NCBI GenBank assembly: GCA_028695145.1
Contig: JAQVJP010000010.1
Span: forward strand, 1-40,031
Length of the DNA stretch: 40,031 nucleotides
From: Eubacteriales bacterium
GTDB taxonomy: Bacteria; Bacillota; Clostridia; Saccharofermentanales; UBA5734
Direction of reading: 5' to 3'
Position 1 is the first letter of the stretch, and the number at the start of each line of letters is the position of its first letter. Made by a program: the position numbers and the translations under genes. The notes under the pieces are model-generated. The model saw only the letters and a list, made by a program, of their open reading frames with translations. It searched no databases and had not been told where the DNA came from. Of this stretch, positions 1 through 40,031 are shown piece by piece.

Positions 1-1557
1 CAGCTGCCGGATTTGCCAGGTAGTAGAAGCTACATATTGCTTGAAGATATTGTGCGAATACACCTCAGTGAATTATTCAGCGGAATAGAGATTATCTCAG
101 CCGGTTGTTTCCGGATTATGAGAAACGCTGATCTTGATCTTGAGGAAGAGGAAGCAGCTGACTTGCTAAAAGCGATTGAGAAGCAGCTGAAAATGAGACA
201 ATGGGGTCAGGTTATCAGGTTGGAAGCGGAGGATGACTTCGATCCCGTAATGCTTAAACTACTAAAGAAACTGCTGCCTATAGATGAAGAAGATGTTTAT
301 GAGATTAATGGACCACTTGACTTGACCATGTTGTTTAAGCTAAAAGCGCCAGAGAATCGAGAGGATCTCTATTATTTGCCTTATGAATCTCAGCCAAGCC
401 CGATGTTGAGTGATGATCTTTTTCAATCTATAAGACAACATGATGTGTTGCTGCATCATCCTTATGAACAATTTGAGCCTGTTGTTGAGCTTATAAGAGA
501 AGCGGCAGCCGATCCTGATGTTCTGGCGATTAAGCAAACTCTCTACCGTGTAAGTGGCCAGTCGCCGATTATCGCCTCGTTAGCAGCAGCGGCCGAAATG
601 GGTAAACAAGTGATGGTGCTGGTGGAACTTAAGGCGAGATTTGATGAAGAGAATAATATCAACTGGGCAAGAAAACTGGAAAGAGCCGGTTGTCATGTAA
701 TCTATGGCCTTGTTGGTCTTAAGACACACAGCAAGATTACATTAATAGTGCGCAGAGATGAAGATGGCATCAGGAGATATGTGCATCTGGGTACAGGTAA
801 TTATAATGATATTACTGCGGGAATTTATACAGATTTCGGTCTTCTGACTTGTGCTGAGAATATAGGGCAGGACGCAAGCGCATTTTTTAATATGCTGTCC
901 GGATATTCCGAACCACACTCCTGGAGACGTCTGGTACCTGCCCCGTATTGGTTGAGACCAGATACACTTCGACGTATTAGACAGGAAACAATGCATGCCA
1001 GAGCAGGCAAGAAAGCTCAGATAATTGTTAAGGTAAACTCGCTTGTGGACGAGGAGTAAATTCATGCGCTTTACGAAGCTTCACAGGCTGGTGTTAAAAT
1101 CGATCTGATTGTTCGCGGAATTTGTTGTTTGCGGCCTGGTATTGCAGGAATGTCGGAGAATATACGTGTTCGAAGTATTATTGGTAGGTTTCTTGAACAT
1201 AGCCGTATTTTTTATTATTACAATGATGGGCAGGAAGATTTGTTTCTGGCAAGTGCTGACTGGATGCCAAGAAATCTCGACCGCAGGGTTGAGATTATGT
1301 TCCCGATTGAAGATGAAGCTGTTCGTACCAGAATTATGCAAGTGCTTGACATTCAACTTAATGATACAAACCGATCAAGATTGATGCAGCCAGATGGCAG
1401 CTATATCAGAGTTGACCGCAGGGGCAAGGTTCCGCTTGATTGCCAGATCGCGCTTTGTGAAGAGGCTGTCATAGCTGCCGGTGAAGACGTCAGCAAATTA
1501 CCGGAGCGAAGATTTGTCCCGGTGGAAGCTGAAAACTATGAGCCGGATGAGATCTGA
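1..1557 (+). pseudogene. ppk: polyphosphate kinase, 3' part, interrupted by an in-frame stop
   Basis: Polyphosphate kinase makes and degrades inorganic polyphosphate from ATP through a phosphohistidine. The reading frame is open from base 1, so the gene starts upstream of the window. Both histidine motifs of the family are visible: GLKTHSK (His codon 727-729) and YVHLGTGN (His codon 784-786). The frame then reads VNSLVDEE and meets TAA at 1057-1059, but continues without any shift as [23 protein letters not shown] and [10 protein letters not shown] to a TGA at 1555-1557, which is the normal C-terminal domain. Families of this type have a hydrophobic residue at the stop position, so TTA to TAA is the simplest change. 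Either the gene is inactivated, or readthrough occurs, or the base is a sequencing error. It converges on the gene at 1577. The identity is secure; the functional state is not. Confidence 0.9.
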
Positions 1558-1576
1558 CAAGGCATTATGATGAAAC

Positions 1577-1873
1577 TCAGGTAGTGGTTGTTCCCATGGC
1601 GTCGCTTGCGGTTTTGAAGAAATCTTCTGTGAAGAGGAATCTGACCATGAGCCAGGATATTAAGGCCATGACTATGAAGAGAATAATAAGCGCTCCGATA
1701 CTGAAAAGACAGCTTTTTGAACCAGCTTTGAAGAGGGTAAGACGTCTTTGTTTTTTCTGCTCTGGTGTCATCGGAATTCTGTTGTTTGGGTATTGAGAAT
1801 ATAAGAAGGTACCGCATTTCGTACAGACATTTTTGCCTTGGGGATTATCAGTACCACATTTTTTACATTTCAT
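1577..1873 (-). CDS. small zinc-ribbon protein with one membrane segment
   Basis: Hypothetical protein of 98 residues. The N-terminus carries two CxxC knuckles (CKKCG at residues 3-7 and CTKCG about 12 residues later), typical of a small zinc ribbon. A basic linker (EQKKQRR) follows, then one hydrophobic segment at about residues 54-76 and a short polar tail ending in TTTT. The expected topology is a zinc ribbon on the cytoplasmic side attached to a membrane anchor. ATG at 1871-1873 is chosen because AGGAGG lies about 11 bases upstream; a longer open frame exists upstream but lacks the zinc-ribbon start context. It has its own promoter at 1956-1984 and is convergent with ppk. I cannot assign a function. 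Confidence 0.75.
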   Translation of the reverse strand: MKCKKCGTDNPQGKNVCTKCGTFLYSQYPNNRIPMTPEQKKQRRLTLFKAGSKSCLFSIGALIILFIVMALISWLMVRFLFTEDFFKTASDAMGTTTT

Positions 1874-1955
1874 TTGAGCATAAGCCTCCTGTTTAATCGC
1901 GTTGATGCAACCTGTGGTGTTGGACATAGCGGCTGTTATCAAGCTGTTATGTCGG

Positions 1956-1984
1956 ATTCTATTACAATTATAACTATTGTGCAA
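1956..1984 (-). promoter_or_regulatory. sigma-A-type promoter of the zinc-ribbon membrane protein
   Basis: Read on the minus strand: -35 TTGCAC (1979-1984), a 17-base spacer, and -10 TAGAAT (1956-1961). The start codon is about 80 bases further on. The spacing is ideal and the boxes are close to consensus. Confidence 0.55.
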
Positions 1985-2083
1985 ACATAATCGATGTCTA
2001 ATCTGTAGAAGTTTGAGATTGCAGGGTGGCTTCAAGCGGCTGGCTGTGAGATAATAATCAGATGCAACGAGTCAATGACTTAG

Positions 2084-2112
2084 TTTAAAGAGATAACGAG
2101 AAGAAGTAAAAT
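2084..2112 (+). promoter_or_regulatory. possible argS promoter
   Basis: TTTAAA (2084-2089), 17 bases, TAAAAT (2107-2112). The -35 box is weak, and the transcript would start very near the AGGGGG ribosome binding site at 2121-2126. The assignment is tentative. Confidence 0.3.
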
Positions 2113-2132
2113 ATATTTTCAGGGGGATGTAT

Positions 2133-3872
2133 ATGGATTTCAGACAGGAAATTGCCAGGGCACTGGCTCAGAGAACACAGATGTCACTTGAAGAAATTGA
2201 CAGCTGGATTGAAATACCACCGCAGAGCAGTATGGGAGATTTTGCTTTTCCCTGTTTCCGTTTGGCAAAAACTATGCGCAAGGCTCCACCTGCAATTGCC
2301 CAGGAGTTATCTGATGTTCTTGTTGATGCCGATTTCATCGAGCGTACAGAGACTGCGGGTGGATATCTCAATTTTTTTGTTAATAGAACTTCCTATATAG
2401 CCTCACAAGTGAAAAATACGCTAAATGCCGGCTATATGTTTGGTAGTTCTGATCTCGGCAGTGGTAAAACTGTTATTGTTGAATTCTCTTCACCAAATAT
2501 TGCGAAGCCGTTCCACGTCGGTCATGCTTTTACCACGATTTTAGGTAATTCATTGGCGAAAATTTACAATCATCTTGGCTACAAGGTAGTTAGGATGAAT
2601 CATCTTGGTGATTATGGAACTCAGTTTGGTAAGTTAATCGCGGCCTGGCAATTGTGGGGCAATGAACAGGCCTTGGTTGAGCATCCGATTAATGAGCTTC
2701 TCAGGATATATGTAAAATTTCACGATTTGGCAAAAGACGATCCTGAGCTTGAACTTAAGGCCAGAGATCACTTCCGCAGATTGGAGAATGGAGAAGAGTT
2801 TGAGAAATCATTATGGCAGAAATTCCGTGATCTAAGTCTTAAGGAGTTTAATGAGGTTTATAAACGTCTCGGTGTAGAGTTTGATAATTTTAATGGCGAG
2901 AGTTTCTATTCAAGTCAGATTCCTGCGGTTATAGAAGAGCTGAAAAACAAAAAACTGCTTGTAGAGAGCGAAGGCGCTCAGGTAGTTATGCTGGATGAGT
3001 TTGATCTGCCGCCTTGTATAATACTTAAATCTGATGGTACTACCATTTATGCTTCACGTGATATAGCTGCTGTATTGTATCGTGACAGAACATATAATTT
3101 TGACAAAAATATTTATGTTGTAGGTACTCCTCAGGCTCTTCATTTCAAGCAGGTTTTCGCGGTGCTTGAAAAAGCAGGCTTTGAGAAGGCTGCGAATTGT
3201 GAGCATGTTGGTTTTGGTTTGGTCAAGTTTCCGGATCGCAAGCTGTCTACAAGAAGCGGCGATGTGATTTTGTTGGAAAACCTGATTAATGAGAGTGTTG
3301 ATAAGACTTATGAAATCATCAAATCAAACAGTGAGCTCAGACAGACTAACCTACCTGAAGATGAGATGAAAATGATCGCCGAAAAAATCGGGATAGCAGC
3401 AATAATGTTTACTTTTCAGAAAAATAGCAGAGAGCGGGATATCGTTTTTTCCTGGGAAGATATGCTTGATTTTGAGGGTGATTCCGCTCCATATGTTCTC
3501 TATACGTATGCCAGAGCACATAGTATCCTTCGCAAAGCTCAGGCAAATGGCTATTTGGAGTCTGTTGATGAGCAGGTGCCAGAAGCTGTACTTGATTTGC
3601 TTACGAGTGATGATGAATTCGCGCTGGCTAAGCTGCTTGATAGCTTCGGTGGTGCGGTTGAGCGCGCTGCACAGGCTAATGAGCCATATATTCTCTTGCG
3701 CCAGGTAATAAACATCGCTCGTGCTTTTAATCGTTATTATCATAATGAGTCTATCCTGGGAACAGACGATGAAAAACTGCGTAGAGCCCGGCTTGGTGTG
3801 TTGCAAGCCGTATGTACAGCAGTAAAAACCGGTCTTGATCTGCTTGGGATTCAAGCTGTTGAAAGAATGTAA
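2133..3872 (+). CDS. argS: arginyl-tRNA synthetase
   Basis: Charges tRNA-Arg with arginine in the cytoplasm (class I synthetase). The N-terminal Add-1 region is followed by the HIGH-type signature HVGH within NIAKPFHVGHAF, a KMSK-like loop KLSTRSGD, and a C-terminal DALR anticodon-binding domain. The protein ends IQAVERM, the usual ArgRS terminus. Length is 579 residues, normal for the family. Two in-frame ATGs lie close together (2127 and 2133). AGGGGG at 2121-2126 directly abuts the first but is 6 bases from the second, so 2133 is chosen. The M3 peptidase gene follows 38 bases downstream and is probably co-transcribed. Confidence 0.97.
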   Translation: MDFRQEIARALAQRTQMSLEEIDSWIEIPPQSSMGDFAFPCFRLAKTMRKAPPAIAQELSDVLVDADFIERTETAGGYLNFFVNRTSYIASQVKNTLNAGYMFGSSDLGSGKTVIVEFSSPNIAKPFHVGHAFTTILGNSLAKIYNHLGYKVVRMNHLGDYGTQFGKLIAAWQLWGNEQALVEHPINELLRIYVKFHDLAKDDPELELKARDHFRRLENGEEFEKSLWQKFRDLSLKEFNEVYKRLGVEFDNFNGESFYSSQIPAVIEELKNKKLLVESEGAQVVMLDEFDLPPCIILKSDGTTIYASRDIAAVLYRDRTYNFDKNIYVVGTPQALHFKQVFAVLEKAGFEKAANCEHVGFGLVKFPDRKLSTRSGDVILLENLINESVDKTYEIIKSNSELRQTNLPEDEMKMIAEKIGIAAIMFTFQKNSRERDIVFSWEDMLDFEGDSAPYVLYTYARAHSILRKAQANGYLESVDEQVPEAVLDLLTSDDEFALAKLLDSFGGAVERAAQANEPYILLRQVINIARAFNRYYHNESILGTDDEKLRRARLGVLQAVCTAVKTGLDLLGIQAVERM

Positions 3873-3910
3873 ACAGTCAGTTGCTGACAGCTCCGGAGGA
3901 AATTGACAAA

Positions 3911-5608
3911 ATGAACTTGCCAGATAAATGGCTGAGATTTGATCAGTTGAAATATACAAGACCGGATATGTCCGAGCTTTCTGATTCGTTTCGCAGATGT
4001 CGTTTGAGACTGCGGCTTTCTATGAGTGCGCATGCTTCTGCGGATGCTGTACTTGAATTGCAGCCGGCTTTGCTTAGATACTATACAGCACAGGCATATG
4101 CACGTAATTGTCATGATAGAGATCTACGTGACTTGTTCTGGCAGCAGGAAGCAGAGTTTTTTGATGAGGCACATACACAAGTGCAGGCCTGGACTACTCA
4201 AACTTATGCTGCGCTTGCCACCTCACGCTTCGCGGCCGATCTTCAAAAGGTACTTGGCGATGGAATCTTGCGTGAGGCAGTTAGAATGACATCGACAGTT
4301 AATGATAGGGTTATTGCTGATCTTAGTGAGGAAAACCGTCTTGAAAGTGCCTATGTCCAGAGAGTTTCTCAGCTCAGAGCTCAAATAGGTCAGCGTTCAT
4401 TTTCTTTGACTGAACTTGGTCCGCTTCTCGAATCAGCTGATCAGGAAGTGCGCCGTATAAGTCACCAGGCTCTTTGCCAAGCCTGGGAAGATGATCATGA
4501 CTGGTTTGACGCCTGCTTCAGCCAGCTTGTAAGCACGCGTAGCAGGGTTAGCAGAAAAATGGGATATTCTTCTTTTACCGAGATGGCATATAAACGCATG
4601 AGCCGAGTCGGATATGGCCGCGGTGAAGTAGAATTATTTCGAGGTTATGTCATTAAATATATCGTTCCTGTCTGTAGTGAAATCAGGCGTCTACAGCGGA
4701 ATAGACTTGGACTTATGAGTTTATATCATTATGATTTGCCGTGCTTGTTGCCTGGTGGCAATCCTCAGCCTCTCCCTCGTCGTCAGGAATGGGTTAGCAT
4801 TATTAGCAGGCATGTCAGCGAAATGCTTGAAGAGCCGCGTTGGTTAAGTTCGCTGGAGGAGTATGGATATATTGATCTTGAAGCACGGCATGACAAGGCA
4901 GGCGGTGGTTATTGTGAGACACTGTATGAGTATGGACTGCCTGTAATTCTGACTAACGCGACAGGTACTGCCGATGATGTTGTAACACTTGTTCATGAAA
5001 CTGGACATGCTTACGCGTCATTGGCCAGTTTGCCAAAAATGAGAGTGTTTGAGGATCAGCAGCCGGCTATGGATGTTTGTGAAATTCATTCGACGGCGCT
5101 TGAATACTTAATGATGCCGGAGCTTGAGGATGTTTTTGGTGATGATACAGAGACAGCTGCGATGGTGCATCTTATTGATTCAATTCTGTTCTTACCTTAT
5201 GCTTGCCTTGTTGATCATTTCCAGCATGAGATTTATGATAAGCCAACGATGTCAGCAATGGAGAGACACAATCTGTGGCGCACGCTTGAGCGCTTGTACC
5301 AACCGGATATCGATTATGATACAGATGAATGGTTTGAAAAAGGTGGTTCATGGCAGAAAAAAGAGCATATTTTTACTGCTCCATTTTATTATATAGATTA
5401 TGCGTTGGCGCATATCGCAGCGCTTGATCTCTGGCAATTATCTCGCAAAGACAGACAAAAAGCAGTGAGACGTTACAAGAAGTTGTGCAGACGAGGTAAT
5501 CATGGTGCGCTTCTACAGCAGCTGGAGGAGAGTGGAATTGCCTCGCCTTTTGCTGAAGGAACCTTCAAACGTCTCATATATGCTGTATGCGACTACCTTG
5601 AACTCTGA
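3911..5608 (+). CDS. M3 family oligoendopeptidase (PepF/oligopeptidase F-like)
   Basis: Zinc metallopeptidase of the thimet/oligopeptidase F family, which cleaves short peptides in the cytoplasm. The zinc motif HETGH is at about residues 362-366, followed by the third-ligand region CEIHSTALEY (Glu about residue 391). The long helical N-terminal half is typical of M3 enzymes. Length is 565 residues from the chosen start. ATG 3911 is preferred because GGAGGA (3895-3900) lies 10 bases upstream; a TTG at 3881 is in frame but would start before the ribosome binding site. No signal peptide is visible. The gene lies between argS and the rRNA methyltransferase gene on the same strand. The physiological substrate is unknown. 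Confidence 0.9.
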   Translation: MNLPDKWLRFDQLKYTRPDMSELSDSFRRCRLRLRLSMSAHASADAVLELQPALLRYYTAQAYARNCHDRDLRDLFWQQEAEFFDEAHTQVQAWTTQTYAALATSRFAADLQKVLGDGILREAVRMTSTVNDRVIADLSEENRLESAYVQRVSQLRAQIGQRSFSLTELGPLLESADQEVRRISHQALCQAWEDDHDWFDACFSQLVSTRSRVSRKMGYSSFTEMAYKRMSRVGYGRGEVELFRGYVIKYIVPVCSEIRRLQRNRLGLMSLYHYDLPCLLPGGNPQPLPRRQEWVSIISRHVSEMLEEPRWLSSLEEYGYIDLEARHDKAGGGYCETLYEYGLPVILTNATGTADDVVTLVHETGHAYASLASLPKMRVFEDQQPAMDVCEIHSTALEYLMMPELEDVFGDDTETAAMVHLIDSILFLPYACLVDHFQHEIYDKPTMSAMERHNLWRTLERLYQPDIDYDTDEWFEKGGSWQKKEHIFTAPFYYIDYALAHIAALDLWQLSRKDRQKAVRRYKKLCRRGNHGALLQQLEESGIASPFAEGTFKRLIYAVCDYLEL

Positions 5609-5630
5609 ATTGATCTGATAGGAGAGAAAC

Positions 5631-7199
5631 ATGTCGTTACCACAAGCCTTTATAGATGAAATGAAGACTCTCTGGGAATCATTTACGGTTCCTGGTAGTT
5701 TTACGGATTTTCTTTTTAGCTTCGATCAGCAACAAAGCAGAGGCTTGAGGGCTAACGGCTTGAAAATAACAGTGTCTGAGCTTCGGAATTTATTGCAGCG
5801 AGATTATGGAGGGCAAATTGACGCCGGTGCTATGGTTCCATGGAACAATGATGGTTTTTATATAGATCAGAATGCTGCTGCCGGACGTTTGCCCGCTTAT
5901 CATGCCGGCTTGTTTTATATTCAGGAACCGAGTGCCATGCTGCCGGCATATGTCCTTAATGCACAGCCTGGTGAGAAAATTCTTGATTTGTGCGCAGCGC
6001 CGGGAGGTAAAACCGCGAAAATCGCTTCAGATTTACAGGGACAAGGCTTGCTCTGGTCAAATGAGATTTCTGCCGACAGAGCTCGTGCTCTTCTGAGAAA
6101 TACAGAACTTATGGGTTGTGCTAACTCAATCATTTCTCAGGAAACACCTGAGAGGCTGGCTGACGCGCTGCCATGTTTTTTTGATCGTGTACTTGTAGAC
6201 GCTCCCTGCTCCGGATCTGGTATGTTCAGAAGAGATAATCAGGCGGTCTCTAGTTGGGAGAAATACGGCGTAGAGCACTGCACCGTAATGCAGAAGGATA
6301 TTCTAATGTCGGCAGATATACTGCTTCGTCCCGGTGGGCTTCTGGTTTATTCAACTTGTTCATTTTCTCTGGCAGAGGATGAGGAAATGATTAAGTGGTT
6401 TATTGATCATCATCCAGAATATGAATTACTCACAATCAACCATGAAGGTTTGAGTTCAGGAGTTGCTGTAAATGGCGTAGAAGCATTAACCAGAACAGTA
6501 AGAATCTGGCCTCATGAATCAACAGGTGATGGGCATTTCTGTGCGTTGCTGCGCAAATCTGACAGTGCCGCAATTGTTAACAATACAATAGATAACCGGT
6601 TTGCTTCATTAAAAACTGGCAAAAGTAATAAAAATAAACAGTTGGCTGAAGCTATTATTTCCTGGAAATCCTGGTCAAAACAGATATTATCAGAATTAGG
6701 ACACCAAAAAATGGATAAGTATTTTTCTGAGTGGATACCTCGTATTCATGACCAGAATTTCTACCTGATGCCGCCGGAGACTCCGGCTTTTGCCGGGATA
6801 AAACTTGTTAAAACCGGCATGTATCTCGGTAGGTTCAAGACAGTAGGCGCTAAGGTGTTGAAAAACCGTCAGGGTAATATGAACGTAAGCAAAACCAATA
6901 AAAATCATAGTGGTACAATAGTATTTGAACCTTCTCAAGCCTGGGTTTTATCGATGAAAGCTGAAGATTATGCCTTCCAGTTAAGTCTTAGTGTAGATGA
7001 TGATCGTCTTTTTCGCTATCTGCGTGGTGAAACTATTAATGTTGAATTTGAGCATATAATTAGAAATACAGATAGTGAACTTGCTTCCGGAGCTTCGGTT
7101 GTGGTCTGTTATGATAAATTTCCTCTTGGATATGCACGATTACAGCAGTTTGGCAGCTTAAAAAATATGTATCCGCCGGCTTGGCGTTTGCGTAGTTGA
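5631..7199 (+). CDS. rsmF: RsmF/YebU-type rRNA (cytosine-5) methyltransferase
   Basis: SAM-dependent RNA m5C methyltransferase of the NOL1/NOP2/Sun family. Motif I LDLCAAPGGKT binds SAM. The two family cysteines are in DAPCSGSGMF and YSTCSFS. The C-terminal part (from about residue 330) contains a segment with FAGIKLVKTGMYLG and a PUA-like end with FPLGYARL, the layout of RsmF/YebU rather than RsmB. Length is 522 residues. The start ATG follows GGAGAG with 5 bases between. It is in a run of same-strand genes with short gaps (22 bases before, 16 after). The exact target cytosine in 16S rRNA cannot be read from the sequence. Confidence 0.9.
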   Translation: MSLPQAFIDEMKTLWESFTVPGSFTDFLFSFDQQQSRGLRANGLKITVSELRNLLQRDYGGQIDAGAMVPWNNDGFYIDQNAAAGRLPAYHAGLFYIQEPSAMLPAYVLNAQPGEKILDLCAAPGGKTAKIASDLQGQGLLWSNEISADRARALLRNTELMGCANSIISQETPERLADALPCFFDRVLVDAPCSGSGMFRRDNQAVSSWEKYGVEHCTVMQKDILMSADILLRPGGLLVYSTCSFSLAEDEEMIKWFIDHHPEYELLTINHEGLSSGVAVNGVEALTRTVRIWPHESTGDGHFCALLRKSDSAAIVNNTIDNRFASLKTGKSNKNKQLAEAIISWKSWSKQILSELGHQKMDKYFSEWIPRIHDQNFYLMPPETPAFAGIKLVKTGMYLGRFKTVGAKVLKNRQGNMNVSKTNKNHSGTIVFEPSQAWVLSMKAEDYAFQLSLSVDDDRLFRYLRGETINVEFEHIIRNTDSELASGASVVVCYDKFPLGYARLQQFGSLKNMYPPAWRLRS

Positions 7200-7215
7200 T
7201 GCTTAGGAGATTTTA

Positions 7216-9054
7216 ATGAAAAAGGCTATTATTGAAAAAATGAAGTTGCCTCTTAGTATTTGGCAAAACATTATGCTTGATGGCAATGGTGCGGATTTTC
7301 AAGAACTTGAAATCAGTGCCAGGACCGGTAATCGTCAAATCAGTGGATCTGTGTCTGTTTCAAGTACGGGAAAAAATATGTATGAAGCGGTACTTCCAGG
7401 AGAAAATTATAGTGGTACGGCTGAGCAGATTTTAACGTGGCTAATAAATCATATGTCTGAATATGATGAATGTAGCCTGATTTTGAGACTTTTTACTCAT
7501 TCCCAGATGTTGACAGTTGACCGTAAAGGTGTAAATTTACAGCCGCGATATGTAGATGAAAAGAAAAAAGACGTGAAGAAGAAGCTTAAAGAAGATCACC
7601 ATATATATGGGACTTCAGACAAGCGGAAATATAGGATTAAAATTGATGAAGCGACTGAATTGTTGAGAGTTTTGGGGATTGTTGATCAACAAGGCCGGTT
7701 AAAAAATGATAAGTTCAGAAAATACCAGCAAATTGATCGATTCGTTGAACTGGCTGAACCTATTATTCTGCAACTGTTCAAGAATGAAGGTCATCTTGCA
7801 GTATATGACCTGGCTTGCGGGAAGTCGTACTTATCTTTTGTTTTGAATTACTACATAAGAGAAAAACTTGGACGGAACTGTACAGTTACAGGTATAGATA
7901 TTAGTGATTCGGTTATAGAAACTTCGGCTGCTATCGCGGACCAGCTGAATTGGCGGAATATGAATTTTAAGACAATGGATTTAAGAGATTTTTCGCCTTC
8001 TGATCGTCCGGATTTATGTATTAGTCTTCATGCCTGTGATACAGCTACTGATATGGCTCTGGCTGCGGCTGTGAAATCCGGCAGCCAAGCTATACTTGCG
8101 GTGCCTTGTTGCCAACGTGAACTATTGGCAAATAACTACAAAATGTCATCGCTTCGGACGAGTGTTATGTCATCAGGTATTCTCAGAGCCAGATTAGCTG
8201 ATCTTATTACTGATGGTATGCGGTTGCTTCTGTTGAGAAGTTCCGGGTATGATGCTGAAATTATTGAGTATATATCGCCTTTGGAGACTCCTAAAAATCT
8301 GATGATAAGGGCTGTATATACAGGCAGAGCTGACAGAGAAGCCTGGACTGAATATAAGAAACTCCGCAATGAATGTGGCGTGGAAATTACACTTGCAAAT
8401 GAGTTGAAAGGATTTATCAATAAGCAAATGGATCTTATTAAGAAAGAAAAAACTCTTATTACAATGGCTACCGGAAACGCGGATAAAGTTGATGAGATCC
8501 GGGAAATAATAACGAGTGATCTGTTGAAATGGCAAACAATGCGTGATGCCGGCTTTTTTGATGAAATAATTGAAGATGGTACAAGTTATATTGAAAATGC
8601 TCTGATAAAAGCAAGAAGTGTACATCAATATACTGGAGGATGGGTTATTGCTGATGATTCAGGACTATCTGTTGATGTTCTTGATGGAGCACCAGGCATC
8701 TATTCTGCCAGGTTTGCTGGAGAAGAAGCTGGATATAACGATAAGATAGCTTGTTTGCATGATATGCTCAAACCATGGCCTCCAGAACAATGGACCGCTG
8801 CTTTTGTTTGTGCGATTGCACTTATCGGGCCGGATGGACGAGAATGGACAGTTCAAGCTGAGAGTGCAGGAATGATCGCTCAGCAGGCAAGTGGAGAGAA
8901 CGGGTTCGGTTATGATCCAATATTTTACGTTCCGGAATTCAATTGTACGATGGCAGAAATGTCTCCGGAGCAGAAGCATTCCATAAGTCATAGAGGACGT
9001 GCTCTGCGTAAGATTATGGAAATAATCAATGAGGAGAGTTTATTTGATGTCTGA
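7216..9054 (+). CDS. fusion of a Methyltransf_32-type methyltransferase and a RdgB/HAM1 nucleotide pyrophosphatase
   Basis: One 612-residue frame holds two enzymes. Residues 1 to about 405 form a SAM-dependent methyltransferase: motif I DLACGKSYLSF near residue 198, then VTGIDIS, SLHACDTATD and PCCQREL, a pattern of the METTL25/GSTCD-like Methyltransf_32 group. From about residue 412 the sequence is a complete RdgB/HAM1 non-canonical purine NTP pyrophosphatase (hydrolyses dITP/XTP): ATGNADKVDEI, ADDSGLSVD, GAPGIYSARF, FGYDPIF and KHSISHRGRAL. No stop or well-placed ribosome binding site separates them; an ATG at 8428 has AAAGGA 15 bases upstream, too distant to be convincing. RdgB alone is about 200 residues in other bacteria. 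The methyltransferase substrate is unknown. The stop overlaps the start of the next gene. Confidence 0.88.
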   Translation: MKKAIIEKMKLPLSIWQNIMLDGNGADFQELEISARTGNRQISGSVSVSSTGKNMYEAVLPGENYSGTAEQILTWLINHMSEYDECSLILRLFTHSQMLTVDRKGVNLQPRYVDEKKKDVKKKLKEDHHIYGTSDKRKYRIKIDEATELLRVLGIVDQQGRLKNDKFRKYQQIDRFVELAEPIILQLFKNEGHLAVYDLACGKSYLSFVLNYYIREKLGRNCTVTGIDISDSVIETSAAIADQLNWRNMNFKTMDLRDFSPSDRPDLCISLHACDTATDMALAAAVKSGSQAILAVPCCQRELLANNYKMSSLRTSVMSSGILRARLADLITDGMRLLLLRSSGYDAEIIEYISPLETPKNLMIRAVYTGRADREAWTEYKKLRNECGVEITLANELKGFINKQMDLIKKEKTLITMATGNADKVDEIREIITSDLLKWQTMRDAGFFDEIIEDGTSYIENALIKARSVHQYTGGWVIADDSGLSVDVLDGAPGIYSARFAGEEAGYNDKIACLHDMLKPWPPEQWTAAFVCAIALIGPDGREWTVQAESAGMIAQQASGENGFGYDPIFYVPEFNCTMAEMSPEQKHSISHRGRALRKIMEIINEESLFDV

Positions 9055-9640
9055 TCTTAAGTTAGGGGAAATTGATATTGATATAAATTCACAGCCAGGC
9101 ATCAGCAAGCAGGAATACCTCGAGCTTAATTCCAGAGACCAACTTAGAATTATGGTGATATCAGATACGCATAGAGGTACAGCAGCTGCGGTAGCTGCTT
9201 TGCGGTGCTGTTCTGAAATCGATTTGATTCTTCATGCCGGCGATCATACCGCTGATTACACACGTTTGCGTGAGGTTCTTCGTAAGCCGATGATTGTTGT
9301 TCGTGGCAATTGTGACGAAAATTCTTATCTCAGTTTACCGGAGATTGTTTGGTTGAATTTAGCTGGTTTCCGTATAATGATGACGCATGGGAACACACGG
9401 AAATTTGATGTCAAACAAGGTTTGAACAAACTTATCAGTTATGTATCAATGCCTGAAAACAGCGCGGATATAGTCATTTACGGGCATACGCATAGTATGA
9501 AGTTTCAAGAAATCAGCATAGGCAGCAATATTTGTCGGCTTATTAATCCCGGCAGCTGCAGTATTGATAGCAATGCTTATGAAATCAGCTTGAAACAAGG
9601 TCAGCCGGCAAGTTTTAGAAAAATTGTTGAAGATGTATAG
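9047..9640 (+). CDS. YfcE/MJ0936-type metallophosphoesterase
   Basis: Calcineurin-like phosphodiesterase of the YfcE family, 197 residues. The metal-binding motifs run in order: ISDTHRG, HAGDHT, RGNCDE, MTHGN and YGHTH. About 35 residues precede the first motif, a little more than usual. ATG 9047 is chosen because GGAG (9033-9036) is about 10 bases upstream; an in-frame ATG at 9029 would lie ahead of that site. The start overlaps the end of the pyrophosphatase fusion by 8 bases, the classical rdgB-yfcE neighbour order of Firmicutes, which suggests translational coupling. The natural substrate is not known. Confidence 0.9.
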   Translation: MSDLKLGEIDIDINSQPGISKQEYLELNSRDQLRIMVISDTHRGTAAAVAALRCCSEIDLILHAGDHTADYTRLREVLRKPMIVVRGNCDENSYLSLPEIVWLNLAGFRIMMTHGNTRKFDVKQGLNKLISYVSMPENSADIVIYGHTHSMKFQEISIGSNICRLINPGSCSIDSNAYEISLKQGQPASFRKIVEDV

Positions 9641-9650
9641 ATAGACTTCC

Positions 9651-9679
9651 TTGACCAATAATTCACATCGTGATATATT
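9651..9679 (+). promoter_or_regulatory. promoter of the ACT-domain gene, with an inverted repeat over the -10
   Basis: TTGACC (9651-9656), a 17-base spacer, TATATT (9674-9679). An inverted repeat CGTGAT / ATCACG (9669-9674 and 9684-9689) straddles the -10 and probable start point, so a repressor site is possible. The promoter position also argues against any start codon for the next gene before about 9686. Confidence 0.65.
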
Positions 9680-9763
9680 ATGCATCACGTACGAATGTGT
9701 TTGATACGTGGACATGTAATTGTTTGTCGCGTGTGTGAATTGAGTCTGATAGGAGGCCTGGAC

Positions 9764-10204
9764 ATGTCAGAAAGCGAATTTTTTCTGGTTAAGTCAGACA
9801 TGCTGCCGGAAGTTTTTGTCAAAGTAATGGCTGTGAAGCGACTACTTAATTCCGGAAAAGCAGAGTCTGTTAATGAAGCTGTTCAGAAGGTTGGCCTCAG
9901 CCGCAGTGCATACTACAAGTATAAAGACGCGGTTTTACCTTTTTATGAAACTTCACAGGGTCGGATGGTAACACTGATTTTTGCCGTAGAAAATTTTCCC
10001 GGTATATTGTCAGGGATAATAAATTGCATGGCTGACGCAAAAGCAAATGTTCTCACAATTAATCAAAATATTCCGCTGAATGGGTTGGCTGATGTTTCGA
10101 TTTCAGTTGAAACTGATAGAATGACTGACTCGCTTGAAGATTTGCTGATTAAAATAAGCAGAATCCCTGGTGTCAGATCATATCGGATACTTGCAAGAGA
10201 ATGA
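9764..10204 (+). CDS. ACT domain protein, PheB/UPF0735-like
   Basis: 146 residues. The N-terminal half is helical with a helix-turn-helix-like stretch (EAVQKVGLSRSAYYKYKD). The C-terminal half is an ACT domain (MVTLIFAVENFPGILSGII to GVRSYRIL), the amino-acid-binding fold of biosynthetic regulation. The architecture matches the PheB/UPF0735 proteins, which often precede homoserine dehydrogenase genes, as here. ATG 9764 follows AGGAGG by 7 bases. The longer upstream frame is rejected because it begins in the promoter. Role: probably senses an amino acid of the threonine or aromatic family, but the ligand and mechanism are not established from the sequence. Confidence 0.85.
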   Translation: MSESEFFLVKSDMLPEVFVKVMAVKRLLNSGKAESVNEAVQKVGLSRSAYYKYKDAVLPFYETSQGRMVTLIFAVENFPGILSGIINCMADAKANVLTINQNIPLNGLADVSISVETDRMTDSLEDLLIKISRIPGVRSYRILARE

Positions 10205-10306
10205 AGTAGGAATTTAGAGTTATTAAAGACTATCGTAGGTAGCTGTTTATATACAATTTATAATATTAAAATATGTAGTTGATACGACTGCAATTGGAGG
10301 TTTCAG

Positions 10307-11548
10307 ATGATCAATATAGCGATTTTAGGTTATGGTGTGGTTGGTTCTGGTGTGGCGGAGGTATGTCGCAAGAATAATGATTCAATTCGCCGACGTGCAG
10401 GCAATGGCATCAATATTAAGAAGATTCTTGACCTTCGGGAATTTCCCGAAGACCCTTATGCTGATCGCGTTACACATAACGCTGATGACATAATTAATGA
10501 TCCGGAAATCTCCGTAGTGGTCGAGACAATAGGTGGAGCCGGTTTCGCTTACGATATGAGTAAGAGAGCCCTGTCTGCCGGCAAACATGTAGTTACTTCA
10601 AATAAGGAACTTGTAGCAAAACATGGTCCGGAACTTATGAGTTTGGCCAGTGAAAACGGTGTAAATTATTTCTTTGAAGCCAGTGTTGGTGGTGGAATAC
10701 CTATTATCAGGCCTCTTCACAAATGTTTAGCGGCAAATGAAATTGACAGTATAGTAGGAATTTTGAATGGTACAACCAATTACATACTGACCAGAATGGA
10801 GGAGAGCGGCAAATCTTTTGACGAGGCTCTGCGGGAAGCTCAGGATTTAGGTTTTGCTGAACAGAATCCTGCTGCTGATATTGAAGGGATAGATAGTTGC
10901 AGAAAAATCGCCATACTTAGTAGTATTGCTTTTGCCGAATATATTGACAGCAATAAAATTCATACTGAAGGTATTAGTAATGTCAGTGAACGTGACATGG
11001 CATATGCCACTAAGCTTGATTGTAAGGTTAAGCTCCTTGCTTCATTACATCGCCGCTCTGGGAAAATGGCGGATGTTATCGTGGCTCCCATGCTTCTGCC
11101 CTCAAGACATCCTGTAGCCGTTGCTAATGGCGTATTTAACGCGATTATGGTTAATGGTAATGCTCTGGGTGAGGCCATGTTTTACGGTCAGGGTGCTGGT
11201 AAATTACCAACTGCCAGTGCTGTTGTTGCCGATATTATTGAATGCATGATGCATATTGATCGTAAACCACATGATATTTCCTGGGAAATAACACAAAGAG
11301 AAAATGTAGTTGCTCACAGTGAGTGTGCGGTTCAGGTGCTTGTGAGGCTCGATAAAAATGCTGACATAAAAGCCGAAGAGTTATTCTCATCTTTTGGCGC
11401 TGAGAAAATCGATCAAGTGTTTGCTGATGAGCAAGCTTGGCGTGTTGGTATGGATATAAATAACAGATTAACTGAACAGACTTGGCAGATGATTGTGCAG
11501 CAGCTTGGTGACAGTGTGAAAGGCTGGATCAGATTCTGGCAGGAATGA
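10307..11548 (+). CDS. hom: homoserine dehydrogenase
   Basis: NAD(P)-dependent reduction of aspartate semialdehyde to homoserine, a branch step toward threonine and methionine. The N-terminal Rossmann motif is GYGVVGSGVAEV. The catalytic region contains GGGIPIIRPL, ILNGTTNYIL and the family signature area around GFAEQNPAADIEG with the conserved D and K of DSCRKIAIL. Residues from about 330 form a C-terminal domain of roughly 80 residues with ACT-like character. Length is 413 residues, normal for the stand-alone enzyme. GGAGG lies 8 bases before the ATG. It is 102 bases after the ACT-domain gene and ends before a strong bidirectional terminator. No thrB or thrC is in the window. Confidence 0.96.
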   Translation: MINIAILGYGVVGSGVAEVCRKNNDSIRRRAGNGINIKKILDLREFPEDPYADRVTHNADDIINDPEISVVVETIGGAGFAYDMSKRALSAGKHVVTSNKELVAKHGPELMSLASENGVNYFFEASVGGGIPIIRPLHKCLAANEIDSIVGILNGTTNYILTRMEESGKSFDEALREAQDLGFAEQNPAADIEGIDSCRKIAILSSIAFAEYIDSNKIHTEGISNVSERDMAYATKLDCKVKLLASLHRRSGKMADVIVAPMLLPSRHPVAVANGVFNAIMVNGNALGEAMFYGQGAGKLPTASAVVADIIECMMHIDRKPHDISWEITQRENVVAHSECAVQVLVRLDKNADIKAEELFSSFGAEKIDQVFADEQAWRVGMDINNRLTEQTWQMIVQQLGDSVKGWIRFWQE

Positions 11549-11594
11549 GCATAGAGGCTGCCAGGGCTATTGTAAGTCACTATAGATTGTAAGA

Positions 11595-11631
11595 AAAACC
11601 CCGTAATGCCGCAGGAGCATTACGGGGTTTT
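11595..11631. terminator. bidirectional terminator between hom and glnA
   Basis: A 14-base perfect stem, AAAACCCCGTAATG (11595-11608) and its complement (11618-11631), with a 9-base loop. Because the stem is bounded by A-rich and T-rich ends it can terminate hom on the + strand and glnA on the - strand. Confidence 0.93.
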
Positions 11632-11652
11632 AATTTTTGTTTATTTGAATTA

Positions 11653-13563
11653 TCAAATCTGATTACGGCAATAATTGTCGAATAATAACTCAAGCTTGCG
11701 CATGAGCTCGTCCATGCTCTGCTGCAACGCTGCTGCTTTGCGTAGATTTTTTGTTTCGAGAGCTTGTCTTATTTCATTGAATAAACACACCTGATCATGT
11801 GTATCACGCGCAAGTCTTGTTCGAAGTTGTTCTATTTCCAACCAGAGAGCTTCATCATACTCTGAATTCTGGTGCTGTCTCACGCATCTGCGAACTCGTG
11901 TCAGATTATCTTGCAAAATTCGCTCGCTTAATTCCATTTCCCAGGTATCTAACATTGCCCTTGAGTATGATGTAATAATTCTATCGGTGAAAACATTGTT
12001 ACGGCAGAGAATTTCTAATCCTTCATCATCATGTAACAGATTTCGCAGTGTCTCATATACACTTGCTGAGGGCTTGCCAAAAATTCTATCTCTCTCTTCG
12101 TCAGTATAAGTCAAAAATACATCTTCTTCGCTTCTGTATTGACGTTCTGTCAGAAGATATTCCGCTTCATCGCCCGGCATTTTACAGAACTCCTGTTCCA
12201 ATTGAGCTGCTGTTCTGTTTCTGCTTGCGGCATACTGAATACCATCAAGCATACATTGATATACAGCAGCTAACGCGATGAAGATATTAGTATGCGGGTT
12301 CGGAGAACGTAGTTCGAAACGTGTTGCCATAGGTGAATCAGCACTCCTGATCAGGCCGAGCAGAACGGTTCTGTTACGTGATGGCGTATTGACATCACGT
12401 CCGAGAGAGGCAACAGCGTGGGTTGGTGCTTCGAATCCTGGTTTGAGCCTGTTAAAAGCATCATTACTAGCTGTGATGAAAGGGCTGATACAGTCATAGT
12501 GCTTCATTAAGCCCATAATAGCACCCCAGCCTATTTCATGCAGGAAGTCCTGACTGTAATCAGCAGGTGAGAAGAGGTTGATTCTTTTGCCGTTTTTTAA
12601 TTTGGCTACGGCGTTAACGTGCACATGTTCACCGCTGCCTGCAACACCATCGATAGGTTTCGCCAGGAAGCTTGCTTCGAGTCCGTGCAGCCTGAATATT
12701 TCTTTTATAAAAATTCTGGCATACATTTCGTTATCAGCAGCCTGCATCGCGTTAGAGAATTTCCAATCTATTTCAAGCTGCTCAAGAATATGATCCATAT
12801 CACCGCTGCCAGTCAGGTGTGCCTTGATTCCACCAACTTCTTTGTGACCCATTTCTGGTTTGAAGCCATAAAGATCAAGTATTTCTATAGCTTGTTCCAT
12901 CGCAGTGCGAACTACACCTTTTGTACGCTTCCAATACTGTTCCTTAAGTCCCTGTGAAACTGAGAGCTGTTCCTTGCTGACAATATCATCAGGAGTTCTA
13001 ACCCAAAACTCAAGCTCAGTTGCTACCGTCAATGAAATATCTTCGATATCTTGTGGCTCAATGCCCCATGACTCGCATAGCTGAGGATGATCGGATAATA
13101 TTTGCTTCATTTGCACATCAAAACTGTCACAGGCTCTGCGCAGCAATGAGCGTGAACAAACAAGCTGATCATTATGGTTGAGGAAAGCAGGTATACGCAG
13201 AGTTCCAACCGGCATGCCGGTCTCAGGATCAGTGTTTTCATAATTATAATCAACAAACCAGGTTACAGACAGATCCGCCAACAGGTCAACTTTTCCATTA
13301 TTGAGAGTAGCAAGACCGGGCAGGACAACTGATGAACCGTCAGTCTGAACGCCTCCCTCAAGATATCCTTCGATATCATCAATAAATAGCTTGATCGGTA
13401 TTTTTTCATCGGTATCATTGCCGGCGAGATCTATTGCTGCCAATGATACAAATTTAACTTCAGGATGTCCTTGTAGAAGCTGTCTGATAGCTTCAGGTGT
13501 GTGGCTGTCCGCCGGTATTCTATACAGAAGTTGTGGTCTGATGGCAAAAGGTTGTTTGAGCAT
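11653..13563 (-). CDS. glnA: glutamine synthetase family protein, long clostridial form
   Basis: ATP-dependent ligation of ammonia to glutamate. Visible family elements are GVQTDGSSVV, ELEFWVRTP (metal-binding Glu region), GSGEHVHVN (ATP/metal-binding His region) and RFELRSPNPHTN. Length from the chosen start is 636 residues, much longer than the 440-470 of ordinary GlnA. The additional sequence includes an N-terminal block (KFVSLAAIDLAGNDTDEK) and about 130 mostly helical C-terminal residues. This fits the long glutamine synthetase-like enzymes of Clostridia. ATG 13563 is chosen because AGAGG lies 7 bases upstream; an ATG two codons earlier is too close to that site, and a start at 13605 has no ribosome binding site. 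It has its own promoter at 13623-13650 and ends at the shared terminator. Confidence 0.9.
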   Translation of the reverse strand: MLKQPFAIRPQLLYRIPADSHTPEAIRQLLQGHPEVKFVSLAAIDLAGNDTDEKIPIKLFIDDIEGYLEGGVQTDGSSVVLPGLATLNNGKVDLLADLSVTWFVDYNYENTDPETGMPVGTLRIPAFLNHNDQLVCSRSLLRRACDSFDVQMKQILSDHPQLCESWGIEPQDIEDISLTVATELEFWVRTPDDIVSKEQLSVSQGLKEQYWKRTKGVVRTAMEQAIEILDLYGFKPEMGHKEVGGIKAHLTGSGDMDHILEQLEIDWKFSNAMQAADNEMYARIFIKEIFRLHGLEASFLAKPIDGVAGSGEHVHVNAVAKLKNGKRINLFSPADYSQDFLHEIGWGAIMGLMKHYDCISPFITASNDAFNRLKPGFEAPTHAVASLGRDVNTPSRNRTVLLGLIRSADSPMATRFELRSPNPHTNIFIALAAVYQCMLDGIQYAASRNRTAAQLEQEFCKMPGDEAEYLLTERQYRSEEDVFLTYTDEERDRIFGKPSASVYETLRNLLHDDEGLEILCRNNVFTDRIITSYSRAMLDTWEMELSERILQDNLTRVRRCVRQHQNSEYDEALWLEIEQLRTRLARDTHDQVCLFNEIRQALETKNLRKAAALQQSMDELMRKLELLFDNYCRNQI

Positions 13564-13622
13564 TTTCATACCTCTTTCATATGTTTCGAATTTCATATGG
13601 TTCAAATTATGAGAACATTCTT

Positions 13623-13650
13623 ATTTTATCGGAAATGACAACCGCGTCAA
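13623..13650 (-). promoter_or_regulatory. glnA promoter
   Basis: On the minus strand: TTGACG (13645-13650), 16 bases, TAAAAT (13623-13628). It lies just after the terminator of the upstream small zinc protein gene, so glnA is a separate transcription unit with a leader of roughly 50 bases. Confidence 0.65.
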
Positions 13651-13661
13651 TGGTCAATACG

Positions 13662-13694
13662 CAAAAGACAGCCCCGGATCGCTCCGAGACTGTC
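13662..13694 (-). terminator. terminator of the small zinc-binding protein gene
   Basis: Stem GACAGTCTCGGA / TCCGGGGCTGTC on the minus strand (13667-13694) with a 4-base loop and a following TTTT run. It separates the 59-residue gene from glnA. The stem has one or two non-Watson-Crick positions. Confidence 0.7.
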
Positions 13695-13718
13695 ACAAAT
13701 TGACAAGATTGGCAGAAA

Positions 13719-13898
13719 TTAATATCTGTTATCGTAACCGTTATTCTGCTGACGTCTTGCGTTCTTACGAGCTCTGCGGCAATCCGGACAACGTACCGGA
13801 TCATTCTCAAAACCCTTCTCCTTGTAAAACTCCTGCTCGCCTTCCGTAAAAGCGAATTCTGCTCCACAATCTTTACATGTGATCATTCTGTCTGGCAT
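13719..13898 (-). CDS. 59-residue zinc-ribbon protein (zf-trcl type)
   Basis: A short protein reading MPDRMITCKDCGAEF, then FTEGEQEFY and CPDCRRARKNARR. Two CxxC pairs (residues 8-11 and 37-40) flank an acidic, aromatic segment. This is the arrangement of the small probable zinc-binding domain proteins common in Clostridia. The basic tail after the second pair (RRARKNARRQQ) suggests nucleic-acid or ribosome contact, which is an inference only. The ATG is preceded by GGAGG with 8 bases between. It ends in TAA at 13719-13721 and is followed by its own terminator. Function is unknown. Confidence 0.85.
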   Translation of the reverse strand: MPDRMITCKDCGAEFAFTEGEQEFYKEKGFENDPVRCPDCRRARKNARRQQNNGYDNRY

Positions 13899-14026
13899 AG
13901 GTCTAGTCCTCCATAAAATTATCGGAAAAAGAATGAATGACAGTGGCTAACCTGAATTGGAATAAGGAGGCAGAGACCTTCTATTCTTAATATGGTTGGG
14001 CGCAGCCTGTAAACAAGCTAAATCCG

Positions 14027-14056
14027 TTGTGCTGATAATAGCATACATGATATAAT
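14027..14056 (+). promoter_or_regulatory. promoter of the hydrogenase-like regulatory module
   Basis: TTGTGC (14027-14032), an 18-base spacer and TATAAT (14051-14056). TGA directly precedes the -10, giving an extended -10 element. The leader to the first gene is about 80 bases. Confidence 0.7.
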
Positions 14057-14144
14057 GTGACAAGCTTTATTTTGACTAAATGCTGTGTTTTTCATGTAAA
14101 AGTGAGAATAAAACTGTATGAAATGTCATAAAAAGGAGAATTTG

Positions 14145-14495
14145 ATGAAACTGATAGACTGTGCCGAAGTATTACAGGCTGAAGTACTTGTGCCTGTTGC
14201 TGACATGGAAATCGATATCAAGGTAGCCTGCGGGGCTGACCTGATGAGCGATGTTATGGCTTTTGCCTGTTCCAGCAATGAGATGATGTTGACTGGACTT
14301 GTAAATCCTCAAACGATTAGAACAGCTGAGATGATGGATGTTAAAGTTGTTGTTTTTGTAAGGGGAAAAGTACCTGGAGACCAGATGCTGGACTTGGCGA
14401 GAGACAAAAATATTTGTGTGATGTCTACGCCTTTGCCAATGTTTACTGCTTGCGGATTGCTGCATGACGCAGGTATAAAAGGGAAGGGGGAGTGA
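14145..14495 (+). CDS. DRTGG domain protein (first of two)
   Basis: 116 residues, consisting of a single DRTGG-type domain. The recognisable core is KVACGADLMSDVMAFACSSN, then TIRTAEMMDVKVVVFVRGK and ICVMSTPLPMFTACGLL. DRTGG domains occur next to CBS domains or phosphotransacetylase and, as stand-alone proteins, beside [FeFe]-hydrogenase genes of Clostridia. Their biochemical role is not firmly known; ligand binding is inferred. ATG 14145 follows AAAGGAG by 6 bases; an in-frame ATG at 14118 lies before this site. It is first in the module and 12 bases from the anti-sigma-type ATPase gene. Confidence 0.8.
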   Translation: MKLIDCAEVLQAEVLVPVADMEIDIKVACGADLMSDVMAFACSSNEMMLTGLVNPQTIRTAEMMDVKVVVFVRGKVPGDQMLDLARDKNICVMSTPLPMFTACGLLHDAGIKGKGE

Positions 14496-14507
14496 CGTCT
14501 GGAACCG

Positions 14508-14918
14508 GTGAAACTCGATTTTGTCATCAGGGGATCTGACTTCATTAATGCCGGTGAGGCGTCAAGCGGAACCAAGAAGGCTCTTACAAGACTGGGAATA
14601 TCGCCAAAAGCAATTAAACGTGCCGCTATCGCGATGTATGAGGCAGAACTTAACGCCGTGATTCATGCTGGCGGCGGCAATGCTGAAGTGGAAATATTTT
14701 CTGATCATGTTCAGATCAGAGTTATTGATAATGGTCCAGGTATACCTGATGTAGAACTTGCTATGCAGGAAGGATGGTCGACCGCTCCTGATATTGCCAG
14801 GGAAATGGGCTTCGGAGCAGGTATGGGTCTGCCTAACATCAAAAAAAATTCTAATGACATGAGTATTGAGACTGAAATCGGTCATGGTACGACGTTGACC
14901 ATAATGATCAGATTCTAA
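14508..14918 (+). CDS. anti-sigma-factor-type GHKL ATPase (RsbW/SpoIIAB-like)
   Basis: 136 residues of a lone histidine-kinase-like ATPase domain. The N box is EAELNAVIHA, the G1 box DNGPGIPD, and the G2 region GFGAGMGLPNIKK. There is no dimerisation/phosphoacceptor domain and no membrane segment, so it resembles serine-kinase anti-sigma factors. No anti-anti-sigma (STAS) partner or PP2C phosphatase is nearby. The start is uncertain: GTG 14508 fits the length best, but the GGGGGAG site ends 15 bases before it, and a CTG at 14499 is 6 bases from that site. It is directly followed, after 71 bases, by the hydrogenase-like gene. Phosphorylation target unknown. Confidence 0.82.
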   Translation: MKLDFVIRGSDFINAGEASSGTKKALTRLGISPKAIKRAAIAMYEAELNAVIHAGGGNAEVEIFSDHVQIRVIDNGPGIPDVELAMQEGWSTAPDIAREMGFGAGMGLPNIKKNSNDMSIETEIGHGTTLTIMIRF

Positions 14919-14989
14919 GTCTCCAGCGGGAGTCTGTCCGATACGGCAGTCTTTTTTGCTGTATCTGGTAAAAGCTACGGAGGAGAATT

Positions 14990-16360
14990 ATGTCCAAACT
15001 TCACTCAGTCAGACTCAACAAAGATTTGTGTGTTGGCTGTACAAATTGTATTAAGAGATGTCCGACCCAGGCGATTCGCGTCCGGGATGGCAAGGCTCAA
15101 ATTGCTGAATATCGCTGCATAGACTGTGGTGAATGTATCAGAGCCTGCCCGCATCATGCCAAGAGCGCGGTCATGGATCCGTTTGAAGCTCTTGATAATT
15201 ACAAATGGAAAATCGCGCTGGCAGCTCCATCACTATATGCTCAGTTTGGAGCTCCTGCTACCAGAACTATGGTGTTGGCAGCACTGAAGAATATTGGTTT
15301 CGATGATGTTTATGAGGTTGCTATAGGTGCCGATATAATAACCGCACGTACGAACGAGTTTCTTGACGAAGCTCGTCGTGATAAGCGTTTACCGCTTATT
15401 TCATCAGCCTGCCCCGCTGTTGTCAGACTTGTTCAGATGAAATACCCAGGACTGATTGACAATCTGGTTCCTTTTGACGCGCCAGTGGATATTACCGCAC
15501 AGATCGCCCGCAGGCAGTCTCTTGAGAAAACCGGTTTGATACCTGAAGATATTGGGATTTTCTTTATCAGTCCCTGTCCTGCAAAAAGAACAGCTGTAAC
15601 AAATCCTATTGGACAGGATAGTTCGCAGATTGATGGAGTTATTGCTATTTCCGATGCTTATCCCATGATTCTTGCCAAACTTGAGAAGTTAACTCCAGAG
15701 CAGATTCACAGTCTTGACAATAAACTGATGGCAACTTTTGGTGGTGTCCGCTGGGGTTACACGGGAGGTGAAGCGATTGCCGTAAATACTGAGAAGTATT
15801 TGGCAGTTGATGGTATTCATAATGTAATATCCATTCTTGAAGAAGTTGAGAATGAACGTTTACGGGATATCGAGTTTATTGAGGCTAATTCCTGTACAGG
15901 TGGTTGTATCGGGGGGCCCTTGACTGTTGCCAATCGTTATTCTGCGAAATCAAGACAACGTGGTTATATTGAGGAAGCAAAAAAACTGGCAAAAGACCAT
16001 CCTGACCATATATATCCGTATCAATATGAGCAGGCTTCTGTCTGGACGAAAACAATTGATCCAAATCCTGCGATGCAATTAGATAGTGATATTTTTAAAG
16101 CGTTGGAAAAATATGAACAAATGGAACAGATTGTCCGCAATTTGCCCGGACTTGACTGTGGAGCCTGCGGTGCCCCGGATTGCCTGGCTTTGGCTGAAGA
16201 TATCGTGCGTGGTGAGGCAACAGAAACTGACTGTATTTTTAAGCTCAAGGAAAAAATCCGTGATGTTGCCAGTCAGCTTGGAGATCTTGAGTCAGCGATG
16301 AATAAGCTTGCGCATGACAATCATGTGGTCAGGACAAGTGATACAGAATCAGGAGAGTAG
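14990..16360 (+). CDS. [FeFe]-hydrogenase-like iron-sulfur protein, probably sensory
   Basis: 456 residues. Two [4Fe-4S] ferredoxin motifs are present (Cys 14, 17, 20, 24 and 43, 46, 49, 53). The hydrogenase large-subunit domain follows with H-cluster motifs SSACPAVV (Cys141), SPCPAKR (Cys196, Lys199) and NSCTGGCIGG (Cys302, Cys306). After it comes a four-cysteine iron-sulfur domain (Cys 390, 393, 398, 415) and a short helical tail. Compared with catalytic enzymes, the proton-relay Cys of TSCCP is Ala140, and the Met residues flanking the second and third motifs appear to be Ser194 and Asn300. This is the pattern described for sensory hydrogenases. No PAS domain is present. The ATG follows GGAGGAG. 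Neighbours are ATPase, DRTGG and PHP genes, which supports a signalling role. Actual H-cluster loading is not shown. Confidence 0.9.
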   Translation: MSKLHSVRLNKDLCVGCTNCIKRCPTQAIRVRDGKAQIAEYRCIDCGECIRACPHHAKSAVMDPFEALDNYKWKIALAAPSLYAQFGAPATRTMVLAALKNIGFDDVYEVAIGADIITARTNEFLDEARRDKRLPLISSACPAVVRLVQMKYPGLIDNLVPFDAPVDITAQIARRQSLEKTGLIPEDIGIFFISPCPAKRTAVTNPIGQDSSQIDGVIAISDAYPMILAKLEKLTPEQIHSLDNKLMATFGGVRWGYTGGEAIAVNTEKYLAVDGIHNVISILEEVENERLRDIEFIEANSCTGGCIGGPLTVANRYSAKSRQRGYIEEAKKLAKDHPDHIYPYQYEQASVWTKTIDPNPAMQLDSDIFKALEKYEQMEQIVRNLPGLDCGACGAPDCLALAEDIVRGEATETDCIFKLKEKIRDVASQLGDLESAMNKLAHDNHVVRTSDTESGE

Positions 16361-16366
16361 GACGAA

Positions 16367-16708
16367 ATGGTATTGCTCAAAGACATAATTGAACCTCTTA
16401 AGTGCACAGTGCTCTGTGGTGAAGATAGATTGGGAACAAGCGAAGTTACAGGTGGTTATGCCTGTGATTTGTTGAGTTGGGTTATTTCCCGTGTTCAGAC
16501 AGGTGAAGTTTGGATGACAATTCTCAGTAGTGTAAATGTTGTAGCGGTAGCTGTTTTGGCAGAGTGCAGCTGCATTCTTCTAACTGAAGAAGTAACAATG
16601 AACGAGTCTGTGCTTGAACGAGCCCGGGAGAAGGGTATAACAGTGCTAAGTACACCGCTCCCGACTTATCGAGCTTGCGCGATACTGGCTGATTTAGTTG
16701 ACAAATGA
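16367..16708 (+). CDS. DRTGG domain protein (second of two)
   Basis: 113 residues, one DRTGG-type domain with the clearer signature TSEVTGGYACDLLSWVI, followed by GEVWMTILSSVNVVAVAV and ITVLSTPLPTYRACAIL. It is a paralogue of the protein at 14145; both share STPLP near the C-terminus. The hydrogenase-like gene ends 6 bases before it, and its stop overlaps the PHP gene start by 4 bases (ATGA), so translation is probably coupled. A regulatory ligand-binding role is inferred from context. Confidence 0.8.
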   Translation: MVLLKDIIEPLKCTVLCGEDRLGTSEVTGGYACDLLSWVISRVQTGEVWMTILSSVNVVAVAVLAECSCILLTEEVTMNESVLERAREKGITVLSTPLPTYRACAILADLVDK

Positions 16709-17490
16709 AAGATCACAAGCATCAAAAAACAGCGAATAATGAATCGCAGAGCGTAAAAAATTCTATACGTTGTGATTTGCATATTCATTCAGCTCTTTCC
16801 CCTTGTTCTGACGATGATATGACCCCTGGAAATATTGTTGGTATGGCTATGCTGAATGGTCTTGATGTTATTGCTGTAACTGACCATCAGAGTTGCGGAA
16901 ACTGCGCGGCCGCTATGCAGATATCAGCTGAAATGTCTGGGCCTCTGGTTGTTCCCGGTATGGAAGCGGCATCATCCGAAGAAATTCATTTGCTGTGTCT
17001 CTTCTCAACACTGGCAAAAGCCTGTGAATTCGAGAAAATAATCAGAGATAGTATTATACCAAGAGAAAACCGACCGGATATTTTTGGTCATCAATACTAT
17101 TATGATAAAGATGACCTGATTACGGGTGAAGAAAAACAGCTGCTGTTAATGCCTGCGATACTCAGCTGCGATGAAATCGCCGCAATCGTGTTCGAGATGG
17201 GTGGCGCCTGTTTACCTGCGCATGTAGATCGTGAGGCAAATAGTATGCTTGAAACACTTGGCAGCATTCCAGATACTTTTCCCGGTTCCTGGATTGAATT
17301 ATCCAATAAATCGGATCCTGTTATATGGCACGATAATCATCCTGATTTGCGTGAAAAGAGGTTTCTGGTCAATTCTGACGCGCATCGACTTGAGGATATT
17401 GCAGATCCTGGCTGGCCGCTTCGTTTACCTGATTTCACGTCTGATGAACGTGGGTTGGAGCTGCTCCTTAAACGTTTGAGAGAAGAGTAA
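16705..17490 (+). CDS. PHP domain metal-dependent phosphoesterase
   Basis: 261 residues with a full PHP set of metal-binding motifs: RCDLHIHSALSP, AVTDHQS, GMEAASSEEIHLL, PAHVDR and NSDAH. PHP proteins are phosphatases or nucleases with two or three metals. About 24 hydrophilic residues precede the domain. Members of this kind lie in clostridial hydrogenase clusters, but the substrate is not known. No ribosome binding site is visible before the ATG, which overlaps the previous stop, so reinitiation is likely. It closes the first transcription unit of the module; a fresh promoter follows at 17509. Confidence 0.87.
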   Translation: MKDHKHQKTANNESQSVKNSIRCDLHIHSALSPCSDDDMTPGNIVGMAMLNGLDVIAVTDHQSCGNCAAAMQISAEMSGPLVVPGMEAASSEEIHLLCLFSTLAKACEFEKIIRDSIIPRENRPDIFGHQYYYDKDDLITGEEKQLLLMPAILSCDEIAAIVFEMGGACLPAHVDREANSMLETLGSIPDTFPGSWIELSNKSDPVIWHDNHPDLREKRFLVNSDAHRLEDIADPGWPLRLPDFTSDERGLELLLKRLREE

Positions 17491-17508
17491 AAAACATTTG
17501 TTTAAGCA

Positions 17509-17537
17509 TTGCCCGTATCGAGTGATAATGCTATAAT
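17509..17537 (+). promoter_or_regulatory. internal promoter before the second ATPase gene
   Basis: TTGCCC (17509-17514), 17 bases, TATAAT (17532-17537), with TGC giving an extended -10. It splits the module into two transcription units and favours ATG 17566 as start, since 17554 would leave a leader of only about 10 bases. Confidence 0.72.
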
Positions 17538-17565
17538 GCTCTGAGCGGGAACGATGGTGGTGTGT

Positions 17566-18132
17566 ATGCAGGATTTATCTCTACATCTTCTGGATATTGT
17601 TCAGAATTCGTTGAAGGCAAAAGCTGACAGAATAGTGATAGAAATCAGTGCTGATACAGATATAAATATGTTGTACATCATGATCAAGGACAATGGACAC
17701 GGCATGTCGGCAGAAATGGTTAGACAGGTGACTGACCCTTTTGTTACGACGAGAACTACAAGGTCTGTTGGTTTAGGAATTCCGTTGCTGAAAGAACATT
17801 GTGAATTGACAGGTGGAAGACTGATTCTTGAGTCGGAACCTGATAAGGGTACGATTATTACGGCTTCGTTCGGGCTCTACAGTATAGACAGAATGCCGCT
17901 TGGAGATATCAGCGATACTGTAGCCGCGCTTGTCTTGTCAGCGCCTGCGGTAAATTATTTAATTAGGTTTCATTGCCAGGATAGAGATTTTGAACTTGAC
18001 TGGCAGGATATAAGGATCCAGCTTGAAGATGTCCCGCTTACAGAGCCGGCTGTTCTCGAGTGGATTCAGGGAAATGTGGCAGAACAACAACAGTATATAT
18101 TCGGAGGTGTCTTAAATGAAATCACTGGCTGA
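17566..18132 (+). CDS. GHKL ATPase domain protein, hydrogenase-cluster type
   Basis: 188 residues. The N box lies in LHLLDIVQNSLKAKA, G1 is DNGHGMS and G2 is in RSVGLGIPLLKE, with the GGRL segment that closes the histidine-kinase ATPase fold. No His phosphoacceptor or sensor domain precedes it. About 70 further residues form a C-terminal part I do not recognise. It differs from the RsbW-like protein at 14508. ATG 17566 gives the family-like start MQDLSLHLLD and lies 5 bases after GGTGG; ATG 17554 is possible. It overlaps the ferredoxin gene by 17 bases, so the two are translationally linked. The usual context is next to hydrogenase subunits; kinase activity is not shown. Confidence 0.82.
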   Translation: MQDLSLHLLDIVQNSLKAKADRIVIEISADTDINMLYIMIKDNGHGMSAEMVRQVTDPFVTTRTTRSVGLGIPLLKEHCELTGGRLILESEPDKGTIITASFGLYSIDRMPLGDISDTVAALVLSAPAVNYLIRFHCQDRDFELDWQDIRIQLEDVPLTEPAVLEWIQGNVAEQQQYIFGGVLNEITG

Positions 18133-18496
18133 ACTTGAAGCAATCAAACAGAAGGCAAAGGCTGATCTGGCCGCTCGTACTGATGGCGGACGCAAGGTGG
18201 TAGTAGGTATGGCTACATGCGGTATAGCCGCCGGTGCCCGTCCTGTTATGAATGCTATGGTAGAAGAACTGCGTACACGTAATATTAATGATATTGCTGT
18301 TACCATGACAGGCTGTATTGGTGTTTGTCGTCTTGAGCCGATTGTTGAAGTTATTGAAGAGAACGGTGACAAGGTTACATACGTCAAAATGGATCAGGCC
18401 AAGGCAAGACGCGTTGTAGTTGAACATCTTATTAATGGTCAGGTTTGTCAGGATTTGACTATAGGGGCTGTTGAAGCAGAGGCAAAAAAGGGCTGA
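18116..18496 (+). CDS. thioredoxin-like [2Fe-2S] ferredoxin (HndB/NuoE-like)
   Basis: 126 residues. The family core reads VVVGMATCGIAAGARPVMNA, then TGCIGVCRLEP, with a fourth Cys in GQVCQD. These cysteines are consistent with one [2Fe-2S] cluster in a thioredoxin-like fold. Such proteins act as small electron-transfer subunits beside NuoF-like and hydrogenase subunits, for example HndB of NADP-reducing hydrogenases. Here no NuoF-like or catalytic hydrogenase gene follows. GGAGG lies 8 bases before the ATG. The preceding ATPase gene overlaps it. The partner is therefore probably the hydrogenase-like protein of this module or a protein encoded elsewhere. Confidence 0.88.
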   Translation: MKSLAELEAIKQKAKADLAARTDGGRKVVVGMATCGIAAGARPVMNAMVEELRTRNINDIAVTMTGCIGVCRLEPIVEVIEENGDKVTYVKMDQAKARRVVVEHLINGQVCQDLTIGAVEAEAKKG

Positions 18497-18524
18497 TATT
18501 AAGGGTTTGGCGCAATAGCAGCTA

Positions 18525-18552
18525 TTGCTTGACAACCTGTTTAGCTTATAAT
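18525..18552 (+). promoter_or_regulatory. promoter upstream of the membrane protein gene
   Basis: TTGCTT (18525-18530), 16 bases, TATAAT (18547-18552). A TTGACA at 18529 is too close to the -10 to pair with it. The leader from here holds the inverted repeat at 18575-18621. Confidence 0.6.
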
Positions 18553-18574
18553 AGTAACCTGAATATCAGGAGTA

Positions 18575-18621
18575 CAGGAGACTTAGGCGGATATGCTAAT
18601 AGTGTAACCGGAAGTCTCCTG
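18575..18621 (+). repeat. long inverted repeat in the leader of the membrane protein gene
   Basis: CAGGAGACTT (18575-18584) and its perfect complement AAGTCTCCTG (18612-18621) enclose 27 bases, in which CGG and CCG can add an inner pairing. It starts about 15 bases after the predicted transcription start. The 3' arm is followed by TTCAATTATT rather than a T-run, so it is not a standard terminator. It could be an RNA leader structure or a protein-binding dyad. Confidence 0.6.
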
Positions 18622-18650
18622 TTCAATTATTACATCAAGTTGAGGTCAGA

Positions 18651-19409
18651 ATGAATTTATTTGTTACGCTTGAGGCTTTGAAAATATATCGCATGAAGGC
18701 TGAGAAACTCGTGCAGATAATGTTTGTGGTACTTTTTATTGTCAATGCCGGCATCTGGTTTCTGCCTTTTGTTGATCGGGATTTCTCGGGATTTTTCGCT
18801 GCTGTTGATGAGATGGCCGCCGGACGTATGTCTGAGATTGTTTTAACTCGTGGGAATTGGCTTCTGCTTATTCTGACAGGCCTGGTGCAGCTTATTAACC
18901 TTATAGCTGTTTTCATTTATGCGGCTCAGTTCGCTTCTGAACGCATGCCGTCTGTAGAACGCTCGCTTGGACACATGTCGCTACATGCGGTACCCAGACT
19001 GCTTCTTATCGCGTTATTGTTGATTGTGCCGGCGATAATGTCAGTTATGCTGATGATGATTCCGCTTTTGGTTTTTGTGTTTATGATGTATTTTCTGCCG
19101 ATCAATCTGCTTCTACACAGACAGTCGATAGCTTATGCCATGCATAAGAGCTTCGAGCAGACAAAAGGTTTCAGGTTGCTGATATTTTTTCAGGTTTTTT
19201 TCCTGTCCCTTATTTTAACCTTCCCTGAGAGTATTATTATTGGCTTTATGCCTGATAATTTTATCGCAACTGTCATGATTCAATCATTTTTTGCTGTGTA
19301 TCTTGCCCTTTCGCAGGGAAGACTCATGGGAATATACTATCTGTATCTTGTTAAAAAAGACCCACTTGTGGTACCATCATTTCCGAATAATGAAGATAAG
19401 GGGAAATAA
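18651..19409 (+). CDS. multi-pass membrane protein of unknown function
   Basis: 252 residues with about five or six hydrophobic segments, at roughly residues 20-40, 65-92, 112-150 (probably two), 172-192 and 200-222. A segment SIAYAMHKSFEQTKGFRLL resembles the linker seen in several families of small integral membrane proteins (YciC/DUF975-like), but I cannot place it in a family with confidence. No catalytic motif is seen. GAGG lies about 5 bases before the ATG. It has its own promoter and structured leader and is followed after 54 bases by malic enzyme. Confidence 0.7.
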   Translation: MNLFVTLEALKIYRMKAEKLVQIMFVVLFIVNAGIWFLPFVDRDFSGFFAAVDEMAAGRMSEIVLTRGNWLLLILTGLVQLINLIAVFIYAAQFASERMPSVERSLGHMSLHAVPRLLLIALLLIVPAIMSVMLMMIPLLVFVFMMYFLPINLLLHRQSIAYAMHKSFEQTKGFRLLIFFQVFFLSLILTFPESIIIGFMPDNFIATVMIQSFFAVYLALSQGRLMGIYYLYLVKKDPLVVPSFPNNEDKGK

Positions 19410-19463
19410 GCTGATGTCAGGCTTATGCCAGTAATCAGAACTGATCCCCCGGGGAGGAACAAA

Positions 19464-20639
19464 ATGTCAGATTTTAAACAGGAAGCAATCAAAAAGCACA
19501 GCGAGTGGAAAGGCAAAATTGAAGTTGTCACCAGAGCTCCGGTTGCAAGTAGAGAAGATCTCTCAATCGCCTATACTCCAGGTGTAGCAGAACCATGTCT
19601 GGAGATTTCCAAAGATGTAGACAAATCATATGAATATACGCGTCGCTGGAATATGGTCGCGGTTGTGACCGATGGTACAGCGGTTCTTGGTCTTGGTGAT
19701 ATAGGACCTGAAGCAGGTATGCCGGTTATGGAAGGTAAATGCGTCCTATTCAAAGCCTTCGGTGATGTGGATGCGTTCCCTTTGTGCATCCGTTCGAAAG
19801 ATGTTGATGATATCGTTAATACTGTCAGACTTCTGGCGGGCAGCTTCGGTGGAGTTAATCTCGAGGACATATCGGCTCCTCGCTGTTTTGAGATCGAGAA
19901 GCGTCTAAAAGAGTGCTGTGATATTCCTATTTTCCATGATGATCAGCATGGTACAGCTGTTGTTACACTTGCCGGTATGATCAATGGTCTGCGAATTGTC
20001 GGTAAGGAATTAAAAGACTGTAGTGTTGTTGTCAACGGTGCCGGTGCCGCCGCTACAGCTATTGTAAAACTCCTGATGGCTACAGGTCTTACTGATGTTG
20101 TGCTCTGTGATCGTACAGGCGCCATCTATGAGGGACGTGATAATTTAAATGAGGCAAAAGAGGAGCTTGCTCAGCTTACTAATCGCAAGATGAAAAAGGG
20201 CTCTCTGTCTGATGTTATCAAGGATGCCGATGTTTTTATTGGAGTTTCTGCACCTGGTTCGCTCACACAGGATATGATTCGTACTATGAGCAAGAACCCG
20301 GTGATTTTTGCCTGCGCCAATCCGGTGCCGGAGATTATGCCTGACCTGGCAGCTGAAGCTGGTGCGGCAGTTATCGCCACAGGTCGATCTGATTTTGCCA
20401 ATCAGATCAATAATGTATTAGCTTTTCCCGGTATTTTCCGTGGCGCGCTTGATGTTAGAGCAAGTGATATCAATGATGAGATGAAACTGGCAGCTGCCTA
20501 CGCGATTGCCGACCTTGTTTCTGAAGATGAGCGCAAACCTGATTATATTATACCTTCCGCTTTTGATAAGCGTGTCGGACCTGCGGTTGCGGCAGCTGTT
20601 GCCAAAGCGGCAAGAGATAGTGGTGTAGCTCGTATCTGA
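19464..20639 (+). CDS. NAD(P)-dependent malic enzyme
   Basis: Oxidative decarboxylation of malate to pyruvate. Residues 1 to about 160 form the malic N-terminal domain with AYTPGVAEPC, VTDGTAVLGLGDIGP and AMPVMEGK-like GMPVMEGKC, plus FHDDQHGTA. The NAD(P)-binding domain carries VVVNGAGAAATAI and later FACANPVPEI and RSDFANQINN. Length is 391 residues, the short bacterial form without a phosphotransacetylase tail. ATG 19464 follows GGGGAGG by 6-7 bases; a longer upstream frame starts before this site. Cofactor preference cannot be told. A strong terminator follows. Confidence 0.95.
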   Translation: MSDFKQEAIKKHSEWKGKIEVVTRAPVASREDLSIAYTPGVAEPCLEISKDVDKSYEYTRRWNMVAVVTDGTAVLGLGDIGPEAGMPVMEGKCVLFKAFGDVDAFPLCIRSKDVDDIVNTVRLLAGSFGGVNLEDISAPRCFEIEKRLKECCDIPIFHDDQHGTAVVTLAGMINGLRIVGKELKDCSVVVNGAGAAATAIVKLLMATGLTDVVLCDRTGAIYEGRDNLNEAKEELAQLTNRKMKKGSLSDVIKDADVFIGVSAPGSLTQDMIRTMSKNPVIFACANPVPEIMPDLAAEAGAAVIATGRSDFANQINNVLAFPGIFRGALDVRASDINDEMKLAAAYAIADLVSEDERKPDYIIPSAFDKRVGPAVAAAVAKAARDSGVARI

Positions 20640-20661
20640 ACCCTGCAGCAATTTTTTTTGG

Positions 20662-20701
20662 TGGAACCGGGCTGAGGATTCAGTCTGGTTCCATTTCTTT
20701 T
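20662..20701 (+). terminator. terminator of the malic enzyme gene
   Basis: 14-base stem TGGAACCGGGCTGA / TCAGTCTGGTTCCA (20662-20693, two G-U pairs), a 4-base loop and a T-rich tail. The tail overlaps the -35 box of the next promoter. Confidence 0.9.
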
Positions 20702-20728
20702 GCCAGAGGGCGGGGAATTATGTATAAT
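20700..20728 (+). promoter_or_regulatory. promoter of the Lrp-aminotransferase-prfB unit
   Basis: TTGCCA (20700-20705), 17 bases, TATAAT (20723-20728), placed immediately after the malic enzyme terminator. The leader is about 20 bases. Confidence 0.75.
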
Positions 20729-20756
20729 TACAGCGATAACAGGAGGTGAATGATTC

Positions 20757-21248
20757 ATGATTGGTAAGAGAGAAGAAATACTGCATTTACTTGAACAGAA
20801 CGCCAGATTGTCAGTTGAAGAAATTTCCGTAATGACTGGTCAACCTGAGGAAGAAGTAAGAGCAACTATTCAAGAACTTGAAGATATGAATATAATTCTC
20901 GGCTATGGTGCGCTCGTGAACTGGGAGAAAACAACTTCCGCGCCTGTGACTGCCTTGATAGAGGTGAATGTTACTCCGCAGCGCGATCGAGGATTCGATG
21001 AAATCGCGCGCAGAATCTATAGGTATCCTGAAGTGAAATCCTGTTATCTGATGTCCGGCGGTTATGACCTGATGGTTATTCTTGAAGATACCAGCTTGAA
21101 GGATGTGGCCATGTTTGTTTCGGAGAAAATAGCTCCTCTTGAGTCTGTGATTTCCACCAGGACACATTTTGTTTTACGTAAATACAAAATGAATGGTACC
21201 GAATTTATCAAACAGGACGAGGATGACCGGGAGGCCATTATATTATGA
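20757..21248 (+). CDS. Lrp/AsnC family transcriptional regulator
   Basis: 163 residues. The N-terminal winged helix-turn-helix (about residues 1-60, LLEQNARLSVEEISVMTGQPEEEV) binds DNA. The C-terminal RAM/AsnC domain contains VTPQRDRGFDEIARRIYRYPEV, CYLMSGGYDLMVILED and the dimer-closing strand around VISTRTHFVLRKYK. The ATG is 10 bases after AGGAGG. Its last codons overlap the aminotransferase start (ATGA), so the two are co-translated; control of amino-acid metabolism, probably including this operon, is the natural inference. The effector amino acid is unknown. Confidence 0.93.
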   Translation: MIGKREEILHLLEQNARLSVEEISVMTGQPEEEVRATIQELEDMNIILGYGALVNWEKTTSAPVTALIEVNVTPQRDRGFDEIARRIYRYPEVKSCYLMSGGYDLMVILEDTSLKDVAMFVSEKIAPLESVISTRTHFVLRKYKMNGTEFIKQDEDDREAIIL

Positions 21249-22471
21249 TCGGCATAGATAAAAAACTTGATTCTGACGGCTGTGATTTATCGAATCTGGA
21301 TAGCTTCCTATCTGATCGTGTTCAGTCAGTTCCGCCCTCAGGAATTAGACGTTTTTTTGATCTTGCGAATGAGATGAAAGGTCAGGTCATTTCGTTGTCG
21401 ATTGGCGAGCCTGATTTTGTTACTCCGTGGGCTGTGCGTGAAGCTGGTATATATTCACTCGAGCAGGGTCATACGCATTATTCACCTAATCAGGGATATA
21501 TAGAACTCAGACAGGCTGTCAGCCACTATCTGGCGGATAGACAGGGATTAAATTACGATCCGCAGAGCGAAATTGTGATATCAGTTGGTGGTAGTGAGGC
21601 TATTGATCTGGCTGTCAGGGCAGTCATCAATCAAGGTGATGAAGTTATTATTCCCGAGCCTTGTTTTGTAGCCTATAAGGCTTGCGTAAGTCTTGCCGGT
21701 GGTGTTCCGGTAACTATCGCCTGTAAACCTGAAAATGACTTCAAGCTGACTGCTGATCAGTTAGCGGCGGCCATTACTCCAAAAACCAAACTGCTGATGC
21801 TGGGATATCCGAATAACCCGACCGGTGCCGTAATGAGCAGGGATGAGCTGGAAAAACTCGTCCGGGTTATTGAGGATAAGCCGATTCTTGTTCTTTCAGA
21901 TGAATTATATGCTGAACTTACATATGAACCAGCAGTGCATCAGTCAATTATCACATTGCCTGGCATGCGAGAACGAAGCATTTTGATAGGTGGTTTTTCC
22001 AAGGCTTTTGCCATGACGGGCTGGCGTATAGGCTATGCCTGTGGACCACAGAAAATCATGGCTGCCATGAACAAAATACATCAGTACGCTATAATGTCAT
22101 CACCATCAACGGCTCAGGATGCAGCCCGTGTTGCCATACAAGATAGTGAGAAATATGTCGCGCCTATGCGCGAGGAATACAATCGCCGTCGTCGTTTAGT
22201 GGTAAATGCCTGTCGCGAGGCCGGACTTGAATGCTTCGAACCACTTGGCGCGTTCTACGCTTTTCCCGATATAAGATCAACCGGCTTGACCTCAAATCAG
22301 TTCTGCGAGAAATTTCTTCAGGAAGAAAAGGTCGCGATTGTTCCCGGAAATGCTTTTGGCGAGTGCGGGGAAGGGTTTGTCCGAATCAGTTATGCCGCTT
22401 CGATGGATAACATCCGGGAAGCAATGAAACGGCTTAAGAATTTTGTAAGCAGGAGTAAACAGAATGTTTGA
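21245..22471 (+). CDS. PLP-dependent class I/II aminotransferase
   Basis: Fold-type I aminotransferase, 408 residues. Recognisable are SIGEPDFVTP, YSPNQGYIELR, YPNNPTGAV, the phosphate-binding and Asp region VLSDELYAEL, and the Schiff-base lysine in GGFSKAFAMTGWRIGYA. The C-terminal Arg motif is in GFVRISYAAS. This subgroup transaminates aspartate, aromatic or branched substrates, and the specificity cannot be decided here. It overlaps the Lrp gene by 4 bases and prfB by 8 bases. GGAGG lies about 10 bases before the ATG. Confidence 0.92.
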   Translation: MIGIDKKLDSDGCDLSNLDSFLSDRVQSVPPSGIRRFFDLANEMKGQVISLSIGEPDFVTPWAVREAGIYSLEQGHTHYSPNQGYIELRQAVSHYLADRQGLNYDPQSEIVISVGGSEAIDLAVRAVINQGDEVIIPEPCFVAYKACVSLAGGVPVTIACKPENDFKLTADQLAAAITPKTKLLMLGYPNNPTGAVMSRDELEKLVRVIEDKPILVLSDELYAELTYEPAVHQSIITLPGMRERSILIGGFSKAFAMTGWRIGYACGPQKIMAAMNKIHQYAIMSSPSTAQDAARVAIQDSEKYVAPMREEYNRRRRLVVNACREAGLECFEPLGAFYAFPDIRSTGLTSNQFCEKFLQEEKVAIVPGNAFGECGEGFVRISYAASMDNIREAMKRLKNFVSRSKQNV

Positions 22472-23573
22472 ATTTGAAGAATACCGGCAAAAGCTCGAAA
22501 ATAATGTTCAAGCCTTGTCAACGCTCAAAGAAGCTCTGCATATAAGCAGAACTCTTGACGAAATAGCCGAACTTGAGGCAAGAGCCCAGGAACCAGGTTT
22601 TTGGGATGATGTCGAGCGTGCCCAGAAGATCCAGACAAAAGTTAAGCATCTGCAGAACAAGGTAGACAGATTTGCCCGACTTGAACGTGAGAATGAGGAT
22701 CTTGAGGTAATTTGTGAGCTTGGGATTGAGGCTGAAGATAACAGTCTGGTTGAGGAGTTAGCCGAGGGTTTGGAAAAATGGCAGACTGATTTCGAAAAAA
22801 TACGCCTGGAAACTTTGTTTACCGGTGAACATGACAACAGTAACGCTATTTTGACACTGCATGCCGGTGCCGGCGGGACTGAGGCTCAGGATTGGACAGA
22901 AATGCTCTACCGTATGTATACGCGTTGGGCAGAGGATCATGATTTCCAGATTAAACTTCTCGATATACTTGATGGTGATGAGGCTGGAATTAAGAGTGTT
23001 TCTTTTATGGTTATTGGTGACAATGCCTATGGATATATGAAATCAGAAATGGGTGTGCATAGACTGGTTAGAATCTCACCTTTTGATTCGTCCGGCCGAA
23101 GACATACATCCTTCGCTTCTTTGGAGGTAATGCCAGAACTTGATGATTCCATAAAGATAGACATCAGAAGTGAAGATCTGCGCGTAGATACTTACCGTTC
23201 GTCAGGCGCGGGTGGGCAGCATGTTAATAAAACAGAGTCAGCAATAAGGTTGACACATCTGCCAACCGGTGTTGTTGTCTCCTGCCAGACTGAACGTTCT
23301 CAGGTTCAAAACAGAGAAACGGCTATGAACATGCTAAAAGCTAAGCTTTTCGCTCTGGCCAGAGCCGCTCAGATGGATAAAATTGAAGATTTGAAGGGCA
23401 ACCAGATGGAAATCGCCTGGGGTAGCCAAATCAGATCATATGTATTTTGCCCTTATACCATGGTCAAGGATCATCGTACAGGTTATGAGCAGGGTGACGT
23501 AGACGCAGTAATGGATGGAGATCTTGACGGTTTCATTAATGCTTATCTTTCGGGAATGAAAAACGAAAAATAA
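22464..23573 (+). CDS. prfB: peptide chain release factor 2, single uninterrupted frame
   Basis: RF2 ends translation at UGA and UAA. The anticodon-like SPF tripeptide is in RISPFDSSG, and the peptidyl-tRNA hydrolysis motif GGQ is at residues 250-252 within SSGAGGQHVNKTES. Length is 369 residues, full size. Most bacteria need a programmed +1 frameshift at an early UGA near codon 25; here the whole protein, including the region around ALSTLKEALHISRTLDE, is encoded without a stop or shift. It overlaps the aminotransferase gene by 8 bases. Confidence 0.97.
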   Translation: MFEFEEYRQKLENNVQALSTLKEALHISRTLDEIAELEARAQEPGFWDDVERAQKIQTKVKHLQNKVDRFARLERENEDLEVICELGIEAEDNSLVEELAEGLEKWQTDFEKIRLETLFTGEHDNSNAILTLHAGAGGTEAQDWTEMLYRMYTRWAEDHDFQIKLLDILDGDEAGIKSVSFMVIGDNAYGYMKSEMGVHRLVRISPFDSSGRRHTSFASLEVMPELDDSIKIDIRSEDLRVDTYRSSGAGGQHVNKTESAIRLTHLPTGVVVSCQTERSQVQNRETAMNMLKAKLFALARAAQMDKIEDLKGNQMEIAWGSQIRSYVFCPYTMVKDHRTGYEQGDVDAVMDGDLDGFINAYLSGMKNEK

Positions 23574-23594
23574 GCTGTATTTAAGGTGTTTGTA

Positions 23595-24431
23595 ATGAGT
23601 AATAAACAAGACCCACAAGCTTCTGAGGATATAAAATTACTAAATCAAGGTATTCCGGGCCAGCAGCATTATTTGCTGCTGGCCTGTCATGTTCTCTGGC
23701 GCGAGTTCTCACAGGTGGCCGCAAAATCACGGCATGAGCTTTTTCCGGTGTTTTTGCGGCAAGGTCTGCATAATGAACCGGATACATTACGCAAACAATT
23801 GCAGGAACAGATAGATATCGCTGATAAACTGGCGGAGAAAAACGCTGAGGATCCCGGACAACAATTATATTATGACGCGATTTTGTTGGGTTATGGTTTG
23901 TGCAGCAACGGGATTGCAGGTCTTACCAGTAAATATCATAGAATTGTTGTGCCGAGAGCTCATGATTGTATTACGATTTTTCTTGGCGATAAGAATAAAT
24001 ACAGGGATTATTTCGATAAACATCCGGGAGTGTACTGGTATTGTGGCGGTTGGCTGGCAACAGGAAATATGCCAGGACGTGAGCGTGCTGAATTCCTTAA
24101 AAAATATTATATAAATAAGTATGAAGATGAGGAGACAGCTGAATTTTTGCTTGAGGAAGAGAAAAATTGGATGGATAAGTATCAGGAGGCTTGTTTTATT
24201 GAGCAGGAAGACTTGGAAATAACGCAGCAAGAACATGATGACTGGCGTCATTTAAGTCGTGATTGTGCCAATTACTGCGGCTGGAAATTTACAGAAACAG
24301 CTGGCAGTTTGAGGTTGGTAAGTAATCTTGTAGATGGTATCTGGCCAGAGGAAGATTTCCTTGTAATAGAGCCCGGGCAGATTATTGAACCGTCATATGA
24401 TGCAGGAATTGTACAATGTAAGCCTGATTGA
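23595..24431 (+). CDS. DUF1638 domain protein
   Basis: 278 residues with the pattern of DUF1638: LLACHVLWREF near the start, LGYGLCSNGIAGL, PRAHDCITIFLG, and a Cys-containing segment in DCANYC near the C-terminus. The family occurs in methanogens and anaerobic Clostridia, often near corrinoid-dependent methyl transfer, but its reaction is not established, and no such genes are nearby. ATG 23595 follows AAGGTG by 6 bases; an in-frame GTG at 23586 lies inside that site. It begins 21 bases after prfB and may be the last gene of that operon. Confidence 0.75.
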   Translation: MSNKQDPQASEDIKLLNQGIPGQQHYLLLACHVLWREFSQVAAKSRHELFPVFLRQGLHNEPDTLRKQLQEQIDIADKLAEKNAEDPGQQLYYDAILLGYGLCSNGIAGLTSKYHRIVVPRAHDCITIFLGDKNKYRDYFDKHPGVYWYCGGWLATGNMPGRERAEFLKKYYINKYEDEETAEFLLEEEKNWMDKYQEACFIEQEDLEITQQEHDDWRHLSRDCANYCGWKFTETAGSLRLVSNLVDGIWPEEDFLVIEPGQIIEPSYDAGIVQCKPD

Positions 24432-24446
24432 CTATGCTCGAGACGC

Positions 24447-24474
24447 TTGATACTATTAATGTTGTTCGTAAATA
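24447..24474 (+). promoter_or_regulatory. possible promoter of the purine operon
   Basis: TTGATA (24447-24452), 16 bases, TAAATA (24469-24474), about 30 bases before purE. No purine riboswitch fits in the short leader. A sequence resembling one PurBox half-site overlaps on the minus strand, but it is a poor match. Confidence 0.4.
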
Positions 24475-24505
24475 AAAATAATTATGCTTAAATGGGAGAG
24501 AATTT

Positions 24506-25009
24506 ATGTCTAAACGTGTATTGGTCGTTATGGGAAGTGATTCGGATTTCCCGGTGATGGAGTCCTGCTTCAGGATGCTGCAGGATCTTGGCCTGTCTTA
24601 TGAAGCACAGGTTTGCTCCGCACACAGAACACCGGACGCAGCAGCCGAACTGGCCAAAACCGCCAGAGATAATGGGTTCGGCGTAGTTATCGCTGCTGCC
24701 GGTCTGGCTGCTCATCTGCCAGGTGTTCTGGCTGCCTATACAATTTTACCGGTAATAGGTGTACCAATTCGTGGAGGTGCTCTTAACGGGCAGGACGCAC
24801 TCTATGCCATTGTACAAATGCCTGCAGGTATTCCAGTGGCAACTGTTGCGATTGATGGTGCTGCTAACGCGGCAGTTCTTGCGGCTCAGATTTTGGCCGG
24901 CGCAGATGAAGAATTAGCAGAAAGACTGACAAAATATAAAGAAAATCTTGCTGCTGCGGTTGCTGCCAGAAATGAAAGACTGCAGGACAAACTGAAGGAA
25001 CTGCGCTGA
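24506..25009 (+). CDS. purE: N5-carboxyaminoimidazole ribonucleotide mutase
   Basis: Class I PurE rearranges N5-CAIR to CAIR in purine synthesis. The signature MGSDSDFPVM near the N-terminus, CSAHRTPD and GVPIRGGALNGQDALYAIVQMP region are all visible. Length is 167 residues, typical. The start follows GGGAGAG. It is first in the pur cluster with purF 74 bases downstream. A purK gene, normally needed with class I PurE, is not in the window. Confidence 0.96.
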   Translation: MSKRVLVVMGSDSDFPVMESCFRMLQDLGLSYEAQVCSAHRTPDAAAELAKTARDNGFGVVIAAAGLAAHLPGVLAAYTILPVIGVPIRGGALNGQDALYAIVQMPAGIPVATVAIDGAANAAVLAAQILAGADEELAERLTKYKENLAAAVAARNERLQDKLKELR

Positions 25010-25083
25010 TAACATATATTTGCTAAATCAGGTATATAATATCAGTCAGAAATAAAAATATATAAGTAAAGAAGGAGATCATT

Positions 25084-26565
25084 ATGTTTCATGATGAATG
25101 CGGTGTGTTTGCCGCGCTGGACGTCAGCGGTCGCCGTATGGATGCTTCGAAATTGGCCTGGTATGGCCTGTTTGCCTTGCAGCATCGCGGTCAGGACAGT
25201 GCAGGTATCGCTGTTAACAACAGTGGTACAATTTTGTGTCAACGCCACAGAGGACTTCTGGTAGAGGGCTTCGATGATGTGATGTTGAATATGATGCAGG
25301 GGCATGCCGCTGTCGGCCATGTCCGTTATCCCTCCCAGGATGATCCCGGCATCGAGAACGCACAACCTATGCTGATTAAATACCGGGCAGGCCAGATGGC
25401 TCTTGCTTTGAACGGTTCATTAAACAACAGCGATGAGTTGCGACAGGATTTACAGGAAAAAGGCGCGATCTTCCAAACGAGTTCTGATGCTGAAGTTATG
25501 TTATCTCTTCTGGCAAGGAACCGAATCCTAACTGATAGTGTAGAAGATGCTGTCAAAATGATGATAAAAGATATACGCGGAGCTTATTCAGTTGTTATGA
25601 TGACTCCGGGAAAAGTTCTTGGATTCCGCGATCCAAACGGTATCAGGCCTTTGTGTCTTGGCAGGTTGGATGATGTTTATATTCTGGCTTCTGAGAGTTG
25701 TGCCATTGATTCTGTTGGTGGTGAATTCATAAGAGATGTCAGACCAGGTGAACTTATAAGTATATCAGCAAATGGTATCAAAACGATAATGACTGTTGAT
25801 GATGAGTTTAATCCTGAGACTTATGCAAATAACGGTCGATTGTGCTTGTTTGAATTTGTTTATTTTGCCAGACCTGACAGCACAATAGATGGCGCCAATG
25901 TTTACGCTGCCAGAAATATGGCTGGTAAACTACTTGCACGACAGTCCCCGTGCGATGCTGATGTTGTTATTGGCGCGCCGGATTCCGGCTTAGCAGCAGC
26001 TATAGGTTTCGCACAGGAAGCGGGGATTCCTTATGGTCAGGGACTGCTAAAAAATAGATATGTCGGCCGTACATTTATCCAACCAACACAAATGCAACGC
26101 GAATTGACTGTAGCTATGAAATTTGCTGCTTTGACTGAGGCTGTCAGCGGCAAAAAAATAGTAATGATAGATGATTCCATTGTTCGTGGAACAACTACAA
26201 GGCACATTATTCGCTTGCTTAAAAATGCCGGTGCTCTTGAAGTTCATCTGCGCATAGCATCTCCTCCAGTTTTTTATCCGTGTTTCTATGGGGTAGATAC
26301 ACCTTCCCAGGAGGAACTATCAGCCTGCAATATGACTCAGGAAGAAATTCGTGAGATGATTGACGCTGATTCACTTGCTTTTCTCTCACTTGATGGACTT
26401 AAGGAATCTGCTGCCGGTCTGCACTGCGGCCATTGTACCGGTTGTTTTGACGGCCAATTTCCTGCTGGTGTACCTCATCGTCAGGAATCAATCCTTAAAA
26501 CTATTGATCAGAAACGGTTTTTTGGTGAGGCAAAAGCAAATACAGGAGTTGATAAGGATGTTTAG
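25084..26565 (+). CDS. purF: amidophosphoribosyltransferase
   Basis: First committed purine step: PRPP plus glutamine gives phosphoribosylamine. The protein begins MFHDECGVFAA, so the N-terminal nucleophile is Cys6 after a five-residue propeptide. The glutaminase domain shows LQHRGQDSAGI and GHVRYPSQ. The phosphoribosyltransferase PRPP loop is VMIDDSIVRGTTTRHI. Cysteines in CLFEFVYFARPDS, YPCFYGVD and CGHCTGC are those expected for the [4Fe-4S] cluster of the Bacillus-type enzyme. Length is 493 residues. AAGGAG lies 7 bases before the ATG. It overlaps purN by 8 bases. Confidence 0.97.
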   Translation: MFHDECGVFAALDVSGRRMDASKLAWYGLFALQHRGQDSAGIAVNNSGTILCQRHRGLLVEGFDDVMLNMMQGHAAVGHVRYPSQDDPGIENAQPMLIKYRAGQMALALNGSLNNSDELRQDLQEKGAIFQTSSDAEVMLSLLARNRILTDSVEDAVKMMIKDIRGAYSVVMMTPGKVLGFRDPNGIRPLCLGRLDDVYILASESCAIDSVGGEFIRDVRPGELISISANGIKTIMTVDDEFNPETYANNGRLCLFEFVYFARPDSTIDGANVYAARNMAGKLLARQSPCDADVVIGAPDSGLAAAIGFAQEAGIPYGQGLLKNRYVGRTFIQPTQMQRELTVAMKFAALTEAVSGKKIVMIDDSIVRGTTTRHIIRLLKNAGALEVHLRIASPPVFYPCFYGVDTPSQEELSACNMTQEEIREMIDADSLAFLSLDGLKESAAGLHCGHCTGCFDGQFPAGVPHRQESILKTIDQKRFFGEAKANTGVDKDV

Positions 26566-27196
26566 ACTGGCTGTGTTTGTCTCCGGCGGCGGCACCAATC
26601 TTCAGGCGCTGATCGATAGAATTGCTGATAATTCGCTGAGGGATATTGAAATATGCTGCGTTATCGCATCCAAGTACCATACAGGAGCTCAGCAAAGAGC
26701 GGAAAAAGCAGGCATTGATTGTATGGTTGTTAACCGCAAAGACTTCAATAGTCAGGAAGCTTATGATGAGGCTCTACTGACTTCTCTTGCTGACAAAAAT
26801 ATTGACTTGATAGTTCTGGCAGGGTTCATGAGTCTGCTTGGCAGCCGTTTCGTACGTATGTATGAAAATAAGATAATCAATATTCACCCTTCGCTGATAC
26901 CAGCTTTTTGCGGGCATGGCCTCTACGGGATAAGACCGCATAGAGCCGCACTTGAATATGGTGTCAAGGTCAGTGGCGCTACGGTGCATTATGTCGATGA
27001 AGAATATGATACAGGACCGATAATTTTGCAAAAGGCTGTAGAGGTGAAGTCCGGGGATACTCCTGAAACTCTTCAATTAAGAATTATGCAGGAAGCTGAA
27101 CAAATAATTCTGCCGCAGGCGGTTGCGTTGATTGCAGCAGGAAGAGTCAGGATTTCAGGAAGACAAACTTACATTATAGGAGGAGAAATCAAATGA
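26558..27196 (+). CDS. purN: phosphoribosylglycinamide formyltransferase
   Basis: Folate-dependent formylation of GAR. Motifs are FVSGGGTNLQALID, INIHPSLIPAFCG (catalytic Asn/His region), SGATVHYVDEEYDTGPI with the catalytic Asp. Length is 212 residues, normal. ATG 26558 is chosen because it gives the family start MFRLAVFVSGGG; the open frame extends far upstream inside purF. It overlaps purF by 8 bases and purH by 4 bases, so the three are translationally coupled. Confidence 0.96.
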   Translation: MFRLAVFVSGGGTNLQALIDRIADNSLRDIEICCVIASKYHTGAQQRAEKAGIDCMVVNRKDFNSQEAYDEALLTSLADKNIDLIVLAGFMSLLGSRFVRMYENKIINIHPSLIPAFCGHGLYGIRPHRAALEYGVKVSGATVHYVDEEYDTGPIILQKAVEVKSGDTPETLQLRIMQEAEQIILPQAVALIAAGRVRISGRQTYIIGGEIK

Positions 27197-28743
27197 TTAA
27201 ACGTGCGCTATTAAGTGTATCCGATAAGGCCGGACTCGTAGAACTGGCAAAAGAACTTCATAGTCTTGGGATTGAACTTATATCTACCGGCGGTACATCT
27301 GCCGCCATTGCAGCAGCAGGCTTGCCTGTGAAAGCTGTTTCTGATATTACAGGTTTCCCTGAATGTCTTGATGGTAGAGTCAAAACTCTTCATCCGCGAA
27401 TCCATGGTGGTATTCTGGCCATACGTGATAATGAAGAACATATGAATAAGCTAACTGAGCTGGAAATTGAGACCATAGATCTTATTGTAATTAATCTTTA
27501 TCCTTTCAAAGCGACAATTCAGAAGCCTAATGTTAGTTTTGAAGAGTGTATAGAAAATATTGACATTGGCGGTCCAAGCATGTTGAGAGCTGCGGCTAAG
27601 AATCACAATGACGTCACAGTATTAACTGATCCTGCTGATTACGAACGTGTTATTACAGAGATTAAAACTCAGGGCGATACGACACCGGCGACACGGTTCT
27701 ATCTCGCACGCAAAGTGTTTGAGCAGACTGCTGCATATGATGCGTTAATCGCGTCCTATTTCTTGAAACAGAGTCCGGCTGAAATGTCTGGATTGCCCGA
27801 GCAGCTGACAGTTACGTATGATAAAGTCAGCGAACTGAGATATGGTGAGAATCCTCATCAGCGTGCGACTTTTTATCGTGAATCGCTACCGGTTGCCGGT
27901 TCGTTGCCACAGGCTAAACAATTATCCGGTAAAGAGTTGTCTTATAACAACATTGCAGATACGGACGCTGCGCTTGCGCTTCTAAAAGAGTTTACTGAAC
28001 CGACAGTGGTAGCTATCAAGCATGCAAATCCATGTGGTGTAGGCTGTGCTGATGAACTTCTTACTGCCTGGCGTAAGGCATATGAAGCTGATCAAGTTTC
28101 AATCTTCGGCGGAATCGTTGCGCTGAACAGACCGCTAACCCTTGAAGTTGCTAAGGAAATGATGCCTGTTTTCCTTGAAGTTGTAGTTGCGCCTTCGTTT
28201 GATAATGATGCCCTCGAGCTGCTAAGCAGCAAGAAAAATCTGCGTCTGCTTGAACTGCCTGATTGTGCACAGCCATATCAGGCTGACTCGATTATGCTCA
28301 AGCAAGTTTACGGTGGCTTGTTGATACAGGATCAGGATACAACTGTGTTAAACAGTGATGAAATTGGCATACCAACAAATACGAAGCCTGATGCTGCTCT
28401 TGAAGCAGATCTGATATTTGCCATGAAGGTGGTAAAACATGTTAAATCAAATGCTATTGTCCTGGTAAAAGATCGTCAGACAGTAGGCATAGGCCCCGGA
28501 CAACCTAATCGTATAACTTCAGCACAAATCGCGATCAAAAACGCCGGTGAAAAAGCTCGCGGATCGATTCTTGGTTCTGACGCGTTTTTCCCATTTGCCG
28601 ATACCGTTGAAGCGGCTGCAGAGGCAGGAATCACAGCTATTATCCAGCCTGGCGGATCTATTCGTGATCAGGAGTCAATCGATGCTTGCGATAAACATGG
28701 CATCACGATGTTAATGACAGGAATCAGACATTTTAGACATTGA
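27193..28743 (+). CDS. purH: bifunctional AICAR formyltransferase / IMP cyclohydrolase
   Basis: Last two steps to IMP. The N-terminal cyclohydrolase domain begins RALLSVSDKAG with ISTGGTSAAI and GRVKTLHPRIHGG. The transformylase domain has GENPHQRA, SYNNIADTDAA, KHANPCGVG and, near the end, FPFADTVEAAAEAGI and QPGGSIRDQE. It terminates in the family's usual GIRHFRH. Length is 516 residues. The ATGA overlap with purN and an AGGAGGAG-like site at 27179-27186 set the start. Confidence 0.97.
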   Translation: MIKRALLSVSDKAGLVELAKELHSLGIELISTGGTSAAIAAAGLPVKAVSDITGFPECLDGRVKTLHPRIHGGILAIRDNEEHMNKLTELEIETIDLIVINLYPFKATIQKPNVSFEECIENIDIGGPSMLRAAAKNHNDVTVLTDPADYERVITEIKTQGDTTPATRFYLARKVFEQTAAYDALIASYFLKQSPAEMSGLPEQLTVTYDKVSELRYGENPHQRATFYRESLPVAGSLPQAKQLSGKELSYNNIADTDAALALLKEFTEPTVVAIKHANPCGVGCADELLTAWRKAYEADQVSIFGGIVALNRPLTLEVAKEMMPVFLEVVVAPSFDNDALELLSSKKNLRLLELPDCAQPYQADSIMLKQVYGGLLIQDQDTTVLNSDEIGIPTNTKPDAALEADLIFAMKVVKHVKSNAIVLVKDRQTVGIGPGQPNRITSAQIAIKNAGEKARGSILGSDAFFPFADTVEAAAEAGITAIIQPGGSIRDQESIDACDKHGITMLMTGIRHFRH

Positions 28744-28762
28744 TATATTTGCGAAAGGAGCT

Positions 28763-28797
28763 GCTGTCTGTCTGCTGTTTAGCAGACAGACGGTTTT
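28763..28797 (+). promoter_or_regulatory. 13-bp hairpin between the purD ribosome binding site and start codon
   Basis: The stem pairs 28763-28775 with 28782-28794 (11 Watson-Crick and 2 G-U pairs) around a 6-base loop, followed by TTTTAGC. AAAGGAG at 28754-28760 is the only good Shine-Dalgarno sequence before purD. It is 43 bases from the ATG in the linear RNA but about 11 bases if the hairpin is folded out. It could alternatively be a weak intrinsic terminator or attenuator with a 4-base T-run. Confidence 0.75.
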
Positions 28798-28803
28798 AGC
28801 ATT

Positions 28804-30066
28804 ATGAAAGTTATGGTTGTAGGCGGCGGTGGCCGTGAACATGCTATTGTCTGGAAATTATCACAGAGCAGTAGAATATCTGAACTGTTTTGTGCTCCCG
28901 GTAACGCGGGTACAGCTATTCTGGCAAAAAATGTGCCTCTGAAGGCAACGGATTTGGAAGGCGTCAGAGATTTTGCTCTTAGGGAGAAAATTGATCTGGT
29001 CGTAGTAGCGCCTGATGATCCGTTGGCAATGGGTATGGTTGATATGCTTCAGGCAGCCGGTATCAAGGCTTTTGGTCCCAATGCCGCGGCTGCGAGGATC
29101 GAAGCGAGCAAAGCTTTTGCCAAGAATTTGATGAAGAAATATAATATCCCAACGGCTGCATATGAGATTTTTTCGGATCAGCAGGCAGCTCTTGATTATG
29201 TTAATAATTGCCAAATGCCGGTAGTTATTAAGGCTGATGGACTGGCGCTTGGCAAGGGTGTTATTATAGCCGAGGACCGTGAGACGGCCAAACAAGCAGT
29301 AAAAGGTATGATGAGCGAGGGCGTATTTGGGAATGCCGGTCGCACAGTAGTCATTGAAGAATTTTTACGTGGACCTGAATTGACTGTTCTGGCTTTTGCC
29401 GATGGCACAAACGTCAGAGCAATGGTTTCTTCGCGTGATCATAAACGCGCGCTTGACGGGGATAAGGGACTTAATACCGGCGGGATGGGAGCAATAGCAC
29501 CGGGTACGGAGCTGAGTGATCAGGATATAAAACGAATGCATGATGAAATATTTCAGCCGACTATAGATGCTATGCGCAGTGAGGGCAGTCCTTTTTCCGG
29601 TATTATATATTTCGGCTTGATGCTGACTGCGGATGGCCCAAAAGTGATTGAGTATAACGCGAGGTTTGGCGATCCGGAAGCGCAAGTTGTTTTGCCCTTA
29701 CTTAAGAGTGATTTGCTTGATATTTTTGAAGCCTGTATGGATAATAGTCTTGGCAGCCAGGAGATTGTCTGGAGTGATAAGCATGCTTGTGTAGTTGTCA
29801 TGGCGTCAGGAGGTTATCCTGGCAGTTATAACACCGGCAAAACAATTAGTGGACTTGAATGCGCTGATCGAATGACTGATGTTTATATTTTCCACGCCGG
29901 TACTAAGGTGGATAATGGCAATGTTGTTACATCTGGCGGACGAGTTCTTGGGGTGACGGCTATCGCTGAGACAAAAGAGCAGGCAATAGATCGTGCGTAT
30001 GAGTTTGTTCAACAAATAAGCTTCGATAAGGCTCACTACAGGACTGATATTGGCAGAACTTGCTGA
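28804..30066 (+). CDS. purD: phosphoribosylamine-glycine ligase
   Basis: GAR synthetase of the ATP-grasp superfamily, second purine step. Motifs are VVGGGGREHA at the N-terminus, VIKADGLALGKGV, EEFLRGPELTVLAF, the DHKRALDGDKGLNTGGMGA loop and YNARFGDPEAQ. The C-terminus RTDIGRTC is the usual end. Length is 420 residues. Initiation is unusual because a hairpin lies between the AAAGGAG and the ATG. It is last in the pur run, and 66 bases separate it from nadD. Confidence 0.97.
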   Translation: MKVMVVGGGGREHAIVWKLSQSSRISELFCAPGNAGTAILAKNVPLKATDLEGVRDFALREKIDLVVVAPDDPLAMGMVDMLQAAGIKAFGPNAAAARIEASKAFAKNLMKKYNIPTAAYEIFSDQQAALDYVNNCQMPVVIKADGLALGKGVIIAEDRETAKQAVKGMMSEGVFGNAGRTVVIEEFLRGPELTVLAFADGTNVRAMVSSRDHKRALDGDKGLNTGGMGAIAPGTELSDQDIKRMHDEIFQPTIDAMRSEGSPFSGIIYFGLMLTADGPKVIEYNARFGDPEAQVVLPLLKSDLLDIFEACMDNSLGSQEIVWSDKHACVVVMASGGYPGSYNTGKTISGLECADRMTDVYIFHAGTKVDNGNVVTSGGRVLGVTAIAETKEQAIDRAYEFVQQISFDKAHYRTDIGRTC

Positions 30067-30132
30067 TTCTGAATTTGTTGTTTGGCCATCAGAGATGTAA
30101 AGATAATTTGTAAGAACTGGGATAGGGTATTT

Positions 30133-31317
30133 ATGATAAGAATTGGCATTTGTGGTGGAACCTTCGATCCGTTTCATAATGGGCATTTAACTTTGATTAC
30201 TTCCGCATTAGATAGTGGAAGAATAGATAGTATTCTTGTTATACCAGCCGGAACACCGCCACATAAGATGTCAGAACCTGTAATGCCGGCTATTTACCGT
30301 TATGAAATGACCAGAAAGAGCTTAAGGGATGTGGCTCATACCGAGGTTACTGAGCTTGAGATCCTTAAGGAAGGTCGTTCATATACGCTTGATACAGTTA
30401 TGATGGTAAAAGCGAAATATCATGATGACGTGGAAATAAGCTTGGTGTATGGTTCAGATATTATTAATGATCTGGAAAAATGGCATGAACCTGCGGCTTT
30501 ACTTGCTGAATGTAAGATGTTGTTAGCTGTTCGTGGTGGTGATGATCATGAGCGTGTCAAGCAGGAAGCAGATAGATTGTCGAAGAAATTTAATACGATA
30601 ATTGATCTGTTCGCCGCACCGCAAATAGAATTGTCCAGTACCGAATTACGTGAAAAAATAATATCTGGTACCAAATGGCAAAAACTTGTTCCCAAGGGCG
30701 CTGAATCAGTTATCAGCCACAATGGTTTTTATTCTCTGCTGAAGTATTATCAGAAATTGACTGAAAATGATCGTATCAAACTGGCTTCGCTTGAACGGGA
30801 AATTTGGCCATATCTAAATCATAAGAGAATGATTCATTCAGCTAATGTTATGTTATATTCGCTGATGCTTGCTGATCTGCATGATGTTGACTTGATGCAG
30901 GCCGCTACTGCGGGATTACTGCATGATTGTGCCAAATGTCTGCCTCATGATGAGTTGATAGGCTATGCTCAAACTGCTGGAGATGACCTTCTACTTGAAG
31001 ATGATTTAGCACATGGACCGGCAGGAGCTGTGATGGCCAGAGATTTGTTTGGCGTTACGGATCCGGCTGTACTGCGTTCGATTCATTATCACACAACAGG
31101 CTGTTCCGATATGACACGTCTGGATAAAATAATATTTCTTGCTGATAAAATTGAACTTGGTAGAACTTATGATGATCTTGATCCGATAAGAGAGGCTGCC
31201 GTTAGTAATTTGAATAGAGCTATGCTGCTGTGTTTGTCAGAGGTAGAAGCTTATCTTAGGCGCAGCAGTAAATTATCTCATCCATATGCATTGGCGGCTG
31301 TAGATAGCTTGCGCTGA
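30133..31317 (+). CDS. nadD-yqeK: fusion of nicotinate-nucleotide adenylyltransferase (NadD) and YqeK HD-domain hydrolase
   Basis: 394 residues. The first half is NadD, which adenylates nicotinate mononucleotide for NAD synthesis, with GICGGTFDPFHNGH, PAGTPPHK and the ISGTKWQKLVP end region. A linker near residue 210 leads to a YqeK-type HD domain: KRMIHSANVM, GLLHDCAKCLPHDEL, IHYHTTGC and LDKIIFLADKIELGR. YqeK enzymes hydrolyse diadenosine tetraphosphate to ADP. In most Firmicutes these are two adjacent genes followed by rsfS; rsfS does follow here. ATG 30133 gives the family start MIRIGICGG. Its ribosome binding site is weak. A possible promoter is TTGTTT (30078-30083), 18 bases, GATAAT (30102-30107). 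Confidence 0.93.
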   Translation: MIRIGICGGTFDPFHNGHLTLITSALDSGRIDSILVIPAGTPPHKMSEPVMPAIYRYEMTRKSLRDVAHTEVTELEILKEGRSYTLDTVMMVKAKYHDDVEISLVYGSDIINDLEKWHEPAALLAECKMLLAVRGGDDHERVKQEADRLSKKFNTIIDLFAAPQIELSSTELREKIISGTKWQKLVPKGAESVISHNGFYSLLKYYQKLTENDRIKLASLEREIWPYLNHKRMIHSANVMLYSLMLADLHDVDLMQAATAGLLHDCAKCLPHDELIGYAQTAGDDLLLEDDLAHGPAGAVMARDLFGVTDPAVLRSIHYHTTGCSDMTRLDKIIFLADKIELGRTYDDLDPIREAAVSNLNRAMLLCLSEVEAYLRRSSKLSHPYALAAVDSLR

Positions 31318-31440
31318 TAAAAATGGTGATAGTTGTATTTGTCTGAGAAATCGGTGATAATAGTCGTATTAATAGATAATTGCTGAACAATATTAGAATA
31401 AGCAAGCATTATGTAATTATAAGTTAAGGAGTGTGATAAA

Positions 31441-31776
31441 TTGACAGCTGAACAAACTGCTAAGAATATAGCTGAAATTCTTGAAAACAAGAAAGCTCAT
31501 GATGTCAGAATTATTGATGTTGAAGGTAAGACAATACTTGCTGATAGATTTGTAATCGCGACTGGACAATCGGTGACACATATAAGGGCTCTTGCCGGTG
31601 AGGTGGAGCTGCAGATGAAAAACAATTGGCAGCGAGTACCGGATCATGTTGAGGGGTATAGTACCGGTCGTTGGGTTTTACTTGATTTTGAAGATGTCGT
31701 AGTACATGTTTTTCATGAAGAAGAGAGAGATTTCTACAGCTTGGAAAAACTCTGGCAACGTAGCAGACTTCAGTAA
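31441..31776 (+). CDS. rsfS: ribosome silencing factor RsfS
   Basis: RsfS binds L14 and blocks subunit joining when nutrients are short. The core reads AHDVRIIDVEG, LADRFVIATGQSVTHIRAL, VEGYSTGRWVLLDFEDVVVHVF and REDFYSLE-like RDFYSLEKLW, as expected. Length is 111 residues. The start is TTG 31441, 9 bases after AAGGAG (31426-31431); no ATG or GTG in frame fits that site. It follows nadD-yqeK by 123 bases and ends just before a terminator. Confidence 0.95.
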   Translation: MTAEQTAKNIAEILENKKAHDVRIIDVEGKTILADRFVIATGQSVTHIRALAGEVELQMKNNWQRVPDHVEGYSTGRWVLLDFEDVVVHVFHEEERDFYSLEKLWQRSRLQ

Positions 31777-31819
31777 TTGTGGTTTTATATTTGTCGGATT
31801 TTGTCGAATTTTGTTTAAA

Positions 31820-31847
31820 GGAAGCGGTTTTGCCGCTTCTTTTTTTA
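31820..31847 (+). terminator. terminator after rsfS
   Basis: Stem GAAGCGG / CCGCTTC (31821-31839) with a 5-base loop, followed by eight T residues. It is a textbook intrinsic terminator and ends the nadD-yqeK and rsfS unit. Confidence 0.93.
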
Positions 31848-31905
31848 TGCAAAAATCAAATAGCAGAGATTGAATGTAAACATTAGCTCGGTGGGAGGAT
31901 TATAA

Positions 31906-32634
31906 ATGAGTAAAAATTCCCAACAACTGAAGAAGTGGTTAATTATTTTTGTTGCCCTAATTCTATCTGCTTTGATATGGCAAATCACACGTCGTGATAA
32001 TTCAGCAGTAGAAGTGATCACCTCATCAGATAAAATTAGTGCTGAAACAACAAAATCTCAGGTGGAAAATGAAATTGAGAAAAATGATGAGGCTGCGACT
32101 ATTGTCGGACATAATGATGATTTCAAGGAGGTTGACACAGATTGTGAGGGTGAATCAGACAAGAGTAACGAATATGAACCGGTCTATCTTGTTGGCGCTG
32201 TTGCTAAACCGGGAATATATCATATTGATAATAATACTTGTCTTTATCAGCTTGTTGAAATGGCAGGCGGATTTCTTGAAGAGGCAGCCGACGATAAAAT
32301 TAATCTTGCCGGCCAGATTGATCCTTATCAGCTGATTAGAATACCTACTGAAGATGAGTGGCAGAATAACCCGGTTCCTTCAAGTTATTTCTCACCGGTT
32401 GAGCAGAATAATGAAATGGATATACTGCACAAAAAGGTAAATATTAATACAGCAGATGCAGCTGAGCTTGAAACACTACAAGGAGTGGGGCCGGCAACAG
32501 CAAAGCTGATTATTGATTATCGTGAAGAGCATGGTTTGTTTGCAGAAACGACAGATATCATGAAGGTTCCAGGTATTAAGCAAAATCGTTACGATTTGAT
32601 CGAAGACTCTATTGTAGTTGTCAAGTTAGATTAG
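31906..32634 (+). CDS. comEA: ComEA-type competence protein (SLBB plus helix-hairpin-helix)
   Basis: DNA receptor of the late competence machinery, on the outer face of the membrane. 242 residues: a signal anchor (about 11-26, LIIFVALILSALIWQI), a long acidic linker to about residue 98, an SLBB domain (VYLVGAVAKPGIYHI to LIRIPT), and a C-terminal tandem helix-hairpin-helix (KVNINTADAAELETLQGVGPA, then IMKVPGIKQ). GGAGG lies 9 bases before the ATG. The comEC and comEB partners are not in the window. DNA uptake is inferred from the family only. Confidence 0.92.
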   Translation: MSKNSQQLKKWLIIFVALILSALIWQITRRDNSAVEVITSSDKISAETTKSQVENEIEKNDEAATIVGHNDDFKEVDTDCEGESDKSNEYEPVYLVGAVAKPGIYHIDNNTCLYQLVEMAGGFLEEAADDKINLAGQIDPYQLIRIPTEDEWQNNPVPSSYFSPVEQNNEMDILHKKVNINTADAAELETLQGVGPATAKLIIDYREEHGLFAETTDIMKVPGIKQNRYDLIEDSIVVVKLD

Positions 32635-32658
32635 GTGTATTATTATGAAGGATGAAAG

Positions 32659-32698
32659 TTCAGAAAAGATAGAAATTTTTCTGAAGTAAATCTACTTC
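32659..32698 (+). promoter_or_regulatory. two overlapping hairpins in the thrS leader
   Basis: Hairpin one pairs TTCAGAAAA (32659-32667) with TTTTCTGAA (32677-32685). Hairpin two pairs GAAGTA (32683-32688) with TACTTC (32693-32698) just before the TGGAGG of thrS. They share bases 32683-32685 and so compete at their edge. No T-box specifier or antiterminator sequence is seen in this short gap. Confidence 0.4.
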
Positions 32699-32711
32699 AA
32701 TGGAGGCAAAT

Positions 32712-34484
32712 ATGTCAGATTTTTTAGATCCGGTCTATAGACAGACCTTCCGTCATACAAGTTCACATATTATGGCTCACGCTGTTAAGCGTCTATTTCC
32801 AGAGGCCAAATTAGCGATTGGACCTGCCATAGATAATGGTTTTTACTATGATTTTGATTATGATGGTACATTTACCACTGATGATCTCAAAAAAATTGAA
32901 ACTGAGATGAAGAAAATTGTTAAAGATAAGCTTAAGGTTGAACGTTTCGAGCTATCTCGCGAAGAGGCGCGCGAGCTTATGCTTGAGAAAGGCGAGACTT
33001 ATAAGGTTGAATTAATTGATGAGTTGCCTGAAGGCGAGACTATCTCTTTTTACAAACAAGGCGATTTTGTTGATCTATGTGCAGGACCTCATCTGGACAA
33101 TACCGGAGAGGTAAAGGCTTTTAAACTTACACAGGTGGCAGGCGCTTATTGGCGTGGTAATGAGAAAAATAAAATGCTGCAGCGTATATATGGAACAAGC
33201 TTCCCTGATAAGCTACAGCTCAAGGAATATCTTGAGAAACTTGAAGAGGCAAGGAAGCGCGATCATAATAAGATTGGTCGTGAGCTTGGTTTCTTCACAA
33301 CTGTAGATTATATCGGACAAGGATTGCCGATAATGCTGCCCAAAGGCGCGAAGACATTGCAGATACTTCAGAGATTTGTTGAAGATGAAGAAGAGAAGCG
33401 TGGTTACTTGATTACCAAAACCCCGTTTATGGCTAAATCTGATCTTTATAAAATCAGTGGGCATTGGCAGCATTATCGTGATGGTATGTTTATTATAGGT
33501 GACGAAAATAAAGCTGATGAAGAAGAAGTTCTGGCTTTACGGCCGATGACTTGTCCGTTCCAGTTCCAGGCTTATTTGCAAAGGACGCGCAGTTATCGCG
33601 ATCTTCCTATCAGATACGCTGAAACTTCGACCCTTTTCAGAAATGAATCGTCAGGAGAGATGCATGGATTGATCAGAGTTCGTCAATTTACCATTTCTGA
33701 AGGGCACCTTGTTTGTGCTCCTGATCAGCTTGAGCAGGAGTTTAGTGGAGCTCTTAATCTTGCCAACTTCATGTTGAAAGCGGTTGGACTTGATGATGAT
33801 GTCAGTTATCGTTTCTCTTTATGGGATCCAGCGAAAACGGATAAATATATTGGTGATGCGGCTCAATGGGAAGCTGTTCAAGATACTATGAAACAGATAC
33901 TTGATAAAATGAGTCTTGATTATGAGACTGCCACGGGTGAAGCCGCTTTTTACGGACCTAAACTTGATATTCAGATTAAGAATGTATTTGGTAAGGAAGA
34001 TACTCTTATTACAATTCAGATTGATTTCCAATTGGCTGAACGTTTTGGTATGTTCTATACTGATAGCAACGGTGAACGTAAGCATCCGTATATAATTCAT
34101 AGAACTTCTATTGGCTGTTATGAACGTACCTTAGCTCTGCTGATTGAGAAATATGCCGGTGCGCTGCCGCTATGGCTTGCACCAGAGCAGGCCAGAATAC
34201 TTGCTATCTCTGAGAAGCATGCAGATGCCGCACATGAACTGGCTGCTGTCCTTAAAGAGGCCAATATCAGGGTTGAGGTTGATGATAGAGCTGAGAAGAT
34301 TGGTAAAAAAATCAGAGAAGCCCAAATGGAGAAGGTTCATTATATGCTGGTGCTTGGTGATCAGGAAGTAGAGAACAAGACCGTGGCTGTGAGATCAAGA
34401 CTGCATGGTGATCTTGGATCTATGACTCATGATCAGCTGATCGCGAAGATGCAGCAGGAAGTAAGAGATAGAATCAATAAGTAA
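32712..34484 (+). CDS. thrS: threonyl-tRNA synthetase without TGS domain
   Basis: Class II synthetase charging tRNA-Thr. The protein starts directly with the editing domain (FRHTSSHIMAHAVKRLFP, and later LCAGPHL), then the catalytic core with MTCPFQFQ (zinc Cys), motif 2 FRNESSGEMHGLIRVRQFT and motif 3 HRTSIGCYERTLALLIE. An anticodon-binding domain ends the protein. Length is 590 residues, about 50 fewer than the usual 640, because the N-terminal TGS domain is absent. The start is the ATG 5 bases after TGGAGG; an ATG at 32700 lies at the binding site itself. It follows comEA by 77 bases. Confidence 0.96.
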   Translation: MSDFLDPVYRQTFRHTSSHIMAHAVKRLFPEAKLAIGPAIDNGFYYDFDYDGTFTTDDLKKIETEMKKIVKDKLKVERFELSREEARELMLEKGETYKVELIDELPEGETISFYKQGDFVDLCAGPHLDNTGEVKAFKLTQVAGAYWRGNEKNKMLQRIYGTSFPDKLQLKEYLEKLEEARKRDHNKIGRELGFFTTVDYIGQGLPIMLPKGAKTLQILQRFVEDEEEKRGYLITKTPFMAKSDLYKISGHWQHYRDGMFIIGDENKADEEEVLALRPMTCPFQFQAYLQRTRSYRDLPIRYAETSTLFRNESSGEMHGLIRVRQFTISEGHLVCAPDQLEQEFSGALNLANFMLKAVGLDDDVSYRFSLWDPAKTDKYIGDAAQWEAVQDTMKQILDKMSLDYETATGEAAFYGPKLDIQIKNVFGKEDTLITIQIDFQLAERFGMFYTDSNGERKHPYIIHRTSIGCYERTLALLIEKYAGALPLWLAPEQARILAISEKHADAAHELAAVLKEANIRVEVDDRAEKIGKKIREAQMEKVHYMLVLGDQEVENKTVAVRSRLHGDLGSMTHDQLIAKMQQEVRDRINK

Positions 34485-34512
34485 TATTACTATATTGTTA
34501 TGTTAATGTTAT

Positions 34513-34553
34513 CAGCAGCTGGTTTTGAATGTGAAACCGGCTGCTGTTATTTC
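34513..34553 (+). terminator. terminator after thrS
   Basis: 13-base stem CAGCAGCTGGTTT / AAACCGGCTGCTG (one G-U pair) at 34513-34525 and 34534-34546, an 8-base loop, and a TTATTT tail. Confidence 0.82.
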
Positions 34554-34590
34554 CTGAGATGCTTGATTTCAATATGGTTTAATGATATGA

Positions 34591-34630
34591 GAAAAACAAA
34601 AAAAGGAACAGCCATCTAAGGACTGTTCCT
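34591..34630 (-). terminator. terminator of tRNA-Pro
   Basis: On the minus strand: AGGAACAG / CTGTTCCT (34604-34611 and 34623-34630) with an 11-base loop, then a T-rich run (A-run on the + strand from 34593). It follows the tRNA 3' end directly. Confidence 0.88.
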
Positions 34631-34634
34631 GTAT

Positions 34635-34710
34635 TGGTCGGAGTGAGAGGACTTGAACCTCCGGCCTCTTGGTCCCGAACCAAGCGCTCTACCACCTGAG
34701 CCACACCCCG
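34635..34710 (-). tRNA. tRNA-Pro (anticodon CGG)
   Basis: The minus strand folds as a full cloverleaf: acceptor CGGGGTG with CACTCCG (one G-U), D-arm GCTC/GAGC, anticodon stem CTTGG/CCAAG with loop TTCGGGA (anticodon CGG), and a T-arm containing GTTCAAGTC. Discriminator A and a genome-encoded CCA follow. It has its own promoter and terminator. Confidence 0.96.
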
Positions 34711-34723
34711 TTGAGCCTTCACA

Positions 34724-34752
34724 ATTTTACTTTGAAATTGTTTCGATGTCAA
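34724..34752 (-). promoter_or_regulatory. tRNA-Pro promoter
   Basis: On the minus strand: TTGACA (34747-34752), 17 bases, TAAAAT (34724-34729), 14 bases before the tRNA. It overlaps the thyA promoter on the opposite strand. Confidence 0.85.
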
Positions 34753-34759
34753 GTATAAT
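34732..34759 (+). promoter_or_regulatory. thyA promoter, overlapping the tRNA-Pro promoter
   Basis: TTGAAA (34732-34737), 16 bases, TATAAT (34754-34759). The -35 and spacer lie over the divergent tRNA-Pro promoter, so RNA polymerase cannot occupy both at once. Confidence 0.65.
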
Positions 34760-34803
34760 TGGCTGTAAAAGAGTAAGCCGGATTTGTTATGAGGTAATTA
34801 ATT

Positions 34804-35634
34804 ATGAGTTATGCTGACCAGATATTTATTGAGAATTGCAGATATATCCTTGAAAATGGATATGACCAGACAGGAGAGGAAGTTCGGCCGCATTGGGAAG
34901 ATGGTACACCAGCTTATACCCGTAAGGCTTTTGCCTTGGTTAATCGTTATGATTTGAGTCGTGAGTTTCCTATTATCACAGTAAGATATCAGAATTTCAA
35001 GGCGGCTGTTGATGAGCTTCTTTGGATCTGGCAGAAAAAATCAAACAGAATTGCCGATCTTAATAGTAAAATATGGGATCAGTGGGCTGATGACGATGGA
35101 ACGATTGGCAAAGCCTACGGATATCAACTTGCTCAGAAGCATCAGTATTCTGAAGGTATGTATGATCAGGTGGATCGAGTAATTTTTGATCTTAAGAATA
35201 ATCCCGCCAGCAGGAGAATAATGACGAATATATATACTCATGCGGATCTGCATGAGATGCAACTGTATCCATGTGCCTATAGTATGACTTTTAATGTTAG
35301 CGGTTCGAAATTAAACGCGATTTTGAATCAACGATCTCAGGATATGCTGGTAGCAAACGGTTGGAATGTTATGCAATATGCGGTTCTCGTTCATATGTTC
35401 GCCCAGATTAGTGGGTTTGAAGTTGGTGAGCTTGTGCATGTCATTGCAGATGCACATATCTATGATCGCCATATCCCTATGGTAGAAGAATTAATAACAA
35501 GAGAAGTACATGAAGCACCGGCTCTGATAATCGATCCGGAGATTAAAAACTTCTATGATTTTTCTGTTGATAGTTTTATGCTTGATAATTATCAGCACAG
35601 TGGTAAAATTGGCAAAATTCCAGTCGCGATCTGA
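34804..35634 (+). CDS. thyA: thymidylate synthase
   Basis: Methylates dUMP to dTMP using methylene-tetrahydrofolate. The catalytic Cys is residue 157 in LYPCAYSMTF. The nucleotide/folate-binding region reads LNQRSQDMLVANGWNVMQYA, and VIADAHIYDRH is the conserved His/Tyr region. Length is 276 residues, normal. GAGG lies 9 bases before the ATG. Next to folA, which regenerates tetrahydrofolate consumed by the reaction, so the two form a functional pair, 38 bases apart. Confidence 0.96.
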   Translation: MSYADQIFIENCRYILENGYDQTGEEVRPHWEDGTPAYTRKAFALVNRYDLSREFPIITVRYQNFKAAVDELLWIWQKKSNRIADLNSKIWDQWADDDGTIGKAYGYQLAQKHQYSEGMYDQVDRVIFDLKNNPASRRIMTNIYTHADLHEMQLYPCAYSMTFNVSGSKLNAILNQRSQDMLVANGWNVMQYAVLVHMFAQISGFEVGELVHVIADAHIYDRHIPMVEELITREVHEAPALIIDPEIKNFYDFSVDSFMLDNYQHSGKIGKIPVAI

Positions 35635-35672
35635 TAGAATATACCTATATGGCAACAGGCAAGGAGGAGTTA

Positions 35673-36224
35673 ATGAATCTAATCGCAGCGGTTGACAAAA
35701 ATTGGGCAATTGGCAGCAATGATGATCTGCTATTTCGTATCAGCACAGATTTAAAAAGGTTTCGCCAATTGACCACAGACAAAACAGTAATATATGGTCG
35801 CAGAACTATGGAGACTTTTCCCGGTGGTAAACCATTAAAAAACCGGCGTAATATTGTGCTTAGCAGACAAAACAGTATAAATATTGAAGGCGCTGCTATT
35901 TGCCACAATAGAGACGAATTATTTATGCTTCTTAATCAGCTTCAGGAAACAGCTGAGATTACTGATTCAGATGTTTTTGTGATTGGCGGTGCCAGTGTTT
36001 ATAAAATGTTGCTGCCTTATTGTAAGAGAGCCTATATTACTTATGTTTACGCTGAAGGTGATAACCCTGATTGTTTTTTAGTACCACTCGATAATCAGAA
36101 GGGCTGGCAGCTCAGTGAGACGAGTGAGATAATGCAGGACAATGGTTTGTGTTTCGATTATAGAACATATGTGCAAGCTGAGCCGGCATCATGGATGCAG
36201 GTACAGGAGAATGATCGGACGTAA
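35673..36224 (+). CDS. folA: dihydrofolate reductase
   Basis: Reduces dihydrofolate to tetrahydrofolate with NADPH. The N-terminus NLIAAVDKNWAIG, LLFRISTDLKRFRQLT with the active-site Asp, VIYGRRTMETFPGGKPL and VIGGASVYKMLLP mark the family. Length is 183 residues, slightly longer than the usual 160, because of a C-terminal tail (AEPASWMQVQENDRT). ATG 35673 follows AAGGAGGAG by 5 bases; a longer frame from 35649 begins before that site. It lies between thyA and the ogt fusion with short gaps. Confidence 0.95.
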   Translation: MNLIAAVDKNWAIGSNDDLLFRISTDLKRFRQLTTDKTVIYGRRTMETFPGGKPLKNRRNIVLSRQNSINIEGAAICHNRDELFMLLNQLQETAEITDSDVFVIGGASVYKMLLPYCKRAYITYVYAEGDNPDCFLVPLDNQKGWQLSETSEIMQDNGLCFDYRTYVQAEPASWMQVQENDRT

Positions 36225-36229
36225 GAATT

Positions 36230-37306
36230 ATGATTACGGAAATCAAGCGATTGCATAAGAAGGATATTAAGCGTTTAGAGGGCTTAGAAATAAGTTCATC
36301 TGCGGTTAATGTCTTAAAATATTTGCATAATGCCAAATCTAATGCAGATATATTTATTGATGCTGCCTGGCTGGCTTCAGATTCTCAAGCAGAGCAGCCT
36401 TATGCTATTGTCTGGTTTTTACATGATCGTTTTGATTCTTGTCAGGTGCAAGTTGCCGCGTGTTTCCTGTTTGAAAATGCATCAACTGAAATTTGGTTGA
36501 ATCTTATCTTGGCTGTTGAAAAAATGTTTGTTGATAGTTTTTCAGTGTCCTGGCTGATATTGTCTGACCAAACTGCCGGCCAGGAGGCACTTAGCAGGTC
36601 AGGCTATTTGTTTGTCGGACGTGTACCAGGTGCGTTTAGATATCCTGATAGTCAGCTTCACAGTGATGTTTGGCTGTACCGGACCGATTGTTGCCGTCGA
36701 CAAGATGTGGGTGTAGCTTTTACCAGTTTTAAATATGGCTGGATTGCGGTCAGTGGAGATAGGGATGGAATAAAATCTATTGATTTTGTCAGAAGTGGTA
36801 CAGAGATTGCCGTTTTCAATTATGTGTGGCATGCTCAGAAGCTCAAACTGCTTGATGAGAATACCGGATTTATGAAAAAACCGCCCGCTCTCCCTGTAAC
36901 AACAGCGGCAGAATCATGGATCAATAGTGAATACATTTTACCGTCACCGGTTGCAGCCGCGGGTCGGCAAATACTCGAATATCTTGAAGGGAGAAGACGG
37001 CAGTTTGATTTGCCTTTGAAGCTAAATAGCGGCAGTGATTTCCAAAATAGTGTCTGGAATGCGATTCTGGATACACCATATGGTGCTGTGGCTACTTATG
37101 AAGATTTGGCGGTTAAAATATCTGGAAACAGTGATCGGGCAAGAGTTTTGACACGTGCTGTTGGCGCTGCCTGTGGCGCCAATCCTTTGCCAATTGTAGT
37201 GCCATGCCACAGAATTATCGGCAAAAATGGCAGGTTGACCGGATTTAATGGTGGTCTGGATATTAAGGAATATCTTTTGAACCATGAAATGTTTGGTCTT
37301 GAATAG
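36230..37306 (+). CDS. ogt: GNAT-like domain fused to O6-methylguanine-DNA methyltransferase
   Basis: 358 residues. From about residue 255 it is an Ogt/MGMT alkyltransferase that removes alkyl groups from guanine in one suicidal step: FQNSVWNAILDTPYGAVATYEDLA, then VVPCHRIIG with acceptor Cys326 and FNGGLDIKEYLL. About 155 N-terminal residues end in SRSGYLFVGRVPGAFRYPDS and WLYR, which looks like the last part of a GNAT acetyltransferase. A clear acetyl-CoA loop is not visible, so acetylation is doubtful. Residues 155-250 are an Ogt N-terminal-like region. Ogt alone is usually 160-180 residues. Starts 5 bases after folA with only a weak ribosome binding site. Confidence 0.85.
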   Translation: MITEIKRLHKKDIKRLEGLEISSSAVNVLKYLHNAKSNADIFIDAAWLASDSQAEQPYAIVWFLHDRFDSCQVQVAACFLFENASTEIWLNLILAVEKMFVDSFSVSWLILSDQTAGQEALSRSGYLFVGRVPGAFRYPDSQLHSDVWLYRTDCCRRQDVGVAFTSFKYGWIAVSGDRDGIKSIDFVRSGTEIAVFNYVWHAQKLKLLDENTGFMKKPPALPVTTAAESWINSEYILPSPVAAAGRQILEYLEGRRRQFDLPLKLNSGSDFQNSVWNAILDTPYGAVATYEDLAVKISGNSDRARVLTRAVGAACGANPLPIVVPCHRIIGKNGRLTGFNGGLDIKEYLLNHEMFGLE

Positions 37307-37330
37307 AGTATATGTGAGGAGAAAAATACT

Positions 37331-38164
37331 ATGTCAGAATATGAGAAAAAAAATAGACGTCCAGTAAATAAAAATATACCGGTAAAAGTTGAACCAGGAG
37401 AAAAGATATCTATTAAGCCAACTACTTTGCTGGCTCCGGTTCCTGTTGTTCTCGTGGGATGTAGCGGTAAACCTGATGGCCAGAGACCACAGAATAATCT
37501 AATAACTGTAGCCTGGGCCGGTACTGTTTGTTCTGATCCGCCAATGTTATCAATCGCCGTGAGAAAAGAACGCTGGTCATATGAACAAATCAAGGAAACT
37601 CGCGAGTTTACCGTTAATCTGGTTAGTAAGGATCTGCTGTGGGCAACAGATTTTTGCGGTGTTAAGTCGGGGAAGGATGTTGATAAGTTCAAAGAATGTA
37701 AATTGACTGCTGTCAAAGCGGAAGCTCTGCCACTGGCTCCTGCAGTCAAAGAAAGTCCATTGACTATTTCCTGCAGAGTTGCCCAGATTATTGAACTTGG
37801 CTCGCATGATCTGTTCATTGCCAAAATAGTAGCTGTTCAAGTTGACCCGAAAATTATGAAAGGTCAGAAAATCTGTCTTGATCAGGCTGAGTTGACGGCT
37901 TTTGCCCATGGAGAATACTATGAGATTGGTTCAATTCTTGGTTTCTTCGGATACTCTATTGCATCGGCTGATGTTCTGCGCAGACGTTTGCCGGCACCTG
38001 CAGCTGAAAAAGCAAAAACCAGTCGAGGTGCAGGATATACCAGGAAGGTGAGACCGGGTGATAAAAACGGTTCTGATAGTTCAAGAGGCCGTCCGCGCCG
38101 TAATAGTAATAGCAATACCTCACCAAGAAGAGAATACGGGAACAAACCTGGTAAAAAGAAATAA
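37331..38164 (+). CDS. flavin reductase family protein with a basic C-terminal tail
   Basis: 277 residues. Residues about 25-190 form an FMN-binding split barrel of the flavin-reductase family: APVPVVLVGCSG, NNLITVAWAGTVCSDPPMLSIAVR, FTVNLVS and DLFIAKIVAV. Such proteins bind FMN and are oxidoreductases or flavoproteins of poorly known substrate. The last 60 residues are rich in Arg, Lys, Ser and Asn (RGRPRRNSNSNTSPRRE, ending GKKK), low complexity and probably unfolded; this is not usual for the family and suggests binding to nucleic acid or another acidic partner. GAGGAG lies 9 bases before the ATG. It ends before a shared terminator. Confidence 0.85.
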   Translation: MSEYEKKNRRPVNKNIPVKVEPGEKISIKPTTLLAPVPVVLVGCSGKPDGQRPQNNLITVAWAGTVCSDPPMLSIAVRKERWSYEQIKETREFTVNLVSKDLLWATDFCGVKSGKDVDKFKECKLTAVKAEALPLAPAVKESPLTISCRVAQIIELGSHDLFIAKIVAVQVDPKIMKGQKICLDQAELTAFAHGEYYEIGSILGFFGYSIASADVLRRRLPAPAAEKAKTSRGAGYTRKVRPGDKNGSDSSRGRPRRNSNSNTSPRREYGNKPGKKK

Positions 38165-38185
38165 TATCTTAGGGAAAATAGCGTT

Positions 38186-38230
38186 TAAAAATCAAGGCCG
38201 GTTATTATTAACCGGCCTTGATTAAAAGAT
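38186..38230. terminator. terminator between flavin reductase gene and pfp
   Basis: A 15-base perfect stem AATCAAGGCCGGTTA (38190-38204) and complement (38209-38223), 4-base loop. On the minus strand a T-run follows directly, so it serves pfp best; on the + strand the T-run is six bases away. Confidence 0.88.
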
Positions 38231-38255
38231 TTTTGCTTAGGAATTTATTGATTAA

Positions 38256-39500
38256 TTACTTGGTTGCCAGAACCTTCTTAAGTTTCGCGAAACGGGGAAG
38301 ACCGTCTTCAATAGCGATCTTGGATTCTCCCTGTATCAGAGGCAGAGCATAATTAATGAATTTCTCATTAACAAAATTGCCCTCTTCGTTGATCCACTCA
38401 AGTGGTACTTTGCTCTCGGTGTTGGCCACATCATCGAGCGGAATCAGTTTGATTTCGCACTTGTACTCACCAGATTCTGGACGTTGGAAACCAACCATAT
38501 AATCTGTCATGCCATCAACAGCACATCTTACAGCGGTCTGACCTGCAAGGAAAGACTCTTCAACGTCTGTTTTGGAAGCAAGATGAGCCGCACAACGCTG
38601 CATAAGTGACAGTTCGATACCACGAACCTTACAGCCGATTTCTTTTTTGAGATAATTAGCCAGAACAGTTGCTGTTCCACCAAGCTGCTTATGGCCAAAA
38701 GCGTCAACAGATACTTCGCCTACCAGTTCAGGAATGAATTTGCCTTCTTTGGTCTGTACGCCTTCTGAAACGGCTATGATAACTTTGTTTTCTTTAGCAT
38801 AAACCTTCTTGACGTCTGCGAGCATTTTATCAAGATCAAAATCAACTTCCGGCAGATAAATCAGATCAGGACCATGGCCCTTATGCGCTGCCAAAGCAGC
38901 TGATGCTGTCAGCCAGCCGGCATGACGACCCATGATCTCAATAACAGTAATCATACCTGTGTCATAAACACGAGCATCGAGATAAACTTCCATGGTTGTA
39001 GTTGCTATGTATTTAGCCGCGGAAGCAAAACCTGGACAGTGATCAGTGCCGAAGAGATCGTTATCAATTGTCTTAGGAACGCCAATAACGTTACACTCGT
39101 ATCCTGACTGCTGCATGAACTTGGAAATTTTATTACAGGTATCCATGGAGTCGTTGCCACCGTTATAGAAGAAATAGCGAATATTGTATTTCTTAAATAC
39201 TTCGAGCATACGCTTATAATCGGTATCATCGTCCTTAAGGTCAGCCAGCTTGTAGCGGCATGATCCGAGCGCGGATGATGGGGTAGTTTTGAGGAGTTCG
39301 AGTTCAGCAGGATCCTCTTGTCCCATATCATAAAATTTCTCGTTCAGAATTCCTACGATACCATTTGCGGCACCATATACCTTCTCAATTACGCCTGTTT
39401 GACGAAGTGCCTCAGTAAAAACACCGGCAGCGCTGGCATTAATTACTGACGTTGGTCCGCCTGACTGACCGAAGATCGCATTACCAATCAGTTTGCTCAT
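38256..39500 (-). CDS. pfp: 6-phosphofructokinase, probably pyrophosphate-dependent
   Basis: Phosphorylates fructose 6-phosphate in glycolysis. Family motifs: GQSGGPTSVINAS, NGGNDSMDT, VPKTIDNDLFGTDH and IMGRHAGWL. Residues that separate the two phosphoryl donors favour pyrophosphate: Asp117 where ATP enzymes have Gly, and Lys143 in PKTIDND where ATP enzymes have Gly. Position 116 is Asn where most have the Mg-binding Asp. Length is 414 residues, longer than the 320 of ATP-PFK. AGGAGG lies 8 bases before the ATG. Monocistronic, with its own promoter at 39574 and a dyad at the start site. Confidence 0.94.
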   Translation of the reverse strand: MSKLIGNAIFGQSGGPTSVINASAAGVFTEALRQTGVIEKVYGAANGIVGILNEKFYDMGQEDPAELELLKTTPSSALGSCRYKLADLKDDDTDYKRMLEVFKKYNIRYFFYNGGNDSMDTCNKISKFMQQSGYECNVIGVPKTIDNDLFGTDHCPGFASAAKYIATTTMEVYLDARVYDTGMITVIEIMGRHAGWLTASAALAAHKGHGPDLIYLPEVDFDLDKMLADVKKVYAKENKVIIAVSEGVQTKEGKFIPELVGEVSVDAFGHKQLGGTATVLANYLKKEIGCKVRGIELSLMQRCAAHLASKTDVEESFLAGQTAVRCAVDGMTDYMVGFQRPESGEYKCEIKLIPLDDVANTESKVPLEWINEEGNFVNEKFINYALPLIQGESKIAIEDGLPRFAKLKKVLATK

Positions 39501-39540
39501 GAAATAACCTCCTGAAATTGTTGTGTTTTATTACTTAGAA

Positions 39541-39573
39541 TCAGGTAGCGCATTTATAATAATGCATACCTGA
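39541..39573 (-). promoter_or_regulatory. inverted repeat at the pfp transcription start (possible operator)
   Basis: TCAGGTA (39541-39547) and TACCTGA (39567-39573) are perfect inverted repeats, with inner GCATT / AATGC pairing. The dyad begins immediately after the -10 box of pfp and covers the start of transcription, where a repressor would block it. It could also form an RNA hairpin in the leader. Confidence 0.55.
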
Positions 39574-39601
39574 GTTATAATATCATGTATGGAAAAAGCA
39601 A
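39574..39601 (-). promoter_or_regulatory. pfp promoter
   Basis: On the minus strand: TTGCTT (39596-39601), 16 bases, TATAAC (39574-39579). The start codon is about 75 bases from the -10. Confidence 0.6.
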
Positions 39602-39641
39602 ACAAGTGCCAGTGTATATACAAAATTTTGAAAATCAATGC

Positions 39642-39670
39642 TTGACAAGATGGCTGATGGACCTTATAAT
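39642..39670 (+). promoter_or_regulatory. consensus promoter of the tRNA-His/Gln/Lys operon
   Basis: TTGACA (39642-39647), 17 bases, TATAAT (39665-39670): a perfect sigma-A promoter, as expected for stable RNA. The leader before the first tRNA is about 40 bases and holds TGCCA/TGGCA repeats. Confidence 0.93.
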
Positions 39671-39713
39671 TCTGTTCGTGCCAGCGACAGATGGCATCAA
39701 CCGCACCTAAGAT

Positions 39714-39791
39714 GGTGGGATTAGCTCAGTTGGTTAGAGTGCCAGATTGTGGCTCTGGAGGTCGTGGGTTCGATTCCCATATCCCACCCCA
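39714..39791 (+). tRNA. tRNA-His (anticodon GTG)
   Basis: Acceptor GTGGGAT with ATCCCAC, preceded by an encoded G-1 (39714) that pairs with C73, the histidine identity element. Anticodon stem CCAGA/TCTGG, loop TTGTGGC. T-arm GTGGGTTCGATTCCCAT. Encoded CCA at 39789-39791. Confidence 0.96.
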
Positions 39792-39836
39792 TTAAACTTT
39801 CGCTGGGCCGTAAGGTTCAGCCTAATGAAATTTCAT

Positions 39837-39911
39837 TGGGGTGTCGCCAAGCGGTAAGGCACGGGACTTTGACTCCCGCACTCGTAGGTTCAAATCCTGC
39901 CACCCCAGCCA
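39837..39911 (+). tRNA. tRNA-Gln (anticodon TTG)
   Basis: Acceptor TGGGGTG with CACCCCA, anticodon stem CGGGA/TCCCG with loop CTTTGAC, T-arm with GGTTCAAATCC, discriminator G and encoded CCA. It is 45 bases after tRNA-His and 3 before tRNA-Lys. Confidence 0.96.
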
Positions 39912-39914
39912 TAT

Positions 39915-39990
39915 GATCCACTAGCTCAGTTGGTAGAGCACCTGACTTTTAATCAGGGGGTCCGGAGTTCGAGCCTCCGGTGGATCACCA
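39915..39990 (+). tRNA. tRNA-Lys (anticodon TTT)
   Basis: Acceptor GATCCAC with GTGGATC, D-arm GCTCAGTTGGTAGAGC, anticodon stem CCTGA/TCAGG with loop CTTTTAA, T-arm with GAGTTCGAGCC, discriminator A and encoded CCA. Last gene of the tRNA operon. Confidence 0.97.
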
Positions 39991-39995
39991 AATGA

Positions 39996-40028
39996 AAAAC
40001 CTTGTGCTATAGCAGCACGAGGTTTTTT
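39996..40028 (+). terminator. terminator of the tRNA operon
   Basis: Stem AAAACCTTGTGCT / AGCACGAGGTTTT (one G-U) with a 5-base loop, followed by further T residues at the end of the window. Confidence 0.92.
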
Positions 40029-40031
40029 ATT

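Follow-up and report, generated by a model that had tools for sequence, protein, structure and literature searches.

A six-gene unit around a putative group D [FeFe]-hydrogenase sensor and its link to the bifurcating hydrogenase in Clostridia

Introduction

Hydrogenase-like sensors of group D are already known to lie upstream of electron-bifurcating hydrogenases and near kinases (PMC3561251, PMC8163306). The characterised member of the group (M2e), TamHydS of Thermoanaerobacter mathranii, is the only one for which an assembled H-cluster and reaction with H2 have been shown (PMC8163306); it displays a raised affinity for H2, CO tolerance and an H2-induced structural change, and its C-terminal cluster is not reduced by H2 (PMC8163306, PMC13104023). 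One neighbour of its gene was published as AraC, and the interaction partners of group D HydS are still to be identified (PMC13104023). Within the related group C (R. albus HydS, hfs operon; PMC6776011, PMC11837493), the sensors are accompanied by PAS domains and a serine phosphatase. The hyd cluster (hydA1-hydE) of Acetobacterium woodii encodes a GHKL protein, HydE, that stays outside the purified enzyme, and a protein of ~15 kDa without predicted cofactor, HydD, that is part of it (PMC3315566, PMC6288185).

Here, we describe a locus with a group D sensor in a clostridial genome, and make use of gene comparison over several hundred related genomes, which shows which genes belong with HydS. 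By ‘window’ we refer to the whole stretch of DNA that was analysed (40,031 nucleotides).

Results

The locus and its gene products

The seven ORFs that the original prediction had placed at 14145-18496 were all recovered at these positions, and family searches back their names (Table 1). Pfam and NCBIfam profiles recognised HATPase domains in W and G, Fe_hyd_lg_C and FeS domains with two [4Fe-4S] motifs in S, and DRTGG in D2, while P and F of the window scored below the Pfam cut-offs. According to the ORF listing, the genes follow each other on one strand (D1-W-S-D2-P-G-F), with gaps of 6-71 nt or overlaps of 4-17 nt. As had been claimed, neither nuoF nor hydA follows downstream within the window, and no sigma, STAS or PP2C gene was found among the window neighbours. 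The only structured RNAs detected in the window were tRNAs, and a promoter scan did no better than with shuffled sequence, the numbers of sites being about equal; a single TATAAT-type site upstream of G is only suggestive. The membrane-protein gene at 18651 was rejected as a member of the module, since it persists in genomes that lost the module and nearly all other loci are without it.

Table 1. The seven genes of the locus, with positions in the window and the basis of each assignment
Gene	Product	Position	Strand	Basis and remarks
D1	DRTGG-fold protein (predicted), 116 aa	14145..14495	+	Fold match, orthologue Pfam match; alternative ORF start 14118
W	Putative RsbW/SpoIIAB-like kinase, 136 aa	14508..14918	+	HATPase family searches, conserved ATPase motifs
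S	Group D (M2e) [FeFe]-hydrogenase, putative HydS-type sensor, 456 aa	14990..16360	+	Domains, residues, tree
D2	DRTGG protein, 113 aa	16367..16708	+	PF07085 (36.8 bits); invariant D34, S37
P	PHP-family phosphoesterase (predicted), 261 aa	16705..17490	+	Profile, metal-site residues, fold
G	GHKL ATPase, 192 aa	17554..18132	+	HATPase match; counterpart of A. woodii HydE (PMC3315566)
F	Thioredoxin-like 2Fe-2S-type protein, 126 aa	18116..18496	+	Three invariant Cys; grouped with the hydrogenase as an accessory, outside the sensory unit

The sensor S is composed of two N-terminal [4Fe-4S] motifs, an H-domain and a C-terminal CX2CX4CX16C motif, and gave no match to a PAS domain in the Pfam/NCBIfam search. 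All four H-cluster Cys are kept in 98/98 aligned S sequences, the position of the proton-transfer Cys is taken by Ala in 97/98, and that of M353 by Ser or Thr in every one (98/98). In the phylogenetic tree S groups with the HydS of T. wiegelii (100% support; 51% identity), apart from groups A, B and C (the labels of groups B and C were assigned by us from domain layout). Judged by these features, S is a group D (M2e) [FeFe]-hydrogenase of putative sensory type, and the published features of the group (PMC8163306) match it: with TamHydS and the M2e genes of PMC3561251 it shares the domain layout, the H-cluster Cys, the change of M353 to Ser, the C-terminal CX2CX4CX16C, the lack of PAS and a kinase-like neighbour. 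It differs at the M497 position (Asn in S, Leu in TamHydS), which is variable (PMC8163306), and in its surroundings, since TamHydS-type loci have the bifurcating hydrogenase genes just downstream, whereas here they reside on another contig. Membership in group C is ruled out by the lack of PAS and the separate clade; what S has in common with that group is a hydrogenase-like sensor putatively tied to Ser/Thr phospho-signalling, although its module contains a predicted kinase where group C systems have a phosphatase. Group D HydS was present in ~40-48% of the class and phylum genomes sampled, and many of the genomes bearing it come from gut and digester anaerobes.

W conserves E45, N49 and the G1 and ATP-lid motifs in 94 sequences and finds its best PDB sequence match in SpoIIAB structures. 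By its HATPase fold, catalytic Glu, N-box (within E-x3-N), G1 box and ATP lid it is thus predicted to be a Ser kinase of the RsbW/SpoIIAB type. The known partner-switch kinases share this fold, box and lid, but have STAS, sigma and PP2C partners, whereas at the W locus DRTGG proteins occupy the neighbouring places; no STAS antagonist, PP2C phosphatase or sigma factor was found next to it in the window or as a recurring neighbour in 80 loci. D1 gave no Pfam match in the source genome; its AlphaFold model (pLDDT 89.6) matches a solved DRTGG protein (PDB 2ioj, TM 0.84) and its Thermoanaerobacter orthologue lies above the PF07085 Pfam cut-off, so that, as modelled, D1 has a DRTGG fold. Its invariant residues are D41, S44 and R82-G83-K84 (numbered from start 14118), and D1 and D2 each keep the Ser within D-L-(M/L)-S in all sequences aligned.

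Across 90 sequences P retains the His/Asp/Glu residues that would form a PHP metal site, and its structure model folds as a PHP enzyme upon fold comparison; it is also like nucleotide phosphatases by profile and, loosely, by fold. G matches the GHKL-type HydE of A. woodii (PMC3315566, PMC6288185). F had been taken for a [2Fe-2S] ferredoxin, a name that does not hold, as only three Cys (C35, C67, C71) are invariant in 55 sequences instead of the four that would bind the cluster; by size and placement, and by lacking a full cofactor motif, it fits the published description of HydD.

Gene order across Clostridia

Of 80 named loci, 78 contain D1 and 77 contain W, and the five-gene set D1-W-S-D2-P is not due to chance because it recurs in most of them. 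In about 35 loci the five genes lead, with no change of strand, into E (nuoE)-G-F-N (nuoF)-A (hydA) or its visible part, and in about 14 the E-G-F-N-A set stands divergently upstream of the core. In other Clostridia the core usually adjoins the bifurcating hydrogenase operon, and in most relatives this operon includes G and F. T. wiegelii carries the full ten-gene operon, an order that fits the A. woodii hyd cluster. At least nine loci have the five-gene core but not a single hydrogenase gene in the ~9 kb to its left or right; cores that lack a neighbouring hydA are therefore not uncommon. Peculiar to the family of the window is the placement of G and F beside the core and of E, N and A elsewhere; in comparison with the A. 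woodii-type order, G and F stand here with the sensory genes, apart from nuoE-nuoF-hydA.

The recurring order supports the original prediction of a conserved signalling module around a redox- or H2-type sensor, and the random variation of neighbours among relatives, which it had named as refuting, was not seen. No regulator, sigma, STAS or transcription factor gene recurs next to the module in the 80 loci, and a dedicated adjacent transcription factor was accordingly rejected. With regard to the AraC neighbour reported for TamHydS, the hydS gene of T. wiegelii is flanked by W and by a 113-aa DRTGG protein without HTH; judged from this locus, the AraC neighbour is probably D2.

The source genome does contain a catalytic hydrogenase, since contig C107 encodes a complete nuoE-nuoF-hydA cluster with the usual H-cluster motifs. 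Hence, the description of the module as lacking a catalytic hydrogenase is true of the window only, and of the refuting case envisaged by the prediction (hydA and nuoF elsewhere in the genome and always co-expressed with the module, which would be no more than their maturation or subunit set) the existence of both genes is borne out. Another contig, C127, carries a PAS-bearing HydS (group C type) adjoining a SpoIIE-type phosphatase, plus another hydrogenase gene. Across the class sample, HydA was present in 111/117 HydS-bearing genomes.

Natural losses define a six-gene unit

An orthologue of S was found in 17 of the 22 other genomes of the window's family, and its gene order and site are the same as far as the contigs reach. 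W occurs in exactly the same family genomes as S, and so does G, except in one genome, 59% complete, where the contig breaks off within D2. In four genomes (G004, G006, G011, G015), F is all that stands at the locus in front of the gene for the membrane protein: D1, W, S, D2, P and G were not found there, S, W and G are absent genome-wide, and HydA and F are retained. At least two independent losses are indicated, because G015 belongs to a module-keeping genus and g4/g6 form a separate branch (of a family tree with modest internal support). In g2 and g7, F lies inside an E-F-N-A operon and the module is without F.

Since four relatives lost six genes together and kept F and HydA, D1-W-S-D2-P-G is, by gene content, one six-gene unit and F belongs to the hydrogenase; F retained without the unit therefore does not need it. 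The expectation that the seven genes travel together without hydA holds within the family of the window and fails for a single seven-gene unit, which we reject on account of the retained F.

Coupling of S and G, gene fusions and a sensor swap

G was detected in 111/117 genomes with S versus 12/129 without S in the class sample, and in 114/120 versus 9/180 in the phylum sample; upon removal of the genomes in which the two genes are linked, the proportions were 32/38 and 12/129. As the genomes are related, p-values overstate the significance of these counts, and the two samples and the unlinked subset agree. Where S is unlinked (on another contig or far away), G was inside the HydABC operon in 14 of the 15 readable genomes, as against 2/19 genomes without S (a count that leaves out one contig-edge case carrying D2). 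Thus, with few exceptions, the hydrogenase operon contains G only if the genome also encodes HydS. Exceptions amount to 6 of the 117 HydS genomes, in which G was not detected, and to about ten genomes per sample with G and without HydS; several of the latter (L310, L314-L316) carry D2, D1 or short, broken P genes, leftovers as expected after recent loss.

Neighbouring members were also encountered as single-ORF fusions, namely W-S (one genome, G503), S-D2 (two genera of f107), P-G (several genomes of f86) and G-F (one genome, G320). In two genomes (G423, G391), in which no HydS was found at the threshold used, the order is D1-[CBS-CBS-W]-D2-P-G, with a CBS pair fused to W. The replacement places the kinase directly behind the sensor; it also suggests that HydS is not the only input open to the unit.

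Discussion

Comparison of genomes yields the parts of the unit, their joint inheritance and loss, the coupling of S and G when unlinked, and the fusions. We further infer that H2 is the signal, for which we draw on the work with TamHydS, that a phosphorylation is involved, that the pathway runs in the direction given below and that its target is HydABC. We reason that D1-W-S-D2-P-G may be a sensory unit in which HydS acts through W on D1 and D2 and these, with P, on G and ultimately HydABC, an interpretation that we favour at slightly less than an even chance. HydS would read H2 or redox state via its H-cluster and Fe-S chain, and its state would control the RsbW-like kinase W, which probably phosphorylates D1 and/or D2 at the invariant Ser of D-L-(M/L)-S. 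The scheme would resemble an RsbW/SpoIIAB-like partner switch in which DRTGG proteins have taken the role of STAS proteins. D1 and D2, together with the phosphoesterase P, may determine which state the GHKL ATPase G adopts; G in turn would act on the electron-bifurcating HydABC (here on another contig), perhaps via the accessory protein F. The absence of STAS, sigma and phosphatase genes from the locus speaks against this model, as do the retention of F without the unit, the exceptions to the pairing of S and G, and the occurrence of the W-S and G-F fusions in one genome each. In more general terms, we tentatively consider a form of phospho-signalling in anaerobes that has not been described before: its sensor would be exchangeable (HydS or a CBS pair) and could drive an RsbW-like kinase on DRTGG rather than STAS substrates, with the output falling directly on the bifurcating hydrogenase via a GHKL ATPase.

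An output to gene expression, as proposed by the original prediction, would require a different ending: W as an anti-sigma-type kinase, with H2 or redox state freeing a sigma factor or regulator that is encoded elsewhere and controls hydrogenase and fermentation genes. The likeness of W to SpoIIAB/RsbW fits such a switch, as do the related group C sensors, whose apparent target in R. albus is transcription (PMC6776011), and the SpoIIE-type phosphatase beside the PAS-bearing HydS of the same genome (C127). Yet the 80 loci, with no recurring sigma, STAS or other regulator, leave a transcriptional output unsupported, the presumed AraC neighbour of TamHydS is probably the HTH-less D2 (as read from T. 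wiegelii), and G, which of all partners found is the strongest, lies within the hydrogenase operon; we therefore hold this explanation to be unlikely.

The position of G in that operon raises another possibility, that W, D1, D2, P, G and F merely assemble or repair HydABC or HydS and take no part in signalling. Assembly or signalling has been suggested for the GHKL protein HydE (PMC3315566), and both G and F lie inside HydABC operons in other Clostridia. However, HydABC does not require the six genes or G and F, because most sampled genomes without HydS have HydABC operons devoid of G and F and HydA persists in four family genomes that lack the six genes, and the CBS-W swap points to an input sensor; an assembly set is hence very improbable. 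Little more probability attaches to a nucleotide messenger, made or destroyed by P and bound by D1 and D2, with W and G as switches and HydS setting its level in place of a phosphorylation chain. In its favour are the resemblance of P to nucleotide phosphatases, the replacement of HydS by CBS-W in two genomes, and the DRTGG domains of CBS pyrophosphatases, described as controlled by adenine nucleotides and diadenosine polyphosphates (PMC11172384), but no nucleotide-binding residues were identified in D1 or D2.

The new content, relative to the group D literature, is the six-gene unit and its hydrogenase link; in the publications covered (chiefly non-subscription ones) we found neither the DRTGG and PHP partners named nor any mention of the S-G dependence, of the fusions or of the CBS swap. 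What is gained is a list of the six parts, close relatives that have lost them naturally and, with G, a named link to the hydrogenase operon, while the sensor swap puts the kinase W immediately after the sensor. The steps of the favoured HydS-to-HydABC pathway are approachable with small soluble proteins. The unit probably tunes the hydrogen-making enzyme encoded elsewhere in the same genome.

Flanks and internal organization of the module

The gene of the membrane protein downstream of the module (no match in Pfam or NCBIfam searches) is retained at its site even in relatives lacking the module; it was therefore rejected as a member and is regarded as a neighbour. On the opposite flank, the 86-aa ORF has counterparts at the same site in several relatives (49-61% identity). 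Elsewhere in the window, two ORFs appear, as judged by eye, to join separate parts: methyltransferase-like and RdgB/HAM1-like (612 aa), and NadD-like and YqeK/HD-like (411 aa).

Within the unit, a terminator-like hairpin and a TTGCCC-17-TATAAT site could split it into separate transcripts, such sites being found near chance level. In D1 (the first DRTGG protein, numbered from the start at 14118), C38 and C112, each within a C-G pair, are kept in most of the aligned sequences alongside an invariant Ser, and these two Cys may have a redox or metal role.

Features of the window and of related loci
Feature	Location	Strand	Remarks
612-aa ORF	7216-9054
86-aa ORF	13607-13867	minus	between glutamine synthetase gene and D1
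D1	14118-14495
Hairpin with T-run	14934-14949		between W and S
TTGCCC-17-TATAAT	17509-17537		before G
Membrane protein	18651-19409
411-aa ORF	30082-31317
Variant module	L311:7856-10819
Variant module	L312:4008-6988
Locus with group C-type HydS (L008)	G000:C127, 517-5302	minus

Related loci

A variant module, D1-[CBS-CBS-W]-D2-P-G, was seen in two families (loci L311 and L312), with no HydS at the threshold used. On contig C127 of the window's own genome, unlinked to the module, lies a locus (L008) in which a PAS-containing HydS of group C type is accompanied by a phosphatase of the SpoIIE type, one more [FeFe]-hydrogenase gene and a thioredoxin-like 2Fe-2S protein. The phosphatase could be a candidate opposing partner of the RsbW-like kinase W.
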